In this document: piece by piece, positions 1-64,000 of the stretch
Layout of the letters: every line of letters starts with the position of its first letter
Numbering within the stretch: position 1 is the stretch's first letter
Assembly: GCF_003258595.1 (NCBI RefSeq)
Contig: NZ_QHHQ01000001.1
Location: forward strand, 1,488,001 to 1,552,000
DNA length: 64,000 nt
From: Acuticoccus sediminis
GTDB lineage: Bacteria; Pseudomonadota; Alphaproteobacteria; Rhizobiales; Amorphaceae
Direction of reading: 5' to 3'
Notes under the pieces: generated by a model
Told to the model about the DNA's origin: nothing
The model's database searches: none
The model's input: the letters and a program-made list of their open reading frames with translations, nothing else
Translations under genes and position numbers: made by a program

Positions 1-1757
1 CCGCCGGCCACAACGTCATCGTCAACGCGTCGCGCAAGGCGATCGCCGAGTTCGCGGCCCACGCCGCCCGCGTCGTCGTGGTCTCGATCACCGCCCCGCC
101 GGAGGTGGTTCGCGCGCGCCTCGAGGCGCGCGGGCGTGAGGACGCTGCGGACGTCGCCGCCCGCCTCGGGCGCCGCGTGCCGATCGTCGGGGCGCCCAAC
201 ATCGCCGTCATCGACAACGGCGGCGATCTGGAGGCCGGGGTCGCCCAGTTCGTTGCCGCCCTCATGGGCGCCGCCCGCCTGCCGCTCGTGCTGCGCCGCG
301 CGGCGGTCACGCTGCCCGGCGGCCCGGCGGCCTTCGTGCACCGCGCCGCGCTGCCGCTCGCCTCGGCGCAGCTCATCGCGGGAGGCGCGGCCGAGATCAT
401 CGCGGACCGGCCGTTGCGCGTGCGCCTCGCCGTCGCCGACGACGCAGGGCTCGTCGCACCGGACAGCATCGCGCTGCCGGCGGTGCTGTTCGACCGGCTC
501 GGCCTTGCCGAGGGGAGCGAGGTGGTGCTGCGCCGCGCGGTGCCACCCGCCAGCCGCGACGCCCTGCGCCGCAAGGTCGCCGGCGAGATCCTCGGCGTCG
601 CCGATATCGGCGACGTCGTGCGCGACATCGTCGGCGGCCGCTACAGCGACGCGGAGATCGCGGGCTTTCTGGTCGCGGCCGCGCGCCAGCTCACGGTGGA
701 CGAGATCGCGGCGCTGACCGTCGCCCGGGCGGAACTGGTCGAGCGCATCGCCTGGGACCGCGAGCTGATCGTCGACAAGCACTCGATGGGCGGCGTGCCC
801 GGCAATCCCATCTCGCTGATCGTGGTGCCGATCGTCGCGGCGCACGGGCTCCCCATCCCGAAGACGTCGTCGCGGGCGATCACGTCGGCGGCCGGGACGG
901 CGGACATCATGGAATGCGCCGCGCGGGTGGACCTGACGGCGGCGGACCTCCACCGCGTCGTCACCACGACGGGCGGCGCCATCGCCTGGGCCGGCCGGAT
1001 CTGCCACAGCCCGCTCGACGATGTGATGAACGCGATCAACCGCCCGCTCGGCATCGCGTCCGCGGGCCTCGATGTCTCGTCGATCCTCTCCAAGAAGCTC
1101 GCCGTCGGCGCCACCCACGTCGCGATCGACATCCCCGTCGGCCCCGCCGCCAAGGTGAAGACGGAGGCGAGCGGCCGGATGCTGGCCAACCTCTTCGAGG
1201 AGGTCGGGCGCGCGGTCGGACTGACGGTGCGGGCGGCGGTGAGTGACGGTCTCAGCCCCGTCGGCCGAGGCGTCGGTCCGGCGCTGGAGCACGAGGATGC
1301 GCTGGCGGTCCTTACCGGCCGGCCGGACGCGCCGGAGGCGCTGCGCGACAAGGCGCTGTCGGTCGCGGCGATGATCCTCGCCTGGGATCCGGCCGTCGGG
1401 CCCGGACAGGCGGCGGCGACGGCCGAGCAGCTCCTCCGCTCCGGTGCCGCGCTGGAGGCGTTCCAGGCGATCGCCGCCGCGCAGGGCCGCTTCGGCCCCT
1501 GCCGGCCGGGTCCTTTCACGCGCCCGCTCCTCGCGGTGCGCTCCGGCCGCGTCGCGGGGATCGACGTCTTCGCCGTCGCGGGGCTGGCGCGGGCCGTCGG
1601 CGCGCCGTCCGACAAGGGGGCGGGCGTACGGCTCCACGTCGCGCCGGGAGACGACGTGAGCGAGGGGGACGTCCTCGCGGACGTCGTCGCATCGAGCCAG
1701 AACGGCATCGACGTCATCCGCCCCACCGCCAGCACCGAGGTCTTCTCGCTCGCCTGA
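1..1757 (+). CDS. PhnN (ribose 1,5-bisphosphokinase)-AMP/thymidine phosphorylase fusion, 5' end outside window
   Basis: The reading frame is open from base 3, so the start and the PhnN P-loop lie before the window. The first roughly 85 codons match the end of PhnN, which makes PRPP from ribose 1,5-bisphosphate (motifs VIVNASR, ITAPPEVV, RLEARGRE). From about base 280 a complete nucleoside/nucleotide phosphorylase follows: an N-terminal small domain, the phosphate loop DKHSMGGVPGN near 770-805, IPKTSSRAITSAAGTAD near 855-905 and the C-terminal domain. The loop resembles archaeal AMP phosphorylase (HSxGGVPGN) more than E. coli thymidine phosphorylase. AMP phosphorylase releases ribose 1,5-bisphosphate, exactly the PhnN substrate, so a fusion makes chemical sense. 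The next gene is convergent 26 bases away. Both halves are recognised with good confidence; the nucleotide specificity is inferred. Confidence 0.85.
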   Translation, partial: AGHNVIVNASRKAIAEFAAHAARVVVVSITAPPEVVRARLEARGREDAADVAARLGRRVPIVGAPNIAVIDNGGDLEAGVAQFVAALMGAARLPLVLRRAAVTLPGGPAAFVHRAALPLASAQLIAGGAAEIIADRPLRVRLAVADDAGLVAPDSIALPAVLFDRLGLAEGSEVVLRRAVPPASRDALRRKVAGEILGVADIGDVVRDIVGGRYSDAEIAGFLVAAARQLTVDEIAALTVARAELVERIAWDRELIVDKHSMGGVPGNPISLIVVPIVAAHGLPIPKTSSRAITSAAGTADIMECAARVDLTAADLHRVVTTTGGAIAWAGRICHSPLDDVMNAINRPLGIASAGLDVSSILSKKLAVGATHVAIDIPVGPAAKVKTEASGRMLANLFEEVGRAVGLTVRAAVSDGLSPVGRGVGPALEHEDALAVLTGRPDAPEALRDKALSVAAMILAWDPAVGPGQAAATAEQLLRSGAALEAFQAIAAAQGRFGPCRPGPFTRPLLAVRSGRVAGIDVFAVAGLARAVGAPSDKGAGVRLHVAPGDDVSEGDVLADVVASSQNGIDVIRPTASTEVFSLA

Positions 1758-1783
1758 GGCGGGGCGCGGCCGCGCGTGCGGCG

Positions 1784-2368
1784 TCAGCCGCCCGTCATCG
1801 CCACGATCATGAACGAGACGACGAGGTCGACCACGACCAGCGCCACAGCGACCTCCACCGTCACGCCGAGCGCGATGCGCAGGATCAGGTAGTGGTAGCG
1901 CACCGCCACCATCAGCGAGACGATCGTCGCGATGATCGCGAGCTGGCCGCCGAGGAACCCGGCGCCCTGCAGCAGGATCGGGATCGTCACGATGATCCAG
2001 GAGAGCGGGGCCGCCCAGTTCCGCGCGACGACATAGGAGACGTAGGTCTTCGTCACACCCAGCGGCTTGGCCATGAGGGCGAGGATGATGGGGAAGGCGA
2101 TCCAGTCGATCGCGAGCGTCGGCAGCCGCTCCAGGATGGCCTGTCCGAACGGCGGCTGCACCGCGATCCGCGACAGCGCCAGCAGCGAGATCGCGTCGAT
2201 GGGGATCACGAAGAGAAGGGCCGTGAACGAGCGCCAGAAGCCGTCGACGCTGCGGTCCAGGAGTGTCAGCCCGTCCGGCCGGTTGCGGAAGAGGCGCCAG
2301 GCCCCTTCCAGCGACCGCGCCACTTCGGCGCCAGTCACCGACCTCGCTCCCCATGGGGGAGACGGCAC
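1784..2368 (-). CDS. Hypothetical multi-pass inner-membrane protein
   Basis: A 194-residue protein with about four to five hydrophobic segments (roughly residues 48-70, 83-103, 115-135, 140-160 and 168-190) and a short polar N-terminus. I recognise no named family or catalytic motif; similar small membrane proteins are common as conserved unknowns in Hyphomicrobiales. The first possible start is a GTG at 2368, but a second GTG at 2338 has a better ribosome site (GGAG eight bases upstream), so the true protein may be ten residues shorter. It lies 37 bases downstream of dapE on the same strand and could be the last gene of the dapD-DUF805-dapE operon. Its role is unknown. Confidence 0.7.
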   Translation of the reverse strand: MPSPPWGARSVTGAEVARSLEGAWRLFRNRPDGLTLLDRSVDGFWRSFTALLFVIPIDAISLLALSRIAVQPPFGQAILERLPTLAIDWIAFPIILALMAKPLGVTKTYVSYVVARNWAAPLSWIIVTIPILLQGAGFLGGQLAIIATIVSLMVAVRYHYLILRIALGVTVEVAVALVVVDLVVSFMIVAMTGG

Positions 2369-2405
2369 GGGCCGGCATCGGCCCCGGGCGACGGGCGGCG
2401 GAGGG

Positions 2406-3575
2406 TCATGCGGTCAGAACGGCGTCGATAATCGCGCGGTAGGCCTTGGTGAGTGTCGCGAGCTCGCTGACGGAGGTGCGCTCGTCGACCTGGTGCATCG
2501 TATCGCCGATGGCGCCGAACTCCACCACCGGGCAGTAGTCCTTGATGAATCGCGCGTCGGAGGTGCCGCCGCCCGTCGTCGCCTCGGGGGTGACGCCGGT
2601 CGTGGCCTCGATGGCGCCGGTCACGGCGGCGATCAGCGCGTCGTCCTTGGTGCGGAAGGCGCCGCCGTGGCTCGGCTGCCAGGCGACGTCGACCGCGAGG
2701 CCCTCACCGCCGCCGCCGATCCGCTTCAGCAGCTCCGCGCGCAGCGTCTCTGGCGGCCACAGGTCGTTGAAGCGCACGTTGAAGCGCAGCGTCCCCGCTT
2801 CCGGGATGACGTTCCACGCCGGGTTGGCGATGTCGATGGAGACGATCTCGAGGTTCGACGGGGCGAACTGCGCGGTGCCCTCGTCGAGCGGCTCCAGCAG
2901 GCGCTGGGCGATGGCGACGAGCTCGGGCACCGGGCTCGTCGCGAGGTGCTGGTAGGCGACGTGGCCCTGCCGGCCGGTGACCGTGACGGCGGCCGACATC
3001 GACCCGCGCCGGCCGATCTTGATGGTGTCGCCGAGCCGCACGCGCGAGGTCGGCTCGCCGACGATGCAGGCGTCGATCCTGCCGCGCTCGGCGGCCCAGG
3101 CGATCAGCGGCGCCGTGCCGTCGACGGCCGCGCCCTCCTCGTCGCCGGTGATCACGAACGAGACCTGCCCCGGCGCGCCGGAGGCGGACCAGTCGGTCGC
3201 GGCGACGATCATCGCCGCGACGGCGCCCTTCATGTCCTGCGAGCCGCGGCCGTAGAGCGTGTCGCCCTCGATCGCAGCGGAGAATGGCGCATGCGTCCAC
3301 GCCTCGGCCGATCCCGGGGGGACCACGTCGACGTGGCCGGCGAAGGCGAGGTGCTTGCCGCTGCCCCTGGTGGCGAAGAGGTTCTCCACCGGCGTTCCGG
3401 CGCTGTCGAACGTCATGCGCGTGACGGCGAAGCCGGCCGCCTGCAGCGCCTCCTCGACGATGTCGAAGACGGCGGGGCCGGCGGGGGTCACGCTTTCCGT
3501 GCGGATCAGGCGCTGGGCGAGATCCAGCGGGTCGAGCCCGTGCGCGTTGGACGGGAATTCGGGACGGTCAGCCAC
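2406..3575 (-). CDS. dapE: Succinyl-diaminopimelate desuccinylase DapE
   Basis: Hydrolyses N-succinyl-L,L-diaminopimelate to L,L-diaminopimelate and succinate in the cytoplasmic lysine and peptidoglycan pathway. M20 peptidase features are all visible: GHVDVVPPG (zinc His81), GRGSQDMKG (bridging Asp114), GDEEG (Glu146/147, catalytic base and metal ligand) and a C-terminal MHQVDE with the last metal histidine. The length of 389 residues fits the family. The start is GTG, directly abutting the TAG stop of the DUF805 gene, with GAGG seven bases upstream; this suggests translational coupling. It shares an operon with dapD, the enzyme two steps earlier, separated by DUF805. Confidence 0.95.
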   Translation of the reverse strand: MADRPEFPSNAHGLDPLDLAQRLIRTESVTPAGPAVFDIVEEALQAAGFAVTRMTFDSAGTPVENLFATRGSGKHLAFAGHVDVVPPGSAEAWTHAPFSAAIEGDTLYGRGSQDMKGAVAAMIVAATDWSASGAPGQVSFVITGDEEGAAVDGTAPLIAWAAERGRIDACIVGEPTSRVRLGDTIKIGRRGSMSAAVTVTGRQGHVAYQHLATSPVPELVAIAQRLLEPLDEGTAQFAPSNLEIVSIDIANPAWNVIPEAGTLRFNVRFNDLWPPETLRAELLKRIGGGGEGLAVDVAWQPSHGGAFRTKDDALIAAVTGAIEATTGVTPEATTGGGTSDARFIKDYCPVVEFGAIGDTMHQVDERTSVSELATLTKAYRAIIDAVLTA

Positions 3576-3974
3576 CTAGCGGCCTCGTTCGTTGGCTCCG
3601 GGGCCGTACATGTTCGGCCCCCTGTCGCCGGGGATGATGCCGATGACGAAGAACGCCAGGATGCTGACGACCGGCACCGCCAGCAGGATCGAGGCCCATC
3701 CGGTGACGCCCCGGTCATGCAGCCGCTTTACCGCCAGCGCGATCTGCACCCACATCAGCGCCCCGAACTCCAGGATCATCACCAGGAGCCCGAACGTGCC
3801 GTAGCGCACGTGGATCGTCTCGCCGTCGAACTCGAAGATAGGCAGCGCCAGCGCGAGCGGCACGGTCAGCGCCAGGCAGAACAGGTTGCTCAGCCAGAAG
3901 ACCTCGCGGTCGATGCGCCCATCGAACCCGAAGAGCGCCCAAGCGACGGTCGGCGGTCGGGTTGCGGTCGGCAA
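3576..3974 (-). CDS. DUF805 membrane protein
   Basis: A 132-residue DUF805 protein with a short N-terminal region (FGFDGRIDRxxFW), three to four hydrophobic segments, the family signature KRLHDRGVTGW near residue 85 and a C-terminal PGDRGPNMYGP tail. The biochemical role of DUF805 is not established. It sits between dapD (3 bases away) and dapE (0 bases), an arrangement I recall from other Hyphomicrobiales, so it is probably co-transcribed with the lysine genes. The only in-frame start consistent with full length is TTG at 3974, with AGGGA seven bases upstream; a weak start may lower its output relative to dapD. Confidence 0.85.
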   Translation of the reverse strand: MPTATRPPTVAWALFGFDGRIDREVFWLSNLFCLALTVPLALALPIFEFDGETIHVRYGTFGLLVMILEFGALMWVQIALAVKRLHDRGVTGWASILLAVPVVSILAFFVIGIIPGDRGPNMYGPGANERGR

Positions 3975-3977
3975 GTG

Positions 3978-4829
3978 TCAGTCCCTGAGGAGTTCGTTGA
4001 TCGAGGTCTTGGAGCGGGTGCGCTCGTCGACGCGCTTCACGATGATGGCGGCGGCCAGGGACATTTTCATGTTGCTCGGGCTCGTCGTCTCGACCGAGCC
4101 GGGCACGACGACCGAGTAGGGCGGCACCTCGCCCATGAACGTCTGCCCGGTCGCGCGGTCGATGATCCGCGTCGAGGCGCCGAGGAAGACGCCCATTGAC
4201 AGTACCGAGCCCTTGCCGACGCGCACGCCCTCGGCGACCTCCGAGCGGGCGCCGATGAAGCAGTCGTCCTCGATGACGACCGGAGCGGCCTGCAGCGGCT
4301 CCAGCACGCCGCCGATGCCTGCGCCGCCGGAGATGTGGCAGTTCTTGCCGATCTGCGCGCAGGAGCCGATGGTCGCCCAGGTGTCGACCATGGTGCCCTC
4401 GTCGACGTAGGCGCCGAGGTTCACGAAGGACGGCATCAGGACGACGCCCGGCGCGATGAAGGCCGACCGGCGCACGATGGAGCCGGGGACGGCGCGGAAG
4501 CCCGCCGCCTCGAACTCGGCGTCGCGCCAGCCGTCGAACTTGGACGGGACCTTGTCCCACCAGCGGGCGTTGCCCGGGCCGCCTTCGATGGCTTCCATCG
4601 GGTAGAGGCGGAAGGAGAGGAGCACCGCCTTCTTCAGCCACTCGTTGACCTGCCAGCCCGTGGCGGTCGGCTCGGCGACGCGCACGACGCCGCGGTCCAG
4701 CAGACCGAGCGCCTTGTCGACGGCGTCGCGGACCATGCCGGTGGTGCGCACGGTGATGGTGGCGCGCTCCTCGAACGCGGCGTCGATGGTGGCGGCGAGG
4801 CGATCGCGCTCAGACTGGGAGAGGTGCAT
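3978..4829 (-). CDS. dapD: Tetrahydrodipicolinate N-succinyltransferase DapD
   Basis: Transfers succinyl from succinyl-CoA to tetrahydrodipicolinate, committing carbon to the succinylase branch of lysine/diaminopimelate synthesis. The 283-residue length is typical. An N-terminal helical domain (about 1-100) is followed by left-handed beta-helix hexapeptide repeats (for example [19 protein letters not shown] and [14 protein letters not shown]) and a C-terminal lobe. It is the first gene of the operon dapD-DUF805-dapE and reads away from a 260-base intergenic region shared with the divergent carboxymuconolactone-decarboxylase-like gene. Confidence 0.95.
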
Positions 4830-5090
4830 CGAAAAACTGATCCGGCTTTCGTCAAGTCAGACTGACATAGGCGATCGTCGCGCCGAAGGATACCCGCTGT
4901 TCGTGGCGCATTTGGGCGCGTGCCAGCGGGCCGCGGCGGCGATCGGGTGACACCCGTCATACCAATATATGGGCTTATCGGGCAGGGGGAATGTCCCACC
5001 TTCGCGAGCGTGCCGGGCGTGAGCGGCGGCCGGGCCGGGCGGGTCCGGGGATCGCGACCGCCGGCGGTCCCGGAACCGGAGGGTCATCCC

Positions 5091-5657
5091 ATGCGCCTGC
5101 CACTCATCCCCGTCGAGAAGCTCAGCCCCGAGCAGCACGCCATCTACCAGGACATGCGAGCCGGAATCGGACAGAAATTCAACGCGTTCGTCGCGATCCG
5201 CGACGACGGCGCGCTGATGGGGCCATGGAACCCCTGGCTGCACGAGCCGGCCATCGGCAAGGCGATCTGGGACCTCACCAAGGCGATGTCGATGGAGGCG
5301 AGCCTCCCGGACAACGCCCGGCAGATCGCGATCCTCGTGACCGGCGCGCATTTCCGCGCGGCCTACGAGATCTACGCGCACGTCGCGGTGGCCGAGCGTG
5401 ACGGCATGAGCGAGGAGCGGCTTGCGACACTGTGCGCGGGCGAAAAGCCGGTCGACCTCTCGCGGGAGGAGAGCGCCGCCTACGACGTGGCCGCGGCGCT
5501 GGTCTCCGGCGGCGTGCTGCCGAGGCCGACCTACGACGTCGCCGTCGCCGCCTTCGGCCAGCACGGGGCGAACGAGCTGGTCTACCTCGTCGGCCTCTAC
5601 TGCCTCGTGTCGATGACGCTGAACGGCTTCAACGTGCCGGTGCCCGAGCGGGAATAG
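5091..5657 (+). CDS. Carboxymuconolactone decarboxylase (AhpD-like) family protein
   Basis: A 188-residue helical protein of the carboxymuconolactone decarboxylase/AhpD superfamily (central LTKAMSMEASLPDNARQIAIL and AYEIYAHVAVAERDGMSEERLATL). The usual AhpD redox pair CxxC is not present; only Cys near LATLCAGEK is seen, so it is more like the decarboxylase-type subgroup than an alkylhydroperoxidase, and its substrate is unknown. An upstream in-frame extension to 4920 exists, but the ATG at 5091 has GGAGGG seven bases upstream and begins the conserved region. It is convergent with the nucleotidase gene, 18 bases apart. Confidence 0.8.
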   Translation: MRLPLIPVEKLSPEQHAIYQDMRAGIGQKFNAFVAIRDDGALMGPWNPWLHEPAIGKAIWDLTKAMSMEASLPDNARQIAILVTGAHFRAAYEIYAHVAVAERDGMSEERLATLCAGEKPVDLSREESAAYDVAAALVSGGVLPRPTYDVAVAAFGQHGANELVYLVGLYCLVSMTLNGFNVPVPERE

Positions 5658-5675
5658 GAAACGCCCGTCCCGGCG

Positions 5676-6446
5676 TCAGTTGGAGACCTTCTGCGCCACG
5701 GGGGAGACGCGCTCGAGGAAGCCGGTGAGGTCGTCGGTCACGTACTCGACGTGGGGGGCGTTCTGGCCCTCCATCTCCCACGACTCGCGGAACACCTCGC
5801 GCGTGCCCTCCGGGACGACGAGCACGGTGCGCATGCCCCGCGCGTGCGGCACCGCGAGGTTGCGCGACAGGTCCTCGAACATCGCCGCGCGCGTCGGATC
5901 GATGCCGTGCTTGTCCCAGAACCGGTTGTAGGTGTCGGCGTGGGGCTTGGGGATGAGGTCGGCGGCGACGATGTCGAAGATGTCCTCGAAATGGCCGTGC
6001 ACGCCGAGCCGCTGGGCGATCGCCAGGGCATGCGCGGTCGTGCCGTTGGTCATGATGAAGCGGCGGCCCGGCAGCGCCTCGATGGCGGCCGACAGGCGCG
6101 GGTTCGCCTCGATCTTCGAGTGGTCGATGTCGTGCACGAACTCCAGGAAGCCGTCGGGGTTGATGCCGTGCTCGACCATCAGCCCGCGCAAGGTGGTGCC
6201 GTAGCGCTTGTAGTAGTCCTTCTGCAGCGCCCTCGCGGCCTCCCGCTCCATGTCGAGGAGCTGGGCGACGAACTCGCTCATCTTCTGGTCGACCTGCGCG
6301 AAGAGGTCGGTGTGCGGCGGATAGAGCGTGTTGTCGAGGTCGAAGATCCACGTGTCGACCGACGCGAACGGCGCGAGGTCGCGCGGATTGGCGAGCGGGC
6401 TCTCCGACGGAAGGGGCGCTGCATCTTGGGGCATGGGGTGGGTCAT
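5676..6446 (-). CDS. Pyrimidine 5'-nucleotidase (HAD superfamily)
   Basis: A 256-residue HAD hydrolase of the pyrimidine 5'-nucleotidase group (SDT1/YjjG-like), expected to remove phosphate from pyrimidine nucleoside monophosphates. HAD motif I is IFDLDNTLYPP near residue 35 (nucleophile and acid/base aspartates), motif II is MTNG near residue 133, motif III the lysine near PKPHADT, and motif IV FEDLSRNL with its acidic residue. A helical cap (about 45-115) sits between motifs I and II. In Hyphomicrobiales this gene commonly neighbours argB and dapD, as here. Function is inferred from family. Confidence 0.85.
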   Translation of the reverse strand: MTHPMPQDAAPLPSESPLANPRDLAPFASVDTWIFDLDNTLYPPHTDLFAQVDQKMSEFVAQLLDMEREAARALQKDYYKRYGTTLRGLMVEHGINPDGFLEFVHDIDHSKIEANPRLSAAIEALPGRRFIMTNGTTAHALAIAQRLGVHGHFEDIFDIVAADLIPKPHADTYNRFWDKHGIDPTRAAMFEDLSRNLAVPHARGMRTVLVVPEGTREVFRESWEMEGQNAPHVEYVTDDLTGFLERVSPVAQKVSN

Positions 6447-6583
6447 GGCGTCTCGCTACTCACCCGGCGCGACAACGGCCGCCCGGACAAAGAGCCTACA
6501 CATTTGGTGGCAGGACGCAAAAGTTCGAGGGGCGGGGGACCCCGTGAAGCTGGTGCCGGGCTGTCGGGGGGCTGGTTCCGGGG

Positions 6584-8209
6584 TCAGATCGCGTGCGGGG
6601 CGACGGGCGCCGGCTTCGGGTCGCCGCGCACCCAGTCGTGGCCGGTCGGCTTCTTCGCCTCGCCGCGCAGGGCCGCCATCGCCTCGGCGAGCACACCCTC
6701 GAGGCGGCGGCGCTCCTCGTCGGTGAGGCGCTCGAGGTCGAGGAAGATGCGCGCGGCGGGACCGTGCGCGTCGATGATCGGCGAGGGTCCGTCGACCACG
6801 TCGAGGATCGCGTAGGGGACGACCTCGCGGCTGATGCCCTTCAGCGTGATCGGCGGCAGCGGCACGGCGCGCACCATGTCCTCCACGAGGGCGTAGGTCT
6901 CGGTCGAGAGGACGATGCCGCCGGGCTCGGCGATCTGCTCCAGGCGCGCGGCGAGGTTCGCCTCGGCGCCGATGATCGTATAGTCCATCCGGTCGACGCT
7001 GCCGAAGTTGCCGACGTTGCAGTACCCGGTGTTGATGCCGATGCGGGCCTGGAACGGCTGCACGATCCCGCGCCGGCGCCACTCGATGTTGAGCTCGCGC
7101 AGGCGGCGCTGCATCGCCATCGCCATCTCGACGCACGCCCGCGCATCCTCCGCCGCGCCCTGGGACTCGGGGTCGCCGAAGAAGGCGAGGATGGCGTCGC
7201 CGATGAACTTGTCGAGGGTCGCGCCGTGGTCCATCGCGATCTTCGACATCTCGGTGAAGTACTCGTTGAGGAGCTCGGTCAGCTCCTCCGGCTGCAGCCG
7301 CTCGCTGGCGGTGGTGAAGTCCTTGATGTCCGAGAAGAAGATCGTCAGCTTCTTGCGTTCGGTGGAGATCGTCGTGTCCCGCTCGCCGGAGAAGATGCTC
7401 CGGTAGACCTGCGGCGACAGGTACTTGGAGATCTTCATCGAGACGGAGGCGAGGAAGGCGTTGGTCTCCTCCAGCTCGCCGTTGATCTGCCCGAGCTTGC
7501 GGGCCTGCCGCCACTGGACCCCGGCGAACCCGACTCCGAAGACGCCCGCGCCGACGAAGTAGGCGAGGAGGTACTTGAACGAGAGGATGTTGTTCGCGAT
7601 CGGCTGCTCGACCTCGATGGACTGGATGCCGCGCACGTCGCCGACCTTCCAGTCCCGCTTGGGGCTCTCGGGGTGCGTGTTGTGGCAGGCGACGCACCCT
7701 TCGCCCATGATCACCGGCGCGGCGAGGCGGATGTGGCGCTCCAGGAGCGAGCCGCGCATCTCGGTGATGGGCTGCAGGTCGGCGCCGGGCTCGCGGAACG
7801 TCTTCAGCGCGTCGGCCTCGAACGTGTCCAGCACGTGGGGCTGGCGGCTGGCGAAGGCGTAGTCGGAGATGAAGCGGTAGCTCATCTCGCTCCCGTGCGC
7901 GCCGATCACCTTGCCGAGCTCGATGGAGAGCGTCGCCGGGATCGGGATCGCACCGTTGATCTCGGCATAATTGTGGCTCGGGACGACCTTGCCGTCGGCC
8001 GCGAGCACACGGCTGACGACGTTCCTGGAGTAGTAGGAGCGGATGTCCGTCAGCATGGTGTCCAGGGTCGTCGCCTGGGCCTTGAGGGCGGTGTCGGAGA
8101 TGTGCCGGAGGTCGAGCCAGACGGCGATCGGCAGCAGGGCCAGCGCGAGCAGCACGGCACAGACCACGACAAGCGGCCGGTCGCCGACATATCGCAATAG
8201 CCGATCCAT
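6584..8209 (-). CDS. Class III adenylate cyclase with Tll0287-like c-type heme sensor domain
   Basis: A 541-residue membrane protein: transmembrane helix about 12-31, periplasmic Tll0287-like (DUF3365) domain with the c-heme motif CVACH at 172-176, second transmembrane helix about 213-232, a linker (KYLSPQVYRSIFSGE) and a class III cyclase domain from about 285. The catalytic set is complete: metal Asp294 (FFSDIKDF) and Asp338 (FIGDA), adenine-selecting Lys334 and Asp409, transition-state Asn418 and Arg422. It should make cAMP in response to a heme-bound ligand or redox state. The ORF opens further upstream, but the ATG at 8209 has AAGAGGGG upstream and begins the first membrane helix. It separates the nucleotidase from argB and is an unusual insertion in that locus. 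Confidence 0.9.
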   Translation of the reverse strand: MDRLLRYVGDRPLVVVCAVLLALALLPIAVWLDLRHISDTALKAQATTLDTMLTDIRSYYSRNVVSRVLAADGKVVPSHNYAEINGAIPIPATLSIELGKVIGAHGSEMSYRFISDYAFASRQPHVLDTFEADALKTFREPGADLQPITEMRGSLLERHIRLAAPVIMGEGCVACHNTHPESPKRDWKVGDVRGIQSIEVEQPIANNILSFKYLLAYFVGAGVFGVGFAGVQWRQARKLGQINGELEETNAFLASVSMKISKYLSPQVYRSIFSGERDTTISTERKKLTIFFSDIKDFTTASERLQPEELTELLNEYFTEMSKIAMDHGATLDKFIGDAILAFFGDPESQGAAEDARACVEMAMAMQRRLRELNIEWRRRGIVQPFQARIGINTGYCNVGNFGSVDRMDYTIIGAEANLAARLEQIAEPGGIVLSTETYALVEDMVRAVPLPPITLKGISREVVPYAILDVVDGPSPIIDAHGPAARIFLDLERLTDEERRRLEGVLAEAMAALRGEAKKPTGHDWVRGDPKPAPVAPHAI

Positions 8210-8309
8210 GACGCGGTCGCCCCTCTTCAATCGGCCCGCGCGGCGGAAAAATATTATGTGGCCGCGGGGATCGGTCGGTGCAGCCGTGCTGGCATGCCAC
8301 GCCATCCTG

Positions 8310-8334
8310 TTGCCGCTAACAAGCGGCAATTTTA
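8310..8334 (+). terminator. Hairpin with T-tract between argB and the cyclase
   Basis: A perfect eight-base-pair stem (TTGCCGCT/AGCGGCAA) with AACA loop followed by TTTTA on the + strand. Both flanking genes are on the - strand, so as a terminator it would stop + strand transcription; on the - strand it would be a leader hairpin upstream of the cyclase. A TTGACC box on the - strand overlaps it at about 8336-8341. Confidence 0.4.
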
Positions 8335-8427
8335 CGGCAGGTCAACGCAATGATTGCGAACACACGCCAACGTGACGGTCGCAACCGGAGGGCGCCGGCG
8401 GTCGGGAATGAACCGCCGGCCAGTCCG

Positions 8428-9348
8428 TTAGCGGGTGATGAGGGTGCCCGCGCCGCCGTCGGTGAAGAGCTCCAGCAGGACCGCGTGCGGGGTCTTGCCG
8501 TTGAGGATGACGACCCCGTCGACGCCGCGCTCCAGCGCCGCGATGCAGGTCTCCACCTTCGGCACCATCCCGCCGGAGATCACGCCGGAGGCCATCAGGC
8601 GGCGCGCCTCCGCCACCGTCAGCTCGCGGATGAGCTCGCGGTTGGAATCGAGCACACCGTCCACGTCCGTCAGGAAGAGGAGGCGCGTCGCCCCGAGGGC
8701 GCCGGCGATGGCACCGGCGAAAGTGTCGGCGTTGATGTTGTAGGTCTCGCCGTCGGCACCCTGCGCCACCGGGGCGATGACGGGGATGATCTCCTGCTTG
8801 GCGAGGACGTCGAGGACGTCGCGCCGGACTTCGACGGGCTCGCCGACGAAGCCGAGATCGAGGACACGCTCTATATTGGAATCGGGGTCTCGCACGGTGC
8901 GCTTCAGCGGCTCGGCGAGGACCATGCGGCCGTCCTTGCCGCACAGGCCCACGGCCCGGCCGCCGGCGGCGTTGATGGTCGAGACGATGTCTTTGTTGAT
9001 GGCGCCGGCGAGCACCATCTCGACGATCTCGACCGTCTCGCGCGTGGTGACGCGCAGGCCGTCCTGGAACTCGGACTTGATGTTCAGCCGCTCGAGCATC
9101 TGGCCGATCTGGGGACCGCCGCCGTGGACGACCACGGCGTTGATGCCGGCCAGCGTGAGGAGGGTGATGTCCTCGGCGAAGTCGGCGGCGAGCTCCCGAT
9201 CGCCCATCGCATGGCCACCGTACTTCACGACGATGGTGCGCGCGTCGTAGCGCAGCATGTACGGCAGCGCCGTGGCGATGATTTCGGCGCGGAGGGGAGC
9301 GTCGGCGGCGAGGGCGTCGGCGGGCGGGGTGTCGGCGGGCGTCGACAT
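8428..9348 (-). CDS. argB: Acetylglutamate kinase ArgB
   Basis: Phosphorylates N-acetyl-L-glutamate in the second step of arginine synthesis, in the cytoplasm. Amino-acid kinase features: VVKYGGHAM near residue 42 (catalytic lysine), [10 protein letters not shown] near 75, [13 protein letters not shown], and [11 protein letters not shown] with a distal catalytic Asp/Lys region at [11 protein letters not shown]. An N-terminal extension of about 25 residues before [12 protein letters not shown] fits the arginine-sensitive hexameric class, which carries an N-terminal helix. The ORF can be opened by TTG at 9354, but ATG at 9348 is preferred (306 residues). The partner argJ lies about 29 kb away. 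Confidence 0.95.
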
Positions 9349-9556
9349 GGGCAATCACATCTTCCGGTTACGCGAGCGTGCCTAGCTTGACCTCCCCGCC
9401 CTTGCAAGGCCGTGGCGCGTCCGAGAGAGGGCGCGGGGACGGCGAGGCGGCCGTGCGATGCGGGAATGCCGCCGGCTCGCGGCGGACGGGCGGTGGACGG
9501 CTGGCGATGCGATGCCGGATCGGCGGGGTTGCGGCTCCTCTTCGGGGGCCGCGCCC

Positions 9557-9943
9557 TCAGTTGGTGGTCTGTTCGGAGCAGACCAGGCCGTACTTGAAGA
9601 ACCAGCGCTGACGGGACTGGCTCCATTCGCGCCACTTCTTGCGCACGCACACGCGGTCGTCGTCGAGGTTGACGACGTCGTCCTCACCGGCGTCTCCGGC
9701 GCCGGACGTGCCGTCCCGGTCGCCATAGGCCGCGTCGTCGCCGTCCTTCACGTCGTCCGCCTGGGTGACGGGGTAGCCTGCGTCGGCGCGGCCGGTGCCG
9801 GTCTCCGCCGCGACGGCCGTCACGCCGAGCGGCAGCGCGTCGGCCTCGGCCATCGTCAGCGTGACGAGCACGACGATGGCTGCGAGGAGGAGTGCAGTCG
9901 CGTGGCCGATCATGGCCGCGAGCAACACGGACTTGTAACTCAT
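9557..9943 (-). CDS. Small membrane-anchored or secreted protein of unknown function
   Basis: A 128-residue product with a hydrophobic N-terminal segment (about residues 7-30, signal peptide or anchor), a long acidic, Asp/Gly/Ala-rich linker (about 45-92) and a basic aromatic C-terminal module (RKKWREWSQSRQRWFFK) flanked by two cysteines that could pair. The ATG at 9943 has GGAGAG four to five bases upstream, good support for translation. I recognise no family. It stands alone between argB and the DUF4139 gene. Confidence 0.6.
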   Translation of the reverse strand: MSYKSVLLAAMIGHATALLLAAIVVLVTLTMAEADALPLGVTAVAAETGTGRADAGYPVTQADDVKDGDDAAYGDRDGTSGAGDAGEDDVVNLDDDRVCVRKKWREWSQSRQRWFFKYGLVCSEQTTN

Positions 9944-10129
9944 GATACTCTCCGGTGCCTTCTGCCGCCGGATCATCCCGGCGCGAGCACGGAGATGGTC
10001 AGGGGTTGGGCACCGCTATGTGTCGGCGGGCACAGTTTTTTGCGACCGGTCCGACTTCGGTGGCCCCGTCACATCACCGTGATCCGAAGCCCGTGACGGA
10101 CCTCGTTTTCGGCGTTGCCGGGGAAGCGT

Positions 10130-10153
10130 CCCGGCGCGACGGATCGCGCCGGG
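10130..10153 (-). terminator. Hairpin after the DUF4139 gene
   Basis: Perfect ten-base-pair stem (CCCGGCGCGA/TCGCGCCGGG) with a four-base loop, beginning eight bases past the stop codon at 10162. There is no clear T-tract on the - strand, so intrinsic termination is only suggested by position. Confidence 0.45.
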
Positions 10154-10161
10154 CGGCTGCT

Positions 10162-12501
10162 TTACTGCGCCTCGCGACCGGTTTGCAAGGCGGACATTTC
10201 CTCCAGCCGCTGATTACGCAGCTCGCTGACGGTTTGCTGCCATGCGTTCATCTCATTGGTCCGCTCGATGATGCGCGCGCGCACCTGCGCACCCTCCGGA
10301 GTCGAGGCGTTGATGGCCTCCAGGTTGTCGCGGTCGAACTCCACCGCGCGGCGGGTGCTCTCGATGTCGGCCTCGAGCGTCGCGATGCGCCGGTCGATGG
10401 TGGCGATGCGTTCGGTGACCGCGCGGACCTCCTCGAGGCGCTTGCGCGTCGCGTCGTCGATCTCGCCGCCGAGCGAAAGGACCTCCTCGAGGATCTGGTC
10501 CGGCAGGTTGGCGAGGATGTAGCGCTCCTGCTGCGGGTTGCGCGTCACGATCTCGATCGTGTGGCGCCCCTCGGGCAGAGCGGCGCGCACGCGGGCGCGG
10601 TCCTCGTCGATGTTGGCGACGTCGGGCTCCAGCCCTTCGGCCGATGCCGTCACCCGGCCGCTGCCGAAGCGGGAGACGTCGGTGACGAGGGTGACGTCCT
10701 TGCTGGCGGCGACGCTGAGGATGGTCTCGGTGACCTGCTCGCGGCGCAGGATGAGGCTCCCGCCGGAGAGGCTCGCCGAGGACAGGTGGCGCACGGTGCG
10801 GCTCTGGGTCGAAGCCTTCACGTCGGCCGACACGGCGAAGGGCAGGATGCTGACCTCGCCCCCGTCGGCCCCGGCAAAGCGGGCGTCGCCGACGAAGCCG
10901 TCCCTGTCGTAGACGGCGATGAGGCCGCCCGGCACGGTCGCGTCCGCGTCGAACTCCATCTCCAGCGCGTCGAAGGGCTGCGTGCCGGCGAGGAGGTCGT
11001 AGTATGTGATGCTGTCGACGTCCTGCGAGGCGTCGAGGAACGGAACGGAGAGGGTGCGACCGGCCGCGAGGTCGATCGACCCGGCGACGGGGAAGACCGT
11101 CGAGGCGCTGCCCGCGACGGCCGGCCCGCCGGTGACGAGACCGGAGATCTGGCCGAACCCCTTGGCGTCGCGGGCCGCGGCCTCCGGCGCGGGCGAGGCC
11201 ATCGCGGCGAGGCCGCGCGAGCGCCAGCTCGGCTCCGCGTCGGCCACCTCGGCGGCTTCGGCGGAGGGGACGAGGTCGGTCTGCGCGGTGCGGCCGACCT
11301 CGAACGGCGCGGTCGGGCGCGTCGTGCGCAGCGGGGCGTAGACGTCCTGGCTGTACGCGACCGGGGTGCCGACGGCGAGGCGGAGCTCGATGCCGTTCCA
11401 GTCGAGCCCGGTGGTGTTCTCCAGCGTGGCCCAGCCCTGCAGGGTCACGTCGCCGGCGTCGCCGATGATGGCCCGGTAGGACGGGCGCCACACGGTGGTC
11501 GGAACCACGAAGGAGAACCCGGCCTCGACCGGCTCGGCGAGGCGCACCGAAAGGTCGCGCCGGCCGTCGTCGACGCTCTCCGACAGCGCCGGGACGAGAC
11601 CCGCCATCCGCTGCGCGACGGCATCGCCCGTGATGGCGATCTGCTCGAGCGAGGGGAAGACGGCGAAGTCGATCTGACCGGCGGGGGTCGCGACGGCGAT
11701 GCGCAGGCCCGGCCGCTCCGGCTCGGTGTCGCTGCCGGGGACCGTCACCGGCGTGAAGGCGAGGAGGCGGCCCTTCAGCTGGCGCGGCCCGCCGGAGACG
11801 GTGACCTCCTCGCCGATGACCGATTCCAGGATGGTCATCGGGTCGGAGAGGTCGCCCGCGAGCAGCCGGCCGGTCGCCGAGCGCTCGCCGACCGGCTCGG
11901 CCGCCTCGAGGTCGATGGAGACCACGGGGGCGGCGCCGGTGACCACCAGGGTGCGCAGCACGTCCGCCACCTGCGGGCGCTCGATGGCGAGGCGCATCGT
12001 CGTGGACGCGCGGTCCATCCGCCCTTCCACCTGGGCAAGGCCGCCGGTGGCGAGCGTCACGCGCGTCACCGCGACGTCGGCGACCGCCGCGACTTCGGCG
12101 GCGTCGGCCTCCGGCTCGTCCGAGACGACGCCTTCGACCTCGGCCGGGCGCCCGTCGCTCGCTTGGCTCATCAGGATCTCGCTCCCTGCGGCGGCACGGC
12201 CGAGGCGGCGGGCGGCGTCCTCGACCCGGGTGAGGATCGGTGCGGGCGCGGCCTCGCCATCGGCCGAGGAGGGGTCGAAGCCCGGCTCACCGAACCCGCG
12301 GTGCACCGGGTCGTCGGCGGTGTCATGGCCGTCTGCGGGCCGGGCCGGCGCATCGCTGATCGACGCGGGCTCGGGGGCGCACTGGGCGCCTCCGGCCTCG
12401 CAGGTGACCGAAGTGGTGCTCGTCGCCGCCGTCTGGGCCAGAACACTCGTCGAGGCGAGCAGGACCGCAGCCAGCGCTCCGCCGAAACTCGAAACTCTCA
12501 T
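10162..12501 (-). CDS. DUF4139 domain exported protein with C-terminal coiled coil
   Basis: A 779-residue protein with a Sec signal peptide (hydrophobic core residues 7-22, cleavage likely after LAQ), an Ala/Asp/Pro-rich low-complexity region to about residue 110, a beta-rich middle with the DUF4139 signature (VVPTTVWRPSYRAII near 335 and TGLDWNGIELRLAVGTP), and a C-terminal helical coiled coil (about 690-775). DUF4139 proteins are related to the mucoidy inhibitor A group; the biochemical function is unknown and an envelope location is likely. In many relatives the coiled coil lies N-terminal to DUF4139, so the order here is worth noting. ATG at 12501 is chosen because the signal peptide starts there and AGGGAG precedes it. 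Confidence 0.8.
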   Translation of the reverse strand: MRVSSFGGALAAVLLASTSVLAQTAATSTTSVTCEAGGAQCAPEPASISDAPARPADGHDTADDPVHRGFGEPGFDPSSADGEAAPAPILTRVEDAARRLGRAAAGSEILMSQASDGRPAEVEGVVSDEPEADAAEVAAVADVAVTRVTLATGGLAQVEGRMDRASTTMRLAIERPQVADVLRTLVVTGAAPVVSIDLEAAEPVGERSATGRLLAGDLSDPMTILESVIGEEVTVSGGPRQLKGRLLAFTPVTVPGSDTEPERPGLRIAVATPAGQIDFAVFPSLEQIAITGDAVAQRMAGLVPALSESVDDGRRDLSVRLAEPVEAGFSFVVPTTVWRPSYRAIIGDAGDVTLQGWATLENTTGLDWNGIELRLAVGTPVAYSQDVYAPLRTTRPTAPFEVGRTAQTDLVPSAEAAEVADAEPSWRSRGLAAMASPAPEAAARDAKGFGQISGLVTGGPAVAGSASTVFPVAGSIDLAAGRTLSVPFLDASQDVDSITYYDLLAGTQPFDALEMEFDADATVPGGLIAVYDRDGFVGDARFAGADGGEVSILPFAVSADVKASTQSRTVRHLSSASLSGGSLILRREQVTETILSVAASKDVTLVTDVSRFGSGRVTASAEGLEPDVANIDEDRARVRAALPEGRHTIEIVTRNPQQERYILANLPDQILEEVLSLGGEIDDATRKRLEEVRAVTERIATIDRRIATLEADIESTRRAVEFDRDNLEAINASTPEGAQVRARIIERTNEMNAWQQTVSELRNQRLEEMSALQTGREAQ

Positions 12502-12625
12502 CGGCGCGCAACTCCCTATTCGTCGCATGTTGGGCGCGGGGCGTAGCACGCGGCTACTGGTGAGCCTAGGCGTTCAGGCGCCGCTGCCTGACAATGTGAT
12601 CGCCCGTCGCTGAACGCACCGTGAC

Positions 12626-13957
12626 TCAGGCCGGCGCCTTCGCGAACCGCTCCCGCAGCGCGGTCTTGAGCACCTTGCCGTAGTTGTTCTTCGGCAGGGC
12701 CTCGACGACGATGTACTCCTTCGGCCGCTTGAACCGGGCGATCTCGCTCTGGCAGAGCGCGTCGAGCGCCGCCGGGTCGACGGGGCCGGCGCGGCCGACC
12801 ACGAAGGCGACCACCTCCTCGCCCCAGTCCTCGTGCGGCCGTCCGACCACAGCAACCTCCGCGACATCCGGATGGCGCAGCAGCACCTCCTCGACCTCGC
12901 GCGGGTAGATGTTGGTGCCGCCGGAGACGATCATGTCCTTCGACCGGTCCTTCAGCGTGAGGAAGCCCTCGGCGTCGAGCGCGCCCATGTCGCCGGTCCA
13001 GAGCCAGCCGTCCCGCAGCGTGGAGGCGGTGGCGTCCGGATTCTGCCAGTAGGCCGACATCACCGACGGCCCGCGACAGATCACCTCGCCGACCTCGTCC
13101 TCGGGGACGTCGCGTCCCGCCTCGTCGACCGTGCGCACCTCCATGGAGGACATCGCGATGCCGACCGAGCCGAGCCGCTCGCGCCAGCGCGGGTGGGTGC
13201 GGTCGGCGACGAGGTGGCGGGGGAGGCCGGTGATCGTCATCGGTGTCTCGCCCTGGCCGTAGATCTGCACGAAGCGCGGCCCGAACTGGTCCACCGCCTT
13301 CTCGATGTCCGCGACGTACATCGGCCCGCCGCCATAGACGATGGTGCGGATCCCCTCGCCGCGATGGCCGACGGCCTCGGCGTGCGTGATCAGCCGGCGG
13401 ACCATCGTCGGCGCCGCGAACATGTGGATGCTGCCGACCGACCCGGCGAGCTCCAGGATCTCCGCCGGCTCGAAGCCGCCGGACCTCGGCACCACGTGCC
13501 GCGCTCCCTTCATGACGTGCATGAGGTTGTAGCACCCGGCGCCGTGGGACATTGGCGCGGCGTAGAGGGCGGCGTCGGTCGGGTACACCTCGTCGACGTC
13601 CGCGAGGTAGGTGAGGCTCATCGCGACGAGGTTCGCGACGGAGACGGCGGCGAAGCGGGCGCCCGAGTGCTGGGCGATATAGGCCGCTTCCTTCTCGTGG
13701 AGCTTGGAGTTGATCGGCACCACGGCGAGGCCCGCCCACCACGCGCCCCACCAGATGGCGAGGTAGTCGGGCGTGTTGGACATGAAGAGGGCGAGACGGT
13801 CGCCGGCGACGGCACCCCTGCCATGCAGACCGGTCGCGATCCGCGCCGCCCGGTCCGCGAACCCGGCGTAGGTCGCGACGACCTCCGCGCCGTGGAGGAG
13901 GGCGGGGGCGTCCGGTGTCAGTGTCGCACTGCGGGCGAGCCAATTGGCAAGGTTCAT
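12626..13957 (-). CDS. Class I AMP-forming acyl-CoA synthetase lacking the P-loop region
   Basis: Family members activate a carboxylic acid as acyl-AMP and then acyl-CoA. Most core motifs are present: YGGGPM, QIYGQGETPMTI, the TGD motif (GWLWTGDMG), the hinge LKDRSKDMIVSGGTNIYP and the C-terminal lysine in NNYGKVLK. However, the sequence jumps from HSGARFAAVS (to about residue 106) to NLVAMSLTYLADVDEV (from 109), where relatives carry 55-70 further residues including the ATP-binding YTSGTTGxPKG loop. At 443 residues it is correspondingly shorter than the usual 500-515. The frame is intact across the joint, so this is an in-frame deletion, and the enzyme is probably inactive or altered. Start at 13957 has GGGAGG upstream; the ORF extends 12 codons further. 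Confidence 0.85.
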   Translation of the reverse strand: MNLANWLARSATLTPDAPALLHGAEVVATYAGFADRAARIATGLHGRGAVAGDRLALFMSNTPDYLAIWWGAWWAGLAVVPINSKLHEKEAAYIAQHSGARFAAVSVANLVAMSLTYLADVDEVYPTDAALYAAPMSHGAGCYNLMHVMKGARHVVPRSGGFEPAEILELAGSVGSIHMFAAPTMVRRLITHAEAVGHRGEGIRTIVYGGGPMYVADIEKAVDQFGPRFVQIYGQGETPMTITGLPRHLVADRTHPRWRERLGSVGIAMSSMEVRTVDEAGRDVPEDEVGEVICRGPSVMSAYWQNPDATASTLRDGWLWTGDMGALDAEGFLTLKDRSKDMIVSGGTNIYPREVEEVLLRHPDVAEVAVVGRPHEDWGEEVVAFVVGRAGPVDPAALDALCQSEIARFKRPKEYIVVEALPKNNYGKVLKTALRERFAKAPA

Positions 13958-14108
13958 CGTGCCTCCCGAACACGCTTCGTTTTTCATCATCATAGAAGCT
14001 TTTTCAGGGTCTGGCCGGCTACCGGGAGTGGTGAGAGAATGAAATTATAGGTTGCAATTCGGGCCGGCCTGCGGTTGGGTTCCCTCCGGAGCGGAATGGG
14101 AGGCGGGG

Positions 14109-14873
14109 ATGGACAGGGTCAGAGTCGTCTCGGGCGATTTCGCACCGGGTTCGCCGCACCGGATGGCGCTGGGCAGCGCGTCGGTCGAACTGCGGCTGGC
14201 CCTGTCGGGCGGCCGGCGGCGCGGCAGACCCCGCATCGTCTACGGCCCGTCCGACATCGAGACGATCAGGCGCGGCGGGGTGATGCTTCAGCGCCGCGTC
14301 GGCTGGGCGCTGGCGGTGACGCTCTGCCTCCTGCCGCTCGGCCCGTTGGCGCTCGTCGGCCTGCTCGCCCTCATGTCGAAGCAGGAGTGGACGATCTTCC
14401 GCTGCACCTTCAAGGACGGCCGCAGCTTCATCGGCGAGGTGCCGACCGCGGACTACCAGTGCCTGATCGGCGCCCTCAACGCCTGGCACATGACGCAGGA
14501 CGTCGGCGCGGACTGGCTCCCGGACGCGCGCCGCGGCAGCGCCGTCCGGCCAGTCCACTATCTCGGCCCGCCGGAGCGCATCGCCGTTCCCCCCGGAGTC
14601 CCGATGGTCGGTGCCCTGCCGATGGCGCTTCCCCGCGCCGGCGGAATGGCGACGCCGCCCTGGGTCGCCGCGAACGACACGTCGTCCGCCGCCGCCGGGG
14701 TCGACGGCGAGGCCCTGGAGTACGGCGCCGAGAAGCCGGCGCCAACGCCCGGCGATGCTCCGGGCCAGCCGTCCCGGCCCGCCTCCGCCGAACTCCCCCC
14801 GGCGTACGAGCTTTCGCCGGCGCATCCGGCGTCCGCCGAGGATCCCGCCCGCTCCTCGCCGCACCACGGCTAG
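14109..14873 (+). CDS. Hypothetical protein with one hydrophobic hairpin and a Pro/Ala-rich tail
   Basis: A 254-residue product. Residues about 1-55 are polar and basic, residues about 60-90 form one hydrophobic stretch (VGWALAVTLCLLPLGPLALV, long enough for a hairpin), and residues about 91-135 form a small conserved-looking domain (EWTIFRCTFKDGRSFIGEVP with tryptophans and cysteines). The rest, from about 165, is Pro/Ala/Ser-rich and likely unstructured. ATG at 14109 has GGGAGG five bases upstream; an earlier in-frame ATG at 14052 lacks this. No family recognised. It is divergent from the acyl-CoA synthetase and convergent with the UxaA gene. Confidence 0.55.
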   Translation: MDRVRVVSGDFAPGSPHRMALGSASVELRLALSGGRRRGRPRIVYGPSDIETIRRGGVMLQRRVGWALAVTLCLLPLGPLALVGLLALMSKQEWTIFRCTFKDGRSFIGEVPTADYQCLIGALNAWHMTQDVGADWLPDARRGSAVRPVHYLGPPERIAVPPGVPMVGALPMALPRAGGMATPPWVAANDTSSAAAGVDGEALEYGAEKPAPTPGDAPGQPSRPASAELPPAYELSPAHPASAEDPARSSPHHG

Positions 14874-14963
14874 CGCGCCACGCGGCGATCGAGCGCGGGG
14901 GGCTTCGGGTGCCGAAACGTTCGGCCTGCTCAGCTGATCCCGGCCGAGCAGGCGGTGCTGGAG

Positions 14964-14990
14964 CGCGGCCGGACGCGAGGTCCGGCCGCG
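14964..14990. terminator. Hairpin between convergent genes
   Basis: Perfect eleven-base-pair stem (CGCGGCCGGAC/GTCCGGCCGCG) with five-base loop, in the 136-base gap between the hypothetical gene ending at 14873 and the dehydratase ending at 15010. No T-tract follows on either strand. A smaller perfect stem, GCCGAA/TTCGGC, lies at 14911-14925. Confidence 0.5.
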
Positions 14991-15009
14991 GGTGCGGGGC
15001 GCCGCGCCG

Positions 15010-16563
15010 TCAGCCGGTGACGCCGATCGGCCAGGGGGCGAACTCCTCCTCGCCGACGCCCAGCGCCTCGCTCTTGGACTTCTCGCCCGAGGCGATGCGC
15101 AGGATGGTCTGGAAAATCTCCTCGCCCATGTCGTCCAGCGACTTCTGCCCGTCGATCACCGTGCCGCAGTTGATGTCCATGTCGCCGACCATGCGGGTGA
15201 ACATCGGCGTGTTGGTGGCGAGCTTGATCGTCGGTGCCGGGAAGGAGCCGAAGCACGAACCCCGCCCCGTCGTGAAGCAGATGAGGTTGGCGCCGCCCGC
15301 GATCTGCCCCGTGGCCGACACCGGGTCGAAGCCGGGCGTGTCCATGATGACGAGACCCTTCGTCTTCACCGGCTCGGCGTAGCGGTAGACGTCCTCGATA
15401 CCGGCCGAGCCGCCCTTCTTCGAACCGCCCAGCGCCTTCTCGATGATGTTGGCGAGGCCGCCGTCCTGGTTGCCGGGCGAGACGACGCCGTTCATCTGCG
15501 TGTCGCGCCCCTTGGTGTAGTCGAGCCACCAGTTGATGCGGTCGATGAACTTCTCGCCCACCTCGCGCGAGCGCATCCGCGCCGTCAGCGTGTGCTCGAC
15601 ACCGTAGAGCTCCGGCGTCTCCGACAGCATGGCCGTGCCGCCGTGGCGCACCAGGAGGTCCACCGCCTTGCCGAGCGCCGGATTGGCCGAGAGGCCCGAG
15701 AAGCCGTCCGAACCGCCGCACTGCAGACCGATCGAGATGTGCTCCGCCGAGCACGGCTCGCGCTTCACCTCGTTGGCGAGCGGCAGCATGTCGCGCACGG
15801 CCTTCTTGCCGGCCTCGATCGCCGCCGCGGTGCCGCCGACCTTCTGCATCGTCACCGCATGCAGCATCTTGCCGGACTCGAGGCTCTGTTCCTCGAAGAA
15901 CTTCGGCAGGTTGTTGCGCTCGCAGCCGAGCGAGAACACCACGGCGCCCGCGATGTTGGGATGCCTGATGTAGCCGGCGAGGGTGCGACGCAGCAGGTCC
16001 ATCGGCTCGCCGGTGAGCTCCATGCCGCAGCCCTGCTCGTGGACGAACGCCACGACGCCGTCGACGTTCGGGTAGTCCGCGAGCCGCTCCTCGTCGAAGT
16101 AGGCGGCGACCTTGCGCGCGACGGTGGCCGAGCAGTTCACCGTGATGAAGAGGCCGATGTAGTTGCGTGTCCCGACCGAGCCGTCGGCCCGCCTGATCCC
16201 CATGAAGGTGGCGCGCCTGTCCTCCGGCAGGAGGTCCGCCGGGTGGTAGTCCTCGGCGAAGCGGTAGTCCTTCGCGACGTCCCCGTTCAGTACGTTGTGG
16301 ACGTGGAGGTAGGATCCCGGCTCCAGGTCGTCGCCGGCGAAACCGATCGTCGTGTTGTACTTCAGGATCGCCTCGCCCTTGCGGATAGGGCGGGTCGCGA
16401 TCTTGTGGCCGAGGGGGATGTCGGCGAGCGTCACCACCCCTTCCGAGCCGATCTCGGTGCCGGCCGGGATGTCCTGGCGTGCCACGACCACGTTGTCGGC
16501 CGGATCGAGGCGGATCACCGGGTCGTTCGGGCGGACAGGGGTGTCAACGAGCGTCTCGGACAT
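15010..16563 (-). CDS. UxaA/GarD family sugar-acid dehydratase (altronate or galactarate dehydratase type)
   Basis: A full-length 517-residue UxaA-family enzyme: an N-terminal SAF domain (about 15-95) joined to the catalytic domain with GTRNYIGLFITVNCSATV, FVHEQGCGM, SLGCERNN, IGLQCGGSDGFSG and FTTGRGSCFGS. These iron-dependent enzymes dehydrate sugar acids such as D-altronate or D-galactarate to 2-keto-3-deoxy acids. The exact substrate cannot be told from the sequence; altronate is the commonest for this architecture. ATG at 16563 has GGGAGG seven bases upstream. It is the first same-strand gene after the RraA and SnoaL-like genes and belongs to a sugar-acid catabolic group with the IlvD/Edd enzyme at 19.4-21.1 kb. 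Confidence 0.85.
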   Translation of the reverse strand: MSETLVDTPVRPNDPVIRLDPADNVVVARQDIPAGTEIGSEGVVTLADIPLGHKIATRPIRKGEAILKYNTTIGFAGDDLEPGSYLHVHNVLNGDVAKDYRFAEDYHPADLLPEDRRATFMGIRRADGSVGTRNYIGLFITVNCSATVARKVAAYFDEERLADYPNVDGVVAFVHEQGCGMELTGEPMDLLRRTLAGYIRHPNIAGAVVFSLGCERNNLPKFFEEQSLESGKMLHAVTMQKVGGTAAAIEAGKKAVRDMLPLANEVKREPCSAEHISIGLQCGGSDGFSGLSANPALGKAVDLLVRHGGTAMLSETPELYGVEHTLTARMRSREVGEKFIDRINWWLDYTKGRDTQMNGVVSPGNQDGGLANIIEKALGGSKKGGSAGIEDVYRYAEPVKTKGLVIMDTPGFDPVSATGQIAGGANLICFTTGRGSCFGSFPAPTIKLATNTPMFTRMVGDMDINCGTVIDGQKSLDDMGEEIFQTILRIASGEKSKSEALGVGEEEFAPWPIGVTG

Positions 16564-16658
16564 GGGGGATCCTCCCGGTTGTTACGGCCGCGACCGGGGT
16601 CCCACCGGCGGCCGGGCGTGCGTGCGTTTTCGACATCTGGTTGAGCATGATTCGTATT

Positions 16659-17060
16659 CTATTCCGGCGGGAGCGTCGATGCGCCCAGCTGCTCGGCGTA
16701 GCCGGCGCGGTCGATCAGCGAGCTCACGGCGACGATCCGCCCCGCCTGGAAGCGGTAGAAGACGTGTTCGGCGAAGACCGCCCGCCGCCCGGTCGGCGCG
16801 ACGCCGAAGAACGGGGCGACGGGAACGACGTCGAACACGAGGCGCGCGGCGACGTCGTCGCCCGACGTGACCACCTGGTCGATGACATAGGCGAGACCCT
16901 CGAGCGCCGCGTAGGAGCGGCGGATCTGGTCCGTGTACTGCTCGCGGGTCAGCGTCTCGCCGTTGTAGACGACGTGCTCGGCCACATACCGGTCGAGCGC
17001 GCCGTAGTCCTGCGCGTTGAGGGCCGCGATGTAGGCGCGGTAGGTCGCTTCGAGGGGCAC
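16659..17060 (-). CDS. SnoaL-like / NTF2-fold protein
   Basis: A 133-residue alpha+beta cone-fold protein of the SnoaL-like polyketide cyclase superfamily (YRAYIAALNAQDYGALDRYV at the start, then VVYNGETLTREQY and RFQAGRIVAVSSLIDRAGY). Members include cyclases, isomerases and hydratases, so a reaction cannot be assigned. It starts with GTG four bases after the rraA-like stop, and is therefore probably translated from the same mRNA. A role in the sugar-acid pathway is inferred only from position. Confidence 0.75.
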   Translation of the reverse strand: MPLEATYRAYIAALNAQDYGALDRYVAEHVVYNGETLTREQYTDQIRRSYAALEGLAYVIDQVVTSGDDVAARLVFDVVPVAPFFGVAPTGRRAVFAEHVFYRFQAGRIVAVSSLIDRAGYAEQLGASTLPPE

Positions 17061-17064
17061 CGGC

Positions 17065-17793
17065 CTAGCGTCCGGCCTTCGCCCGCCATTCCTTGAACGC
17101 CTCGAGGTTCTCCTCCTTCGTGGCCGGGTAGAGGCCGACGATGGTGGCCCCGCCCCGGACGCGCTCGATGGCGAAGTCCTCGTAGGCGGTCATCTCGGTC
17201 GCTTCCGCGGCGATCTCGTTGGCGAGGTGCGCCGGCAGCACGATCACCGAGTCGTCGTCGCCCACGAGGATGTCGCCCGGGAACACCGGCGCGTCGCCGC
17301 AGCCGATCGGCACGTTGATCTCGATCGCCTCGTTGAGCGTCAGGTTCGTCGGCGAGGACGGGCGGTGGTGGTAGGAGTGGATGTCGAGCTCGCCGATGTT
17401 CATCGCGTCGCGGAAGCCGCCGTCGGTCACGACGCCCTCGACGCCGCGCATCATCAGCCGCGTCACCAGGATGTCGCCCGCCGAGGCCGCCCGGGCGTCC
17501 TTGCGCGAGTCCATCACCATCACGCAGCCCGGCGGGCACGTCTCGATCGCCTTGCGCTGCGGGTGCTCGGGATTGCGGAACTCGACGAGCTGGTTACGGT
17601 CCTCGCGCGCCGGCATGTAGCGCAGAGTGAAGGCGGGACCGACCATGTTGCGCCCCTTGGGCTTCAGCGGCCTCACGTCCTGGATCACCTGCGAGCGCAG
17701 GCCGCGCTTGTAGAGGGCCGTCGCGAGCGTCGCGACGGAGACGTGGCGCAGCGCCTCGATGGTCTCGGGGCTCACGGTCGGTGTGTCGGTCAT
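17065..17793 (-). CDS. RraA-like / 4-hydroxy-4-methyl-2-oxoglutarate aldolase family protein
   Basis: A 242-residue member of the RraA-like family, which includes metal-dependent aldolases and decarboxylases of 2-oxo acids as well as the RNase E inhibitor RraA. Visible features are GGFRDAMNI (substrate Arg and metal Asp), the glycine-rich GCGDAPVFPGDILVGDDDS and the LPAHLA helix start. Given neighbours that produce 2-keto-3-deoxy sugar acids, an aldolase or lyase role acting on such products is more likely than RNase regulation. The ORF runs on to 17955, but ATG at 17793 has AGAGG six bases upstream and begins the conserved part. Confidence 0.8.
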   Translation of the reverse strand: MTDTPTVSPETIEALRHVSVATLATALYKRGLRSQVIQDVRPLKPKGRNMVGPAFTLRYMPAREDRNQLVEFRNPEHPQRKAIETCPPGCVMVMDSRKDARAASAGDILVTRLMMRGVEGVVTDGGFRDAMNIGELDIHSYHHRPSSPTNLTLNEAIEINVPIGCGDAPVFPGDILVGDDDSVIVLPAHLANEIAAEATEMTAYEDFAIERVRGGATIVGLYPATKEENLEAFKEWRAKAGR

Positions 17794-17951
17794 GTCAGCC
17801 TCTGTGCTGGCGGCGCGGCGGCCGGTGGTGCGTCCTGGGGTGTGGAGCGCGATGGGCGGGACGAAGCGGTTCACGAGCGTCGAGGAGGTCATCGACGCCG
17901 GCGCGCAGCGCGTCCTCGACCGGATGGCCGCGAGGCGGATACCGGCGGCGC

Positions 17952-18833
17952 TCATCGCGAGGGGACCTCGTGGTTGGCGAAGGTCTCGCGGGCGATGTCG
18001 GCGAACGCGCGGGCGGTGTCGTTGGCGGTCGGGTGCACACAGATGTGCGTCGCGACGAGGCCGATCTCCGGCAGTCCCGCCTCCTCGCCGATCCGCTCCA
18101 GCTCCGCCGTGCGGTAGCTGGCGGGGAGGGGGGAGATCGCGAGGTCGGCCATCAGCGCGGCGAGCTGGCCGTGCGAGTGCTCACTGGTGAAGGCCGTCCG
18201 GTAGGCGACGTCCGCCCGCTCCAGCGCCTGCAGGCCCATGTGCCGCCAGGCGCAGTGGTGGCCCGGTACGGCCACCGGCAGCGGGCGCTTCAGCTTCGCC
18301 GTTCCGCCGACGCGGCCGAGCCAGACCATCGGCTCGGCATGCAGGAGCTCGCCCGGCACCTCCGCGGTCGACATCGCCTCCGACGTGCCGATCGCGACGT
18401 CGAGCTCGTCCTTTGCGACTCGCTCGACAAGCTCCGGGCTGGTGGCGAGGACGAGCTCGATCTGCGCGTCAGGGCAGACCTTGGCGAAGCGGGCGAAGAC
18501 GCTGGGCAGGAGCCGCGTCTCGTAGTCGTCAGGCACGCCGAGGCGGACGAGACCCGAGAGGTTGGGCTTGCGGAAGCGCGACACCGCCTCCTCGTTGAGG
18601 GAGAGGATGCGCTTGGCGTAGGCGAACAGCTCCTCGCCCTTCATGCTGACCGCGATGGACCGCCCCTCGCGCTGGAAGAGGGGCGCGCCGAGATGCTCCT
18701 CGAGCTTGGCCATCTGCATCGAGACGGCCGACGGCGTGCGGTTGATGCGCTCGGCGGCGCGCCGAAAGCTCCCGGTCTCGCACACGGAGACGAACGTGCG
18801 GATGAGATCCGTGTCCAACAGCTGCAGGCCCAT
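17952..18833 (-). CDS. LysR-type transcriptional regulator
   Basis: A 293-residue LysR regulator: N-terminal winged helix (LIRTFVSVCETGSFRRAAER to about residue 65, TPSAVSMQMAKLEEHLG recognition helix) and a C-terminal two-lobed effector domain. The ORF extends upstream to 19397 but that part overlaps the DUF1127 gene on the other strand and is a shadow; ATG at 18833 has AGGGAG eight bases upstream. It sits between the RraA-like/UxaA group and the divergent DUF1127 gene, and probably controls one or both; the effector is unknown. Confidence 0.9.
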   Translation of the reverse strand: MGLQLLDTDLIRTFVSVCETGSFRRAAERINRTPSAVSMQMAKLEEHLGAPLFQREGRSIAVSMKGEELFAYAKRILSLNEEAVSRFRKPNLSGLVRLGVPDDYETRLLPSVFARFAKVCPDAQIELVLATSPELVERVAKDELDVAIGTSEAMSTAEVPGELLHAEPMVWLGRVGGTAKLKRPLPVAVPGHHCAWRHMGLQALERADVAYRTAFTSEHSHGQLAALMADLAISPLPASYRTAELERIGEEAGLPEIGLVATHICVHPTANDTARAFADIARETFANHEVPSR

Positions 18834-18860
18834 CGATCGAACTCCCTTCGACGTACACTG

Positions 18861-18875
18861 GTCAAAATAGCTGAC
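18861..18875. promoter_or_regulatory. Candidate LysR box
   Basis: GTCA-N7-TGAC dyad containing a T-N11-A core (18862-18874), the general LysR binding pattern, 28 bases upstream of the LysR start and in the region shared with the divergent DUF1127 gene. A likely site for autoregulation. Confidence 0.5.
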
Positions 18876-18955
18876 CGATCTCGTCAAAACAATTCGTTCG
18901 ACTGATGAGTGGGGCGAACTCACATTGAGGTCAACGGAACCTGGAGGGTGCGAAC

Positions 18956-19411
18956 ATGGCCTCGATGACGGGTGAGACGGATCGCGGGCGGAGCCTGTGG
19001 GCGGACGTCCTGGCACGGCTGCAGGCGCGGCGGGCCGAACGGCGGCGCCGGCGTGCGTTCGAAGCGCTGCGGAACGCGCCGGGTTGGCAGCTAGACGACC
19101 TCGGCGTGACGCTGGCGGACATCGAGCTGAGCGCGGCGTGGCCGCTGTCGGAAGACGGGCTGGCGGCGACGGCAGAGCGGATCCGGCGTCGGCGGCAGGC
19201 CGACCGGACGCTGGCGCTCCGGTCCTGGACGTCGCCCCGGCGGGAGCCGGCGGCGGCGAAGCGGAGCGAGCCGGGGACGGTTTCGGAGAGTGCCGCGCCG
19301 GCCGGGCCCGACCGCGTGGCGGCGCCATCCCGCCCGACGGCCCGGGACGCCCTTGCGGGCGCGGGTCCGGACGACCGGGATGAGCTCCGCACGGCACTGC
19401 GGGCGGCCTAG
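18956..19411 (+). CDS. DUF1127 domain protein with long C-terminal extension
   Basis: A 151-residue protein. Residues about 20-60 carry a basic helix (RLQARRAERRRRRAFEALRN) followed by the DUF1127 signature GWQLDDLGVTLADIE (relatives: LxDIGLxRxDI). Small DUF1127 proteins have been linked to RNA binding and to phosphate, carbon and stress control in alphaproteobacteria; here the domain is followed by an Arg/Ala/Pro-rich tail of about 90 residues, longer than the usual 45-90-residue proteins. ATG at 18956 has GGAGGG about seven bases upstream. Its end overlaps the convergent IlvD/Edd gene by 4 bases. Confidence 0.75.
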   Translation: MASMTGETDRGRSLWADVLARLQARRAERRRRRAFEALRNAPGWQLDDLGVTLADIELSAAWPLSEDGLAATAERIRRRRQADRTLALRSWTSPRREPAAAKRSEPGTVSESAAPAGPDRVAAPSRPTARDALAGAGPDDRDELRTALRAA

Positions 19412-21147
19412 TTGATCGCCGGCTCGGGCACTTTCGGCCCGGCCTCGGTGAGGAGGAAGTCGAAGTCGCAGCCCTCGTTGGCCTGCATGATGTGCTTGGA
19501 GAACATCACCCCGTAGCCCCGGCCGTAGCGCGGCTCGGGCGGCTGCCAGGCAGCGCGGCGGGCGGCGATCTCCTGGTCGGAGACGCGCATGTTGAGCGTC
19601 CGGTTCGGCACGTCCAGCTCGACGATGTCGCCGTTTCTCAGGAGCGCCAGCGGCCCGCCGACGTAGGCCTCCGGCGCGACGTGCAGGATGCACGCGCCGT
19701 AGGACGTGCCGGACATCCTGGCGTCCGACATGCGGACCATGTCGCGGTAGCCCTTCTTCAGGAGGGCCTTGGGCATCGGGATCATTCCCCATTCGGGCAT
19801 GCCCGGGCCGCCCTGCGGGCCGGCGTTGCGCAGGACGAGGACAGTGTCCGGCGTCATCGGATGGTCCTCGTCGTTGATGATCGCCTTCAGCTCGTCGTAG
19901 CTGTCGGCGACCAGCGCGGGACCCGCGTGGACGCGGTACTCCGGCGCGCAGGCGGCCGGCTTGATGACCGCGCCGTCCGGCGCGAGGTTTCCGCGCAGCA
20001 CCGCCAGCGACCCCTCGTGGTAGACGGGGTTGTCGAGCGGGCGGATCACGTCGTCGTTGAAGACCTTCGCGGTCTCGATGCCCTCGCCGAGCGTCCGGCC
20101 GGAGACGGTGAGCGCCGAGGTGTCGAGCTTTTCGGCGAGGTTCTTCATCAGCGCGCGCAGGCCGCCGGCGTAGAAGAAGTCCTCCATCAGGTAGCCCTTG
20201 CCGGTCGGGCGCACGTTGGCGATCACCGGCGTGGCGCGGCCGATCCGGTCGAGATCGTCCAGTTCCAGCGGGATCCCGGCGCGCCGGGCCATCGCGATGA
20301 GGTGGATGATCGCGTTGGTGGAGCAGCCCGTCGCCATCGCGACGGTGACGGCGTTGGTCACGGCTGCCTCGGTGAGGATCCTGTCCGGCGTCAGGTCCTC
20401 CCACACCATCTCCACCGCGCGCCGTCCGCAGGCCGCGGCCATGCGCTGATGGTTGGAATCGGCCGCCGGGATCGACGACGCACCGGGCAGGGTCAGCCCC
20501 AGCGCCTCGGCGATCGCGGTCATGGTGGAGGCGGTCCCCATCGTCATGCAGTGGCCGTATGAGCGCGCGATGCCGCCCTCGACGCCCTGCCACTCTTCCT
20601 TGGTGATGGTGCCGGCGCGCCGCTCGTCCCAGTACTTGAAGGAGTCCGTCCCCGAGCCCAGCACCTGGCCGGCGTAGTTGCCGCGCAGCATGGGGCCGGC
20701 GGGAAGGAAGATGAAGGGCAGCCCCATCGACACCGCGCCCATGACGAGGCCGGGAGTGGTCTTGTCGCACCCGCCCATCAGCACCGCGCCGTCGACCGGG
20801 TGGGAGCGCAGCAGCTCCTCGGTCTCCATCGCCAGCATGTTGCGGTAGAGCATGGTCGTCGGCTTGACGAAATTCTCCGACAGGGAGAGCGTCGGCAGCT
20901 CGATCGGCAGGCCGCCCTCCTGCAGGATGCCGCGCTTCACCCACTCGACACGATCCTTGAAGTGGGCGTGGCAGGGCTGGATGTCCGACCAGGTATTGAG
21001 GATCGCGATGACCGGGCGCCCCTCCCAGTCCTCCGGCGCGTAGCCCATCTGCATGATGCGCGAGCGGTGGCCGAACGACCGGAAATCGTCCGGCGCCATC
21101 CATCGGGCGGAGCGCAGCTCCTCGTATGTCTTCTTGCGGTCGGTCAT
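19408..21147 (-). CDS. IlvD/Edd family dehydratase, sugar-acid type (arabonate/xylonate dehydratase-like)
   Basis: A 579-residue iron-sulfur dehydratase. The cluster cysteines are all present: NTWSDIQPCHAHF (about residue 60), GGCDKTTPG (about 130) and GHCMTMGTASTM (about 200), and the C-terminal DARMSGTSYG motif is intact. Length and motifs resemble the pentonate dehydratase subgroup more than the valine/isoleucine enzyme IlvD, so the product is probably a 2-keto-3-deoxy sugar acid. ATG at 21147 gives the family length; a GTG start at 21183 is possible. Together with the UxaA-type enzyme and the RraA-like protein it suggests catabolism of plant-derived sugar acids, perhaps under the divergent GntR gene. 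Confidence 0.85.
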   Translation of the reverse strand: MTDRKKTYEELRSARWMAPDDFRSFGHRSRIMQMGYAPEDWEGRPVIAILNTWSDIQPCHAHFKDRVEWVKRGILQEGGLPIELPTLSLSENFVKPTTMLYRNMLAMETEELLRSHPVDGAVLMGGCDKTTPGLVMGAVSMGLPFIFLPAGPMLRGNYAGQVLGSGTDSFKYWDERRAGTITKEEWQGVEGGIARSYGHCMTMGTASTMTAIAEALGLTLPGASSIPAADSNHQRMAAACGRRAVEMVWEDLTPDRILTEAAVTNAVTVAMATGCSTNAIIHLIAMARRAGIPLELDDLDRIGRATPVIANVRPTGKGYLMEDFFYAGGLRALMKNLAEKLDTSALTVSGRTLGEGIETAKVFNDDVIRPLDNPVYHEGSLAVLRGNLAPDGAVIKPAACAPEYRVHAGPALVADSYDELKAIINDEDHPMTPDTVLVLRNAGPQGGPGMPEWGMIPMPKALLKKGYRDMVRMSDARMSGTSYGACILHVAPEAYVGGPLALLRNGDIVELDVPNRTLNMRVSDQEIAARRAAWQPPEPRYGRGYGVMFSKHIMQANEGCDFDFLLTEAGPKVPEPAIN

Positions 21148-21541
21148 AGGCTTTGGGAATGGCCCCTGGGCTGGCGCAACCACTGCCGCCCCGGCAGGGT
21201 ACCGAGGTCGGCGGCGGCCCGGTCGGCTGCCATGTCGGTGTCGTGGTGAGGTCCGTCACAGATCCGTCTGCCGCCAAATGGCGAACAGTCGACGTCAGCC
21301 CGAGAAACGGGCGGCGAATTCAGCGGCCTGAACCGATGGTATCCGCCGGGACGATAGATGTGCGCGGGTGTTCGCTCGCGATCGAAGCGACGTGATCCCC
21401 TCCCGGTTGTTTTCTTTGTTGGATCGGGAGAGTCCCCACGATCTGTGGGAGTTGATATATTAATCTGTTGCGATGTGCAAGGTTCTGAGTTGGAATGTCT
21501 TCTGAGCCGCGCCGGCACCGCGGTCGCGCGAAGGGCTGCCG
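21148..21541. promoter_or_regulatory. Divergent regulatory region between IlvD/Edd and GntR genes
   Basis: About 390 bases with no credible gene; clearly more AT-rich than its surroundings near 21400-21480. It holds a near-palindrome TTGATATATTAA at 21452-21463 (two mismatches), a plausible operator for the adjacent FadR-type GntR regulator, and a CCCAC-GATCT-GTGGG dyad at 21435-21449. Promoters for both genes should be here, but I cannot fix -10/-35 boxes. Confidence 0.5.
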
Positions 21542-22291
21542 GTGGCGCCTGAAGAAGGGTGGTCGAAAGTGACGGTACTCGAGCAACGTTTCGGCGCTGT
21601 GCGCGCGATCGCGGCCGGCCCTCACGGCACCGCCGCGGGCCGCATTTACGAGAATTTGAGACTGAGGATCATCACGGTCGAGATCGCGCCCGACACCGTG
21701 CTCTCCCGGGCGACGCTCGCCAAGGAATACGGCGTCAGCCAGACCCCGGTGCGCGAGGCGCTGCAGCGGCTGGAGCAGGACGGCCTCGTCGAGACCTTCC
21801 CGCAGTCGCGCACCGTCGTCACCCGCATCGACCCCGACGCGCTCACCGAGTCGCACTTCCTGCGCCGCGCGGTGGAGACCGAGGTGGTCCGCCACCTCGC
21901 CCAGTCCCACACGCCCGAGACGCTGAGCGAGCTCGACGCCCTCATCGCCATGCAGGAGACCCTGATTGAGAACACCGAGCAGGTTGCGATGTTCTATGAC
22001 CTCGACGAGAGCTTCCACCGCGCGCTGTTCGGCGGCATCGGCTACATCGGCCTCCACAACATGATCCGCTCGCGCTCCGGCCACCTCGACCGCGCCCGCC
22101 GGCTGGACATGCCGCGCAAGGAGAAGATGCGAGAGATCGTCGACGGCCACATCGCCATCGCCGAGGCCGTGCGCGCCAGCGATCCGGAGGCGGCGGCCGT
22201 CGCCATGCGCGAGCACCTCAGCGGCACGCTGAAGCGGATCGAGATGCTGCGGCAGGCCAACCCGGACGCGTTCGACACCAGCTCCCGCTGA
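21542..22291 (+). CDS. GntR family (FadR/FCD) transcriptional regulator
   Basis: A 249-residue regulator: N-terminal winged helix (IYENLRLRIITVEIAPDTVL, then ATLAKEYGVSQTPVREALQR) and a C-terminal all-helical FCD ligand domain (about 105-235) with metal-site residues in DLDESFHRALF and DGHIAIAEAV. FCD regulators commonly sense sugar acids or carboxylates, which fits the divergent IlvD/Edd dehydratase. Two GTG starts are possible, 21542 (GAAGGG upstream) and 21569 (AAGGGTGG upstream); the helix-turn-helix is unaffected. Confidence 0.9.
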   Translation: MAPEEGWSKVTVLEQRFGAVRAIAAGPHGTAAGRIYENLRLRIITVEIAPDTVLSRATLAKEYGVSQTPVREALQRLEQDGLVETFPQSRTVVTRIDPDALTESHFLRRAVETEVVRHLAQSHTPETLSELDALIAMQETLIENTEQVAMFYDLDESFHRALFGGIGYIGLHNMIRSRSGHLDRARRLDMPRKEKMREIVDGHIAIAEAVRASDPEAAAVAMREHLSGTLKRIEMLRQANPDAFDTSSR

Positions 22292-22443
22292 CGGTCCGCC
22301 CTGACCCGGACAGCCTCACCGTGCGATCGCGAAATCCGCACGTTGCCTGAGGCAGGCGGCGGGGCCATAACGAAACGGGCCTCTCGTCAATTCCGTGCTG
22401 TAGCATATATTGCACGCAGTCCGGAACTTGAAAGCTACGATCA

Positions 22444-23535
22444 ATGACCGAGAAGCTCTTCACACCCGTCAAGCTCGGGGCGCTGTCGCTGCCGAACCGT
22501 GTGCTCATGGCTCCGCTCACGCGCAACAGGGCCAAGCGGCCGGGCGACGTGCCGACGCAGATGAACGCCCGCTACTATGCCCAGCGCGCGTCAGCCGGCC
22601 TCATCATCTCGGAAGGGACGCAGATCTCGCCGGAGGGCAAGGGCTACATCGACACGCCCGGCATCTACTCCGACGAGCAGGTCGCCGGCTGGCGCCTCGT
22701 GACGGACGCCGTCCACGAGGCCGGCGGGCGCATCGTCGCCCAGCTCTGGCACGTCGGCCGCGTGAGCCACATCTCGCTGCAGCCGGACAGCCAGGCGCCG
22801 GTCGCCCCTTCCGCCATCCGCGCCGAAGCGAAGACCTACATCGAGGGTGGCTTCTCCGACGTCTCCGATCCGCGTGAGCTGAAGACCGACGAGATCGGCC
22901 ACGTCGTCGAGGACTATGGCCGCGCCGCGAAGAACGCGCTGGCCGCAGGGTTCGACGGCGTCGAGCTGCATGCCGCCAACGGCTACCTCGTCGACCAGTT
23001 CATCCGCGACGGTTCCAACACCCGCGAGGACGCCTACGGCGGCCCGCTCCAGAACCGCCTGCGCTTCCTGCGGGAGGTGCTGGAGTCGATCGTCGCCAAC
23101 ATCGATGCCGACCGCGTCGGCGTGCGGTTCGCCCCGTTCTCGAACGGCAACGGCATCTCCGATTCCGACCCGATGACGACCTTCTCCGGCGCGATCGAGG
23201 CGCTCAACCCGTTCGGACTCGCCTACCTCCACATGGTGGAGGGCCAGATCCGCACCACGGAGGCCGCCGGGCGCGCCGAAGTCGCCGAATTGCGTAAGCT
23301 TTTCAAGGGCTCGTACGTCGCAAACAACGGTTACGACCGCGACATGGCCATCAAGGCCGTCGCCTCCGGGGCGGTCGACGCCGTCGCATTCGGTCGTGAT
23401 TTTATTGCAAATCCGGACCTTCCGAAGCGTCTTGAAATAAACGCCCCCTTGAACGAGCAGGACAGAGATACGTTCTACGGGGGACAGGAGCACGGTTACA
23501 CGGATTATCCGTTCCTCGATGCCGTGTCGGCCTGA
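22444..23535 (+). CDS. Alkene reductase, old yellow enzyme family (NemA-like)
   Basis: A 363-residue FMN-dependent TIM-barrel reductase of NAD(P)H:flavin type that reduces activated C=C bonds or nitro compounds. Family marks: LPNRVLMAPLTRNRA near residue 20, AQLWHVGRVSH near 100, the substrate His/Asn pair in FDGVELHAANGYLVDQF near 180-195 (HxxN), DAYGG near 215 and VAFGRDFIANPDLP near 320. The gene is followed 27 bases later by osmC, so the two probably form a stress/detoxification unit. A TATATT box near 22408 is a possible -10. Confidence 0.9.
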   Translation: MTEKLFTPVKLGALSLPNRVLMAPLTRNRAKRPGDVPTQMNARYYAQRASAGLIISEGTQISPEGKGYIDTPGIYSDEQVAGWRLVTDAVHEAGGRIVAQLWHVGRVSHISLQPDSQAPVAPSAIRAEAKTYIEGGFSDVSDPRELKTDEIGHVVEDYGRAAKNALAAGFDGVELHAANGYLVDQFIRDGSNTREDAYGGPLQNRLRFLREVLESIVANIDADRVGVRFAPFSNGNGISDSDPMTTFSGAIEALNPFGLAYLHMVEGQIRTTEAAGRAEVAELRKLFKGSYVANNGYDRDMAIKAVASGAVDAVAFGRDFIANPDLPKRLEINAPLNEQDRDTFYGGQEHGYTDYPFLDAVSA

Positions 23536-23562
23536 CCGACGAACACGAAGGAAGACCATATC

Positions 23563-23991
23563 ATGCTACGCAAGGCATCCGCCGTTTGGCAGGGCACGCT
23601 GACCGAGGGCGCAGGCACGGTTACGACCGAGTCCAAGGCCCTCTCCGAGGTGCCCTATTCCTACAAGACGCGGTTCGAGGGCGACCAGACCGGCACTAAC
23701 CCCGAGGAGCTCCTCGGCGCCGCGCACGCCGGCTGCTTCACGATGGCGGTCAGCTACGCGCTCCAGGAAGCGGGCTTCCCCGTGACGAAGGCCGAGACGA
23801 GCGCCGTCGTCGAGCTCGTCCATGTGCCCGAGGGCTTCGAGATCCCGTCGGTCAAGCTGACCCTCGTTGCCGAAGTGCCGGGGATCACCGAGGAGCGCTT
23901 CCTCGAGGTGGCGAACGTCGCCAAGGAAGTCTGCCCGCTCAGCAAGGTGCTGAAGGCCGACATCACCCTCGACGCCAAGCTGGTGAGCTGA
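23563..23991 (+). CDS. OsmC family peroxiredoxin-like protein
   Basis: A 142-residue OsmC-type thiol peroxidase that reduces organic hydroperoxides. The two redox cysteines are seen in GAAHAGCFTMAV (about residue 58) and KEVCPLSKVL (about 126), and a TNPEELLG motif precedes the first. Length and spacing match OsmC proper rather than Ohr. It is transcribed after the alkene reductase and followed by a strong intrinsic terminator at 24045. Confidence 0.92.
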   Translation: MLRKASAVWQGTLTEGAGTVTTESKALSEVPYSYKTRFEGDQTGTNPEELLGAAHAGCFTMAVSYALQEAGFPVTKAETSAVVELVHVPEGFEIPSVKLTLVAEVPGITEERFLEVANVAKEVCPLSKVLKADITLDAKLVS

Positions 23992-24044
23992 GCCTCTCGC
24001 TCGTGTCCCGCCGCCCGCCCCGCGGGTGGCGCAGCGAATACAAG

Positions 24045-24080
24045 AACGCCCGCCGGATCCCCGGCGGGCGTTTTCGTTTC
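24045..24080 (+). terminator. Rho-independent terminator after osmC
   Basis: Perfect twelve-base-pair stem (AACGCCCGCCGG/CCGGCGGGCGTT) with ATCC loop, followed by a T-rich stretch, 53 bases past the osmC stop. It lies between convergent genes and could work in both directions. Confidence 0.9.
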
Positions 24081-24113
24081 ACGTCGGGCGGGGAGGGCCC
24101 GCCGTCCGTTGCG

Positions 24114-24674
24114 TCAGGCGGCGACGCGCTCGTGGCGGCCCTCCTGCACCTCCTCGACGATCTTGGCGCAGAACGCGTCGAGGTCGCCCGGATTGCGCGA
24201 GGTGATCAGCGCCTCGTCGCACACCACGGGCTTGTCGTGCCAGTTGCCGCCGGCGTTGATCACGTCGGTCCGGATCGAGTGGTAGGACGTCACGTCCCGC
24301 CCCTTGATGACACCCGCCTCGATCAGCATCCACGGGCCGTGGCAGATCGCGGCCAGCGTCTTGCCGGTGTTGTAGAAGGCGCGGACGAAGTCGACCGCGT
24401 TGGCGTCGGTGCGCAGGACGTCCGGGTTGATCTGCCCGCCGGGCAGCACCAGCGCGTCGAAGTCGGACGGGTTCACCTGGTCGATCCTGGCGTCGACCTT
24501 GACGCTCTCGCCCCAGTCCTTCTCGTCCCAGCTCCTGATCTCGCCGTCCTTGATCGAGACGACCGTGACCCTGGCGCCGGCCTCGCTGAGCTGACGGCGG
24601 GGCTCGAAGAGCTCGGACTTCTCGAACCCGTCGGTGGCGAGGATCGCGATGCGCGCGTTCTGAATGCTCGGCAT
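24114..24674 (-). CDS. PfpI/DJ-1 family protease or deglycase
   Basis: A 186-residue class I glutamine-amidotransferase-like protein. The nucleophile elbow AAICHGPWML (Cys about residue 110, His next to it) and the upstream ALVLPGGQ with an N-terminal Glu in the ELFEP segment form the usual PfpI site. Members act as peptidases, or as glyoxal/protein deglycases under stress. ATG at 24674 has AAAGGAGC six bases upstream. It lies 200 bases downstream of the transglutaminase operon on the same strand; a functional link is possible but not shown. Confidence 0.88.
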   Translation of the reverse strand: MPSIQNARIAILATDGFEKSELFEPRRQLSEAGARVTVVSIKDGEIRSWDEKDWGESVKVDARIDQVNPSDFDALVLPGGQINPDVLRTDANAVDFVRAFYNTGKTLAAICHGPWMLIEAGVIKGRDVTSYHSIRTDVINAGGNWHDKPVVCDEALITSRNPGDLDAFCAKIVEEVQEGRHERVAA

Positions 24675-24874
24675 TGGAATGCTCCTTTCACTGACGCCGG
24701 CCGAAGCCGGCCTCTGCGCGATCGCCCGTCACGGGCCGTGCCCGCCCACATGCCGGGGGCCGCATCGTGCGGGCAGGTGCGCCTCGCCGGTGCGGGTCTC
24801 GGGTCGCGATCGCGTTCGGGGAGTCAATTCAATCACCCCCCGGTTAAGTTCCACGGGGGGCAAGTGGTCGCGCG

Positions 24875-25756
24875 TCAGCCGGCGACCGGGACCACGTCGA
24901 CCGAGTGGCGGCTCCAGTGGTGGCCGGACGTGCGCATCACGCCGCGGACGGGGGCGACGTCGGAATAGTCCCGCCCGCGGCCGACGACGATGTGGTCGGT
25001 GCCGGCGAGCACCGCGTTGGTCGGGTCGTAGTCGACCCAGCCGAGCTCCGGGCCGCACCAGGCGCTGACCCAGGCGTGCATCGCGTCGGCGCCGGCAAGG
25101 CGCGGCTGGCCCGGCGGCGGATCGGTCCTGAGGCAGCCCGACACGTAGCCTGCGGGGATGCCGAGCCCGCGCAGGGCGGCGATCATGATGTGCGAGAAGT
25201 CCTGGCAGACGCCGCGGCGGGCGGCGAACGCCTCGAGGGTCGGCGTCTCGACGGTCGTCGCTCCCGGCTTGTACTGCCAGTCGCGGTGGATCGCCTGGCC
25301 GATCGCCTCGACCGCCTCGAGGACGCTTCCCGCGTCGCCGGCGATGTCCTGGCCGTATTCCGTCGTCTCGGCGGCGATCGGCACCCGGCGCGACGGGCCC
25401 ACGAAGTGGTGCGGCGACGCCGCGTCCAGGCGGCGATAGGCGTTGATGTCGTGCACGAGCTTGCCGACGGGCGGGGACATGTCGAGCCGGCGGCTGCGTT
25501 CGTAGCGGTTGACGCGCGAGGTGACGGAGAAGGTGATGTCCCGGTGTGCCTCGTGGAAGGCGACCTCCACCGTGGAGTTGCGGAAGTAGTCGGTGCGGTT
25601 CACCCACTCGGTCGGCGTCGGCGTGACGCTCAGCGTGCCGGCGACGAGACGCTGCTCGCCGACGAGGTCGGCCGGCATGAGGCGCACGATGTTGCGGCTC
25701 GCGCTGGCGGCGTTGTCGAAGCGGTAGGCCACGCTGAGGGAGACGTCGTACTGCAT
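24875..25756 (-). CDS. Transglutaminase-like protein (third gene of ATP-grasp/alpha-E operon)
   Basis: A 293-residue protein: an N-terminal beta domain (YDVSLSVAYRFDNAASASRN onward to about 100) and a transglutaminase-like core with Cys in RRGVCQDFSH (about 180), His in DAMHAWVSAW (about 230) and Asp in DYDPTN (about 247), the complete Cys-His-Asp triad. Bacterial members are thought to cleave or form amide bonds, but this group is uncharacterised. Start ATG at 25756 is two bases after the ATP-grasp/alpha-E stop, so it is co-translated. The longer upstream open frame is a shadow of that gene. Confidence 0.9.
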   Translation of the reverse strand: MQYDVSLSVAYRFDNAASASRNIVRLMPADLVGEQRLVAGTLSVTPTPTEWVNRTDYFRNSTVEVAFHEAHRDITFSVTSRVNRYERSRRLDMSPPVGKLVHDINAYRRLDAASPHHFVGPSRRVPIAAETTEYGQDIAGDAGSVLEAVEAIGQAIHRDWQYKPGATTVETPTLEAFAARRGVCQDFSHIMIAALRGLGIPAGYVSGCLRTDPPPGQPRLAGADAMHAWVSAWCGPELGWVDYDPTNAVLAGTDHIVVGRGRDYSDVAPVRGVMRTSGHHWSRHSVDVVPVAG

Positions 25757-25758
25757 CG

Positions 25759-28164
25759 CTACCTGAAGTAGGTCTCCCCGACGAGATCGGACATCGTGGC
25801 AATGTCCCCCTCCAGCTCGCTGAGGGCCGTCTGGTCGAGGCCTTCGGGAGTCTGGACCGCCACGTTGGTGCGTGTTTGTAGCGCGGCGCGCTGCAGCGGG
25901 GAAAGCTGCCGCGTCGTCTCGCCGCCGGGCAGATAGCCGAGGTGCGACCAGATCTCGTTCAGCTGGTAGATGATCGACCGGGGGTTGAGAGGGTCGAGCG
26001 CGAGGAGGTCGACCACCGTCGCGCGGTTGGTGGAGACGGCGTAGCGGCGGCGGTGGCTCATCTCGCTGTCCGCCACCTCGACCGCGAGGTCCAGCGCCCC
26101 GTCCGGCGCGTCCTCGTCGGCAAATTGCGACAGGAGGCCGGTGAGCGACAGCGCGCGCTCCAGCGAGCGCCCGATCGACATGAAGCGCCAGCCGCTGAAC
26201 CGGTACATGTTGTCGTAGACGAGGCCGGTGAAGCCGGAGAGGTTGCGCAGTATGAGGCTGAGCGCCCGCGCGGTGTCGTCGCCGAAGCCGGGCCGGTCGG
26301 CGAGCTTCTGAACCGTCTTCGACAGCTCGTCGAGCGCGGTCCAGCCGTCGACCGAGAAGCGGTCCCGCACGTTGGACGCCGCGCGTGCGGCCGACTCCAG
26401 CGTCGAGCGGACCCCGTCGGGGATCGGCTGGCTCGGGTCGCTGCCGAGCCAGGTGAGGTACTCGGCCGACCGGCGAAGCAGCGGCATGTCCTCCGAGATC
26501 GACTCTGATACGCGCACATGGTGCGCGCGCAGGAGCCGCACCCGGTACTCCGCCCGCTCGACGTAGCGGCCGAGCCAGTAGAGGCTGTCCGCCGCGCGGC
26601 TCGGCAGCATCGACTGCTGTTGGCGCAGGTAGGGACCCGTCGGTGACGCCAGCATCGATTCCGTGGCGACGTCGCTCTTGCTGACGACCCACACGTCCGC
26701 CGCCGAGCCGCCGTTCTGCATCGTCAGCGTGACCGCGTCGGATGCCGGGCCGATCCGGGCGAAACCGCCGGGCATGATCGACCACCCGTCGCGGGTGCGC
26801 GCCAGGAATACGCGCAGGCTCATCGGCCGGGGCACGAGGCGGCCGTCGTCGAGGGCCGGCGTGGTGGAGAGCGTCACGGTCTCCTGCGCCACGAGCTGCT
26901 CGGCGTGGCGCTCGATCCACTGGCCGAGAGCGAGACGCGCCGCCGGGTCCGTCGCCGGCGGGACCGAGACGTCGTCGAGGTCGAAGAGGAGCCGCGTCGC
27001 GAAGGCGTTGCCGATGGTCATCCGGTGGGCGTTCGCCTTGACGTAGTCCCGCTCCTCGTCCTGCCCGCACCACCAGGTGGCGATGTTGGGAAGGCGCAGC
27101 GGCTCCCCCAGCAGCGTCTCGGCGAGGCGCGGCATGAAGGCGAGCAGAGCGCGCGTCTCCAGGACGCCGGAGCCGAGCGCGTTGACGAGCGTCACGCCGC
27201 CGGTGCGCACCGCGCCCAGCATGCCGGGCGTGCCGATGGCCGACGTCTCCTCCAGTTCCAGCGGATCGGCCCAGACCGAATCGAGCCGCCGCCACAGCAC
27301 GCTCACCGGCTGAAGCCCGGCGACGGTGCGCACCATCAGGCGCCCGTGCACCACGGTCAGGTCGTCGCCCTCCAGCAGCATGAAGCCGAGGTAGCGGGCG
27401 ATATAGGCGTGCTCGAAATAGGTGTCGTTGAGCGGGCCCGGCGTCAGGATGCCGACGCGCGACAGCTCCGAGTCGCGCAGGTTGATCAGCGCGTCGCGGA
27501 AGGCGCGGAAGAATCCGGCGAGGCGGTGCACGTTCGCCCGCGCGAAGTGGTCGGCGTAGATCCGCGTCGTCGCGATGCGGTTCTCCAGCGCGAAGCCCGC
27601 GCCGGATGGGGCCTGCGCGCGGTCGCCCAGCACCCACCACTGGCCCTGCGGCCCGCGCCCGATGTCGAACGCGAGGAAGTGCAGGAAGTGCCCGCCGCGC
27701 GGGGTGACACCGACCAGCGGGCGGAGCCACTCCGGGTTCTGGGCGAGCAGCGCCGGCGGAAGCTGGCCGCGCTCCACGAGCCGGTTCGGACCGTAGACGT
27801 CGGCTATGATCCGCTCCAGCAGCTCGGCGCGCTGGACGAGGCCCTCGCCGATCTCGGCCCACTCGTCCTCGTCGATCAGGACCGGGACGTGGGAGAGCGG
27901 CCAGTCCCGCTCGGCCGCCTCCGTGGCACCGTACTGGCGGTAGTAGACGCCGGCGTCGCGCAGGTACTGGTCGCCGCGCGCCTGCCGGGCGCGCAGCTCG
28001 TCCGCGTCCATCCGCGCGACGGCCTCGATGAAGCTCTTCCACACCGGACGGATCGACCCGTCGGCCTCCAGCAGCTCGTCCGGCACGTCCTTGTGCGTCC
28101 GGTAACCGGACAGGAGGCGTCCGACGGCGTCGTCATCATCCGGTGCGTCGTCGGGCACAGCCAT
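25759..28164 (-). CDS. Circularly permuted ATP-grasp and alpha-E domain fusion protein
   Basis: An 801-residue protein. Residues about 60-470 form the circularly permuted ATP-grasp domain (DUF404/DUF407 types: RDAGVYYRQYG, then EWLRPLVGVTPRGG and YVKANAHRMTIGNAF), and residues about 515-800 form the helical alpha-E domain (DUF403; MLPSRAADSLYWLGRYVERAE). Published computational surveys of amidoligases predict that such proteins ligate amino groups to an unknown peptide or metabolite with ATP. The partners encoded on either side are both transglutaminase-like. The three genes are separated by only 2-3 bases. In many bacteria the two domains are separate genes, often near an Anbu peptidase, which I do not see here. 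Confidence 0.88.
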   Translation of the reverse strand: MAVPDDAPDDDDAVGRLLSGYRTHKDVPDELLEADGSIRPVWKSFIEAVARMDADELRARQARGDQYLRDAGVYYRQYGATEAAERDWPLSHVPVLIDEDEWAEIGEGLVQRAELLERIIADVYGPNRLVERGQLPPALLAQNPEWLRPLVGVTPRGGHFLHFLAFDIGRGPQGQWWVLGDRAQAPSGAGFALENRIATTRIYADHFARANVHRLAGFFRAFRDALINLRDSELSRVGILTPGPLNDTYFEHAYIARYLGFMLLEGDDLTVVHGRLMVRTVAGLQPVSVLWRRLDSVWADPLELEETSAIGTPGMLGAVRTGGVTLVNALGSGVLETRALLAFMPRLAETLLGEPLRLPNIATWWCGQDEERDYVKANAHRMTIGNAFATRLLFDLDDVSVPPATDPAARLALGQWIERHAEQLVAQETVTLSTTPALDDGRLVPRPMSLRVFLARTRDGWSIMPGGFARIGPASDAVTLTMQNGGSAADVWVVSKSDVATESMLASPTGPYLRQQQSMLPSRAADSLYWLGRYVERAEYRVRLLRAHHVRVSESISEDMPLLRRSAEYLTWLGSDPSQPIPDGVRSTLESAARAASNVRDRFSVDGWTALDELSKTVQKLADRPGFGDDTARALSLILRNLSGFTGLVYDNMYRFSGWRFMSIGRSLERALSLTGLLSQFADEDAPDGALDLAVEVADSEMSHRRRYAVSTNRATVVDLLALDPLNPRSIIYQLNEIWSHLGYLPGGETTRQLSPLQRAALQTRTNVAVQTPEGLDQTALSELEGDIATMSDLVGETYFR

Positions 28165-28167
28165 CGG

Positions 28168-31100
28168 CTAGTAGCCGTATGTGCGTCGCAGATCGAGCGT
28201 CAGGGGAAACTCCGGATGCGGGACCTCGGGGGGCGGTGCGTAGATGCCGGGAGTATGTCCGCGCGCCTCGAACCGTGCAAGGCGACGCGATTCCGCCTCG
28301 TAGCCGTTGACGGGGAACGTCTCGTGCGCGCGCCCGCCCGGATGCGCCACGTGGTAGACGCAGCCGCCGACGGCCCGGCCGGTCCAGTTGTCGAAGATGT
28401 CGAACGTCAGCGGCGCGTTGACCGGGAGCACCGGGTGCAGCGCCATCGGCGGCTGCCATGCCTTGTAGCGCACGCCGGCGACCGAGACGCCGTTGCTGCC
28501 GGTCGGCGTCATCGGCACCCGCCGCTGGTTGCAGGCGACGGTGTAGCGGTCCGGATCGGTGGTGGAGAGCTTCACCTGCACGCGCTCGGACGAGGAGTCG
28601 GTGTAGCGCACCGTCCCGCCGATCGCGCCGACCTCGCCGAGGACATGCCAGGGCTCCAGCGCCTGACGCACCTCGAGGTGGGCGTTGTCGATCTCGACCT
28701 CGCCGCAGAAGGGGAAGCGGAACTCGGCCTGCGCCTCGTACCACTCCGGACGTAGCTCGAAACCATGCTCGCGCAGGTCCGCGAGGACCTCGAGGAAGTC
28801 CTCCCAGATATAGTGGGGCAGCATGAAGCGGTCGTGCAGCGTCGTGCCCCAGCGGGTGAGGCGGCCGGAGACCGGGTTCTGCCACATCCGCGCGATCAGG
28901 GCGCGCAGCAGCACCTGCTGGGCGAGGCTCATGCGCGCGTCGGGCGGCATCTCGAAGCCGCGGAACTCGATGAGGCCGAGGCGCCCGGTGGGGCCGTCCG
29001 GCGAGTAGAGCTTGTCGATGCAGATCTCGGAGCGGTGGGTGTTGCCGGTGACGTCCACCAGGATGTTGCGCAGCAGCCGGTCCGTCAGCCAGGGCAGCGG
29101 CGGGGGGTTGCCTTCGTGCGGGGACGGCATCTGCGCCAGCGCGATCTCCAGCTCGTAGAGATGGTCGGCGCGGTTTTCGTCGACGCGCGGCGCCTGGCTC
29201 GTCGGGCCGATGAAGAGGCCCGAGAACAGGTAGCTGAGCGACGGATGGCGCTGCCAGTGCAGGACGAGGCTGCGGATGAGGTCCGGCCGGCGCAGGAACG
29301 GCGAGTCCATCGTCGTCGACCCGCCGACGACGACGTGGTTGCCGCCCCCGGTGCCGGTGTGGCGCCCGTCGACCATGAACTTGTCGGCGCCGAGGCGCGC
29401 GTGGCGGGCCGCGTCGTAGACGCCCTCGGTGATCGCAACGCAGTCGTCCCAGGAGTGGGCAGGCTGGATGTTGACCTCGATGACGCCGGGGTCCGGTGCG
29501 ACGCGGATCACGTTGAGGCGCGAGTCGGTCGGCGGCGCGTATCCCTCGATGTGCACCGGGGTGCCGAGGCGCTTCGCGGCGGCCTCGACCGCGGCGAGGA
29601 GCTCGAGGTAGTCCTCCACGCGCTCCGTCGGCGGGATGAAGACGCAAAGTCGCCCGTCGCGCGGCTCGACCGCCAGCGCGGTGCGGACGTAGCCGTCGAT
29701 CTCCGGGCCGAGGTGCTGGCCGATGAGGGTCTGCGCCGGGGAGGCCGCGGTGAAGCGGGCTACCTGCTGGCCCTCCGCGCCGGCGGCGACGGCGTCGGGG
29801 TCGCGGTAGTCCGGCAGCGTGTCCAGCGGGATCGTCGGGTCGGCGACGTTGATATAGGGGTACTGCGCCGGCGTCAGGTGGGGCAGGGCGTTCAGCGGCA
29901 GGCGGTAGCCGATCGAGGAATCGCCCGGCACGAGGAAGAGGCGCCCGCGCCGAGTGCGCCAGCGCTCCGACATCCACCGCCCCGCCAGGGATCGGCTCTG
30001 CCAGCGCTGCACCGGAAGGATGTAGCCGGCCGGCGACGTGAGGCCGCGGTCGAACACCTTGGCGATGCGGGCCCGCGCCTCGGCGTCCTCCAGTTCGGAG
30101 TTCTCCGGGGTGACGTTGTCGGGAAGGTTCGCCTCCCGCAGGATCCACTCGGCCGGGTCCTCGAAGGCGGGGACGACGAAGTCCCCGTCGATGCCGAGAG
30201 TGTCGGCGATGTTGCCCAGCAGTGCCTCGGCGTCCTTCGACTGGACACCGGTCTGGGCGCCCTCGCGGGCGATGAGGTTCGGGTCATCCCACAGCGGCAC
30301 GCCGTCACGGCGCCAGTAGAGCGAGAAGGTCCAGCGCGGCAGCGTCTCGCCGGGGTACCACTTGCCCTGGCCGTAGTGGAGGAATCCGTTCGGCGCGAAC
30401 TTTTCGCGCAGGCGGCGGATGAGGTCGTCCGCCCGTTCGCGCTTCTGCGGCCCGACGGCGGCGGAGTTCCACTCGTCCGACTCGTAGTCGTCGATGGACA
30501 CGAACGTCGGCTCTCCGCCCATCGTGAGGCGGACGTCGCCGGCGTTCAGCGCCTCGTCGACCTTCTTGCCGAGGGTGTTGAGGGCGGCCCACGACTCGTC
30601 GTTGAACGGCTTGGTGATCCGCGGGTGCTCGGCGACGCGGTAGACCTTCATGTCGAACGAGAATTCGACCTCGGCGAAGGTCGCCATGCCGGTGATCGGC
30701 GCGGCGTTCTTGTAGTGCGGCGTCGCTGCCAGCGGGATGTGGCTCTCGCCCGTCAGCAGCCCGGACGTCGGATCGAGGCCGACCCAGCCCGCGCCGGGGA
30801 TATAGGCCTCGCACCAGGCGTGGAGGTCGGTGAAGTCGACGTCCGTGCCGGCCGGCCCGTCGAGAGCCTTGATGTCGGGCTTGAGCTGGATGAGGTAGCC
30901 GGAGCAGAAGCGCGCGGCGATGCCGAGGTGCCGCAGTGCCTGGACCAGCAGCCACGAGGAGTCGCGGCAGGAGCCCTTGCCGGTGGTGAACGTCTCCTCC
31001 GGCGTCTGCACGCCGGGCTCCATCCGGATGATGTAGCCGACGGCGTTCGCGACCTTCTGGTTCATCTCCACCAGGAAGTCGACAATGCGGCGGGGCCGCC

Positions 31101-31506
31101 GGTCGACGCTGTCGAGGAATGCCCTGAGCCTCGGCCCGGCCGGATCGGTCTGCAGGTAGATGGACAGGTCGTCCGCGATGTCCGGACTGTAGGCGAAGGG
31201 ATAGTTCTCCGCGCTCTCTTCGACGAAGAAGTCGAACGGGTTGTAGACCGACATGTCGGCGACGACGTCGACCTCGATCTTGAATTCGCGCACCGGCTCC
31301 GGGAAGACGAGCCGGGCCATCCAGTTCCCGTACGGGTCCTGCTGGTGATTGATGAAGTGGTTCGCCGGCGAGATCTTCAAGGAATGCGAGATCACGCGCG
31401 TGCGCGAATGCGGTGCCGGACGCAGACGCACGATCTGGGGCCCAAGCGTCACCGGGCGATCGTACTTGTAGTGCGTCAGGTGGTAAATTGCGGCCTTGAT
31501 CGACAT
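28168..31506 (-). CDS. Large transglutaminase-DUF2126 protein
   Basis: A 1112-residue protein: a transglutaminase-like N-terminal half (about 1-300; triad Cys in [11 protein letters not shown], His in [14 protein letters not shown], Asp in GLDPTSGL) and a long DUF2126 domain (about 320-1100) with conserved blocks such as [37 protein letters not shown] and [21 protein letters not shown]2126 has no established activity; parts resemble glutamine-synthetase-like amidoligases in published predictions. It is the first gene of the operon. The ORF opens to 31563, but ATG at 31506 (GAAGAG upstream) starts the family N-terminus. Confidence 0.9.
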
Positions 31507-31645
31507 GGGTCTCTTCGGTCGTGAACGCAGTCTGTGTCTTTCACACTTCACTGCAACGCACAAACCATGCCTTATCGAGGCTGGTCTCGGCGACGGGTTT
31601 CGTCACGAATTTCGTGCGCCGCCGCCGGACCGGTTTCGCAGGGTG

Positions 31646-32212
31646 TCAGGCGGTCTCGGCGACCGGGAGGGCGACGCGGTCGAGGAACGCGTCGAACTTG
31701 TCGACGAACGCCTGCAGGAAAGCCTTGGTCGTCTCGTCGGTGACGTCGGCGTTCTCGTCGATAAGGCCAGGCTTCATCTGGAAGTAGACCTCGGGCTGGC
31801 CGAGGACGATCATGTCGAGCACCGTGGCGACGTAGCGGAGGTGCGACTGCGCGACGGCTGTGCCGAGTGCGCCCGGGGTGGTACCGGTGATCGCGACGGG
31901 CTTACCGACCCAGACATTCTTGCCGTACGGCTTGGACGCCCACGAGATGGCGTTGGCCAGCAGCGGCGGAATGGTGCGGTTGTACTCCGGCGTGACGAAG
32001 AGGATCGCTTCGGACTGGGCGATCACTTCCTTGAAGGCGACGACCGAGGCGGGCGGGGTGGCCCACAGGTCGTCGTTGTACATCGGCAGGTCGCCGAGGG
32101 GGATGAACTTGAATTTCATCCGGCCGGCGGCCAGCTTCTCGATCGCGCGGGCGAGTGCGAGGTTGATCGACCCCTTGCGCTCGCTGCCTACGAGGACGGT
32201 AACGGTTTTCAT
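31646..32212 (-). CDS. NADPH-dependent FMN reductase (ChrR/ArsH-like flavoprotein)
   Basis: A 188-residue flavodoxin-fold reductase. It carries the phosphate-binding start VLVGSERKGSINLALARA, the FMN loop VTPEYNRTIPPLLANAISW (about 80) and GTTPGALGTAVAQSHLR (about 112). Such enzymes reduce quinones, chromate or azo compounds with NAD(P)H. The gene is divergent from an HxlR regulator 82 bases away, a standard pairing in which HxlR represses the reductase until an electrophile is sensed. The substrate cannot be told. Confidence 0.9.
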   Translation of the reverse strand: MKTVTVLVGSERKGSINLALARAIEKLAAGRMKFKFIPLGDLPMYNDDLWATPPASVVAFKEVIAQSEAILFVTPEYNRTIPPLLANAISWASKPYGKNVWVGKPVAITGTTPGALGTAVAQSHLRYVATVLDMIVLGQPEVYFQMKPGLIDENADVTDETTKAFLQAFVDKFDAFLDRVALPVAETA

Positions 32213-32230
32213 CGGTAACCCCGGTATCGT

Positions 32231-32251
32231 AAAGTGACCGCCTCACGACTT
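32231..32251. promoter_or_regulatory. Candidate HxlR operator
   Basis: A dyad centred on GTGA-CCGCC-TCAC (32234-32246) with outer AAAGT and ACTT elements, placed between the divergent reductase and HxlR genes where a shared operator is expected. Confidence 0.4.
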
Positions 32252-32294
32252 ATATGTTAGGACGATCCCGACAAGACGGCACTTTGAGGTAACC

Positions 32295-32717
32295 ATGGGC
32301 GCACCGAAGGAACCGGAGTTCGAGTTCAGAGGCACCTGCTGCCGGCCAGTGAAGGAGCTGCTGTCCAGAATCGGCGGGAAATGGACGGTCCTGATCGTCA
32401 CCCGCCTTGCCGACGGGCCACGCCGCTTCTCCGACCTGAAGCGGGAGATCGAGGATATCAGCCAGAAGATGCTGACCTCGACGCTGCGTGACCTCGAGCG
32501 GGACGGGTTCGTGCAGCGCACGGTCACGCCGTCGATTCCGCCGCGCGTCGACTACGAGCTCACCGATCTCGGCATGGACCTGCTGTCGCCGCTGGAGGCG
32601 CTGGGCGCGTGGGCGGTGCGCAACCAGCACCGGGTCGACGCGGCGCGGGCGCGCTTCTCCGGCTACCGCCCTGCGGCCCCCCATCCCAACGACAACGAGA
32701 CGCACGCCTCGATCTGA
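32295..32717 (+). CDS. HxlR family transcriptional regulator
   Basis: A 140-residue winged-helix regulator with the HxlR signature CCRPVKELLSRIGGKWTVLI near residues 15-35, FSDLKREIEDISQKMLTSTLRDLERDG split across the recognition helix, and a beta wing (VTPSIPPRVDYELT). The adjacent cysteines 15-16 are in the position that senses electrophiles or oxidants in relatives. Divergent from the FMN reductase, which it probably controls. A bidirectional terminator follows 80 bases after the stop. Confidence 0.92.
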   Translation: MGAPKEPEFEFRGTCCRPVKELLSRIGGKWTVLIVTRLADGPRRFSDLKREIEDISQKMLTSTLRDLERDGFVQRTVTPSIPPRVDYELTDLGMDLLSPLEALGAWAVRNQHRVDAARARFSGYRPAAPHPNDNETHASI

Positions 32718-32797
32718 CCCGGCCGGTCCGGCACGGGGGAAGGCATCGGTGCCCAATCATCGGGCACCGGGCAGACGAACAGTGCAGCAGGCAAATG

Positions 32798-32829
32798 AAA
32801 AGGGCGGCACCCCGGGGTGCCGCCCTTTT
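32798..32829. terminator. Bidirectional Rho-independent terminator
   Basis: A perfect 32-base palindrome with AAAAGGGCGGCACCCC and its complement, ending in TTTT on both strands. It lies between the convergent HxlR gene and opgH and should stop transcription from both. Confidence 0.92.
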
Positions 32830-32865
32830 GTCTTGGACCGATGGACCGTCGCGACTGCGCTGCCG

Positions 32866-34998
32866 TCAGGCGGCCTTGGCGTTGATGGCCCGGGCCTTGG
32901 CAAGCTGAAGCGCGCGGTCGAGGAGGTTCGTGTCAGAGAGCACCAGCATGCGCTCCGACGGGGCGAGCCAGCTCGCCAGCTCCTCGAGGCTCTGCGCTTC
33001 GCCGAGCTTCGCGGCGGCGAGGGCGCGCGTGGGGTCGAAGCTGCCGCGGCCGCGCAGTTCCGGCTCCAGCGAACCGAGGTGGGCGTCGCACAGCATCGGA
33101 TCCTCGGCGAGCGTGATGAGCGCGTCGCGCGGCAGGCTCGCCGGGAAGGCGTGGGCCTCGCGGCGGGCCATGCGCAGCACCTCGGGCGGACGGCTCTCCT
33201 GCGGCGTCAGCATCATGTGCGCCCGCCGCAGCTTGCGGCCGAGCCAGAACGAGCCGCAGCCCTTCGAGATCGGCACCGCGAGGATCAGCGCGAACAGCGT
33301 CGGCGACATCCACGCCGCGAGGGTGGGGGAGTGGATCAGCGCGATCGCACCCAGCACCAGCCCGCACGCCATGTGGACGAGGTGGAAGTGGGTGGCCGCG
33401 AGCCAGCTCACGCTTGCTCCCTTGCGCGCCTGCGGCAGCCAGCCGACGGCGCGGCCCAGCAGGATCGACATGACGATGCCGGTCTGCGCGATCATCATGA
33501 TCGGCGCGATCAGCGTCGAGATCAGCAGCTCCAGGAAGGTGGAGCCGACGACGCCGACGGGCCCGCCGCAGCCGCGGCGAAGGTCACGGTCGAACAGCGC
33601 GTTCACCATCGCGATCATCTTCGGCAGCAGCAGCACCACCAGCGAGATGATGAAGAGGGTGACCATCCGGTCGGCGTCGAACGCCGGCCAGGTGGGGAAC
33701 AGCGCGAAGTTCGACGGGAAGTACTCCGGCCTGATCAGCGTGGCCTGGACCGAGAGGGCCACACCGGTCAGCAGCAGGAAGAGCCACACCGGGCTCATCA
33801 CGTAGGCGAGGATGCCGATCGCGAAGTGCAGGCGCGAGCAGAAGGCGAGACCGGCGGCGCCGATCAGCCGGGCGTGCTGCAGGTTGCCCTGCGCCCAGCG
33901 GCGGTCGCGCTTGATGACGCCGAAGAGGTCGGTCGGCGCGCCCTCGTAGGAGCCGGTGATGTCGGCCCGCATGGTGACGGTCCAGCCGGCGCGGCGGATC
34001 AACGCGGCCTCGACGAAGTCGTGGCTGAGGATCGAGCCGCCGAACGGCGGCTTGCCGGGGAGGCTCGGCAGACCGGCCGCGCTCGCGAAGGCGGTCATGC
34101 GGATGATCGCGTTGTGGCCCCAGTAGTTGCCGTCCTCGCCCTGCCATGCGGCGATGCCGTGCGAGACGACCGGGCCGGTGACGGTGTTGGCGAACTGCTG
34201 GGCGCGTGCGAACGGCGTCGCGCCGCCGATCAGCGACGGGCAGGTCTGGATGATGCCGGCCCTGGGATCGGCGATCATCGCCGCGCGCAGCTTGGCGAGG
34301 CACATGCCGGTCATGAGGCTGTCCGCGTCGAGCATGACCATGTGCTCGTAGCGGCCGCCCCAGCGGCGCACGAAGTCGGCCACGTTGCCGGCCTTGCGGT
34401 GCGCGTTGTCGCGACGGCGACGGTACCAGACGCGCGTGGGACCGCACTTGGCGCGCAGGATGGCGAGTGCGCGCTCCTCGGCGATCCACGTCTCCGGGTT
34501 CGTCGTGTCGGAAATGACGAAGACCTCGAACGAGGTGCGCAGCTGCTTGGGCAGGTCGTTCACCATCGCGGCGATGGCCGAGAAGGTGTCGCGCGGGTCC
34601 TCGTTGTAGACGGGCATGACGATGGCTGTCAGGCCGCCGGGAGCGTCGATGTCCTCATTCCGGCCGCGCGGCGAGAAGACGCCGGCGAGCGCGTTGGCGG
34701 CACTGAAGGCGATCCAGCCGAAGGCGGCCGTGAAGGCGATGAGGAGCACCCACTCGAGGGCGGCCATGCCGCCGACCTTGGCGACGGCGTACATCTCGCT
34801 GACACCGAAGACGGCGAGCGACAGGGTCACGATCACCAGCGTCGCGCGGGCTGCGATGGTGCGCAGACTGGGACGCGTGGCGTGATGCGCGGGGAAGCCG
34901 CGCCTCTGGAAGGATTGTTCCGGCATCGCCAGCGGAGCTTCCGCCGGCGTCGAGTTCAGTCGCTGTATCGGTCCTAGCGTGTCCATCGGTAAAGCCAT
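32866..34998 (-). CDS. opgH: Glucans biosynthesis glucosyltransferase OpgH (MdoH)
   Basis: A 710-residue inner-membrane family-2 glycosyltransferase that elongates the glucan backbone of osmoregulated periplasmic glucans from UDP-glucose. Motifs: VYNEDP (about 132), DTTNPE, the DxD-type MLDADSLMTG (about 224) and the RRWAQGN element (QxxRW class, about 372). About seven transmembrane segments are seen, two before and the rest after the catalytic loop. ATG at 34998 has a CAGG upstream. It overlaps the end of opgG by 25 bases, so both are one translational unit. Confidence 0.93.
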   Translation of the reverse strand: MALPMDTLGPIQRLNSTPAEAPLAMPEQSFQRRGFPAHHATRPSLRTIAARATLVIVTLSLAVFGVSEMYAVAKVGGMAALEWVLLIAFTAAFGWIAFSAANALAGVFSPRGRNEDIDAPGGLTAIVMPVYNEDPRDTFSAIAAMVNDLPKQLRTSFEVFVISDTTNPETWIAEERALAILRAKCGPTRVWYRRRRDNAHRKAGNVADFVRRWGGRYEHMVMLDADSLMTGMCLAKLRAAMIADPRAGIIQTCPSLIGGATPFARAQQFANTVTGPVVSHGIAAWQGEDGNYWGHNAIIRMTAFASAAGLPSLPGKPPFGGSILSHDFVEAALIRRAGWTVTMRADITGSYEGAPTDLFGVIKRDRRWAQGNLQHARLIGAAGLAFCSRLHFAIGILAYVMSPVWLFLLLTGVALSVQATLIRPEYFPSNFALFPTWPAFDADRMVTLFIISLVVLLLPKMIAMVNALFDRDLRRGCGGPVGVVGSTFLELLISTLIAPIMMIAQTGIVMSILLGRAVGWLPQARKGASVSWLAATHFHLVHMACGLVLGAIALIHSPTLAAWMSPTLFALILAVPISKGCGSFWLGRKLRRAHMMLTPQESRPPEVLRMARREAHAFPASLPRDALITLAEDPMLCDAHLGSLEPELRGRGSFDPTRALAAAKLGEAQSLEELASWLAPSERMLVLSDTNLLDRALQLAKARAINAKAA

Positions 34999-36542
34999 CG
35001 CTCGCCTGGAGGTCCATCTTCCGGTTCGAGTGCTAGCCGGATCTCGACGAGATCGGCGTCCTTGGGATCCAACTCGAAAGTGATTCTAAGGACGTCCCTC
35101 ACAGGCACTGGATACTTCACGAGATTGGATACAGTTCCGATCGAGGCACTCGTTCGGATCTCGAGGTTCTGCATCGACGTCCCGCGCATGAGGTAGTCCA
35201 CGACAAAAAGGTATCGATCGTCCGAAAGGTTCCGCCCTATCCTTGTGTTTATGACCTGCGGGCCGGGAGATGCGACCTGGGGGACGTCCTCCCAATGAAT
35301 TCTGTACGCAATTTCAAAGGGTTGCCCGGCTTCCAGCGGATTGGCCGGCTGCCAGTAGGCAACGATGTTGTCGTTCCACTCTTTGGTTGTGGGGATCTCG
35401 AACAGCACAACCGATCCCTTGCCCCAATCACCTCGGGGCTCGACCCACGCGGACGTCCGGAGCTCGTACCGAGCTTCCGCGTCCTCGTAGTCTGCAAACT
35501 CACGTTTACGTTGTACAAGGCCGAACCCGCGAGGATTTTCATCCACGAAAGCGGAGATTTGGAGGCGACCCGGATTATTGATGGGTCGCCACAGCCACTC
35601 TCCGCCGCCGGTGAAGATCGACAGGCCGTCCGAATCATGCACTGCGTCGCGGTAGTCGTTGAATTCCGAGCGATTCACTCCCGAAAACAGGAACATCGAG
35701 GAGAACGGCGCGAAGCCGATCGTCTTGATGGTCCTGCGCGGGAAGAGCGTCAGCTCTACGTCCACGAAGGTGGCGTTACCGGGCGACAGTATGAACCGAT
35801 ATATGCCTGTGGTTGATGGAGAATCCAAGAGGGCATGTACGACGACTCCGCTATCGCCGTCTTTTGTTTTTTCGATCCAGAACGTGCGGAAGACCGGGAA
35901 CTCCTCGCCGGTCGGCACGCCGGTGTCGATGGCGAGGCCGCGGGCCGAGAGCCCGTACGTTTCGCCGCGCCCCACCGCGCGGTAATAGCTCGCACCCTGG
36001 AAGACGGCGAACTCGGAGATGGAGTCGTTGCCGGACAGGTCGGTGTGGAGGCGGAAGCCCGAGAAGGGGACATTTTCCTTCGGCAGCTTCCCCTCGGCGA
36101 GCTCTCCGACCCAGAAGCTGTCGAAGTCGTAGACCACCTTCTGCGCGGTGTCGCCGTCGACGATCCAGATGTCGACCGGCTGGTTGAAGACCGAGCCGGT
36201 GATCAGCGCGTCGAACGAGAAGAGCTTGTCCGGCCCGAGCGGCTGCGGCCACTTCTGCCAGGGGCGGATCTGCTGGAAGGTCGGATAGTCCATGTCGCGC
36301 AGGGACGCGGGGACCTCGCTGCTGCGGTCCTTGTAGTCCTGCTTGGACAGTGCCTGCGCGAGCTCACGGAGCCGATCCGCGGAGAACGGGACCGTTTCGC
36401 CGTATAGCTCGGGATTAATGGTGATGTGCTCGCGGCCTTTGGCGAAGGCCTGGGTGACAAGTCGCGGCCATCCCGCAGCGGTGCCAGCCAAGGCCCAAGC
36501 CGCCGCAGCGCCGGTGACGAGGTGCCGCCGGGCAATCTTCAT
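34974..36542 (-). CDS. opgG: Glucans biosynthesis protein OpgG (MdoG), with an atypical low-GC 3' part
   Basis: A 522-residue periplasmic protein needed for osmoregulated periplasmic glucan synthesis, working with OpgH. It has an N-terminal signal region (KIARRHLVTGAAAAWALAG, with RR suggesting Tat export), the beta-sandwich MdoG domain and the family's YRAVGRGETYGLSARGLAID block (about 180-200). The 3' part (about 35,000-35,880) is strikingly AT-richer: sampled 60-base lines are 50-55% GC there, against 72-75% just upstream at 35,881-36,000 and about 67% in opgH. The frame is intact, so the gene seems to be a mosaic made by recombination. ATG at 36542 has AAGGAGAG five bases upstream. Confidence 0.92.
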   Translation of the reverse strand: MKIARRHLVTGAAAAWALAGTAAGWPRLVTQAFAKGREHITINPELYGETVPFSADRLRELAQALSKQDYKDRSSEVPASLRDMDYPTFQQIRPWQKWPQPLGPDKLFSFDALITGSVFNQPVDIWIVDGDTAQKVVYDFDSFWVGELAEGKLPKENVPFSGFRLHTDLSGNDSISEFAVFQGASYYRAVGRGETYGLSARGLAIDTGVPTGEEFPVFRTFWIEKTKDGDSGVVVHALLDSPSTTGIYRFILSPGNATFVDVELTLFPRRTIKTIGFAPFSSMFLFSGVNRSEFNDYRDAVHDSDGLSIFTGGGEWLWRPINNPGRLQISAFVDENPRGFGLVQRKREFADYEDAEARYELRTSAWVEPRGDWGKGSVVLFEIPTTKEWNDNIVAYWQPANPLEAGQPFEIAYRIHWEDVPQVASPGPQVINTRIGRNLSDDRYLFVVDYLMRGTSMQNLEIRTSASIGTVSNLVKYPVPVRDVLRITFELDPKDADLVEIRLALEPEDGPPGERWLYRWTR

Positions 36543-36645
36543 CCACGCTCTCCTTACCCGGCCCGTCGTGGACAGGGAATACGTCGCCAGTGTGGCGCGT
36601 TGAATTGTTATTCACGCAACGTTTCAACGCGACAAGGCGTTCGCC

Positions 36646-37062
36646 TTAAGTAGCGGATATCTCGGTGAATATGCTCTGAACTGCCGAAACGAGGGGGCCG
36701 TCGGCCTCCGGCATCGCGAGTTCGCCGAGCCTTTCAGGCATGACGAACTGAAGATCCGCGACCTCCAGGGCGGCCGGCGTTCCGACCCAGCGCCGCACCA
36801 CGTAGAGCGGCATCATCAGATGAAAATCAGCGTAGGTGTGGCTCGCGAAGGTCAGCGGCTCGAGCGCGGACGGCTCCACCGTGACGCCGATCTCCTCGGC
36901 GAGCTCGCGGCAGAGCGCCGCCTCGGGCGTCTCGCCCGCCTCGATCTTGCCGCCGGGGAACTCCCAGAGGCCCGCCATGGACTTGCCCTCGGGGCGCTGC
37001 GTCACGAGGATGCGGCCGGACCCGTCCACCAGCGCGGCCGCGACCACGAGAACGAGGCGCAT
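36646..37062 (-). CDS. mutT: 8-oxo-dGTP pyrophosphohydrolase MutT (NUDIX)
   Basis: A 138-residue NUDIX hydrolase that removes oxidised dGTP from the nucleotide pool. The Nudix box is intact: GGKIEAGETPEAALCRELAE followed by EIG (about residues 38-60). It overlaps the argJ stop by one base (TGATG), so the pair is translationally coupled, an order I recall from other Hyphomicrobiales. The longer open frame upstream is a shadow of argJ. Confidence 0.9.
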   Translation of the reverse strand: MRLVLVVAAALVDGSGRILVTQRPEGKSMAGLWEFPGGKIEAGETPEAALCRELAEEIGVTVEPSALEPLTFASHTYADFHLMMPLYVVRRWVGTPAALEVADLQFVMPERLGELAMPEADGPLVSAVQSIFTEISAT

Positions 37063-38282
37063 CAGCTCCGGTAGTCCCCGTTGATCGCCACGTATTCCTT
37101 GGTGAGGTCGCAGGTCCAGACCGTGTCCCGGCCGGAGCCGAGGCCGAGGTCGACCCGGATCGCGATCTCGGGCTTCTTCATCACCTCGGAGGCGGCGGCC
37201 TCGGAATAGTCCGGGTCGCGTTCGCCCTCGACGGCGACGCGGACATGGTCGAACCAGATGGCGAGGCGGTCGCGGTCGGCCGGCTCGCCGGCCTTGCCGA
37301 CAGCCATGACGATGCGGCCCCAGTTGGCGTCCTCGCCGGCGATGGCGGTCTTGACCAGCGGCGAGTCGGCGATCGACTTGGCGATCTTGCCCGCCGAGGC
37401 GTCGCTCTCTGCGCCCTCCACGGTGATCGCGACGAACTTTGTGCAGCCCTCGCCGTCCTTGGTCACCCAGTGGGCGAGCGACAGGAGCAGGCTGTCCAGC
37501 GCCTCGGCGAAGAGGGCGGCGTCGGCCGAGCCGGCCGCGACGGCGGCGCCCGAGGCCCCGGTCGCGAAGGCGAGCACGGTGTCGGAGGTCGACGTGTCGC
37601 TGTCGATGGTGATCTTGTTGAAGCTCTTCGACACGCCCGCCGACAGCATCGCCTGAAGCGTCGGCGCGTCGACGGCGGCGTCCGTCGCGATGAACGACAG
37701 CATGGTCGCCATGTCCGGCGCGATCATCCCGGCGCCCTTGGCGATGCCGGTGATCGTCACGCTCCCGCCGGACAGCGTGACGGTGCGGCTTTCGGCCTTG
37801 GGGAAGGTGTCGGTGGTCATGATGGCGCGGGCCGCGGCGGCCCAGCCGGACGGGGCGAGCCTGGCGGCGGCGGCGTCCATCACGGTGCCGAAGCGCTCTG
37901 CCGGCAGCGGCTCGCCGATGACGCCGGTGGAGGCGAGGAAGACGTCCTCCGGGGCGATGCCGAGCGCCTTGGCGGCGAGCTCGGCCGAGAGCTGCGTCGC
38001 CGCGCGGCCCTTCTTGCCGGTGAAGGCGTTGGCGTTGCCGGAGTTGACGAGGAGGGCGCGCGCCGTACCGCGCGGAAGCTGCATGCGGCACCACTCGACC
38101 GGCGCCGACGGGCAGCGCGACGTGGTGAACGTCCCGGCGACGGTGGTGCCTTCGTCGAAGGCCATCAGGAGGACGTCGGTGCGTCCGCGGTACTTGATCC
38201 CCGCCTCGGCCGTAGCGAGGCGGACGCCCGCCACCATGGGCGGCTCGGGCAGTTCGGCAGGCGCGAAAGGCGATGGGGTCAT
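37062..38282 (-). CDS. argJ: Bifunctional ornithine acetyltransferase / N-acetylglutamate synthase ArgJ
   Basis: Recycles the acetyl group of N-acetylornithine onto glutamate in the arginine pathway. The 406-residue protein is a self-cleaving N-terminal-nucleophile type enzyme: the scissile site lies in [14 protein letters not shown], with Thr193 as nucleophile after cleavage from Ala192, and the surrounding motifs [13 protein letters not shown] and [10 protein letters not shown] are complete. ATG at 38282 is preferred over an upstream start at 38327. It is coupled to mutT and acts with argB, located near 9 kb. Confidence 0.95.
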
Positions 38283-38493
38283 GGCTCTCGTCTCGGGCAG
38301 CAACGGTGTCGCGAATACGCCATTCACGCCCCGGCGAAAAGCGAGAAAGGTATACGATTTCGCAATGCCGTCGGTACTCTCGTACCGGTCTGCGGCGCTC
38401 GGGCGGCCATGTGCGGGCCCGCCGCGGCGCGCGCCCGCGTGCGAGCGGCGGAGGCGTGTCGCGCCCCGCCGCCCGCCGGCTTGGAGGGGGGCC

Positions 38494-39372
38494 TTACTGC
38501 GTCGAACCCGGGACCGGCACGGCGCTTTCGTCGCCCGGCAGGGGCTTGCCGTCCGGCGTCTCGATGGTCGCGTTCTCCTTCAGCTTGGCGACGGCGTCGA
38601 TGTAGGCATCACGCACCAGAAGCTGCTGGATCTGGCCGGCGACCTGGGTCAGCGGCGGGGGAGTGACCTCGCTGCGGTCCTCCAGCTTGATGATGTGCCA
38701 GCCGAATTGCGACTGCACCGGCTCCTCGGTGATCTGGCCGGGCTCGAGCGCGAAGGCCGCGTCCTCGAACGGCTTCACCATCTGCCCGCGGGTGAATTTG
38801 CCGAGCGAGCCGCCCTTCTGGGCCGAGCCGGGGTCCTTGGAGTTCTCCTCGGCCAGTTCGGCGAAGTCGGCGCCGTCGTCGAGCTGCTTGATGATGTCCT
38901 TCGCCTCGTCCTCGGTCTCGACGAGGATGTGGCTCGCCGTCACCTGCTCCTTCGGCAGCTTGGCGACCTCTTCGTCGTAGCGCTGCTGGAGGGCGTCCTG
39001 GGTGACGACACCCTGGACCATCTTCGTCATGTAGGCCTCCTGGAGGGCCTGCATGCGCTGGAACTCGAGGCGACGCTGGAAGTCGTCGGTCTGGTCCATG
39101 CCCTCGGCCTTCGCGGCGTCGGACATCAGGGCCATGTCCACCAGGAGCGAGAGGACCATCTCGTCGCGCTGCGCCTCAGGCACCTGCTGGACGGCATCGC
39201 CCAGCGCCTCGCGGGCATAGGCGACGTCACCGACGGTGATGTCGTCGCCGTTCACGGTGGCGAGCACCTGGTCCGGCGACGGGGCCGGAGTGTCGCTCGT
39301 GGTGTCCTGCGCAAAGGCGGATGAAGCGATGAGGGCCGACACGGCCATCGCACTCAGCGTGCGCTTGATCAT
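38494..39372 (-). CDS. Periplasmic peptidylprolyl isomerase (parvulin, SurA/PrsA-like)
   Basis: A 292-residue exported foldase with a Sec signal peptide (residues 1-22, cleavage after SAFA), an N-terminal chaperone-like helical region (about 35-150) and a parvulin domain (about 155-245: [49 protein letters not shown]). It should catalyse proline isomerisation of secreted proteins. ATG at 39372 has GAAGGA eight bases upstream. It is divergent from secA, whose product exports its substrates. Confidence 0.92.
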
Positions 39373-39407
39373 TATGGGTGTCCTTCGGGTGCGGGGCGGG
39401 GCCTTGT

Positions 39408-39436
39408 TTGACATGGCTCGGCCCCAAACATATGTC
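39408..39436 (+). promoter_or_regulatory. Candidate sigma-70 promoter for secA
   Basis: TTGACA (39408-39413), 17-base spacer, TATGTC (39431-39436), giving a 5' leader of about 85 bases to the secA start. Confidence 0.5.
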
Positions 39437-39526
39437 GATCGCGCGTGGCAGACGTTCAATTGCCGCCCACAGCGCCGGTTCGTATCATGGCCGTGCGCCG
39501 CTCCGCATAAGGTAAGGACAACACGG

Positions 39527-42367
<2,841 letters not shown>

Positions 42368-42412
42368 CAGCCGCGGGCGTCTGCCGCCCCGCGCTTCCGG
42401 TCCGCTCCGGCG

Positions 42413-43642
42413 ATGAACGCGCCTGAGCGGGGCCGCGACGCGGCGGCCTACACCTACGCCGCGGCGATCGAGGAACTGGAGAAGTTCCTCGCCTTCGCCG
42501 CGATCGAGGACATCCCCGCCAGGGACCTCCTGGCCGGGTTTGCCGTTCGGGCCCGCGCCGCCGGCCTTTCGGTCGCACGGGTCCAGATCGCGTGGCGCCG
42601 GCTCGATCCGGTCTTCAACAGCCGCACGCTCCTGTGGACGCTGAGTTCCGGCGTCACGGAGGAGAACCGGACCCATGCCGACGGGCCGAACTCCGAGGAG
42701 TTCCGCACCTCGCCGATCGCCTACCTCCTCGGCGTGCCGGACGACACCTACCGGTGCCGCCTCGTCGGCGCCAACGCGCCGTTCCGCTTCCCCATCCTGG
42801 ACCGCCTCGCGGCGGAGGGGCTGACGGACTATTTCCTCGCCCGGATCGGCTTCGGCCCGCAGGTCCATGTCATGCGGCCGGGCGGCGGGGTGATGATCTC
42901 CTTCGCGTCCGACGCTCCGGACGGCTTCAGCGATGCCGAAATGGCGGCGCTCGGGCGGATCCGGTACATGCTCGCCCTTTCCGTCCGCTCCACCATGCAG
43001 AAGGAGATCGGCAGCAGCCTGGCGCGGACCTACCTCCCGCGCACCGCCGGCGACCGCGTCCTCGACGGCGAGATCCTGCTCGGCCATGGCGACACGATCG
43101 ACGCGGTGGTGTGGTACTGCGACCTGCGCGGCTCGACGGCGCTCTGCGAGCGCCTCGGCACCGACCGCTACCTGCCGTTCCTCAACGACTTCTTCGCCGT
43201 CACCGCGCGGCCCGTCGTCGAAAATGGCGGCGACGTGCTCGACTATATCGGCGACGCGGTGCTGGCGATCTTTCCACAGGGCGATGGCGTCACCCGCGCC
43301 CTCGCCGCGACGTCCGAGATCCGCACCCGCCTCGACGATTTCCGCATGCGCCACGCCGACGTCATCGGCGACCGGAAAGACCTTGCCGAATTGATCGGCG
43401 TTGCCATGGACATCGGCAGTGTCGTCTATGGCAATATCGGAATTACCGAACGCATGGCATTCTCCGCGATCGGCACGACGGTGAACCGCGTGTCCCGGAT
43501 CGAGCGGCTGACGAAGACGTTCGGCGTGCCGATTCTGGTGACCGACGCGGTGGCGCGTCTGGCTGGCAAGGGGTGGATGAGCGTGGGACGGCCTGAGATC
43601 GACGGCATTTCCGACCCGCCGGAGCTCTTCTCGTGTCTCTAG
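42413..43642 (+). CDS. Class III nucleotide cyclase, first of a tandem pair (non-canonical selectivity residues)
   Basis: A 409-residue soluble protein: an N-terminal helical-beta region (about 1-200) with no domain I recognise, and a class III cyclase domain (about 225-405). Metal aspartates 237 (YCDLRGST) and 281 (YIGDA) and the transition-state pair Asn358/Arg362 (VNRVSR) are present, so it may be active. The base-selecting positions differ from adenylate cyclases: Asp277 replaces the lysine before FIGD, and Ala349/Ser351 replace Asp/Thr. The product could be cAMP, cGMP or another nucleotide. It follows secA by 45 bases and overlaps the next cyclase by 10. Confidence 0.85.
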   Translation: MNAPERGRDAAAYTYAAAIEELEKFLAFAAIEDIPARDLLAGFAVRARAAGLSVARVQIAWRRLDPVFNSRTLLWTLSSGVTEENRTHADGPNSEEFRTSPIAYLLGVPDDTYRCRLVGANAPFRFPILDRLAAEGLTDYFLARIGFGPQVHVMRPGGGVMISFASDAPDGFSDAEMAALGRIRYMLALSVRSTMQKEIGSSLARTYLPRTAGDRVLDGEILLGHGDTIDAVVWYCDLRGSTALCERLGTDRYLPFLNDFFAVTARPVVENGGDVLDYIGDAVLAIFPQGDGVTRALAATSEIRTRLDDFRMRHADVIGDRKDLAELIGVAMDIGSVVYGNIGITERMAFSAIGTTVNRVSRIERLTKTFGVPILVTDAVARLAGKGWMSVGRPEIDGISDPPELFSCL

Positions 43643-44847
43643 TCGACTGCGAGCTGGAGGTCCGCGACCTGCAGCACTGGTTGACCGACAAGGCGCTGGA
43701 GGCTCGCGACGGCGGGGAACTCCTCACCGCGCTCGGCGACAAGCTGGGCGAGGCGGGCCTCGACGTCTCGCGCCTGTCCGTCGCCTGGCGCGCGCTCGAT
43801 CCTCTCACCTACGCGCAGTACATCACCTGGACGAAGGGGGAGCCGCTCGACAGCGGCGCCATGTCCCATGCCGACAACGAGCGGCGCGACGGCACCAACA
43901 GCGTCCTGCGCTACATCGTCGAGAACGAGATCGAGTTCTACCGCGCGGACCTGACGCAGCCGGAGCAGCCCTACGCCCACCTCGCCAGCCTGCGCGACGA
44001 GGGCTTCACCGACTATGTCGGCACGATCACGAAGTTCGGCCGCGGCCACATCGACCACGGCGTGATGCGGGGCGTCTTCTTCAGCTTCTGCACCCGCGCG
44101 CCCGGCGGGTTCGACAAGGCGACGCTCGACGCGGTGATGGACCTTCGCCCGACCCTCGCGCTCGCCTTCCGCGCCCTCAACGAGACGTCGTCGGCGGAGG
44201 CGCTGGCGCGGACCTACCTCGGCCCGCTCGCGGCCGGGCGGGTGCTCGACGGCGCGATCCGCCGCGGCGACGCGGAGGTCATCCCGGCGGCGATCTGGTA
44301 CAGCGACATGCGCGCCTTCACCCCGCTGGCCGAGGAGCTGACCCTCGACGAGACGATCGCCTTCCTCAACGAGGTGTTCGAGGCGACGGCGGGCGCCGTC
44401 GGCGACGCGGGCGGCCAGGTGCTGGACTTCATCGGCGACGCGGTGCTGGCGATCTTCCCGATCGAGGACGACGGCATCCGCCGCGCGCTGCGGGCGCTCG
44501 ACGAGAGCCTGGAGCGTCTCGCCAAGATCCGCCGGCGCATCCTCACCAGCGACTCGCCGCCCGTCATGGTGGCGTCGGCGCGGGAGGGGCTGGTCGGGAT
44601 CGCCCTCGCCGTCGGCGACGTGCGCTTCGGCAACATCGGGACGCCCCGCCGCCTGTCGTTCTCGGTGATCGGCCCGACGGTCAACATGGTCGCCCGGATC
44701 GAGGCGCTCACCAAGATGCTGCGGGAGCCCGTTCTGGTCTCCGCGCCGGTCGCCGACCTCGCGCCGGACCGTTTCGTCCTGCGCGGCGCCTTCAACCTGG
44801 AAGGCGTCCGGGACCGCCGCGCGCTCTACGGCCTCGCGAGGCGCTGA
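43633..44847 (+). CDS. Class III nucleotide cyclase, second of a tandem pair
   Basis: A 404-residue paralogue of the preceding gene with the same layout: N-terminal region sharing features such as VAWRALDP, TYAQYITW and SHADN (compare IAWRRLDP, TLLW, THADG in the first), and a cyclase domain from about 215. Metal Asp225 (YSDMRAFT) and Asp269 (FIGDA) and Asn/Arg of VNMVAR are kept, while Asp265 again replaces the lysine and SFS replaces DYT. It starts with GTG inside the end of the first gene with GGAG eight bases upstream, so the two are translated together and could form a heterodimer, as class III catalytic sites are shared between subunits. Confidence 0.85.
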   Translation: MSLVDCELEVRDLQHWLTDKALEARDGGELLTALGDKLGEAGLDVSRLSVAWRALDPLTYAQYITWTKGEPLDSGAMSHADNERRDGTNSVLRYIVENEIEFYRADLTQPEQPYAHLASLRDEGFTDYVGTITKFGRGHIDHGVMRGVFFSFCTRAPGGFDKATLDAVMDLRPTLALAFRALNETSSAEALARTYLGPLAAGRVLDGAIRRGDAEVIPAAIWYSDMRAFTPLAEELTLDETIAFLNEVFEATAGAVGDAGGQVLDFIGDAVLAIFPIEDDGIRRALRALDESLERLAKIRRRILTSDSPPVMVASAREGLVGIALAVGDVRFGNIGTPRRLSFSVIGPTVNMVARIEALTKMLREPVLVSAPVADLAPDRFVLRGAFNLEGVRDRRALYGLARR

Positions 44848-44922
44848 CGGCGGCACGACCGCTGCGGGGTGCACCGGCGAACACCAACGCTACGGCAGAC
44901 ATCTCGGGGTGCCGTGCCGCCG
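44848..44922. repeat. Inverted repeat between convergent genes
   Basis: Perfect ten-base arms CGGCGGCACG (44848-44857) and CGTGCCGCCG (44913-44922) with a 55-base spacer, filling the gap between the second cyclase and the nitroreductase. Possible long-stem transcript end. Confidence 0.35.
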
Positions 44923-44927
44923 GCGGC

Positions 44928-45602
44928 CTACACGCCGTGGAAGGTGGCGAAGTCGGCGAGCGCGGCGCGGTGGGCGCGGTGGGTGTTGGCCGGGTGGTCG
45001 GGGTCGGCGTAGCCGATCGCGATGCCGGTGAAGAGCATCCGCTCCGGCGGCGTCCCGAGGAACTTGCCGACCGCCCTCGGATAGGCCGACCAGTATTCCT
45101 GCGCGCAGGTGGAGACGCCCTCGGCCTGAAGCAGCAGCATCACCGTCTGCAGGTACATGCCGAGATCGGACCACTGCGGCGGGCCCATCTGCCGGTCGAC
45201 CGTGCAGAAGAGGGCCATCGGCGCGCCGAAGAAGTCCGCGTTGCGCCGGAACCAGGCGCCACGCGCCTTCTTGTCCTCCCGCACGATGCCCATCGTGGCG
45301 TACATCGTCTCGCCGACGTCGAATCGCCGGTCCGAATAAGGCGGCGTGAGGTCCGGCGGGTAGACGCTGTACTCCCGCTCCGGCTCGCCGCGGGGGTGCT
45401 CGGCGAGGACGTCCTTCATCATCGCCCGGAAGCGGGCCATCGCCTCGCCCGCCACGATGTCGATGTGCCAGGGCTGGAGGTTCCCGCCCGAAGGCGCTCG
45501 CGCCGCCTCGGCGATGACGCGGTGGATGATCTCGCCCGGAACCGGGCGCTCCAGGAAGGCGCGCACGGAGATGCGGCGCGCCACCGCCTCGCTGACGTCC
45601 AT
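44928..45602 (-). CDS. Nitroreductase family protein
   Basis: A 224-residue FMN-dependent nitroreductase fold: FMN-phosphate-binding RRISVRAF at residues about 9-16, APSGGNLQPW near 36-45 and a C-terminal GIAIGYADPDHPANTHR. Members reduce nitro groups, quinones or, in related branches, remove electrons from ring substrates. ATG at 45602 (GGGGG upstream) precedes the conserved core; the frame opens to 45689. It is divergent from the acyl-CoA degradation cluster, and may or may not belong to it. Confidence 0.88.
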   Translation of the reverse strand: MDVSEAVARRISVRAFLERPVPGEIIHRVIAEAARAPSGGNLQPWHIDIVAGEAMARFRAMMKDVLAEHPRGEPEREYSVYPPDLTPPYSDRRFDVGETMYATMGIVREDKKARGAWFRRNADFFGAPMALFCTVDRQMGPPQWSDLGMYLQTVMLLLQAEGVSTCAQEYWSAYPRAVGKFLGTPPERMLFTGIAIGYADPDHPANTHRAHRAALADFATFHGV

Positions 45603-45724
45603 CCCTAGAGCCCCCGGAAGGCGGCGCCGCTCGGCAGGCGAAGTCGCGCTCTGCGACGGTGGAGCGTCGGTGCGGCCATCCCCAAACATCCTTTCAACGG
45701 CCCGACTTGCGCGGGCCGCCGCAG

Positions 45725-45742
45725 AATATTACGCATGCATGC
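45725..45742. promoter_or_regulatory. AT-rich element before the acyl-CoA cluster
   Basis: AATATTACGCATGCATGC, including the palindrome GCATGCATGC (45733-45742), in the region between the nitroreductase and SDR genes. Its first part is nearly the same as AATAATACGC beside the MarR gene at 51141, so it may be a second MarR site. Confidence 0.35.
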
Positions 45743-45814
45743 TATTAAACAAGCTGGCGGCATAGGACCGCCGCGAGCGACGGCGCGGTAGCGCCTGGGA
45801 CGGGGAGGACGAGG

Positions 45815-46735
45815 ATGGGCGCCAGCCAGCTCCTGGCCGGCAAGGTCGCGCTCGTGACGGGCGCGGGCCGCGGCATCGGCCGTGAAATCGCGATCATGAT
45901 GGCCGCCCACGGCGCGGCCGTGATCGTCAACGACCTCGGCGCTTCGATGGAAGGCGACGTCACCGGCGAGACCCCCGCGGAGGAGGTCGCGAACCTCATC
46001 CGCGAGGCCGGAGGCGAGGCCGCCGTCAACACCGGTTCGGTCGCCGACTACGCCAGCGCCGAGGCGATGGTGCAGCAGGCCGTCGACACCTTCGGGCGCA
46101 TCGACGCGGTGGTGAACAACGCCGGGATCCTGCGCGACGTGATCTTCCACAAGATGACGCCGGAGGACTTCTACGCGGTCGTCGACGTCCACCTGAAAGG
46201 TTCCTTCAACACCTCCCGCGCGGCGGCGCCGTTCTTCCGGCAGCAGCAGTCGGGGCGGTACATCCACTTCACCTCGACCTCGGGGCTGATCGGGAACTTC
46301 GGGCAGGCGAACTACTCGGCCGCCAAGCTCGGCATCGCCGGGCTGTCGAAGTCCATCGCGCTCGACATGCAGCGCTTCGGCGTCACCTCCAACTGCATCG
46401 CGCCCTTCGCATGGAGCCGGATGACGAGCTCCATCCCGGTCAAGAGCGACGAGGACGCCCAGCGCGTCGAGCGGCTCAAGACGATGAAGCCGGAGAAGAT
46501 CGCCGCCGTCGTGACGGCGCTCGCCTCCGACCGGGCGAAGGACATCACGGCGCAGATCTTCGGCGTGCGCGCCAACGAGATCTACCTCTTCAGCCAGCCG
46601 CGGCCGATCCGCTCGGTCCATACGGCCGAGGGGTGGACGCCCGAGACGGTGCTGTCGACCGCGTTCGCGGCGATGGCGCCCCAGTTCGTGCCAAACGAGA
46701 GGTCCGGCGACGTCTTCTGCTGGGACCCGATCTGA
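45815..46735 (+). CDS. Short-chain dehydrogenase (hydroxyacyl-CoA dehydrogenase-like)
   Basis: A 306-residue SDR with NAD-binding TGAGRGIG (15-22), NNAGILRD (about 110-117) and the catalytic Ser-Tyr-Lys (TSTSGLIGNFGQANYSAAK, about 165-184). It is longer than basic SDRs, with a C-terminal extension like the dehydrogenase part of peroxisomal multifunctional enzyme type 2, suggesting a 3-hydroxyacyl-CoA substrate. First gene of the catabolic cluster; the DUF35 gene follows after 11 bases. Confidence 0.88.
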   Translation: MGASQLLAGKVALVTGAGRGIGREIAIMMAAHGAAVIVNDLGASMEGDVTGETPAEEVANLIREAGGEAAVNTGSVADYASAEAMVQQAVDTFGRIDAVVNNAGILRDVIFHKMTPEDFYAVVDVHLKGSFNTSRAAAPFFRQQQSGRYIHFTSTSGLIGNFGQANYSAAKLGIAGLSKSIALDMQRFGVTSNCIAPFAWSRMTSSIPVKSDEDAQRVERLKTMKPEKIAAVVTALASDRAKDITAQIFGVRANEIYLFSQPRPIRSVHTAEGWTPETVLSTAFAAMAPQFVPNERSGDVFCWDPI

Positions 46736-46746
46736 GGGAGCCGAGG

Positions 46747-47160
46747 ATGTCCGACCGGGTACTGCCGACGATCACGCCGGAGACGGCGCACTTCTGGGAG
46801 GGGGCGAAGGCGGGCGAGCTTCGCCTCCAGCGTTGCACGCCGCACGGCCACACCTACTTCCCGCCGCGCTTCTTCTGCCCGCACTGCGGCTCGCGCGACG
46901 TTGCGGTGGTGAAGGCGTCCGGACGCGCCAAGCTGCACAGCTACGTCATCAACCACATGAAGGCGCCCGGCTTCACGCCGCCCTTCATCGTCGCCGTGGT
47001 CGAGCTGGAGGAGGGGGTCAGGATGATGGGCAACATCCTCGAAGTGGAGCCGACACACGAGGCTGTCGCGCTCGACATGCCGCTCGAGGTGACGTTCGAG
47101 GAGCTGTCCGACGAGATCGCCCTGCCGCAGTGGCGTCCGGCGAGGGGGGCGGCCGAATGA
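46747..47160 (+). CDS. DUF35 zinc-ribbon/OB-fold protein
   Basis: A 137-residue acyl-CoA-associated protein: N-terminal zinc ribbon LQRCTPHGHTYFPPRFFCPHC (its first two ligands seem to be Cys-His rather than CxxC) and a C-terminal OB fold (about 55-125). DUF35 proteins form complexes with thiolase-fold partners and help hold CoA substrates. It overlaps the thiolase-like gene by 4 bases (ATGA), the typical co-translated pair. Confidence 0.88.
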   Translation: MSDRVLPTITPETAHFWEGAKAGELRLQRCTPHGHTYFPPRFFCPHCGSRDVAVVKASGRAKLHSYVINHMKAPGFTPPFIVAVVELEEGVRMMGNILEVEPTHEAVALDMPLEVTFEELSDEIALPQWRPARGAAE

Positions 47161-48302
47161 CCCCCGGATCCGTCGCCATCGTCGGGGCCGCCGAGTCCAC
47201 CAGGATGGGCAAGGTGCCCGAGCTCTCCCAGCTCTCCCTGCACGCCGACGCCGCCCTCAACGCGCTCGACGACTGCGGTCTGACGCTGCAGGACATCGAC
47301 GGCCTCGCAACCGCCGGTCAGGACCCGTCGGACGTGGTCCAGCACCTCGGCCTCAACCCGACCTGGGTGGACGGCACGTCCGTCGGCGGCTGCTCCTTCA
47401 TGGTCCATGTGCGCCACGCCGTGGCGGCGCTGGAGTCGGGGCTCTGCACCACCGCGCTCATCACCCATGGCGAGAGCGGGCGCAGCCAGGTCGGGCGGCT
47501 GATGCGGGCGATCTTCCCGTCCGCGAACCAGCTCAACTTCGAGGCACCCTACGGCGTCACCCTCCCGCCGACGCGCTTCACAATCCCGGTCATGCGGATG
47601 ATGAAGGAGACCGGGCTGACATTGGAGCAGCTCGCGACGGTTGCCGTGGTGCAGCGCGAGTGGGCCGCCTTCCACCCGCGCGCGATGTACCGCGATCCGA
47701 TCACCGTCGACGACGTCCTGAACTCCAAGATGATCGCCGACCCCTTCCGCATCCTCATGTGCTGCCTTGTGACGGACGCGGGCGGGGCGCTGATCCTCAC
47801 GAAGTCCGACCGCGCCAGGGACTTCCCCACGAAGCCCGTCTACGTGCGCGGCGCGGGAGAGAGCGCGGAGACCGCGATGATCTCGCAGATGGAGGACTTC
47901 ACCTCCTCCCGAGCCTTCCGCGTCTCCGGGAAGGCGGCGTTCGAGTCGGCCGGGATCACCCATGCCGACGTCGACCACCTGATGATCTACGACGCGTTCG
48001 CCCACCTGCCGGTCTACGGGCTCGAGGACCTCGGCTTCGTCGGGCGCGGCGAGGGCGGGCCCTTCATCGCCGAGGGGAACACGCGGCCGGGCGGCAAGCT
48101 GCCGCTCAACACCAACGGCGGCGGGCTCTCCTACCAGCACTCGGGCATGTACGGCATGTTCGCGCTGCAGGAGAGCGTCAGGCAGATGCGCGGCATCTCG
48201 CCGGCGCAGGTGCCGGGCGCGAAGATCTCCGTCGCGCACGGTGTCGGCGGCATGTTCCATGCGGCGGGCACCGTGGTCCTGACCAACGAGGCGCAGTTCT
48301 AA
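47157..48302 (+). CDS. Thiolase-fold protein, DUF35 partner (lipid-transfer/SCP2-thiolase type)
   Basis: A 381-residue thiolase-fold protein of the SCP2-thiolase/Ltp group. A cysteine in SVGGCSFMVHVRHAVAAL (about residue 82) lies near the thiolase nucleophile position, while the usual C-terminal CxGxG is replaced by AHGVGGMFH. Such proteins with a DUF35 partner act as acyl-CoA thiolases or, in steroid side-chain pathways, as retro-aldolases; which applies is not decided by the sequence. Overlaps the DUF35 gene and is followed by enoyl-CoA hydratase after 39 bases. Confidence 0.85.
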   Translation: MTPGSVAIVGAAESTRMGKVPELSQLSLHADAALNALDDCGLTLQDIDGLATAGQDPSDVVQHLGLNPTWVDGTSVGGCSFMVHVRHAVAALESGLCTTALITHGESGRSQVGRLMRAIFPSANQLNFEAPYGVTLPPTRFTIPVMRMMKETGLTLEQLATVAVVQREWAAFHPRAMYRDPITVDDVLNSKMIADPFRILMCCLVTDAGGALILTKSDRARDFPTKPVYVRGAGESAETAMISQMEDFTSSRAFRVSGKAAFESAGITHADVDHLMIYDAFAHLPVYGLEDLGFVGRGEGGPFIAEGNTRPGGKLPLNTNGGGLSYQHSGMYGMFALQESVRQMRGISPAQVPGAKISVAHGVGGMFHAAGTVVLTNEAQF

Positions 48303-48341
48303 CCGGGGCCCCATGCCCCCAACAACGACGGGAAGACCCCG

Positions 48342-49124
48342 ATGGCACGTGTCGAAACCCACCAGGACGGCGCCGTCCTGACGCTCGTCAACAACGACCC
48401 GGCGAGCCGCAACTCCCTCGTGGAGGAGGTCTACGTCGGCCTCACCGATGCGCTGAAGGCGGCGGAGGCGGACCCGGCGGTGCGCGCCGTGGTGCTGACG
48501 GGGGCCGGCGGGTTCTTCTGCTCCGGCGGCAACATCCAGAGCCTGAAGGAGCGCGTCGGCAGCGACTACGCCACCCGCCGGCGCAACGTGGAGAGGCTGC
48601 ACGGCCTCATCCGCACGATGCGCAATCTTCGCCTGCCGATCATCGCGGCGGTCGAAGGGGGCGCGGCCGGGGCCGGGGCGTCGCTGGCGGCGGCGTCGGA
48701 CCTCATCGTCGCGTCGAGCTCGTCCTACATGTCGATCGCCTACGTGAAGATCGGGCTGACGCCGGACGGCGGGGCGACCGTCTTCTTCGGCAGGGCGCTG
48801 CCGCGCCAGCTGGTGCAGGAGATGGTATGGACCGGCGACCGGGTGCCGGCCGAGCGGCTTCACGCGCTGGGGTTCGTCAACCGCCTCGCCGAGCCGGGGT
48901 CCGCGCTCGCCGACGCGCAGGCCTGGGCGGCCGAACTCGCCAGGGGTCCGGCGCAGGCGATCGCGCGGGGCAAGGCGCTCGTGAACAACGCGGCGACCGC
49001 CTCGATGGACGAGCAGCTCGACCTCGAGGCATCCGGCATCGCCGATGCCCTCGGCGGCGACGAGGCGCAGGAAGGCCTCAACGCCTTCCTGGAGAAGCGC
49101 CCCGCCGACTTTACCCGAGTGTGA
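48342..49124 (+). CDS. Enoyl-CoA hydratase/isomerase family protein
   Basis: A 260-residue crotonase. Oxyanion-hole segments FFCSGGNIQSL (about 60-70) and GGAAGAGASLAAASDLIVA (about 108-126) are clear. The usual hydratase Glu pair is not fully visible: after the second loop the sequence reads YMSIAYVKIGLTPDGG, where PDGG with Asp is the isomerase/hydrolase-type pattern. It could hydrate, isomerise or open a ring of an enoyl-CoA. Start ATG with GGAAG upstream; the 3' end overlaps the convergent membrane gene by 14 bases. Confidence 0.88.
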   Translation: MARVETHQDGAVLTLVNNDPASRNSLVEEVYVGLTDALKAAEADPAVRAVVLTGAGGFFCSGGNIQSLKERVGSDYATRRRNVERLHGLIRTMRNLRLPIIAAVEGGAAGAGASLAAASDLIVASSSSYMSIAYVKIGLTPDGGATVFFGRALPRQLVQEMVWTGDRVPAERLHALGFVNRLAEPGSALADAQAWAAELARGPAQAIARGKALVNNAATASMDEQLDLEASGIADALGGDEAQEGLNAFLEKRPADFTRV

Positions 49125-50577
49125 GCGGCACGAAGACCGTCTCGATGGTGCCGATGAAGATCACCGAGGCGGCGTAGACCGAGAGATTGTAGACCCAGTT
49201 CCACCCCCACGAGAGACGCAGCGTCGGGATTCCCGTGAGACGGGAGAGAATCAGCGGCGCTGCGGTGAACTGGGAGGCGGTGAGCGACAGCGCCCAGCCG
49301 ACGCTGAGCGACATGACCATCGCGAGCGGCGAGATCGGCAACGCGCCGAGCGCCTGGTAGGACGCGGCGAGGCAGACACCCACGACGATGGGCGTCAGCG
49401 CGATCTGCGCCGCGAGGATGATCAGCGCGGGCACCGCGGCGATGATCAGCACCTTGCCGGCCGGTCCGAGGCCGAGCGTCCATGCGAGCGCGTCGGTCGG
49501 CAGCAGCGCGCCCAGCATGGTGCCGATGAAGCCCGCCGAGGCGAGCGTCATCGCTTCCGGCGCCGAGCGCGGCAGCGACCGCATCACGATGCGGCCCATG
49601 CGGTGGGCCACCATCGCCGCCCGTTCCCGCGCGGGGAGCCTCGCGTTCTGAGTCGCGATCCAGGCGACGGTGAGGAAGGGCGCGGTCAGCATCAGCGCCG
49701 GCACGACCTCGATGTGCATCGCCGGGGCCAGGATGCCGGCGGCCGCGATCAGCACGGCGACGACGATCGCGAGGTCGCGGACGGCGCGCTTCGGCAGGGG
49801 CAGCGGCGGGCGGCGCTGGGGGAGGGCGCCGGCCATCGAGAGGCCGCGGCTGATCGCGCGCCCCTCGATCTGGTCCTGCGCCCAGCCGATCGCGAGCCAG
49901 ATCATCGCCAGCGTGAAGCCGAAGACGAGGATCGCCGAGTGGGAGGCGCCGGGGAAGAGGTTGCCGAGGAGCGCCTGCGTCACCGTCGTCGGCGAGAACA
50001 TCACGACGATGGCGAAGCCCCGCAGGGTCGCGGCGTACTGGCGGCGCTCCTTGATGGCGGTGACGTCCGGCGTGTCGCCCGCGGCCTTCGCGGCGTTGAC
50101 GCCGGCCTGGATCAGCGGCGCCAGGAGCGAAAGGGCGCCGACGTTGGCGAGGGCCGCGAGGACCGCCGAGCCGATGGCGATGGCCCCGTAGCGGCGACTC
50201 GGCGGCTGGCGCGTCAGGTACTGGCCGAGGTGGTCGATGGCGAGGGAGGTCGACGCCGGCTCGCGCATGATCCCGATCAGCACCATGAACGCGGCGAGGA
50301 AGCACGACTGCTGGATCCCCTTCCACATCACCGCCCCCGGGTCGGGCAGCACGAAGATGCCGATGATCGCGAGGATGACGGCGGCGGTGGCGAGCACCCG
50401 TTCACGCGTGGTGATCAGCGCCTGGCCGACGAGGAGGAACGTGACGAGCAGGACCGCCGCTATCGCGGACGTCTCGAAATGGCCGGTGATGCGTGCCGCC
50501 AGTCCGAAAACCGCCGTGAGGAAGAGAGTGATGGCGGTCAGGCGTTTGAAGGGGCCGAGCGGCGCGTCGTTGTCCAT
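49111..50577 (-). CDS. Multi-pass membrane protein, ion-transporter-like, in the MarR operon
   Basis: A 488-residue inner-membrane protein with about 11-13 hydrophobic segments and two re-entrant-like loops in each half (VGALSLLAPLIQ, SPTTVTQALLGNLFPGASHS, and late QFTAAPLILSRLTG), the appearance of secondary transporters of the ion-transporter superfamily. I do not recognise the subfamily. Located directly downstream of marR (16 bases) on the same strand and facing the enoyl-CoA hydratase, it may import the substrate of the acyl-CoA cluster. ATG at 50577 is chosen at the start of the conserved part; the frame opens to 50661. Confidence 0.75.
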   Translation of the reverse strand: MDNDAPLGPFKRLTAITLFLTAVFGLAARITGHFETSAIAAVLLVTFLLVGQALITTRERVLATAAVILAIIGIFVLPDPGAVMWKGIQQSCFLAAFMVLIGIMREPASTSLAIDHLGQYLTRQPPSRRYGAIAIGSAVLAALANVGALSLLAPLIQAGVNAAKAAGDTPDVTAIKERRQYAATLRGFAIVVMFSPTTVTQALLGNLFPGASHSAILVFGFTLAMIWLAIGWAQDQIEGRAISRGLSMAGALPQRRPPLPLPKRAVRDLAIVVAVLIAAAGILAPAMHIEVVPALMLTAPFLTVAWIATQNARLPARERAAMVAHRMGRIVMRSLPRSAPEAMTLASAGFIGTMLGALLPTDALAWTLGLGPAGKVLIIAAVPALIILAAQIALTPIVVGVCLAASYQALGALPISPLAMVMSLSVGWALSLTASQFTAAPLILSRLTGIPTLRLSWGWNWVYNLSVYAASVIFIGTIETVFVPLTLG

Positions 50578-50593
50578 AGACTCCGGGGTCAGG

Positions 50594-51088
50594 CTAGTCG
50601 GCGGCGCCGGGATCCTCGGCACCACCCTTGGGATCGCGGCAAGCTTCGCTGCGCAGGGCATTCTGGAGATTGAGGCGGATCGCCCGCAGTTTCTCCTCGA
50701 TGGCTTCGATCTCGTCCACCGTCATGCCCGCATAGGCGGTATCGTCGATCGCGGCGATCGCCTCGGCCATCGCGTCGAGCATCGGGTGGGCGCGCTCGGT
50801 GAGGTGGACGCGGTTGGCGCGCCGGTCGTTGGGATCGGTCTGCCGGGTGATGAGGCCGCGCGCCTCCAGCCGCTCGATGAGCCCGCCGGCCGCCGCCGCG
50901 CCGATCTCCAGTCTCGCGGCAATCTCCGACTGGGTGAGGCCATCCTCGCGGTAGAGGTGCGCGATCACCGACGACTGGCTCGACGTGAGGCCGTAGGGCT
51001 CCAGCATCCGGTCGAACAGTTTGGCCCTGAGCCGCGCGATCTCGCGGAACAGGAGGCGGTTGGTGGGCACGCCACGCGGCGGAGGCAC
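50594..51088 (-). CDS. MarR family transcriptional regulator
   Basis: A 164-residue MarR regulator with the winged helix LTSSQSSVIAHLYREDGLTQ, recognition helix QSEIAARLEIGAAAAGGLIE and wing DPNDRRANRVHLT. Such proteins release DNA on binding acyl-CoA or aromatic ligands. The start is uncertain: TTG at 51142, ATG at 51094 or GTG at 51088; GGGAG six bases before 51088 favours the last. It is divergent from the acyl-CoA dehydrogenases and probably represses them and the downstream transporter. Confidence 0.88.
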   Translation of the reverse strand: MPPPRGVPTNRLLFREIARLRAKLFDRMLEPYGLTSSQSSVIAHLYREDGLTQSEIAARLEIGAAAAGGLIERLEARGLITRQTDPNDRRANRVHLTERAHPMLDAMAEAIAAIDDTAYAGMTVDEIEAIEEKLRAIRLNLQNALRSEACRDPKGGAEDPGAAD

Positions 51089-51144
51089 TCGCATCTCCCG
51101 GTCGGGCGGCCGGGCCGCACGGAACCTGTTGAGATGCGACAATA

Positions 51145-51158
51145 ATACGCTGCCGTAT
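51145..51158. promoter_or_regulatory. Candidate MarR operator
   Basis: ATACG-CTGC-CGTAT dyad within an AT-rich stretch between the MarR gene and the first acyl-CoA dehydrogenase, where a shared operator is expected. Confidence 0.45.
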
Positions 51159-51260
51159 CGTTCGGCAAACCGGAGGCTTCGCGGCCTTCCCCTTCCGGAC
51201 GCCGTGTGGAATTCTGCAACGCAATATGTCGCCGGACGAACCGGCGCCCGAGGTGAGGAT

Positions 51261-52319
51261 ATGTCCGACAGTCTGTTGACCGATTCCGCGACCCAGGTGT
51301 TCGCGGATGCCGAGGAGGCGGCGCGCTGCCCCCGTGACGAAGCCGCCTGGTCCGCCGCCCTCTGGGCGCGCGTCGAGGAGGCCGGCTTCCCCGAAGCGCT
51401 GACCTACGACGAGTCGGACGGCATCACCACCGCCGACGCGCTCGGGATCGTGCGTGTCGCCGCCGCCCACGCCGCGCCGGTGCCGATCGGCGAGACGATG
51501 GTGGCGCACTGGCTCCTCGCCCGTGCCGGTGTCGCGGCGCCGTCTGGCCCGTTGACGGTCGGCCCCGTCGTCGCCGGCGAGGCGCTGACCGCCCGTGAGG
51601 GCGACGGCGCGCTCTACGTCGAGGGCCGCCTCTCCGGCGTTCCCTATGCCCGGTTTGCCGCCGGCGTCGTGGTGCTGGTGGAGGTCGAGGGGCGGACGCT
51701 CGCGGTCTGCCTGCGCGCCGAGGACATCGGCACCGAGCCGGGCCTCAACCTGGCATGCGAGGCGCGCGACGACGTCGTCGTGAAGACCGCCGTGCCGCCG
51801 GACCGGTTCGGCCCGTCGCCGACCGACGCGGCGGGGCTCTTCGCGATCGGGGCGACGTTGCGCAGCGTCGCGCTGGCGGGCGCGCTGGAGACGGTGCTGT
51901 CGCGCACCGTCGCCTACGCCGGCGAACGGGTGCAGTTCGGCCGGCCCATCGCCAAGTTCCAGGCCATCCAGCACAGCCTCGCCGAGATCGCCAGCGAGGC
52001 GGCCGCCGCCCGCGCCGCCGCCGACATGGCGAGCGAGGTGCTGACCGGGCCCGAGGCGCGCACACTCGCCGCCGTCGCGAAGGCGCGCACCGGCGAGGCG
52101 GCCACGAAGTCGGCCGGCCTCGCCCACCAGGTGCACGGGGCCATCGGCTTTACGCTGGAGCACTCGCTCCATCTCTATACCCAGCGCCTCTGGGCCTGGC
52201 GCGACGAGTTCGGCACCGAGGCGGACTGGTCTCTCGTCCTCGGCGAGGCGGCGCTTGAGGCGGGGCCTGCCGGCTACTGGCCGATGATCACCGACCTCGA
52301 CCACCGGGTGGGACTGTAA
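51261..52319 (+). CDS. Acyl-CoA dehydrogenase, first of a heteromeric pair
   Basis: A 352-residue acyl-CoA dehydrogenase homologue. The C-terminal half keeps the FAD-binding ERVQFGRPIAKFQAIQHSLA (about 230-250) and the region HGAIGFTLEHSLHLYTQRLW, which covers the usual catalytic-Glu loop, but it ends without the typical GGTxEIxR motif and the middle beta domain is weak. The next gene has the opposite pattern, so the pair probably makes a heteromeric enzyme as seen in steroid-type dehydrogenases. ATG at 51261; the gene ends four bases before its partner starts. Confidence 0.85.
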   Translation: MSDSLLTDSATQVFADAEEAARCPRDEAAWSAALWARVEEAGFPEALTYDESDGITTADALGIVRVAAAHAAPVPIGETMVAHWLLARAGVAAPSGPLTVGPVVAGEALTAREGDGALYVEGRLSGVPYARFAAGVVVLVEVEGRTLAVCLRAEDIGTEPGLNLACEARDDVVVKTAVPPDRFGPSPTDAAGLFAIGATLRSVALAGALETVLSRTVAYAGERVQFGRPIAKFQAIQHSLAEIASEAAAARAAADMASEVLTGPEARTLAAVAKARTGEAATKSAGLAHQVHGAIGFTLEHSLHLYTQRLWAWRDEFGTEADWSLVLGEAALEAGPAGYWPMITDLDHRVGL

Positions 52320-52323
52320 CGCC

Positions 52324-53469
52324 ATGGACCAGATCGCCTTCGCCCCGCCCGTCGACGACGCCGCCCTGCACGAACTGCGCCGGGAGGTCCGCGCCTTCCT
52401 CGCCGAAACCATCGGCGACCACGCGCCGGGCCAGCGCATCCGCTCCTGGATGGGCAACGACGCCGCCTTCTCCCGCGCCTGCGGCGAGGCGGGCTACCTC
52501 GGCATGACCTTCCCGACCCGCTACGGCGGGCAGGGGCGCACCTCGATGGAGCGCTACGTCGTGACCGAGGAGATGCTCGCCGCCGGCGCGCCGGTCGGCC
52601 TGCACTGGATCGCCGACCGCCAGTCCGGCCCGCTTCTGCTCCAGTACGGCACCGAGGAGCAGCGCCGGGAGATCCTGCCCCGGGTCGCCGCCGGGGAGTG
52701 CTACTTCTGCATCGGTATGTCGGAGCCGGACTCGGGGTCGGACCTCGCCGCCGCGCGCACCCGGGCCGAGCCGGTCGACGGCGGCTTCGTCATCAACGGC
52801 ACCAAGGTCTGGACGACGAACGCCCACCTCGCCCACTACATGATCCTCTTCTGCAAGACGGAGGCGGCGGAGGACCGGCACGGCGGCGCGAGCCAGCTTC
52901 TCATCGACCTGTCGACCCCCGGCATCACCATCAGCCCGATCCTCAACATGGCCGGCAAGCACGAGTTCAACGAGGTCAGCTTTCGGGACGTCTTCGTGCC
53001 GGAGACCGCGCTGATCGGTACCCGCGGCGGGGGCTGGGCCCAGGTGATGGGCGAACTCGCCTTCGAGCGCAGCGGTCCGGAGCGCTTCCTGTCGACCTTC
53101 GCGGTGCTGGTCGAGCTCATCCGCCACGCCTCCGCCGAACCGACGCGCGAGGCGAAGATCGCGGTCGGCCGGCTGACGGCGCACCTCGTCACGATGCGGC
53201 GCATGTCGCGCTCGGTGGCGGGGCTCCTGCAGGCGGGGGAGAACCCGTCGCTGCAGGCGACCATCGTCAAGGATCTCGGCGCCGTGTTCGAGCAGGACCT
53301 GCCGGAGATTGCCCGGCTCCTCGTCCCCCGGCCGGTCGGGCGCGCGGGACAGAGCGACTACGAGGCGGTGCTCGACTACGCCATCCTCCACGCCCCGTCG
53401 TTCTCCCTGCGCGGCGGCACGCGGGAGATCCTGCGCGGCATCATCGCCCGGGGGCTGGGCCTGCGCTGA
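52324..53469 (+). CDS. Acyl-CoA dehydrogenase, second of a heteromeric pair
   Basis: A 381-residue acyl-CoA dehydrogenase homologue. The N-terminal and middle domains are well kept (YFCIGMSEPDSGSDLAAART near 125-145, INGTKVWTTNAHLA near 160) and the C-terminal SLRGGTREILRGIIARGLG is intact, but the QFG-type FAD-binding segment of the C-terminal domain is missing (RSGPERFLSTFAVLVE instead). This complements the upstream gene. It should oxidise an acyl-CoA of the pathway at the alpha-beta position. Confidence 0.88.
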   Translation: MDQIAFAPPVDDAALHELRREVRAFLAETIGDHAPGQRIRSWMGNDAAFSRACGEAGYLGMTFPTRYGGQGRTSMERYVVTEEMLAAGAPVGLHWIADRQSGPLLLQYGTEEQRREILPRVAAGECYFCIGMSEPDSGSDLAAARTRAEPVDGGFVINGTKVWTTNAHLAHYMILFCKTEAAEDRHGGASQLLIDLSTPGITISPILNMAGKHEFNEVSFRDVFVPETALIGTRGGGWAQVMGELAFERSGPERFLSTFAVLVELIRHASAEPTREAKIAVGRLTAHLVTMRRMSRSVAGLLQAGENPSLQATIVKDLGAVFEQDLPEIARLLVPRPVGRAGQSDYEAVLDYAILHAPSFSLRGGTREILRGIIARGLGLR

Positions 53470-53484
53470 TGCCGCGGCGCGGCG

Positions 53485-53925
53485 TCAGGCCATCGCGCTG
53501 GCGAGGGCGTCGCGCATGCGGTCCGGCCAGGCGGCCGGGCGGCGCGTGTCGCGGTCGACGAGAACGTGGGTGAAGTGCGCCTCGGCGGCCGCGGTGGCGC
53601 CCTCCTCGGTCGGCGCCTCGAAGAGGCCGGCGTGCCAGGTGACGCTGGAATTGCCGATCCGCGCCACCTTCAGCGCCACGACGACGTCCTGCGGGAAGGA
53701 GAGCGGCGCGTGGTACCGGCACCCCGTCTCCACCACCAGCGCGATCACCGGGCCGGAGTGGATGTCGATCCCCGCCCGGGCGATCATGAACCGGTTCACC
53801 GCGGTGTCGATGAAGCCGTAGTACGCCGCGTTGTTGATGTGGCCGTAGATGTCGTTGTCGGCCCACCGCGTGGTGAACGTCTCGCTCAGCGGGTAGTCCG
53901 ACAGGCGGGAGGGCGGTGGTCGCAT
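53485..53925 (-). CDS. 4HBT/YbgC-type acyl-CoA thioesterase
   Basis: A 146-residue hotdog-fold thioesterase with the active-site Asp in RWADNDIYGHINNAAYYGF (residues about 20-38). It hydrolyses acyl-CoA and so could release CoA from dead-end intermediates of the acyl-CoA cluster. ATG at 53925 with GGAAGGA six bases upstream is preferred to an ATG nine codons earlier. It is convergent with the dehydrogenase pair, 15 bases away. Confidence 0.88.
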   Translation of the reverse strand: MRPPPSRLSDYPLSETFTTRWADNDIYGHINNAAYYGFIDTAVNRFMIARAGIDIHSGPVIALVVETGCRYHAPLSFPQDVVVALKVARIGNSSVTWHAGLFEAPTEEGATAAAEAHFTHVLVDRDTRRPAAWPDRMRDALASAMA

Positions 53926-54037
53926 CGAAGGTCCTTCCAGCATGCCCCTCAATCATAACCGAAAATCATGACGCCGGGACAACCGTTCGGCGAGTTTCAC
54001 CAGCCGTGTGCGCCGCGAGGCGGCCGGGCGTGTCGCG

Positions 54038-54976
54038 TCACTGCGCGGCGACCGTGGTCTCCGGGGCTCCGGCGCGGGCGGTGAGGGTGCGCAGCAGGAT
54101 CTCGTCGGTCCTGCGCATCACGTCCTCGTCGCGCAGCAGGTGGAAGCCCTTGAGGCTCACGGAGCGGGCGATCATCATTAGCCGGGTGGTGAAGTTGGTG
54201 ATCTTGCGGCCGCTCCGCTCGTCGAAGATCGCGTGTCCGGGGTCGATCCAGGTGCCGAGGTCGCGGATGTTGAAGCGGTCGAAGCGGCGCACGAGGTCGT
54301 CGCTGTCCCACTGGTGGTAGGTGTCCGGGAAGACGTGGTTCTCCACCGCCGAGCCGCCGTGCGACAGGTCCCCGGCGATGAGGTCGAGCCGCTTCGGATG
54401 GAAGTTCCGGTCGAGCTCGCCGTTCAGGATCGCCAGCGGGGCGCCCGTCGTGCGGTAGTCCTCGAGGCGGGGGACCGTCGGGCCGTAGTAGGAGACGTGC
54501 GCGGCGAAGGCATCGTCCGTCGGCGCGAACAGGCGGCGGATCTGCTCGTAGGCGGTGAGGATCGAGATCATCCCGCCGTAGGAGAAGCCGATGTTGTAGA
54601 TGCGCCTGCGGTCGACGTCCGGCCGGGCGGCGAGCCACGTGAGGGCCGCGAACGCGTCCGCCAGCATCATCGACTCGGTGACGTTGATGGCCCGGATGGG
54701 GTGGGCCGCGTTCTCGAACCCGCGCGTCTTGAACGAGTCGATCACCAGCGTGAGGAAGCCGTGCTGGGCGAGGAACCGGCCGTAGCGCCGCTCGCGCGAG
54801 GATTTCACGCCGCCGAGCCCCTCCGACACGACGACGGCGGGGAACGGTGGCTGGAAGGCGGTCGGGGTGTAGAGCTCGGCGGCCATCGACGTGCCGGCCT
54901 TTGAGCGACCATAGTCCGTCAGCACGAAGGGGCTGGTGGTGGGGATGGTCACGCGCTCGGCGCTGACGTCGTCCAT
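54038..54976 (-). CDS. Dienelactone hydrolase-like alpha/beta hydrolase
   Basis: A 312-residue alpha/beta hydrolase. The nucleophile elbow GFSYGG has Ser132; the acid and base lie in the regions LNGELDRNFHPKR (Asp) and FPDTYHQWDS (His), completing a triad. The family opens lactones or esters. Two starts are possible: ATG at 54976 (GGAGAG nine bases upstream) or ATG at 55015, which overlaps the GH3 stop (TGATG) and would couple the two. It is the last gene of the penicillin acylase-GH3 operon. Confidence 0.8.
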   Translation of the reverse strand: MDDVSAERVTIPTTSPFVLTDYGRSKAGTSMAAELYTPTAFQPPFPAVVVSEGLGGVKSSRERRYGRFLAQHGFLTLVIDSFKTRGFENAAHPIRAINVTESMMLADAFAALTWLAARPDVDRRRIYNIGFSYGGMISILTAYEQIRRLFAPTDDAFAAHVSYYGPTVPRLEDYRTTGAPLAILNGELDRNFHPKRLDLIAGDLSHGGSAVENHVFPDTYHQWDSDDLVRRFDRFNIRDLGTWIDPGHAIFDERSGRKITNFTTRLMMIARSVSLKGFHLLRDEDVMRRTDEILLRTLTARAGAPETTVAAQ

Positions 54977-55014
54977 GTTTCCGGGCTCTCCTGTGTCGCG
55001 AGGCGGCTCGTTCA

Positions 55015-56532
55015 TCAAACGGTCTCGCCCGCGGCAAGTTTCATCACATCGCGCCGCACCTCCTCGGACGCGGCGACGCGCGGGACCTTGTTCTGCCCGC
55101 CGAGCTTGCCACGCGCGCGCATCCAGCCGGTAAACGCGCCGGGCTCGACCAGCACCGCCCTGGGGGCCTTGAGCTGGTAGTCGCCGCGCCTGTGCACCTC
55201 GTAGTCCTCGTTGCCCTGCTGGAGCGCGCGGTCGAGGACGTCGGCGAAGCGCGCCGCGTCCGCCGGTCCGTCGAGCTCCACCACGAAGACGTGCTGGCCC
55301 GCGCTCTCCCCCCGCGCCGGATAGACCGGGGCGACGGTGTATTCGGCGACGGACCGGCCGGCGTCGTGCGCCGCAGCGAGGACGGCCGCCTCGATCTCGC
55401 GGCCGGAGAGGTGCTCGCCGAAGGCGGAGAGGTAGTAGGACGTGCGGCCCGTCACCTTCACGCGCGGCGGGTCGCCGGGGATCAGCTCGACCACGTCGCC
55501 GATCCGGTAGGCCCAGAGGCCCGCGCAGGTGGAGAGGACGAGGCCGTATTCGCCGGCCGGAGCGTCGGCGAGGGTGAGGCGCGTCGGGCTCTCGCTCTCC
55601 CACTCGTCGATGGGCACGAACTCGAAGAAGAGGCCGATGTCGGTGTTGAGGCGCAGCCCCTCGTCGACGCCGCGGTCGGCGGACGCGACGAAACCCTCGG
55701 ACGCCGAATAGGCCTCGCGCCAGTCGACATCGGGGTTCGGGCACCAGTGCTCGAACGTCTCGCGGTAGGGCGCGAAGCTCATGCCGCCGTAAACGAGAAG
55801 GTTGAGGTTGGGATAGAACGCCCGCACGTCGTGCGGCCGGCCGGAGACGGCCGCGAGCCGCTCGAAGAAGAGCAGGAGCCACGACGGCGTCCCGGCGATG
55901 CAGTGGATCGGCTCGTCGAGCGACAGGCGGGCGAGGCGGTCGATCTTGGTCTCCCAGTCCGCCTCCAGCGCCTCCTTGATGGAGGGAAAGACGAACGGGT
56001 TCGACCAGCGGGGGTTCTCCAGCCGTGCGATGCCGGAGAGGTCGCCTGCCTTGATGCCGTCGCCGAGGTCCTCCATCGCCACCGACCCGGACAGCATGAA
56101 CGACTTGCCGCCGAGGACATCGCTCCGCGGATGGCGGCGGACATGGTGGGCGAGGAGGTCGGTCCCGGCCCGAGCGTTGGAGCGGATCATCTCCCGCGTC
56201 ACCGGGATGTGCTTGGTTCGCCCGCTGGAGGTGCCGGACGACACGGCGAAATAGGGCACCGTCCCCGGCCAGGTGACGTCCTCGAGCACGGGGAAGGTCG
56301 CGTCGAAGTAGTCGCGCTTGAAGTCCTCGAAGGAGCGCAGCGGCACGCGGGCCTGGAAGTCGGCCACCGAGCGGATCGAGGCGAAGTCGTGGTCGCGGCC
56401 GAAGCGGGTCCTGGCGGCGCGGCGCACGAGGCGCAGGAGCTGGGTCTCCTGCGTGGCCGCGGCGCTGCGCCGCGCGAGGCGCTTGTCGCGCAGTCGGGCG
56501 TAGCCGCGCAGGAGGGGCGTCGCGTCAAGCAT
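55015..56532 (-). CDS. GH3-family acyl-acid amido synthetase
   Basis: A 505-residue member of the GH3 family of ATP-dependent acyl-adenylating enzymes that join a carboxylic acid to an amino acid by an amide bond (in plants, auxin and jasmonate; in bacteria, mostly unknown). The ATP loop SSGTSSGRTKHIP is at residues 98-110, followed by FMLSGSVAMEDLGDGIKAGD, an EAYSASEGF motif (about 275) and the TYRIGDVV-like AYRIGDVVELI near 345. A C-terminal domain (about 370-490) closes on the site. Its start overlaps the penicillin acylase end by 8 bases, so it is co-translated. The substrate is unknown. Confidence 0.88.
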   Translation of the reverse strand: MLDATPLLRGYARLRDKRLARRSAAATQETQLLRLVRRAARTRFGRDHDFASIRSVADFQARVPLRSFEDFKRDYFDATFPVLEDVTWPGTVPYFAVSSGTSSGRTKHIPVTREMIRSNARAGTDLLAHHVRRHPRSDVLGGKSFMLSGSVAMEDLGDGIKAGDLSGIARLENPRWSNPFVFPSIKEALEADWETKIDRLARLSLDEPIHCIAGTPSWLLLFFERLAAVSGRPHDVRAFYPNLNLLVYGGMSFAPYRETFEHWCPNPDVDWREAYSASEGFVASADRGVDEGLRLNTDIGLFFEFVPIDEWESESPTRLTLADAPAGEYGLVLSTCAGLWAYRIGDVVELIPGDPPRVKVTGRTSYYLSAFGEHLSGREIEAAVLAAAHDAGRSVAEYTVAPVYPARGESAGQHVFVVELDGPADAARFADVLDRALQQGNEDYEVHRRGDYQLKAPRAVLVEPGAFTGWMRARGKLGGQNKVPRVAASEEVRRDVMKLAAGETV

Positions 56533-58768
56533 CGGGCGTCACGGGGGTGACGTGGCGGAACTCCTCGGCGAGGCGATCGACCGTGAAGGGCAGGCGGATC
56601 TGCTCGCCGCGCCGCCACGCACCCAGCATGTCGAACATCGTGCGCGAGCCCGGCCAGCCGTCCTGTCCGCCGAGAAGCACCGCCCAGGTGCCGTCCTCGT
56701 CCGAAAGGTCGGCGACGAAGCGGGCGTTCGCGCCGAAGTTCGACGTGTGCACCTTCTGCGTGAACGGGTGCATCGACTTCATCGCCGTGTCGTTGGACCC
56801 GCCGGACGGGAACTCGATGGTCGGAAGCCGTGTGGCGAGCCAGGGGAGCTTCGAGAGCGGGTGCGACAGGCGGACCTTGTGCAGGTTCCCCCAGGTGCGA
56901 TGCGCCTCGAACGGCGCGGCGGCCGACTCCAGCGCGCCGCGCAGCGCGACGACGAGGTCGGTCTTGGGCGAGGCGTCGACGAGCCGTTCGAGACGGGAGA
57001 ACGGCCGCCAGTAGGGGCTCACGAAGCGCTTCGGCGAGCGTTCCTCGAGCGCCTTCACCAGCGGCTCGGCGACCAGCTCGAACGCGAGCGCACCGGAGGA
57101 GTCGACGCCGTAGCGCCCGTCCCACGCCGCGATCGCCTCGATCACCGGTCCCGCGAGGCCGACGTCGGACGCCGCGATCTTCAGCATCTCGGCGATCCTG
57201 AGCGCCGGGGCGTGCATGACGTCGAGCTGCAGGGCCTTGAGGTCGTCGGCGGTGAAGTCGTCGCGCGCCGCCAGGACCTCGCCGATGCGGCGGAAGCGGT
57301 GGTCGGCAGCGAAGAAGAGGCTGATCGTCACCGGCGGGTCCACCGGCGCCTCGTTGGCGGAGACGACGTAGCCGTCCGCCGGGTCGACGATCATCGGCAG
57401 CTCCCGCCCGGTGAGGAGCCGGGACCACTGCCGGTGCGCCTCCTGAGGCGGGACGACGAGGTCGTCGGGCGTCGCGAGCGGGCGCTGGGGGATGTGCGCG
57501 GCGATCATCTTGCCGACGCTGCCCGACGGGTCGGCCCACAGCATGTTGAGGCCGGGGAGGGCGTAGCCGTCGATCGCGTCGGCGAACGTCTCCCAGGAGG
57601 AGGCGCGCATCAGGTTGCGGAACGGGGTGTACTCGTCGCTCGGACGATGGCCCATCCAGTGCAGCGCGACCGTGCCGGAGGCGATGTTGAAGGCGTGGGC
57701 GTCGCTGACGATCGGCCCGAAGGCACTCTCGCGCGCCTCCACCTCGTGTTCCTTCCTGCCGGCCCTGATGGCGATGCTGCGCGTCCGGAGCGGCTCGCCG
57801 GCGACGTCCACCAGCTCGGACGACGTGGCGTGGAGGTTCGTGCCGCCCCACGCGCCGTGCTGGTTGCGCCCGACGCCGAAGATCGGCAGAGCCGGGATCA
57901 TGAAGCCCCAGAGGGTGATCTCGGGCGTCCTGAACCCGGCGATGAGCCACAGGTTCGGCGAGGTGATGATGTGATGCGGGTCGCACGCGAGCATCGGCAC
58001 GCCCGAGGCGGTTCGCGACCCGGCGAGCGCGTAGGCGTTGGATCCGGCCCGGTCGAACGCGGTGGGGAGCGCGTCCTCCAGGTTGTCGGCGCCTATGAGG
58101 ATGTCCTCGTCGGCGACGGCGGCGACCCCGATCAGCTCGGTCCACATGCGCGACCACTCCGGGTCCTCGCGCAGCGGGCTCAGCGTGCGCCACACCCGCC
58201 ATGCGTAGTCGGCGGAGCACAGGCGCGAGACGGCGAAGAGGTGTTCGGCAGTCCACGGCTCGTACGGGACGCCGAGCGTGTCGAATTCGGGCGGGAGGCT
58301 GGCGTCGGCGGCGGCGTTGATGCCGTCGGCGAACCCGTCGATCCAGGCGCGCGTGTCCTCCGGCATCAGGGCGAGAGAGGACTCGGTCGCGCGCGGAAAG
58401 TCGATGAGTCGCACCAGGCGGTCGAGCTCGAGGGCCGACTGTCCGGCGATCTCGGCGACGCGGCCGAGCGCGATGCGGCGCATCAGCTCCATCTGCGCGA
58501 GGCGCAGGTGGCCGTGGACGATCCCGAGGCCGACCGCGGCGTCGCGGTCCGAACCCGCCTCGACGAACGGGATGTGATTGTCGTTCCAGCGGATCGTCAG
58601 CGGCGTCGCGACCGGGGCCCTGGGCGGCAGCATCGCGAGGCGCTGGTCGACCGAGAGCGGGGGAAAGCGTCGCACCGCCGAGCGACGCAGCACGGAGGCG
58701 GCGAGGCCGGCGAGGCCGAATGCCTGCCGCGTGCGGCGACCGAGGTGCTGGAATGTCGAAGCTGCCAT
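56525..58768 (-). CDS. Penicillin acylase-family Ntn amidohydrolase
   Basis: A 747-residue amidase precursor. The autocatalytic site is RAGSNAYALAG, with cleavage between Gly242 and Ser243, which then becomes the N-terminal nucleophile of the beta chain. The remainder shows DPHHIITSPNLW, GVGRNQHGAWGGTN and FRNLMRASSW, family landmarks. Relatives hydrolyse penicillins, N-acyl-homoserine lactones or other amides. No clear Sec signal peptide is seen (residues 1-40 are basic and weakly hydrophobic), so a cytoplasmic site is likely. It is the first gene of an operon with GH3. ATG at 58768 is chosen without a good Shine-Dalgarno site, so the start is uncertain; GTG at 58807 is possible. Confidence 0.88.
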   Translation of the reverse strand: MAASTFQHLGRRTRQAFGLAGLAASVLRRSAVRRFPPLSVDQRLAMLPPRAPVATPLTIRWNDNHIPFVEAGSDRDAAVGLGIVHGHLRLAQMELMRRIALGRVAEIAGQSALELDRLVRLIDFPRATESSLALMPEDTRAWIDGFADGINAAADASLPPEFDTLGVPYEPWTAEHLFAVSRLCSADYAWRVWRTLSPLREDPEWSRMWTELIGVAAVADEDILIGADNLEDALPTAFDRAGSNAYALAGSRTASGVPMLACDPHHIITSPNLWLIAGFRTPEITLWGFMIPALPIFGVGRNQHGAWGGTNLHATSSELVDVAGEPLRTRSIAIRAGRKEHEVEARESAFGPIVSDAHAFNIASGTVALHWMGHRPSDEYTPFRNLMRASSWETFADAIDGYALPGLNMLWADPSGSVGKMIAAHIPQRPLATPDDLVVPPQEAHRQWSRLLTGRELPMIVDPADGYVVSANEAPVDPPVTISLFFAADHRFRRIGEVLAARDDFTADDLKALQLDVMHAPALRIAEMLKIAASDVGLAGPVIEAIAAWDGRYGVDSSGALAFELVAEPLVKALEERSPKRFVSPYWRPFSRLERLVDASPKTDLVVALRGALESAAAPFEAHRTWGNLHKVRLSHPLSKLPWLATRLPTIEFPSGGSNDTAMKSMHPFTQKVHTSNFGANARFVADLSDEDGTWAVLLGGQDGWPGSRTMFDMLGAWRRGEQIRLPFTVDRLAEEFRHVTPVTPDA

Positions 58769-58844
58769 CTGGCGGAAAACCGTCGCCTGGGGGGAAGGGT
58801 TCCGCACAAGCGCCCGTGGCGGACGGGCAGGGCCGGTGCGGCGC

Positions 58845-58856
58845 GTGACGCGTCAC
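58845..58856. promoter_or_regulatory. Perfect 12-base palindrome in divergent region
   Basis: GTGACGCGTCAC between the penicillin acylase operon and the DUF6473 gene, a plausible operator; the protein that would bind it is unknown. The rest of this 221-base region shows no clear -10/-35 boxes. Confidence 0.35.
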
Positions 58857-58989
58857 CACGCATGGGAGCATGCCTGTGCGACGTGGCCACGCGTCTGAGG
58901 AATAACAACCATCTGCCAGGCGCGCAGCCCTTCGCACGCATGGCATGCCGCACTATGATATCGATCAAGTGCAACCAGGACAGGCGTTG

Positions 58990-60090
58990 ATGGGAAACGA
59001 AGCGTACCAGGAGCGTGATGCGGCGTTCTTCGACTACCAGCTCTTCGACCGCTTCGACTTCCAGCTTCGCGGACCCGAGTGGCCGATCGACGCGCCGGCC
59101 GATTTCAACATCATAGGCTCGGCCCGCGTCTTCGGGTGTTTCGTCGAGAAGTCGATGACGGCCTTCCTCGCCGAGCGCCACGGGATCACCGCCCGCAACT
59201 TCGGCACGGCCGGCGGCAATCCGTACATGTTCCTGAGGCGGCCGGAGCTCCTGGAGTACCTCTCCACCTCGAAGGCGATGCCGATCATCCAGGTCTGCGG
59301 CGCCGACGGCCACACGAACGACTGGTTCACGCGGATCACCGGCCGGACGATGAAGGTCAAGGCGGACGGGCTCGGTGTGAAGGTCGGCTCCCGCGTGCGC
59401 GCCGGGATGGGCTACCGCACCGCCTTCAAGGAGCGTCCTTTCGAGGAGGTGGTCGAGCAGATCCGGAAGGGGCAGGACTTCCTGCTGGAGGACTACAAGG
59501 AGCTGAAGAAGGCGCTCGGCCGCCCGGCGGTCGTCATGTACTTCTCCGACCGCCCGGCCCGACCGCTCAACAAGCGCACCTACCGGGACCTCTTCACCTT
59601 CCCGCACTGCGTCGATCTGCGCATGTGGGAGGAGCTGCAATCGATCTTCGACTACAGCCTCGAGATCGTGTCCAGCGAGGGGATGCCGTTCGAGGTCACC
59701 AACGGCACCACGTCGGTGCGTGTGGACCGCTACCCGTCCGAGTCGATGCACCGCTACGCGGCCGAGGTGATCGCCGAGCACCGCGCCGCGATGCTGGCCC
59801 TCGCCGACGGACCGGCCAAGCCCGTCAAGACGCGCCGCCGCAAGACCGAGGTCGTGGCACCGGCTCCCCGGGCCGACGCCCCGGCTAGCAAGGGCGAGGC
59901 GACCGCGCGGAAGAAGGAGGCGCCGGCACGCAAGAGCGAGGCGAAGCCGCGCAAGGCGGAGGCTCCGGCACGGCAGGCGGCAGGCAGCGCGCGTCAGCCG
60001 CCGGCGGATCCTTCCCGGGTCGAGGAGCGGCGCCGCAAGGCCGCCGAGGCCCGCCGCCAGCGCCGCGAGGCCGCCAACCGGACGGCCTGA
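58990..60090 (+). CDS. DUF6473 domain protein with Lys/Ala-rich tail
   Basis: A 366-residue protein whose first 275 residues match the DUF6473 pattern (FFDYQLFDR, NIIGSARVFGCFVE, ARNFGTAGGNPYMFL, MPIIQVCGADGH). DUF6473 has no known activity; in other alphaproteobacteria it occurs near sulfotransferase and exopolysaccharide genes. The C-terminal 90 residues are a low-complexity Lys/Ala/Arg tail of short KxEAxAR-like repeats. ATG at 58990 has AGGACAGG upstream; the longer frame from 58945 lacks this. It is divergent from the penicillin acylase-GH3 operon. Confidence 0.78.
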   Translation: MGNEAYQERDAAFFDYQLFDRFDFQLRGPEWPIDAPADFNIIGSARVFGCFVEKSMTAFLAERHGITARNFGTAGGNPYMFLRRPELLEYLSTSKAMPIIQVCGADGHTNDWFTRITGRTMKVKADGLGVKVGSRVRAGMGYRTAFKERPFEEVVEQIRKGQDFLLEDYKELKKALGRPAVVMYFSDRPARPLNKRTYRDLFTFPHCVDLRMWEELQSIFDYSLEIVSSEGMPFEVTNGTTSVRVDRYPSESMHRYAAEVIAEHRAAMLALADGPAKPVKTRRRKTEVVAPAPRADAPASKGEATARKKEAPARKSEAKPRKAEAPARQAAGSARQPPADPSRVEERRRKAAEARRQRREAANRTA

Positions 60091-60284
60091 CCCGCTCGGC
60101 CGGACGTCCGAAGGTGCCCGTTATATTCCCGTCGTGCCGCGGTCACGTCGGTCGGCGACCGGTCGGAAGCGCTACTCCATAGCCCGAAGCGGCTCCTGCT
60201 CCACCGGGTCGACAGGGCGGATTGAGCCCGTTCCCTCAGGTGGCCGAACAGCCGAAACGGGCTGCCATCATGTGCCGAGGCATC

Positions 60285-61091
60285 TCAGACCGCGATTGCC
60301 GTGAACAGGCGAGCGGTTTGTGGTGAGATCAGATCGGAGCCGTGCACGAGATCACGGCAGGACGACAGGACGTCGGACACGATGTCCGCCATGACGCCTT
60401 CGCCACGTGCCGTAACCGCTGGCCCCACCGGATTGCCCTTGATCTCGAGGGGGATGCTCGTCTCGGGATCGCGGATGACCCGATCGATCGTCAAGTCGCT
60501 CGATCGGACCTCGGCGAAACCCGATGACCGCAGCAGCGCGGGAATGGCGTCCAATCCAGGATAGGTGAAGGGGGCGAGGGAGCGCGTCGCGTCCTGCGAC
60601 GACACGTGCCGCCCTATCGCCTCCGCCAAGGCGATGAAGAAGCGCGGCGGTTCCGCCCAGACAGTGAGGATGAACCGCCCCCCAGGGCGCAGTACGCGCC
60701 GGATCTCATTCATGGCCGAGGCCTCGTCGGGGAAGAACTGGAGGCCCTGCTGACATATCGCGACCGTGAAGGCGCCGTCCGCGAAAGGCATGCTGGTCAC
60801 GTCGCCGACTTCCCACCGGTAGGCGTCCGGCTGTTGGCTCGTGACGGCGCGTGCCGTCGCAATCATGCCCTCGTTGAGATCGAGGCCGGTGATCGCTGCC
60901 TTCGGCGAGTGCTGGTGCAGTACACGACTCACGATGCCCGTGCCGCAAGCGACATCGAGGACGACATCCTCGTCGGAGATGCCGACGACGGCTAGCGTCG
61001 CCTCGGCCAGCGGTCGGAAGATCGCTACGACCTTCTGCTGCTCGTACGCTGTCGCTGCGCCTCGAGCGAGCTGAAAAGCATCCCTTGCCAT
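60285..61091 (-). CDS. Class I SAM-dependent methyltransferase
   Basis: A 268-residue methyltransferase of the UbiE/Methyltransf_11 type: motif I VLDVACGTGIVSRVL (about 43-57), the acidic residue after TGLDLNEGM, motif post-I VGDVTSMPFADG and motif III VLRPGGRFILTVW (about 130). The target is unknown. ATG at 61091 has AAGGAGGAG six bases upstream. By eye its DNA is slightly less GC-rich (about 60-67% in sampled lines) than its neighbours, a weak sign of transfer. Confidence 0.85.
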   Translation of the reverse strand: MARDAFQLARGAATAYEQQKVVAIFRPLAEATLAVVGISDEDVVLDVACGTGIVSRVLHQHSPKAAITGLDLNEGMIATARAVTSQQPDAYRWEVGDVTSMPFADGAFTVAICQQGLQFFPDEASAMNEIRRVLRPGGRFILTVWAEPPRFFIALAEAIGRHVSSQDATRSLAPFTYPGLDAIPALLRSSGFAEVRSSDLTIDRVIRDPETSIPLEIKGNPVGPAVTARGEGVMADIVSDVLSSCRDLVHGSDLISPQTARLFTAIAV

Positions 61092-61335
61092 GCCGAACTC
61101 CTCCTTCGCGAACGACCCGGACGCGAGAGCGCGGTCGTCGGAACTGTCTTCCACATTCTCACGCAATGGAAGGCGAGCCGTCGGCCAGTTCGCCGGCAAG
61201 TTTGAAAAGCTGAGTCACGCCCGCCGGCAGCTCGCGGAGGGGATCCGTCGTCAGGTCGAACTGAGACGCAAGCCGGCTCCGAAAGCCGGTGTACGCTGCG
61301 CCCGGCGGGACGCCAACGGGCGCATGTCAGTTCGG

Positions 61336-61986
61336 TCAGGCCGGGGCGGCGGAATGGGTGGCCTCGGCGATGGCCTGGCGGAGGTCGGACTTCGACATCT
61401 CCGACCGGCCGGAGACGTCGAGCATGCGGGCGAGGGTCATCAGCGCGCCCTTGCTGGCGGTGTCGTCGTCGGTCGCCGCCTGCAGCACGGCATCCTTGAG
61501 ATCGTCCTTGTCCATCCGGGAGCGGCCGGAAATATCGAGCATCCGGGCGAGCTGCATCAGATCCGACTTGCTCGGCGCGCCGCCGAGGGCGCTCCCGTGG
61601 CGGTGCTTCGCGGTCTTGGCCGCTATTTCGTCCGGCTGGTGCGAGAACTGCTGGCCCTCGCGGCTGTCACGACGCTTCTTCGCGCTGGTCCGGCGGTACT
61701 CCTCGTCGGACAGGGCTTCGCGGGCCTTCCTCGGCAGGTAGCGCTCGCCGGTGTCCATGCTGCGCTTGCCGGACTTCGTGCCCCAGTCTTCCGCGGTCCA
61801 GCGGTCGAGGTCGTTGTCGGGTGACCGGGGGCCGACGTAGCCGCCGCCGCGGCGCTTGTACTCAGAGACGGCGAGCTGGGCCTTGCGGGCGGACCATTCG
61901 CCCGCCCGGCCGCCCTTGTCGGACCGCGTGATCTCCCGCTTGACGTCCTCCCAGAGCTTCGGGTCCGTGCGCTTTGCGCTCGACAT
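61336..61986 (-). CDS. DUF5872 domain protein with two C-terminal helical repeats
   Basis: A 216-residue basic protein. Residues about 5-80 match DUF5872 (KLWEDVKREITRSDKGGRAG, ARKAQLAVSEYKRRGGGY, DNDLDRWTAEDWGTKSGK). Two near-identical 32-residue repeats follow at 139-170 and 178-209 (LMxLARMLDxSGRSxMxKxDL), looking like Rho-N or SAP-type helical motifs that bind nucleic acid in other proteins; this is inferred. ATG at 61986 has AGGAGGGG five bases upstream. Confidence 0.8.
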   Translation of the reverse strand: MSSAKRTDPKLWEDVKREITRSDKGGRAGEWSARKAQLAVSEYKRRGGGYVGPRSPDNDLDRWTAEDWGTKSGKRSMDTGERYLPRKAREALSDEEYRRTSAKKRRDSREGQQFSHQPDEIAAKTAKHRHGSALGGAPSKSDLMQLARMLDISGRSRMDKDDLKDAVLQAATDDDTASKGALMTLARMLDVSGRSEMSKSDLRQAIAEATHSAAPA

Positions 61987-62049
61987 CGTTTCCCCTCCTG
62001 TTTTGGAGCGGCAACGCGGGCGGTGCCGTGCGGTTCCGTCCCCGCGGTC

Positions 62050-64000
62050 TCAGACCGCGAGGTGGAAGCGGCGGCGCGGGGCGAGCTCGTCGGCAGCCGC
62101 GGCGATGCCCTCTGCGTCGATACCGTAGTGGCGGTAGAGGTCGGCGATGGTGCCGGTCTGGCCGAACGTCTCGACGCCCAGCGCCACGACGCGGTGTCCG
62201 GAAACGCCGCCGAGCCAGGACAGCGTCGTCGGATGGCCGTCCAGCACGGTGACGAGGCCGCAGTGGTGCGGCAGCTCCTCCATGATCGTCTCGACATGGG
62301 AGATGCTGGGCTCGCCCTTGCGGCGCGCGGCGCGGGCGGCCTGCCAGCCGGTGTGCAGCCGGTCCGCGGACGTGACCGCGAGGATGCCGACGTCGCGCCG
62401 GCCGTCGGCGATCATCGCGGCGGAGCGGATCGCCTCGTTGGTGACGACGCCCTGTACGCAGACGACGATCTCCGCGCTCGGTCCCGGTTCGCGCAGCCAG
62501 TAGGCGCCGGCGAGGATGTCGTCGCGCAGCTTGTCCGTCATCGTGCGGATCGGCTGCTCCAGCGGGCGGGTGGTGAGGCGCAGGTAGGTGGCGCGCTCAC
62601 GCCCGGGGCCGCCGGGACCGGACATGCGGTCGAAGGCGTCCGCCATCATCACCGCCAGCTCGTCGGCGAAGGCCGGCTCGTAGGAGGCGAGGCCGGGCTG
62701 CGACATGCCGATGAGGGGCGTGCCGATGGACTGGTGCGCGCCGCCTTCAGGCGCCAGCGAGATGCCGGACGGGGTCGCGACCAGAAGGAAGGCCGCGTCC
62801 TGGTAGCAGGCGTAGTTCAGAGCATCGAGCCCGCGCGCGATGAACGGGTCGTAGAGCGTGCCGACGGGATAGAGCTTCTCGCCGAAGTGCTCGTAGGCGA
62901 GGCCGGCGGCGCCGAGTGCCAGGAAGTGGTTCATCTCGGCGATGCCGAGCTCGATGTGCTGCCCGTCCGGCGAGAACTGCCACTTCTGCGCCGAGGGGAC
63001 GCGCTCCTGGCGGAACGAGTCGGCGATCGCCTCGCGCGCGAAGAGGCCGCGCCGGTTCACCCAGGGGCCGAGGTTGGTGGAGACGGTGACGTCCGGGCTC
63101 ATCGTGACGATGCGGTCGGCGAAGGCGCCGCCGCCGCGGGCGAGCTCGTCGAGCACCTTGCCGAAGGCGGCCTGGGTGGAGATCACCTTGTCGGCCGGGG
63201 TGGTGAGCTGCGGCCGCTCGTTCGCGGTCCGGGCCGGCGCCTTGCCGCGGGCGCCGAAGTACGGCGTGCCGGCGATGAAGTCGCGCACCTCCGCCGCGGT
63301 GAGGTCGAGGCCGGCGTCGACCTCCCACTCCTCGCCTTCGGGGACACCCATCGTCGCCTGGAAGGCGGCCATCTGCGCCGGGGTCATCAGGCCGGCGTGG
63401 TTGTCCTTGTGGCCTGCGAGGGGCGTGCCCCAGCCCTTCACCGTGTAGGCGATGAAGACGACCGGTCGGTCGTGGTCGATGGACTGGAACGCGTCGATGA
63501 CGGTTTCCATGCAGTGGCCGCCGAGGTTGGCCATCAGCCGGCCGAGCTCGTCGTCGTTGCGGCGGGAGAGGAGGTCGGCGATGCCCGGCTTGTCGCCGAT
63601 CTCGGCCGTCAGCCGCTTGCGCCATGCGGCGCCGCCCTGGAAGGAGAGCGCGGAGTAGATCGGGTTGGGGCAGGCGTCGATCCACTGCCGCAGCGTCTCG
63701 CCGCCGGGCTCGGCGAAGGCGGCCCGCTGCAGCGCGCCATACTTGATGGTGACGATGTCCCACCCGAACGCCCTGAAGACCTCGGCGATGCGCGCGTAAA
63801 GCCCTTCGCGCACCACGCCGTCGAGGCTCTGGCGGTTGTAGTCGATCACCCACCAGGTGTTGCGCAGACCGTGCTTCCAGCCTTCCTGGAGGCATTCGTA
63901 GACGTTGCCCTCGTCGATCTCCGCGTCGCCCACGAGGGCGATCATGCGGCCGAGCGGGCGGTCCGCCGACCAGCCCTTGGCGGCAATGTAGTCCTGGACG
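62050..64000 (-). CDS. AceE/transketolase-like thiamine diphosphate enzyme, N-terminal part outside window
   Basis: The 3' 650 codons of a homodimeric pyruvate dehydrogenase E1 or transketolase-like protein; the frame stays open to the window edge on the - strand. The thiamine-diphosphate motif GDAEIDEGN is near 63,905-63,935, followed by NRQSLDGVV, the pyrimidine-domain GIAEMNHFLALGAAG and a C-terminal transketolase domain to the stop at 62050. The reaction (pyruvate oxidation or a sugar transfer) cannot be fixed without the first part and neighbouring genes. Confidence 0.85.
   Translation of the reverse strand, partial: VQDYIAAKGWSADRPLGRMIALVGDAEIDEGNVYECLQEGWKHGLRNTWWVIDYNRQSLDGVVREGLYARIAEVFRAFGWDIVTIKYGALQRAAFAEPGGETLRQWIDACPNPIYSALSFQGGAAWRKRLTAEIGDKPGIADLLSRRNDDELGRLMANLGGHCMETVIDAFQSIDHDRPVVFIAYTVKGWGTPLAGHKDNHAGLMTPAQMAAFQATMGVPEGEEWEVDAGLDLTAAEVRDFIAGTPYFGARGKAPARTANERPQLTTPADKVISTQAAFGKVLDELARGGGAFADRIVTMSPDVTVSTNLGPWVNRRGLFAREAIADSFRQERVPSAQKWQFSPDGQHIELGIAEMNHFLALGAAGLAYEHFGEKLYPVGTLYDPFIARGLDALNYACYQDAAFLLVATPSGISLAPEGGAHQSIGTPLIGMSQPGLASYEPAFADELAVMMADAFDRMSGPGGPGRERATYLRLTTRPLEQPIRTMTDKLRDDILAGAYWLREPGPSAEIVVCVQGVVTNEAIRSAAMIADGRRDVGILAVTSADRLHTGWQAARAARRKGEPSISHVETIMEELPHHCGLVTVLDGHPTTLSWLGGVSGHRVVALGVETFGQTGTIADLYRHYGIDAEGIAAAADELAPRRRFHLAV

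Follow-up and report, generated by a model that had tools for sequence, protein, structure and literature searches.

We identified, in a 64,000-nucleotide stretch of the Acuticoccus sediminis genome (here called the window; G000:C1:1488001-1552000), a gene that joins PhnN in frame to a phosphorylase of the AMP phosphorylase type and whose relatives in other bacteria lie downstream of nadC. The encoded protein probably combines two activities, those of a nucleotide phosphorylase and of a ribosyl 1,5-bisphosphate phosphokinase, both reactions being predicted from its sequence. The gene order, distribution, phylogeny and residue changes of the family are documented below. With a probability of about 0.55, we propose that such fusions served ancestrally in a NadC-linked cycle from quinolinate to nicotinate, with nicotinate mononucleotide (NaMN) as the putative substrate of the phosphorylase and catabolism as the presumed direction.

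On the + strand, frame 3 has no interruption between the first bases of the window and a stop codon at 1755-1757; positions 3-1757 make up the last 584 codons of a gene that extends beyond the window. Farther upstream on this contig (L003), the frame runs back to an ATG at L003 9670 (window position -330); the whole ORF comprises approximately 695 codons (window -330 to 1757), with its first 331 bases upstream of the window. The gene consists of the following parts:

L003 9670-10000, upstream of the window: P-loop half of PhnN; frame open there
1..267, + strand: C-terminal part of PhnN (ribosyl 1,5-bisphosphate phosphokinase), from TIGR02322, residues 67-240 of the 737-aa ORF; border approximate
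282..545, + strand: linker and apparent AMP-phosphorylase-type N-terminal domain, from the alignments with 4ga5 and 4ga4; borders approximate
555..1757, + strand: phosphorylase core to the stop codon (Pfam PF00591 and PF02885; NF003338; nearest solved structures 4ga4/4ga5)
777..905, + strand: KHSMGGVPGN ... KTSSRAITSAAGTAD segment, from the alignment with 4ga5 and 1brw
990..1046, + strand: candidate base-pocket segment with H446 and N454, from column comparison

The preliminary description of this DNA had proposed that a single uninterrupted frame holds a C-terminal segment of PhnN and a whole AMP-phosphorylase-like domain, with the PhnN P-loop to be expected upstream. Both proposals proved correct: the Walker A motif GPSGVGKDS is encoded in the upstream part of the frame, and the upstream and window sequences together exclude a stop or a new start between the two domains.

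The 737-aa ORF scored 180.4 bits against the PhnN model TIGR02322 (cutoff, 156), 521.3 against the subfamily model NF003338 (PRK04350; cutoff, 434) and 435.0 against TIGR02645 (cutoff, 434.6). The phosphorylase core exceeded the Pfam cutoffs for PF00591 and PF02885, with PF07831 just under its own (25.9 versus 27). Foldseek aligned an AlphaFold2 model of 695 residues (mean pLDDT, 89.3; pTM, 0.78) with AMP phosphorylase 4ga5 (503 columns; TMt, 0.89) and with 4ga4, the N-terminal deletion form of that enzyme (413 columns), a difference suggesting that the N-terminal domain of the AMP phosphorylase type is present in the fusion. The region equivalent to 282..545 is largely missing from the short Burkholderiales fusions (~590 to 600 aa), with a gap near query positions 250 to 340. 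Scores, model and fold match all indicate that PhnN comes first and that a complete AMP-phosphorylase-type phosphorylase lies behind it. Both the fold and the KTSSRAITS-type motif place the latter with AMP phosphorylase, and the segment at 777..905, which may hold the phosphate and 5'-phosphate sites, is common to AMP phosphorylase and unlike its counterpart in the pyrimidine nucleoside phosphorylase 1brw. AMP phosphorylase proper was rejected as an identification, given a TIGR03327 score of 391.6 bits against a cutoff of 535 and differing residues in the presumed pocket.

NCBIfam and the plasmid records name this family after thymidine phosphorylase. That the protein is an ordinary thymidine or pyrimidine nucleoside phosphorylase attached to an unrelated or inactive PhnN part is nevertheless highly improbable, and we rejected it: the scores of 117.5 for TIGR02643 (cutoff, 570.7) and 163 for TIGR02644 (cutoff, 409.05) fall far below these DeoA-/PyNP-type cutoffs, the motif is of the AMP phosphorylase type, and the P-loop residues are invariant across 29 aligned fusions.

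The two-domain architecture recurs elsewhere, with similar fusions in Alpha-, Beta- and Gammaproteobacteria. A fusion in one frame was found in 4 of the 385 genomes of the class sample and, in the order sample (297 genomes), in 7 of 8 members of the window's genus and two other genomes. Plasmid records contributed two further full-length fusions (Pacificitalea and Variovorax) and a third, from Paraburkholderia, found as two aligned pieces. A contig scan added at least 27 further named fusion loci (including L086, which is cut by a contig end) and the truncated L093. Both motifs lie in one frame in 40 of the 42 fusion loci tested, L086 being among the 40. At L076 and L085, the fusion is split over two frames by sequencing error or decay. 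The contig of L075 is labeled Flavobacteriaceae, and its locus is close to that of the alphaproteobacterial genome G381 (84% for the FRG gene and 89% for the TRAP gene); it is probably a misbinned contig.

A quinolinate phosphoribosyltransferase gene, nadC, precedes all 36 testable fusions of types other than the window's in the same orientation (33/33 plus L157, L159 and L160; L074, with only 136 bp of upstream sequence, was excluded from the count). The spacing between nadC and the fusion is 8 to 51 bp in 32 of 33 loci, as measured without L076, L085 and L093; the exception is L079, in which ~1 kb and another ORF separate the genes. In comparison with 597 kb of fusion loci, no nadC was found at 21 stand-alone phosphorylase loci (391 kb searched) or at 51 stand-alone PhnN loci (961 kb searched). 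The operon NadC of L057 exceeds the TIGR00078 cutoff (322.7 versus 198.4), with 1x1o as its nearest solved structure; those of L157, L159 and L160 score 318 to 330 bits, and the other operon copies also pass, except in G403 (contig end) and G392 (operon copy off the contig). The residues that we take to be the active-site residues of NadC are conserved in the operon copies.

The stand-alone proteins of NF003338, annotated as "thymidine phosphorylase family protein," are homologous to the phosphorylase part (L004 and L044 are 43% and 49% identical, respectively, to the window's protein in BLASTP), form a branch separate from all 41 fusion rows and have other neighbors. Across their loci (L004, L040-L056 and L060-L062), a beta-CASP MBL gene occurs at 17/21 and a Prs-like gene, which in L004 is a fragment, at 12/21; PhnN lies divergently beside the phosphorylase at 2/21 (L044 and L045). 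The window's genome carries such a stand-alone phosphorylase as its second copy, 43% identical to that of the fusion, with transposase matches upstream and a Prs-like fragment downstream. The matches at L004 3554-8815 (G000:C1 near 717 to 722 kb) are IS6-like and IS110-like, both below the cutoff.

Fusions and AMP phosphorylase share the HSxGGxPGN and KTSSRAITS-type motifs and differ at positions that may touch the base (441, 446, 454 and 457), as judged from aligned columns. Asn is present at position 454 in all 41 fusion rows and is invariant in A3 and A4; the 23 stand-alone rows and 4ga5 all have Ile there, and 1brw has Tyr. H446 occurs in 97% of the nadC-linked rows and in all window-type rows, this position being Leu in 19/19 and 3/4 members of two stand-alone groups and also in 4ga5. 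Position 457 is mostly Thr in nadC-linked rows, Asn in window-type rows and Glu in stand-alone rows and 4ga5, and N441 never varies among nadC-linked rows and is relaxed among window-type rows. Taken with nadC upstream and the nicotinate-catabolism-type genes described below, these changes in the presumed base pocket point to NaMN as the likely substrate.

The proposed cycle would comprise three steps. NadC would convert quinolinate and PRPP to NaMN, CO2 and PPi; the phosphorylase domain would split NaMN with Pi into nicotinate and ribose 1,5-bisphosphate; and the PhnN domain would use ATP to turn ribose 1,5-bisphosphate back into PRPP. The net outcome would be the decarboxylation of quinolinate to nicotinate, PRPP serving as an activating handle that is regenerated; Hnr or Nic routes would then degrade the nicotinate. 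The likeness of the fusion to archaeal AMP (NMP) phosphorylase (PDB 4ga4-4ga6) lies in the fold, apparently including the N-terminal domain, and in the HSxGGxPGN and KTSSRAITSxxGTAD motifs; the differences are its union with PhnN, the changed pocket positions, a score below the TIGR03327 cutoff and, among its relatives, the nadC neighbors. The accessible parts of the literature state that the Thermococcus kodakarensis AMP phosphorylase makes ribose 1,5-bisphosphate and outline the archaeal route (PMC9700705), whose end product is ribulose 1,5-bisphosphate, whereas PRPP would be expected for the fusion. The PhnN part resembles known PhnN in exceeding the TIGR02322 cutoff and conserving the P-loop, and differs in belonging to a fusion that is found mostly in nadC operons.

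The preliminary description had the fusion channel ribose 1,5-bisphosphate from nucleotide phosphorolysis into PRPP as a salvage route. A nucleotide phosphorylase handing ribose 1,5-bisphosphate to PhnN fits the present data; AMP salvage as its purpose fits poorly. General salvage, in which AMP, CMP or UMP would yield a base and PRPP, draws on the closest solved relative being an archaeal AMP phosphorylase that shares the KTSSRAITS-type motif, and on the retention of the fusion in NadC-less genomes of the window's genus (6 of 7). We nevertheless consider it unlikely, in view of the shortfall against TIGR03327, the presumed base-pocket residues that set the fusions apart, the nadC association in 36/36 testable fusions and the nicotinate-type genes at 8/34 loci, and nucleotide salvage is probably not the main role of the family.

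Evidence for a catabolic fate of nicotinate comes from the same neighborhoods. A gene for Hnr, NicX, NicC or a NicB-like cytochrome protein was found at 8 of 34 fusion loci (L063, L064, L071, L072, L078, L081, L085 and L088) and at 0 of 72 control loci; the remaining 26 fusion loci have none of these four markers within the fetched flank. Looser probes did match in controls (NicA-like, 1/21; Mo hydroxylase, 1/51, at 29%; Bug type, 2/51, at 33 to 34%). L063 contains a run of genes in one direction whose ends overlap or nearly touch, encoding an FAD subunit, a Mo/Fe-S hydroxylase, Hnr, a UPF0280 protein, NadC and the fusion, and L064 shows the same type of run from the hydroxylase onward. At L088, the genes ahead of nadC and the fusion encode a NicC-like monooxygenase, a 2Fe-2S protein and a cytochrome-bearing one, with NicX beside them; Pfam gives only cytochrome c domains and no Mo domain for the cytochrome-bearing ORF. 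All Hnr and Nic names are presumptive: Hnr was named from annotated plasmid records (68 to 71% identity), NicX of L088 from relatives at 83.5 to 83.8% annotated as 2,5-dihydroxypyridine 5,6-dioxygenase, and the other Nic genes from Pfam domains and likeness to the known pathway.

Genome-wide searches drew on named contig loci (22 of 28, without L064, L075, L084, L085, L086 and L093) and left the plasmid records aside. Hnr was found in 18 of the 28 genomes with a fusion of a type other than the window's (in G389 as two pieces). Among the 10 such genomes lacking Hnr, NicX was matched at 77 to 100% identity in 6, at 44 to 47% in 2 and at 33% in G393; G476 yielded neither Hnr nor NicX. The matches at 44 to 47% weigh little, because NicX-like matches of 36 to 50% also occur in genomes without a nadC-linked fusion (e.g., G423, G533 and G608; near 38% in the fusion-free G423 and G533) and the background sample covers Hnr only. 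In the class sample, Hnr is encoded by 4/4 fusion genomes, including the window's, versus 64/381 others (Fisher P = 0.0009, a value that overstates the association since fusion loci are not independent). The window's genome has an FAD subunit-hydroxylase-hnr-UPF0280 cluster in the order seen in L063. The gene neighbors in these relatives suggest that the fusion evolved to help bacteria eat quinolinate, a pyridine compound formed in tryptophan breakdown, by way of nicotinate. That bacteria would actually grow on quinolinate through nicotinate, with PRPP as a reusable activating group, we rate at even odds.

Another reading places the operon in NAD synthesis: a transporter and NadC would make NaMN from imported quinolinate, and the fusion would supply PRPP from other NMPs. 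Of the 28 genomes with a fusion of a type other than the window's, 12 encode NadA (one as two pieces below the cutoff), 16 lack it and 11 have a second NadC over the cutoff; both NadA and a second NadC are missing from 14. Our idea that every fusion genome has a second, canonical NadC therefore failed. In the 14 genomes with neither, the operon NadC could serve NAD synthesis, and quinolinate must come from elsewhere, by import or through the kynurenine route. In G395 and G528, NadA is present and the operon NadC is the only NadC, which suggests that the operon enzyme works on quinolinate.

NAD synthesis is also how the accessible parts of PMC11452294 (2024) interpret a neighborhood in Variovorax and Jezberella in which bug27 lies beside nadC and phnN; they report that Bug27 and Bug69 bind quinolinate, Bug27 in vitro. 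L058 and L068 show nadC, the fusion and a Bug-type gene, and the Variovorax neighborhood is very likely the same operon as that described here. That paper, as far as its accessible text goes, treats phnN as PhnN alone, and its main text contains no match for "phosphorylase," "fused" or "catabol." Weighing against NAD synthesis are the second NadC in 11/28 genomes, the nicotinate-catabolism-type genes at 8/34 loci with the same run in L063 and L064, and the argument, which is not one from data, that trace NAD synthesis would hardly need a dedicated phosphorylase-kinase. On balance, we hold this reading to be improbable. PMC10142695 bears on the nicotinate loci only through a title cited in its accessible part. 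The literature searched, mostly in forms short of full text, describes neither the fusion nor the cycle, and an earlier mention in a review of ribosyl 1,5-bisphosphate is possible.

Other genes recur in the fusion loci. Transport genes are of the TAXI and TRAP types at 8/34 loci and of ABC types at others, and a Bug/TctC-type gene directly follows the fusion in L058, L068, L069, L079 and L085. FRG-domain genes lie near nadC and the fusion at 10/34 loci (L037, L058, L059, L067, L068, L075, L080, L083, L088 and L089) and a SIR2-like gene at two more (L038 and L078), each versus 0/72 controls; they are perhaps linked to NAD or to defense. A MarR-type regulator family is present at seven loci (L059, L063, L071, L072, L075, L078 and L089; Pfam MarR for the L071 member) and could regulate the module. 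An RNA regulator was rejected, as no Rfam family reached the gathering score in eight loci, and scans for promoter and terminator patterns in L003 9300-11900 found nothing. A role in phosphonate metabolism was rejected as well, no phosphonate gene having been recognized by eye in the neighborhood gene lists. Elsewhere in the window, positions 5676-6446 of the - strand encode what we take to be a HAD-type hydrolase resembling pyrimidine 5'-nucleotidase, near a dapD-like gene.

The fused protein of the window shares ancestry with the nadC-linked fusions. In the phosphorylase tree (built without L086 and L093), a 100/100 branch separates all 41 fusion rows from the rest, and the six window-type rows nest among nadC-linked fusions in a 12-row clade (100/99), with L157 as their sister (98/78). 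The PhnN tree (built without L085 and L093) retains the 12-row clade (94/86) and divides the fusions into two groups, the larger of which includes the stand-alone row L138; L078 joins stand-alone rows at an open fork. Weaker than the phosphorylase tree, the PhnN tree is compatible with a single fusion event and with several.

Six members of the window's genus carry the fusion behind petABC, without nadC (petBC in L156, where the contig ends). NadC is absent from 7 of the 8 sampled genomes, 6 of which keep the fusion, and NadA was found in 0/8. The window's genome gave no NadC match, and hence no nadC upstream of the fusion, with a probe that was positive in 12 of 14 control genomes. The simplest explanation is that nadC was lost from its place next to the fusion in the window's lineage. 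The cycle as written therefore cannot run in the seven genomes without NadC; partnership with NadC would be the ancestral role of the fusion and the window's copy a side branch. We favor NaMN, or a pyridine nucleotide like it, as the substrate of this copy too, with lower confidence than for the nadC-linked fusions; with nadC gone from the genus, its substrate may also be an ordinary NMP.

If the proposed cycle is correct, an enzyme of NAD synthesis has become the first step of a degradation pathway in which PRPP acts as a recyclable carrier, and a group of genes now called PhnN or thymidine phosphorylase is misnamed. The nadC-fusion operons would then provide a directly testable gene set for bacterial quinolinate breakdown and would represent a bacterial use of ribose 1,5-bisphosphate beyond the phosphonate and RuBisCO pathways.
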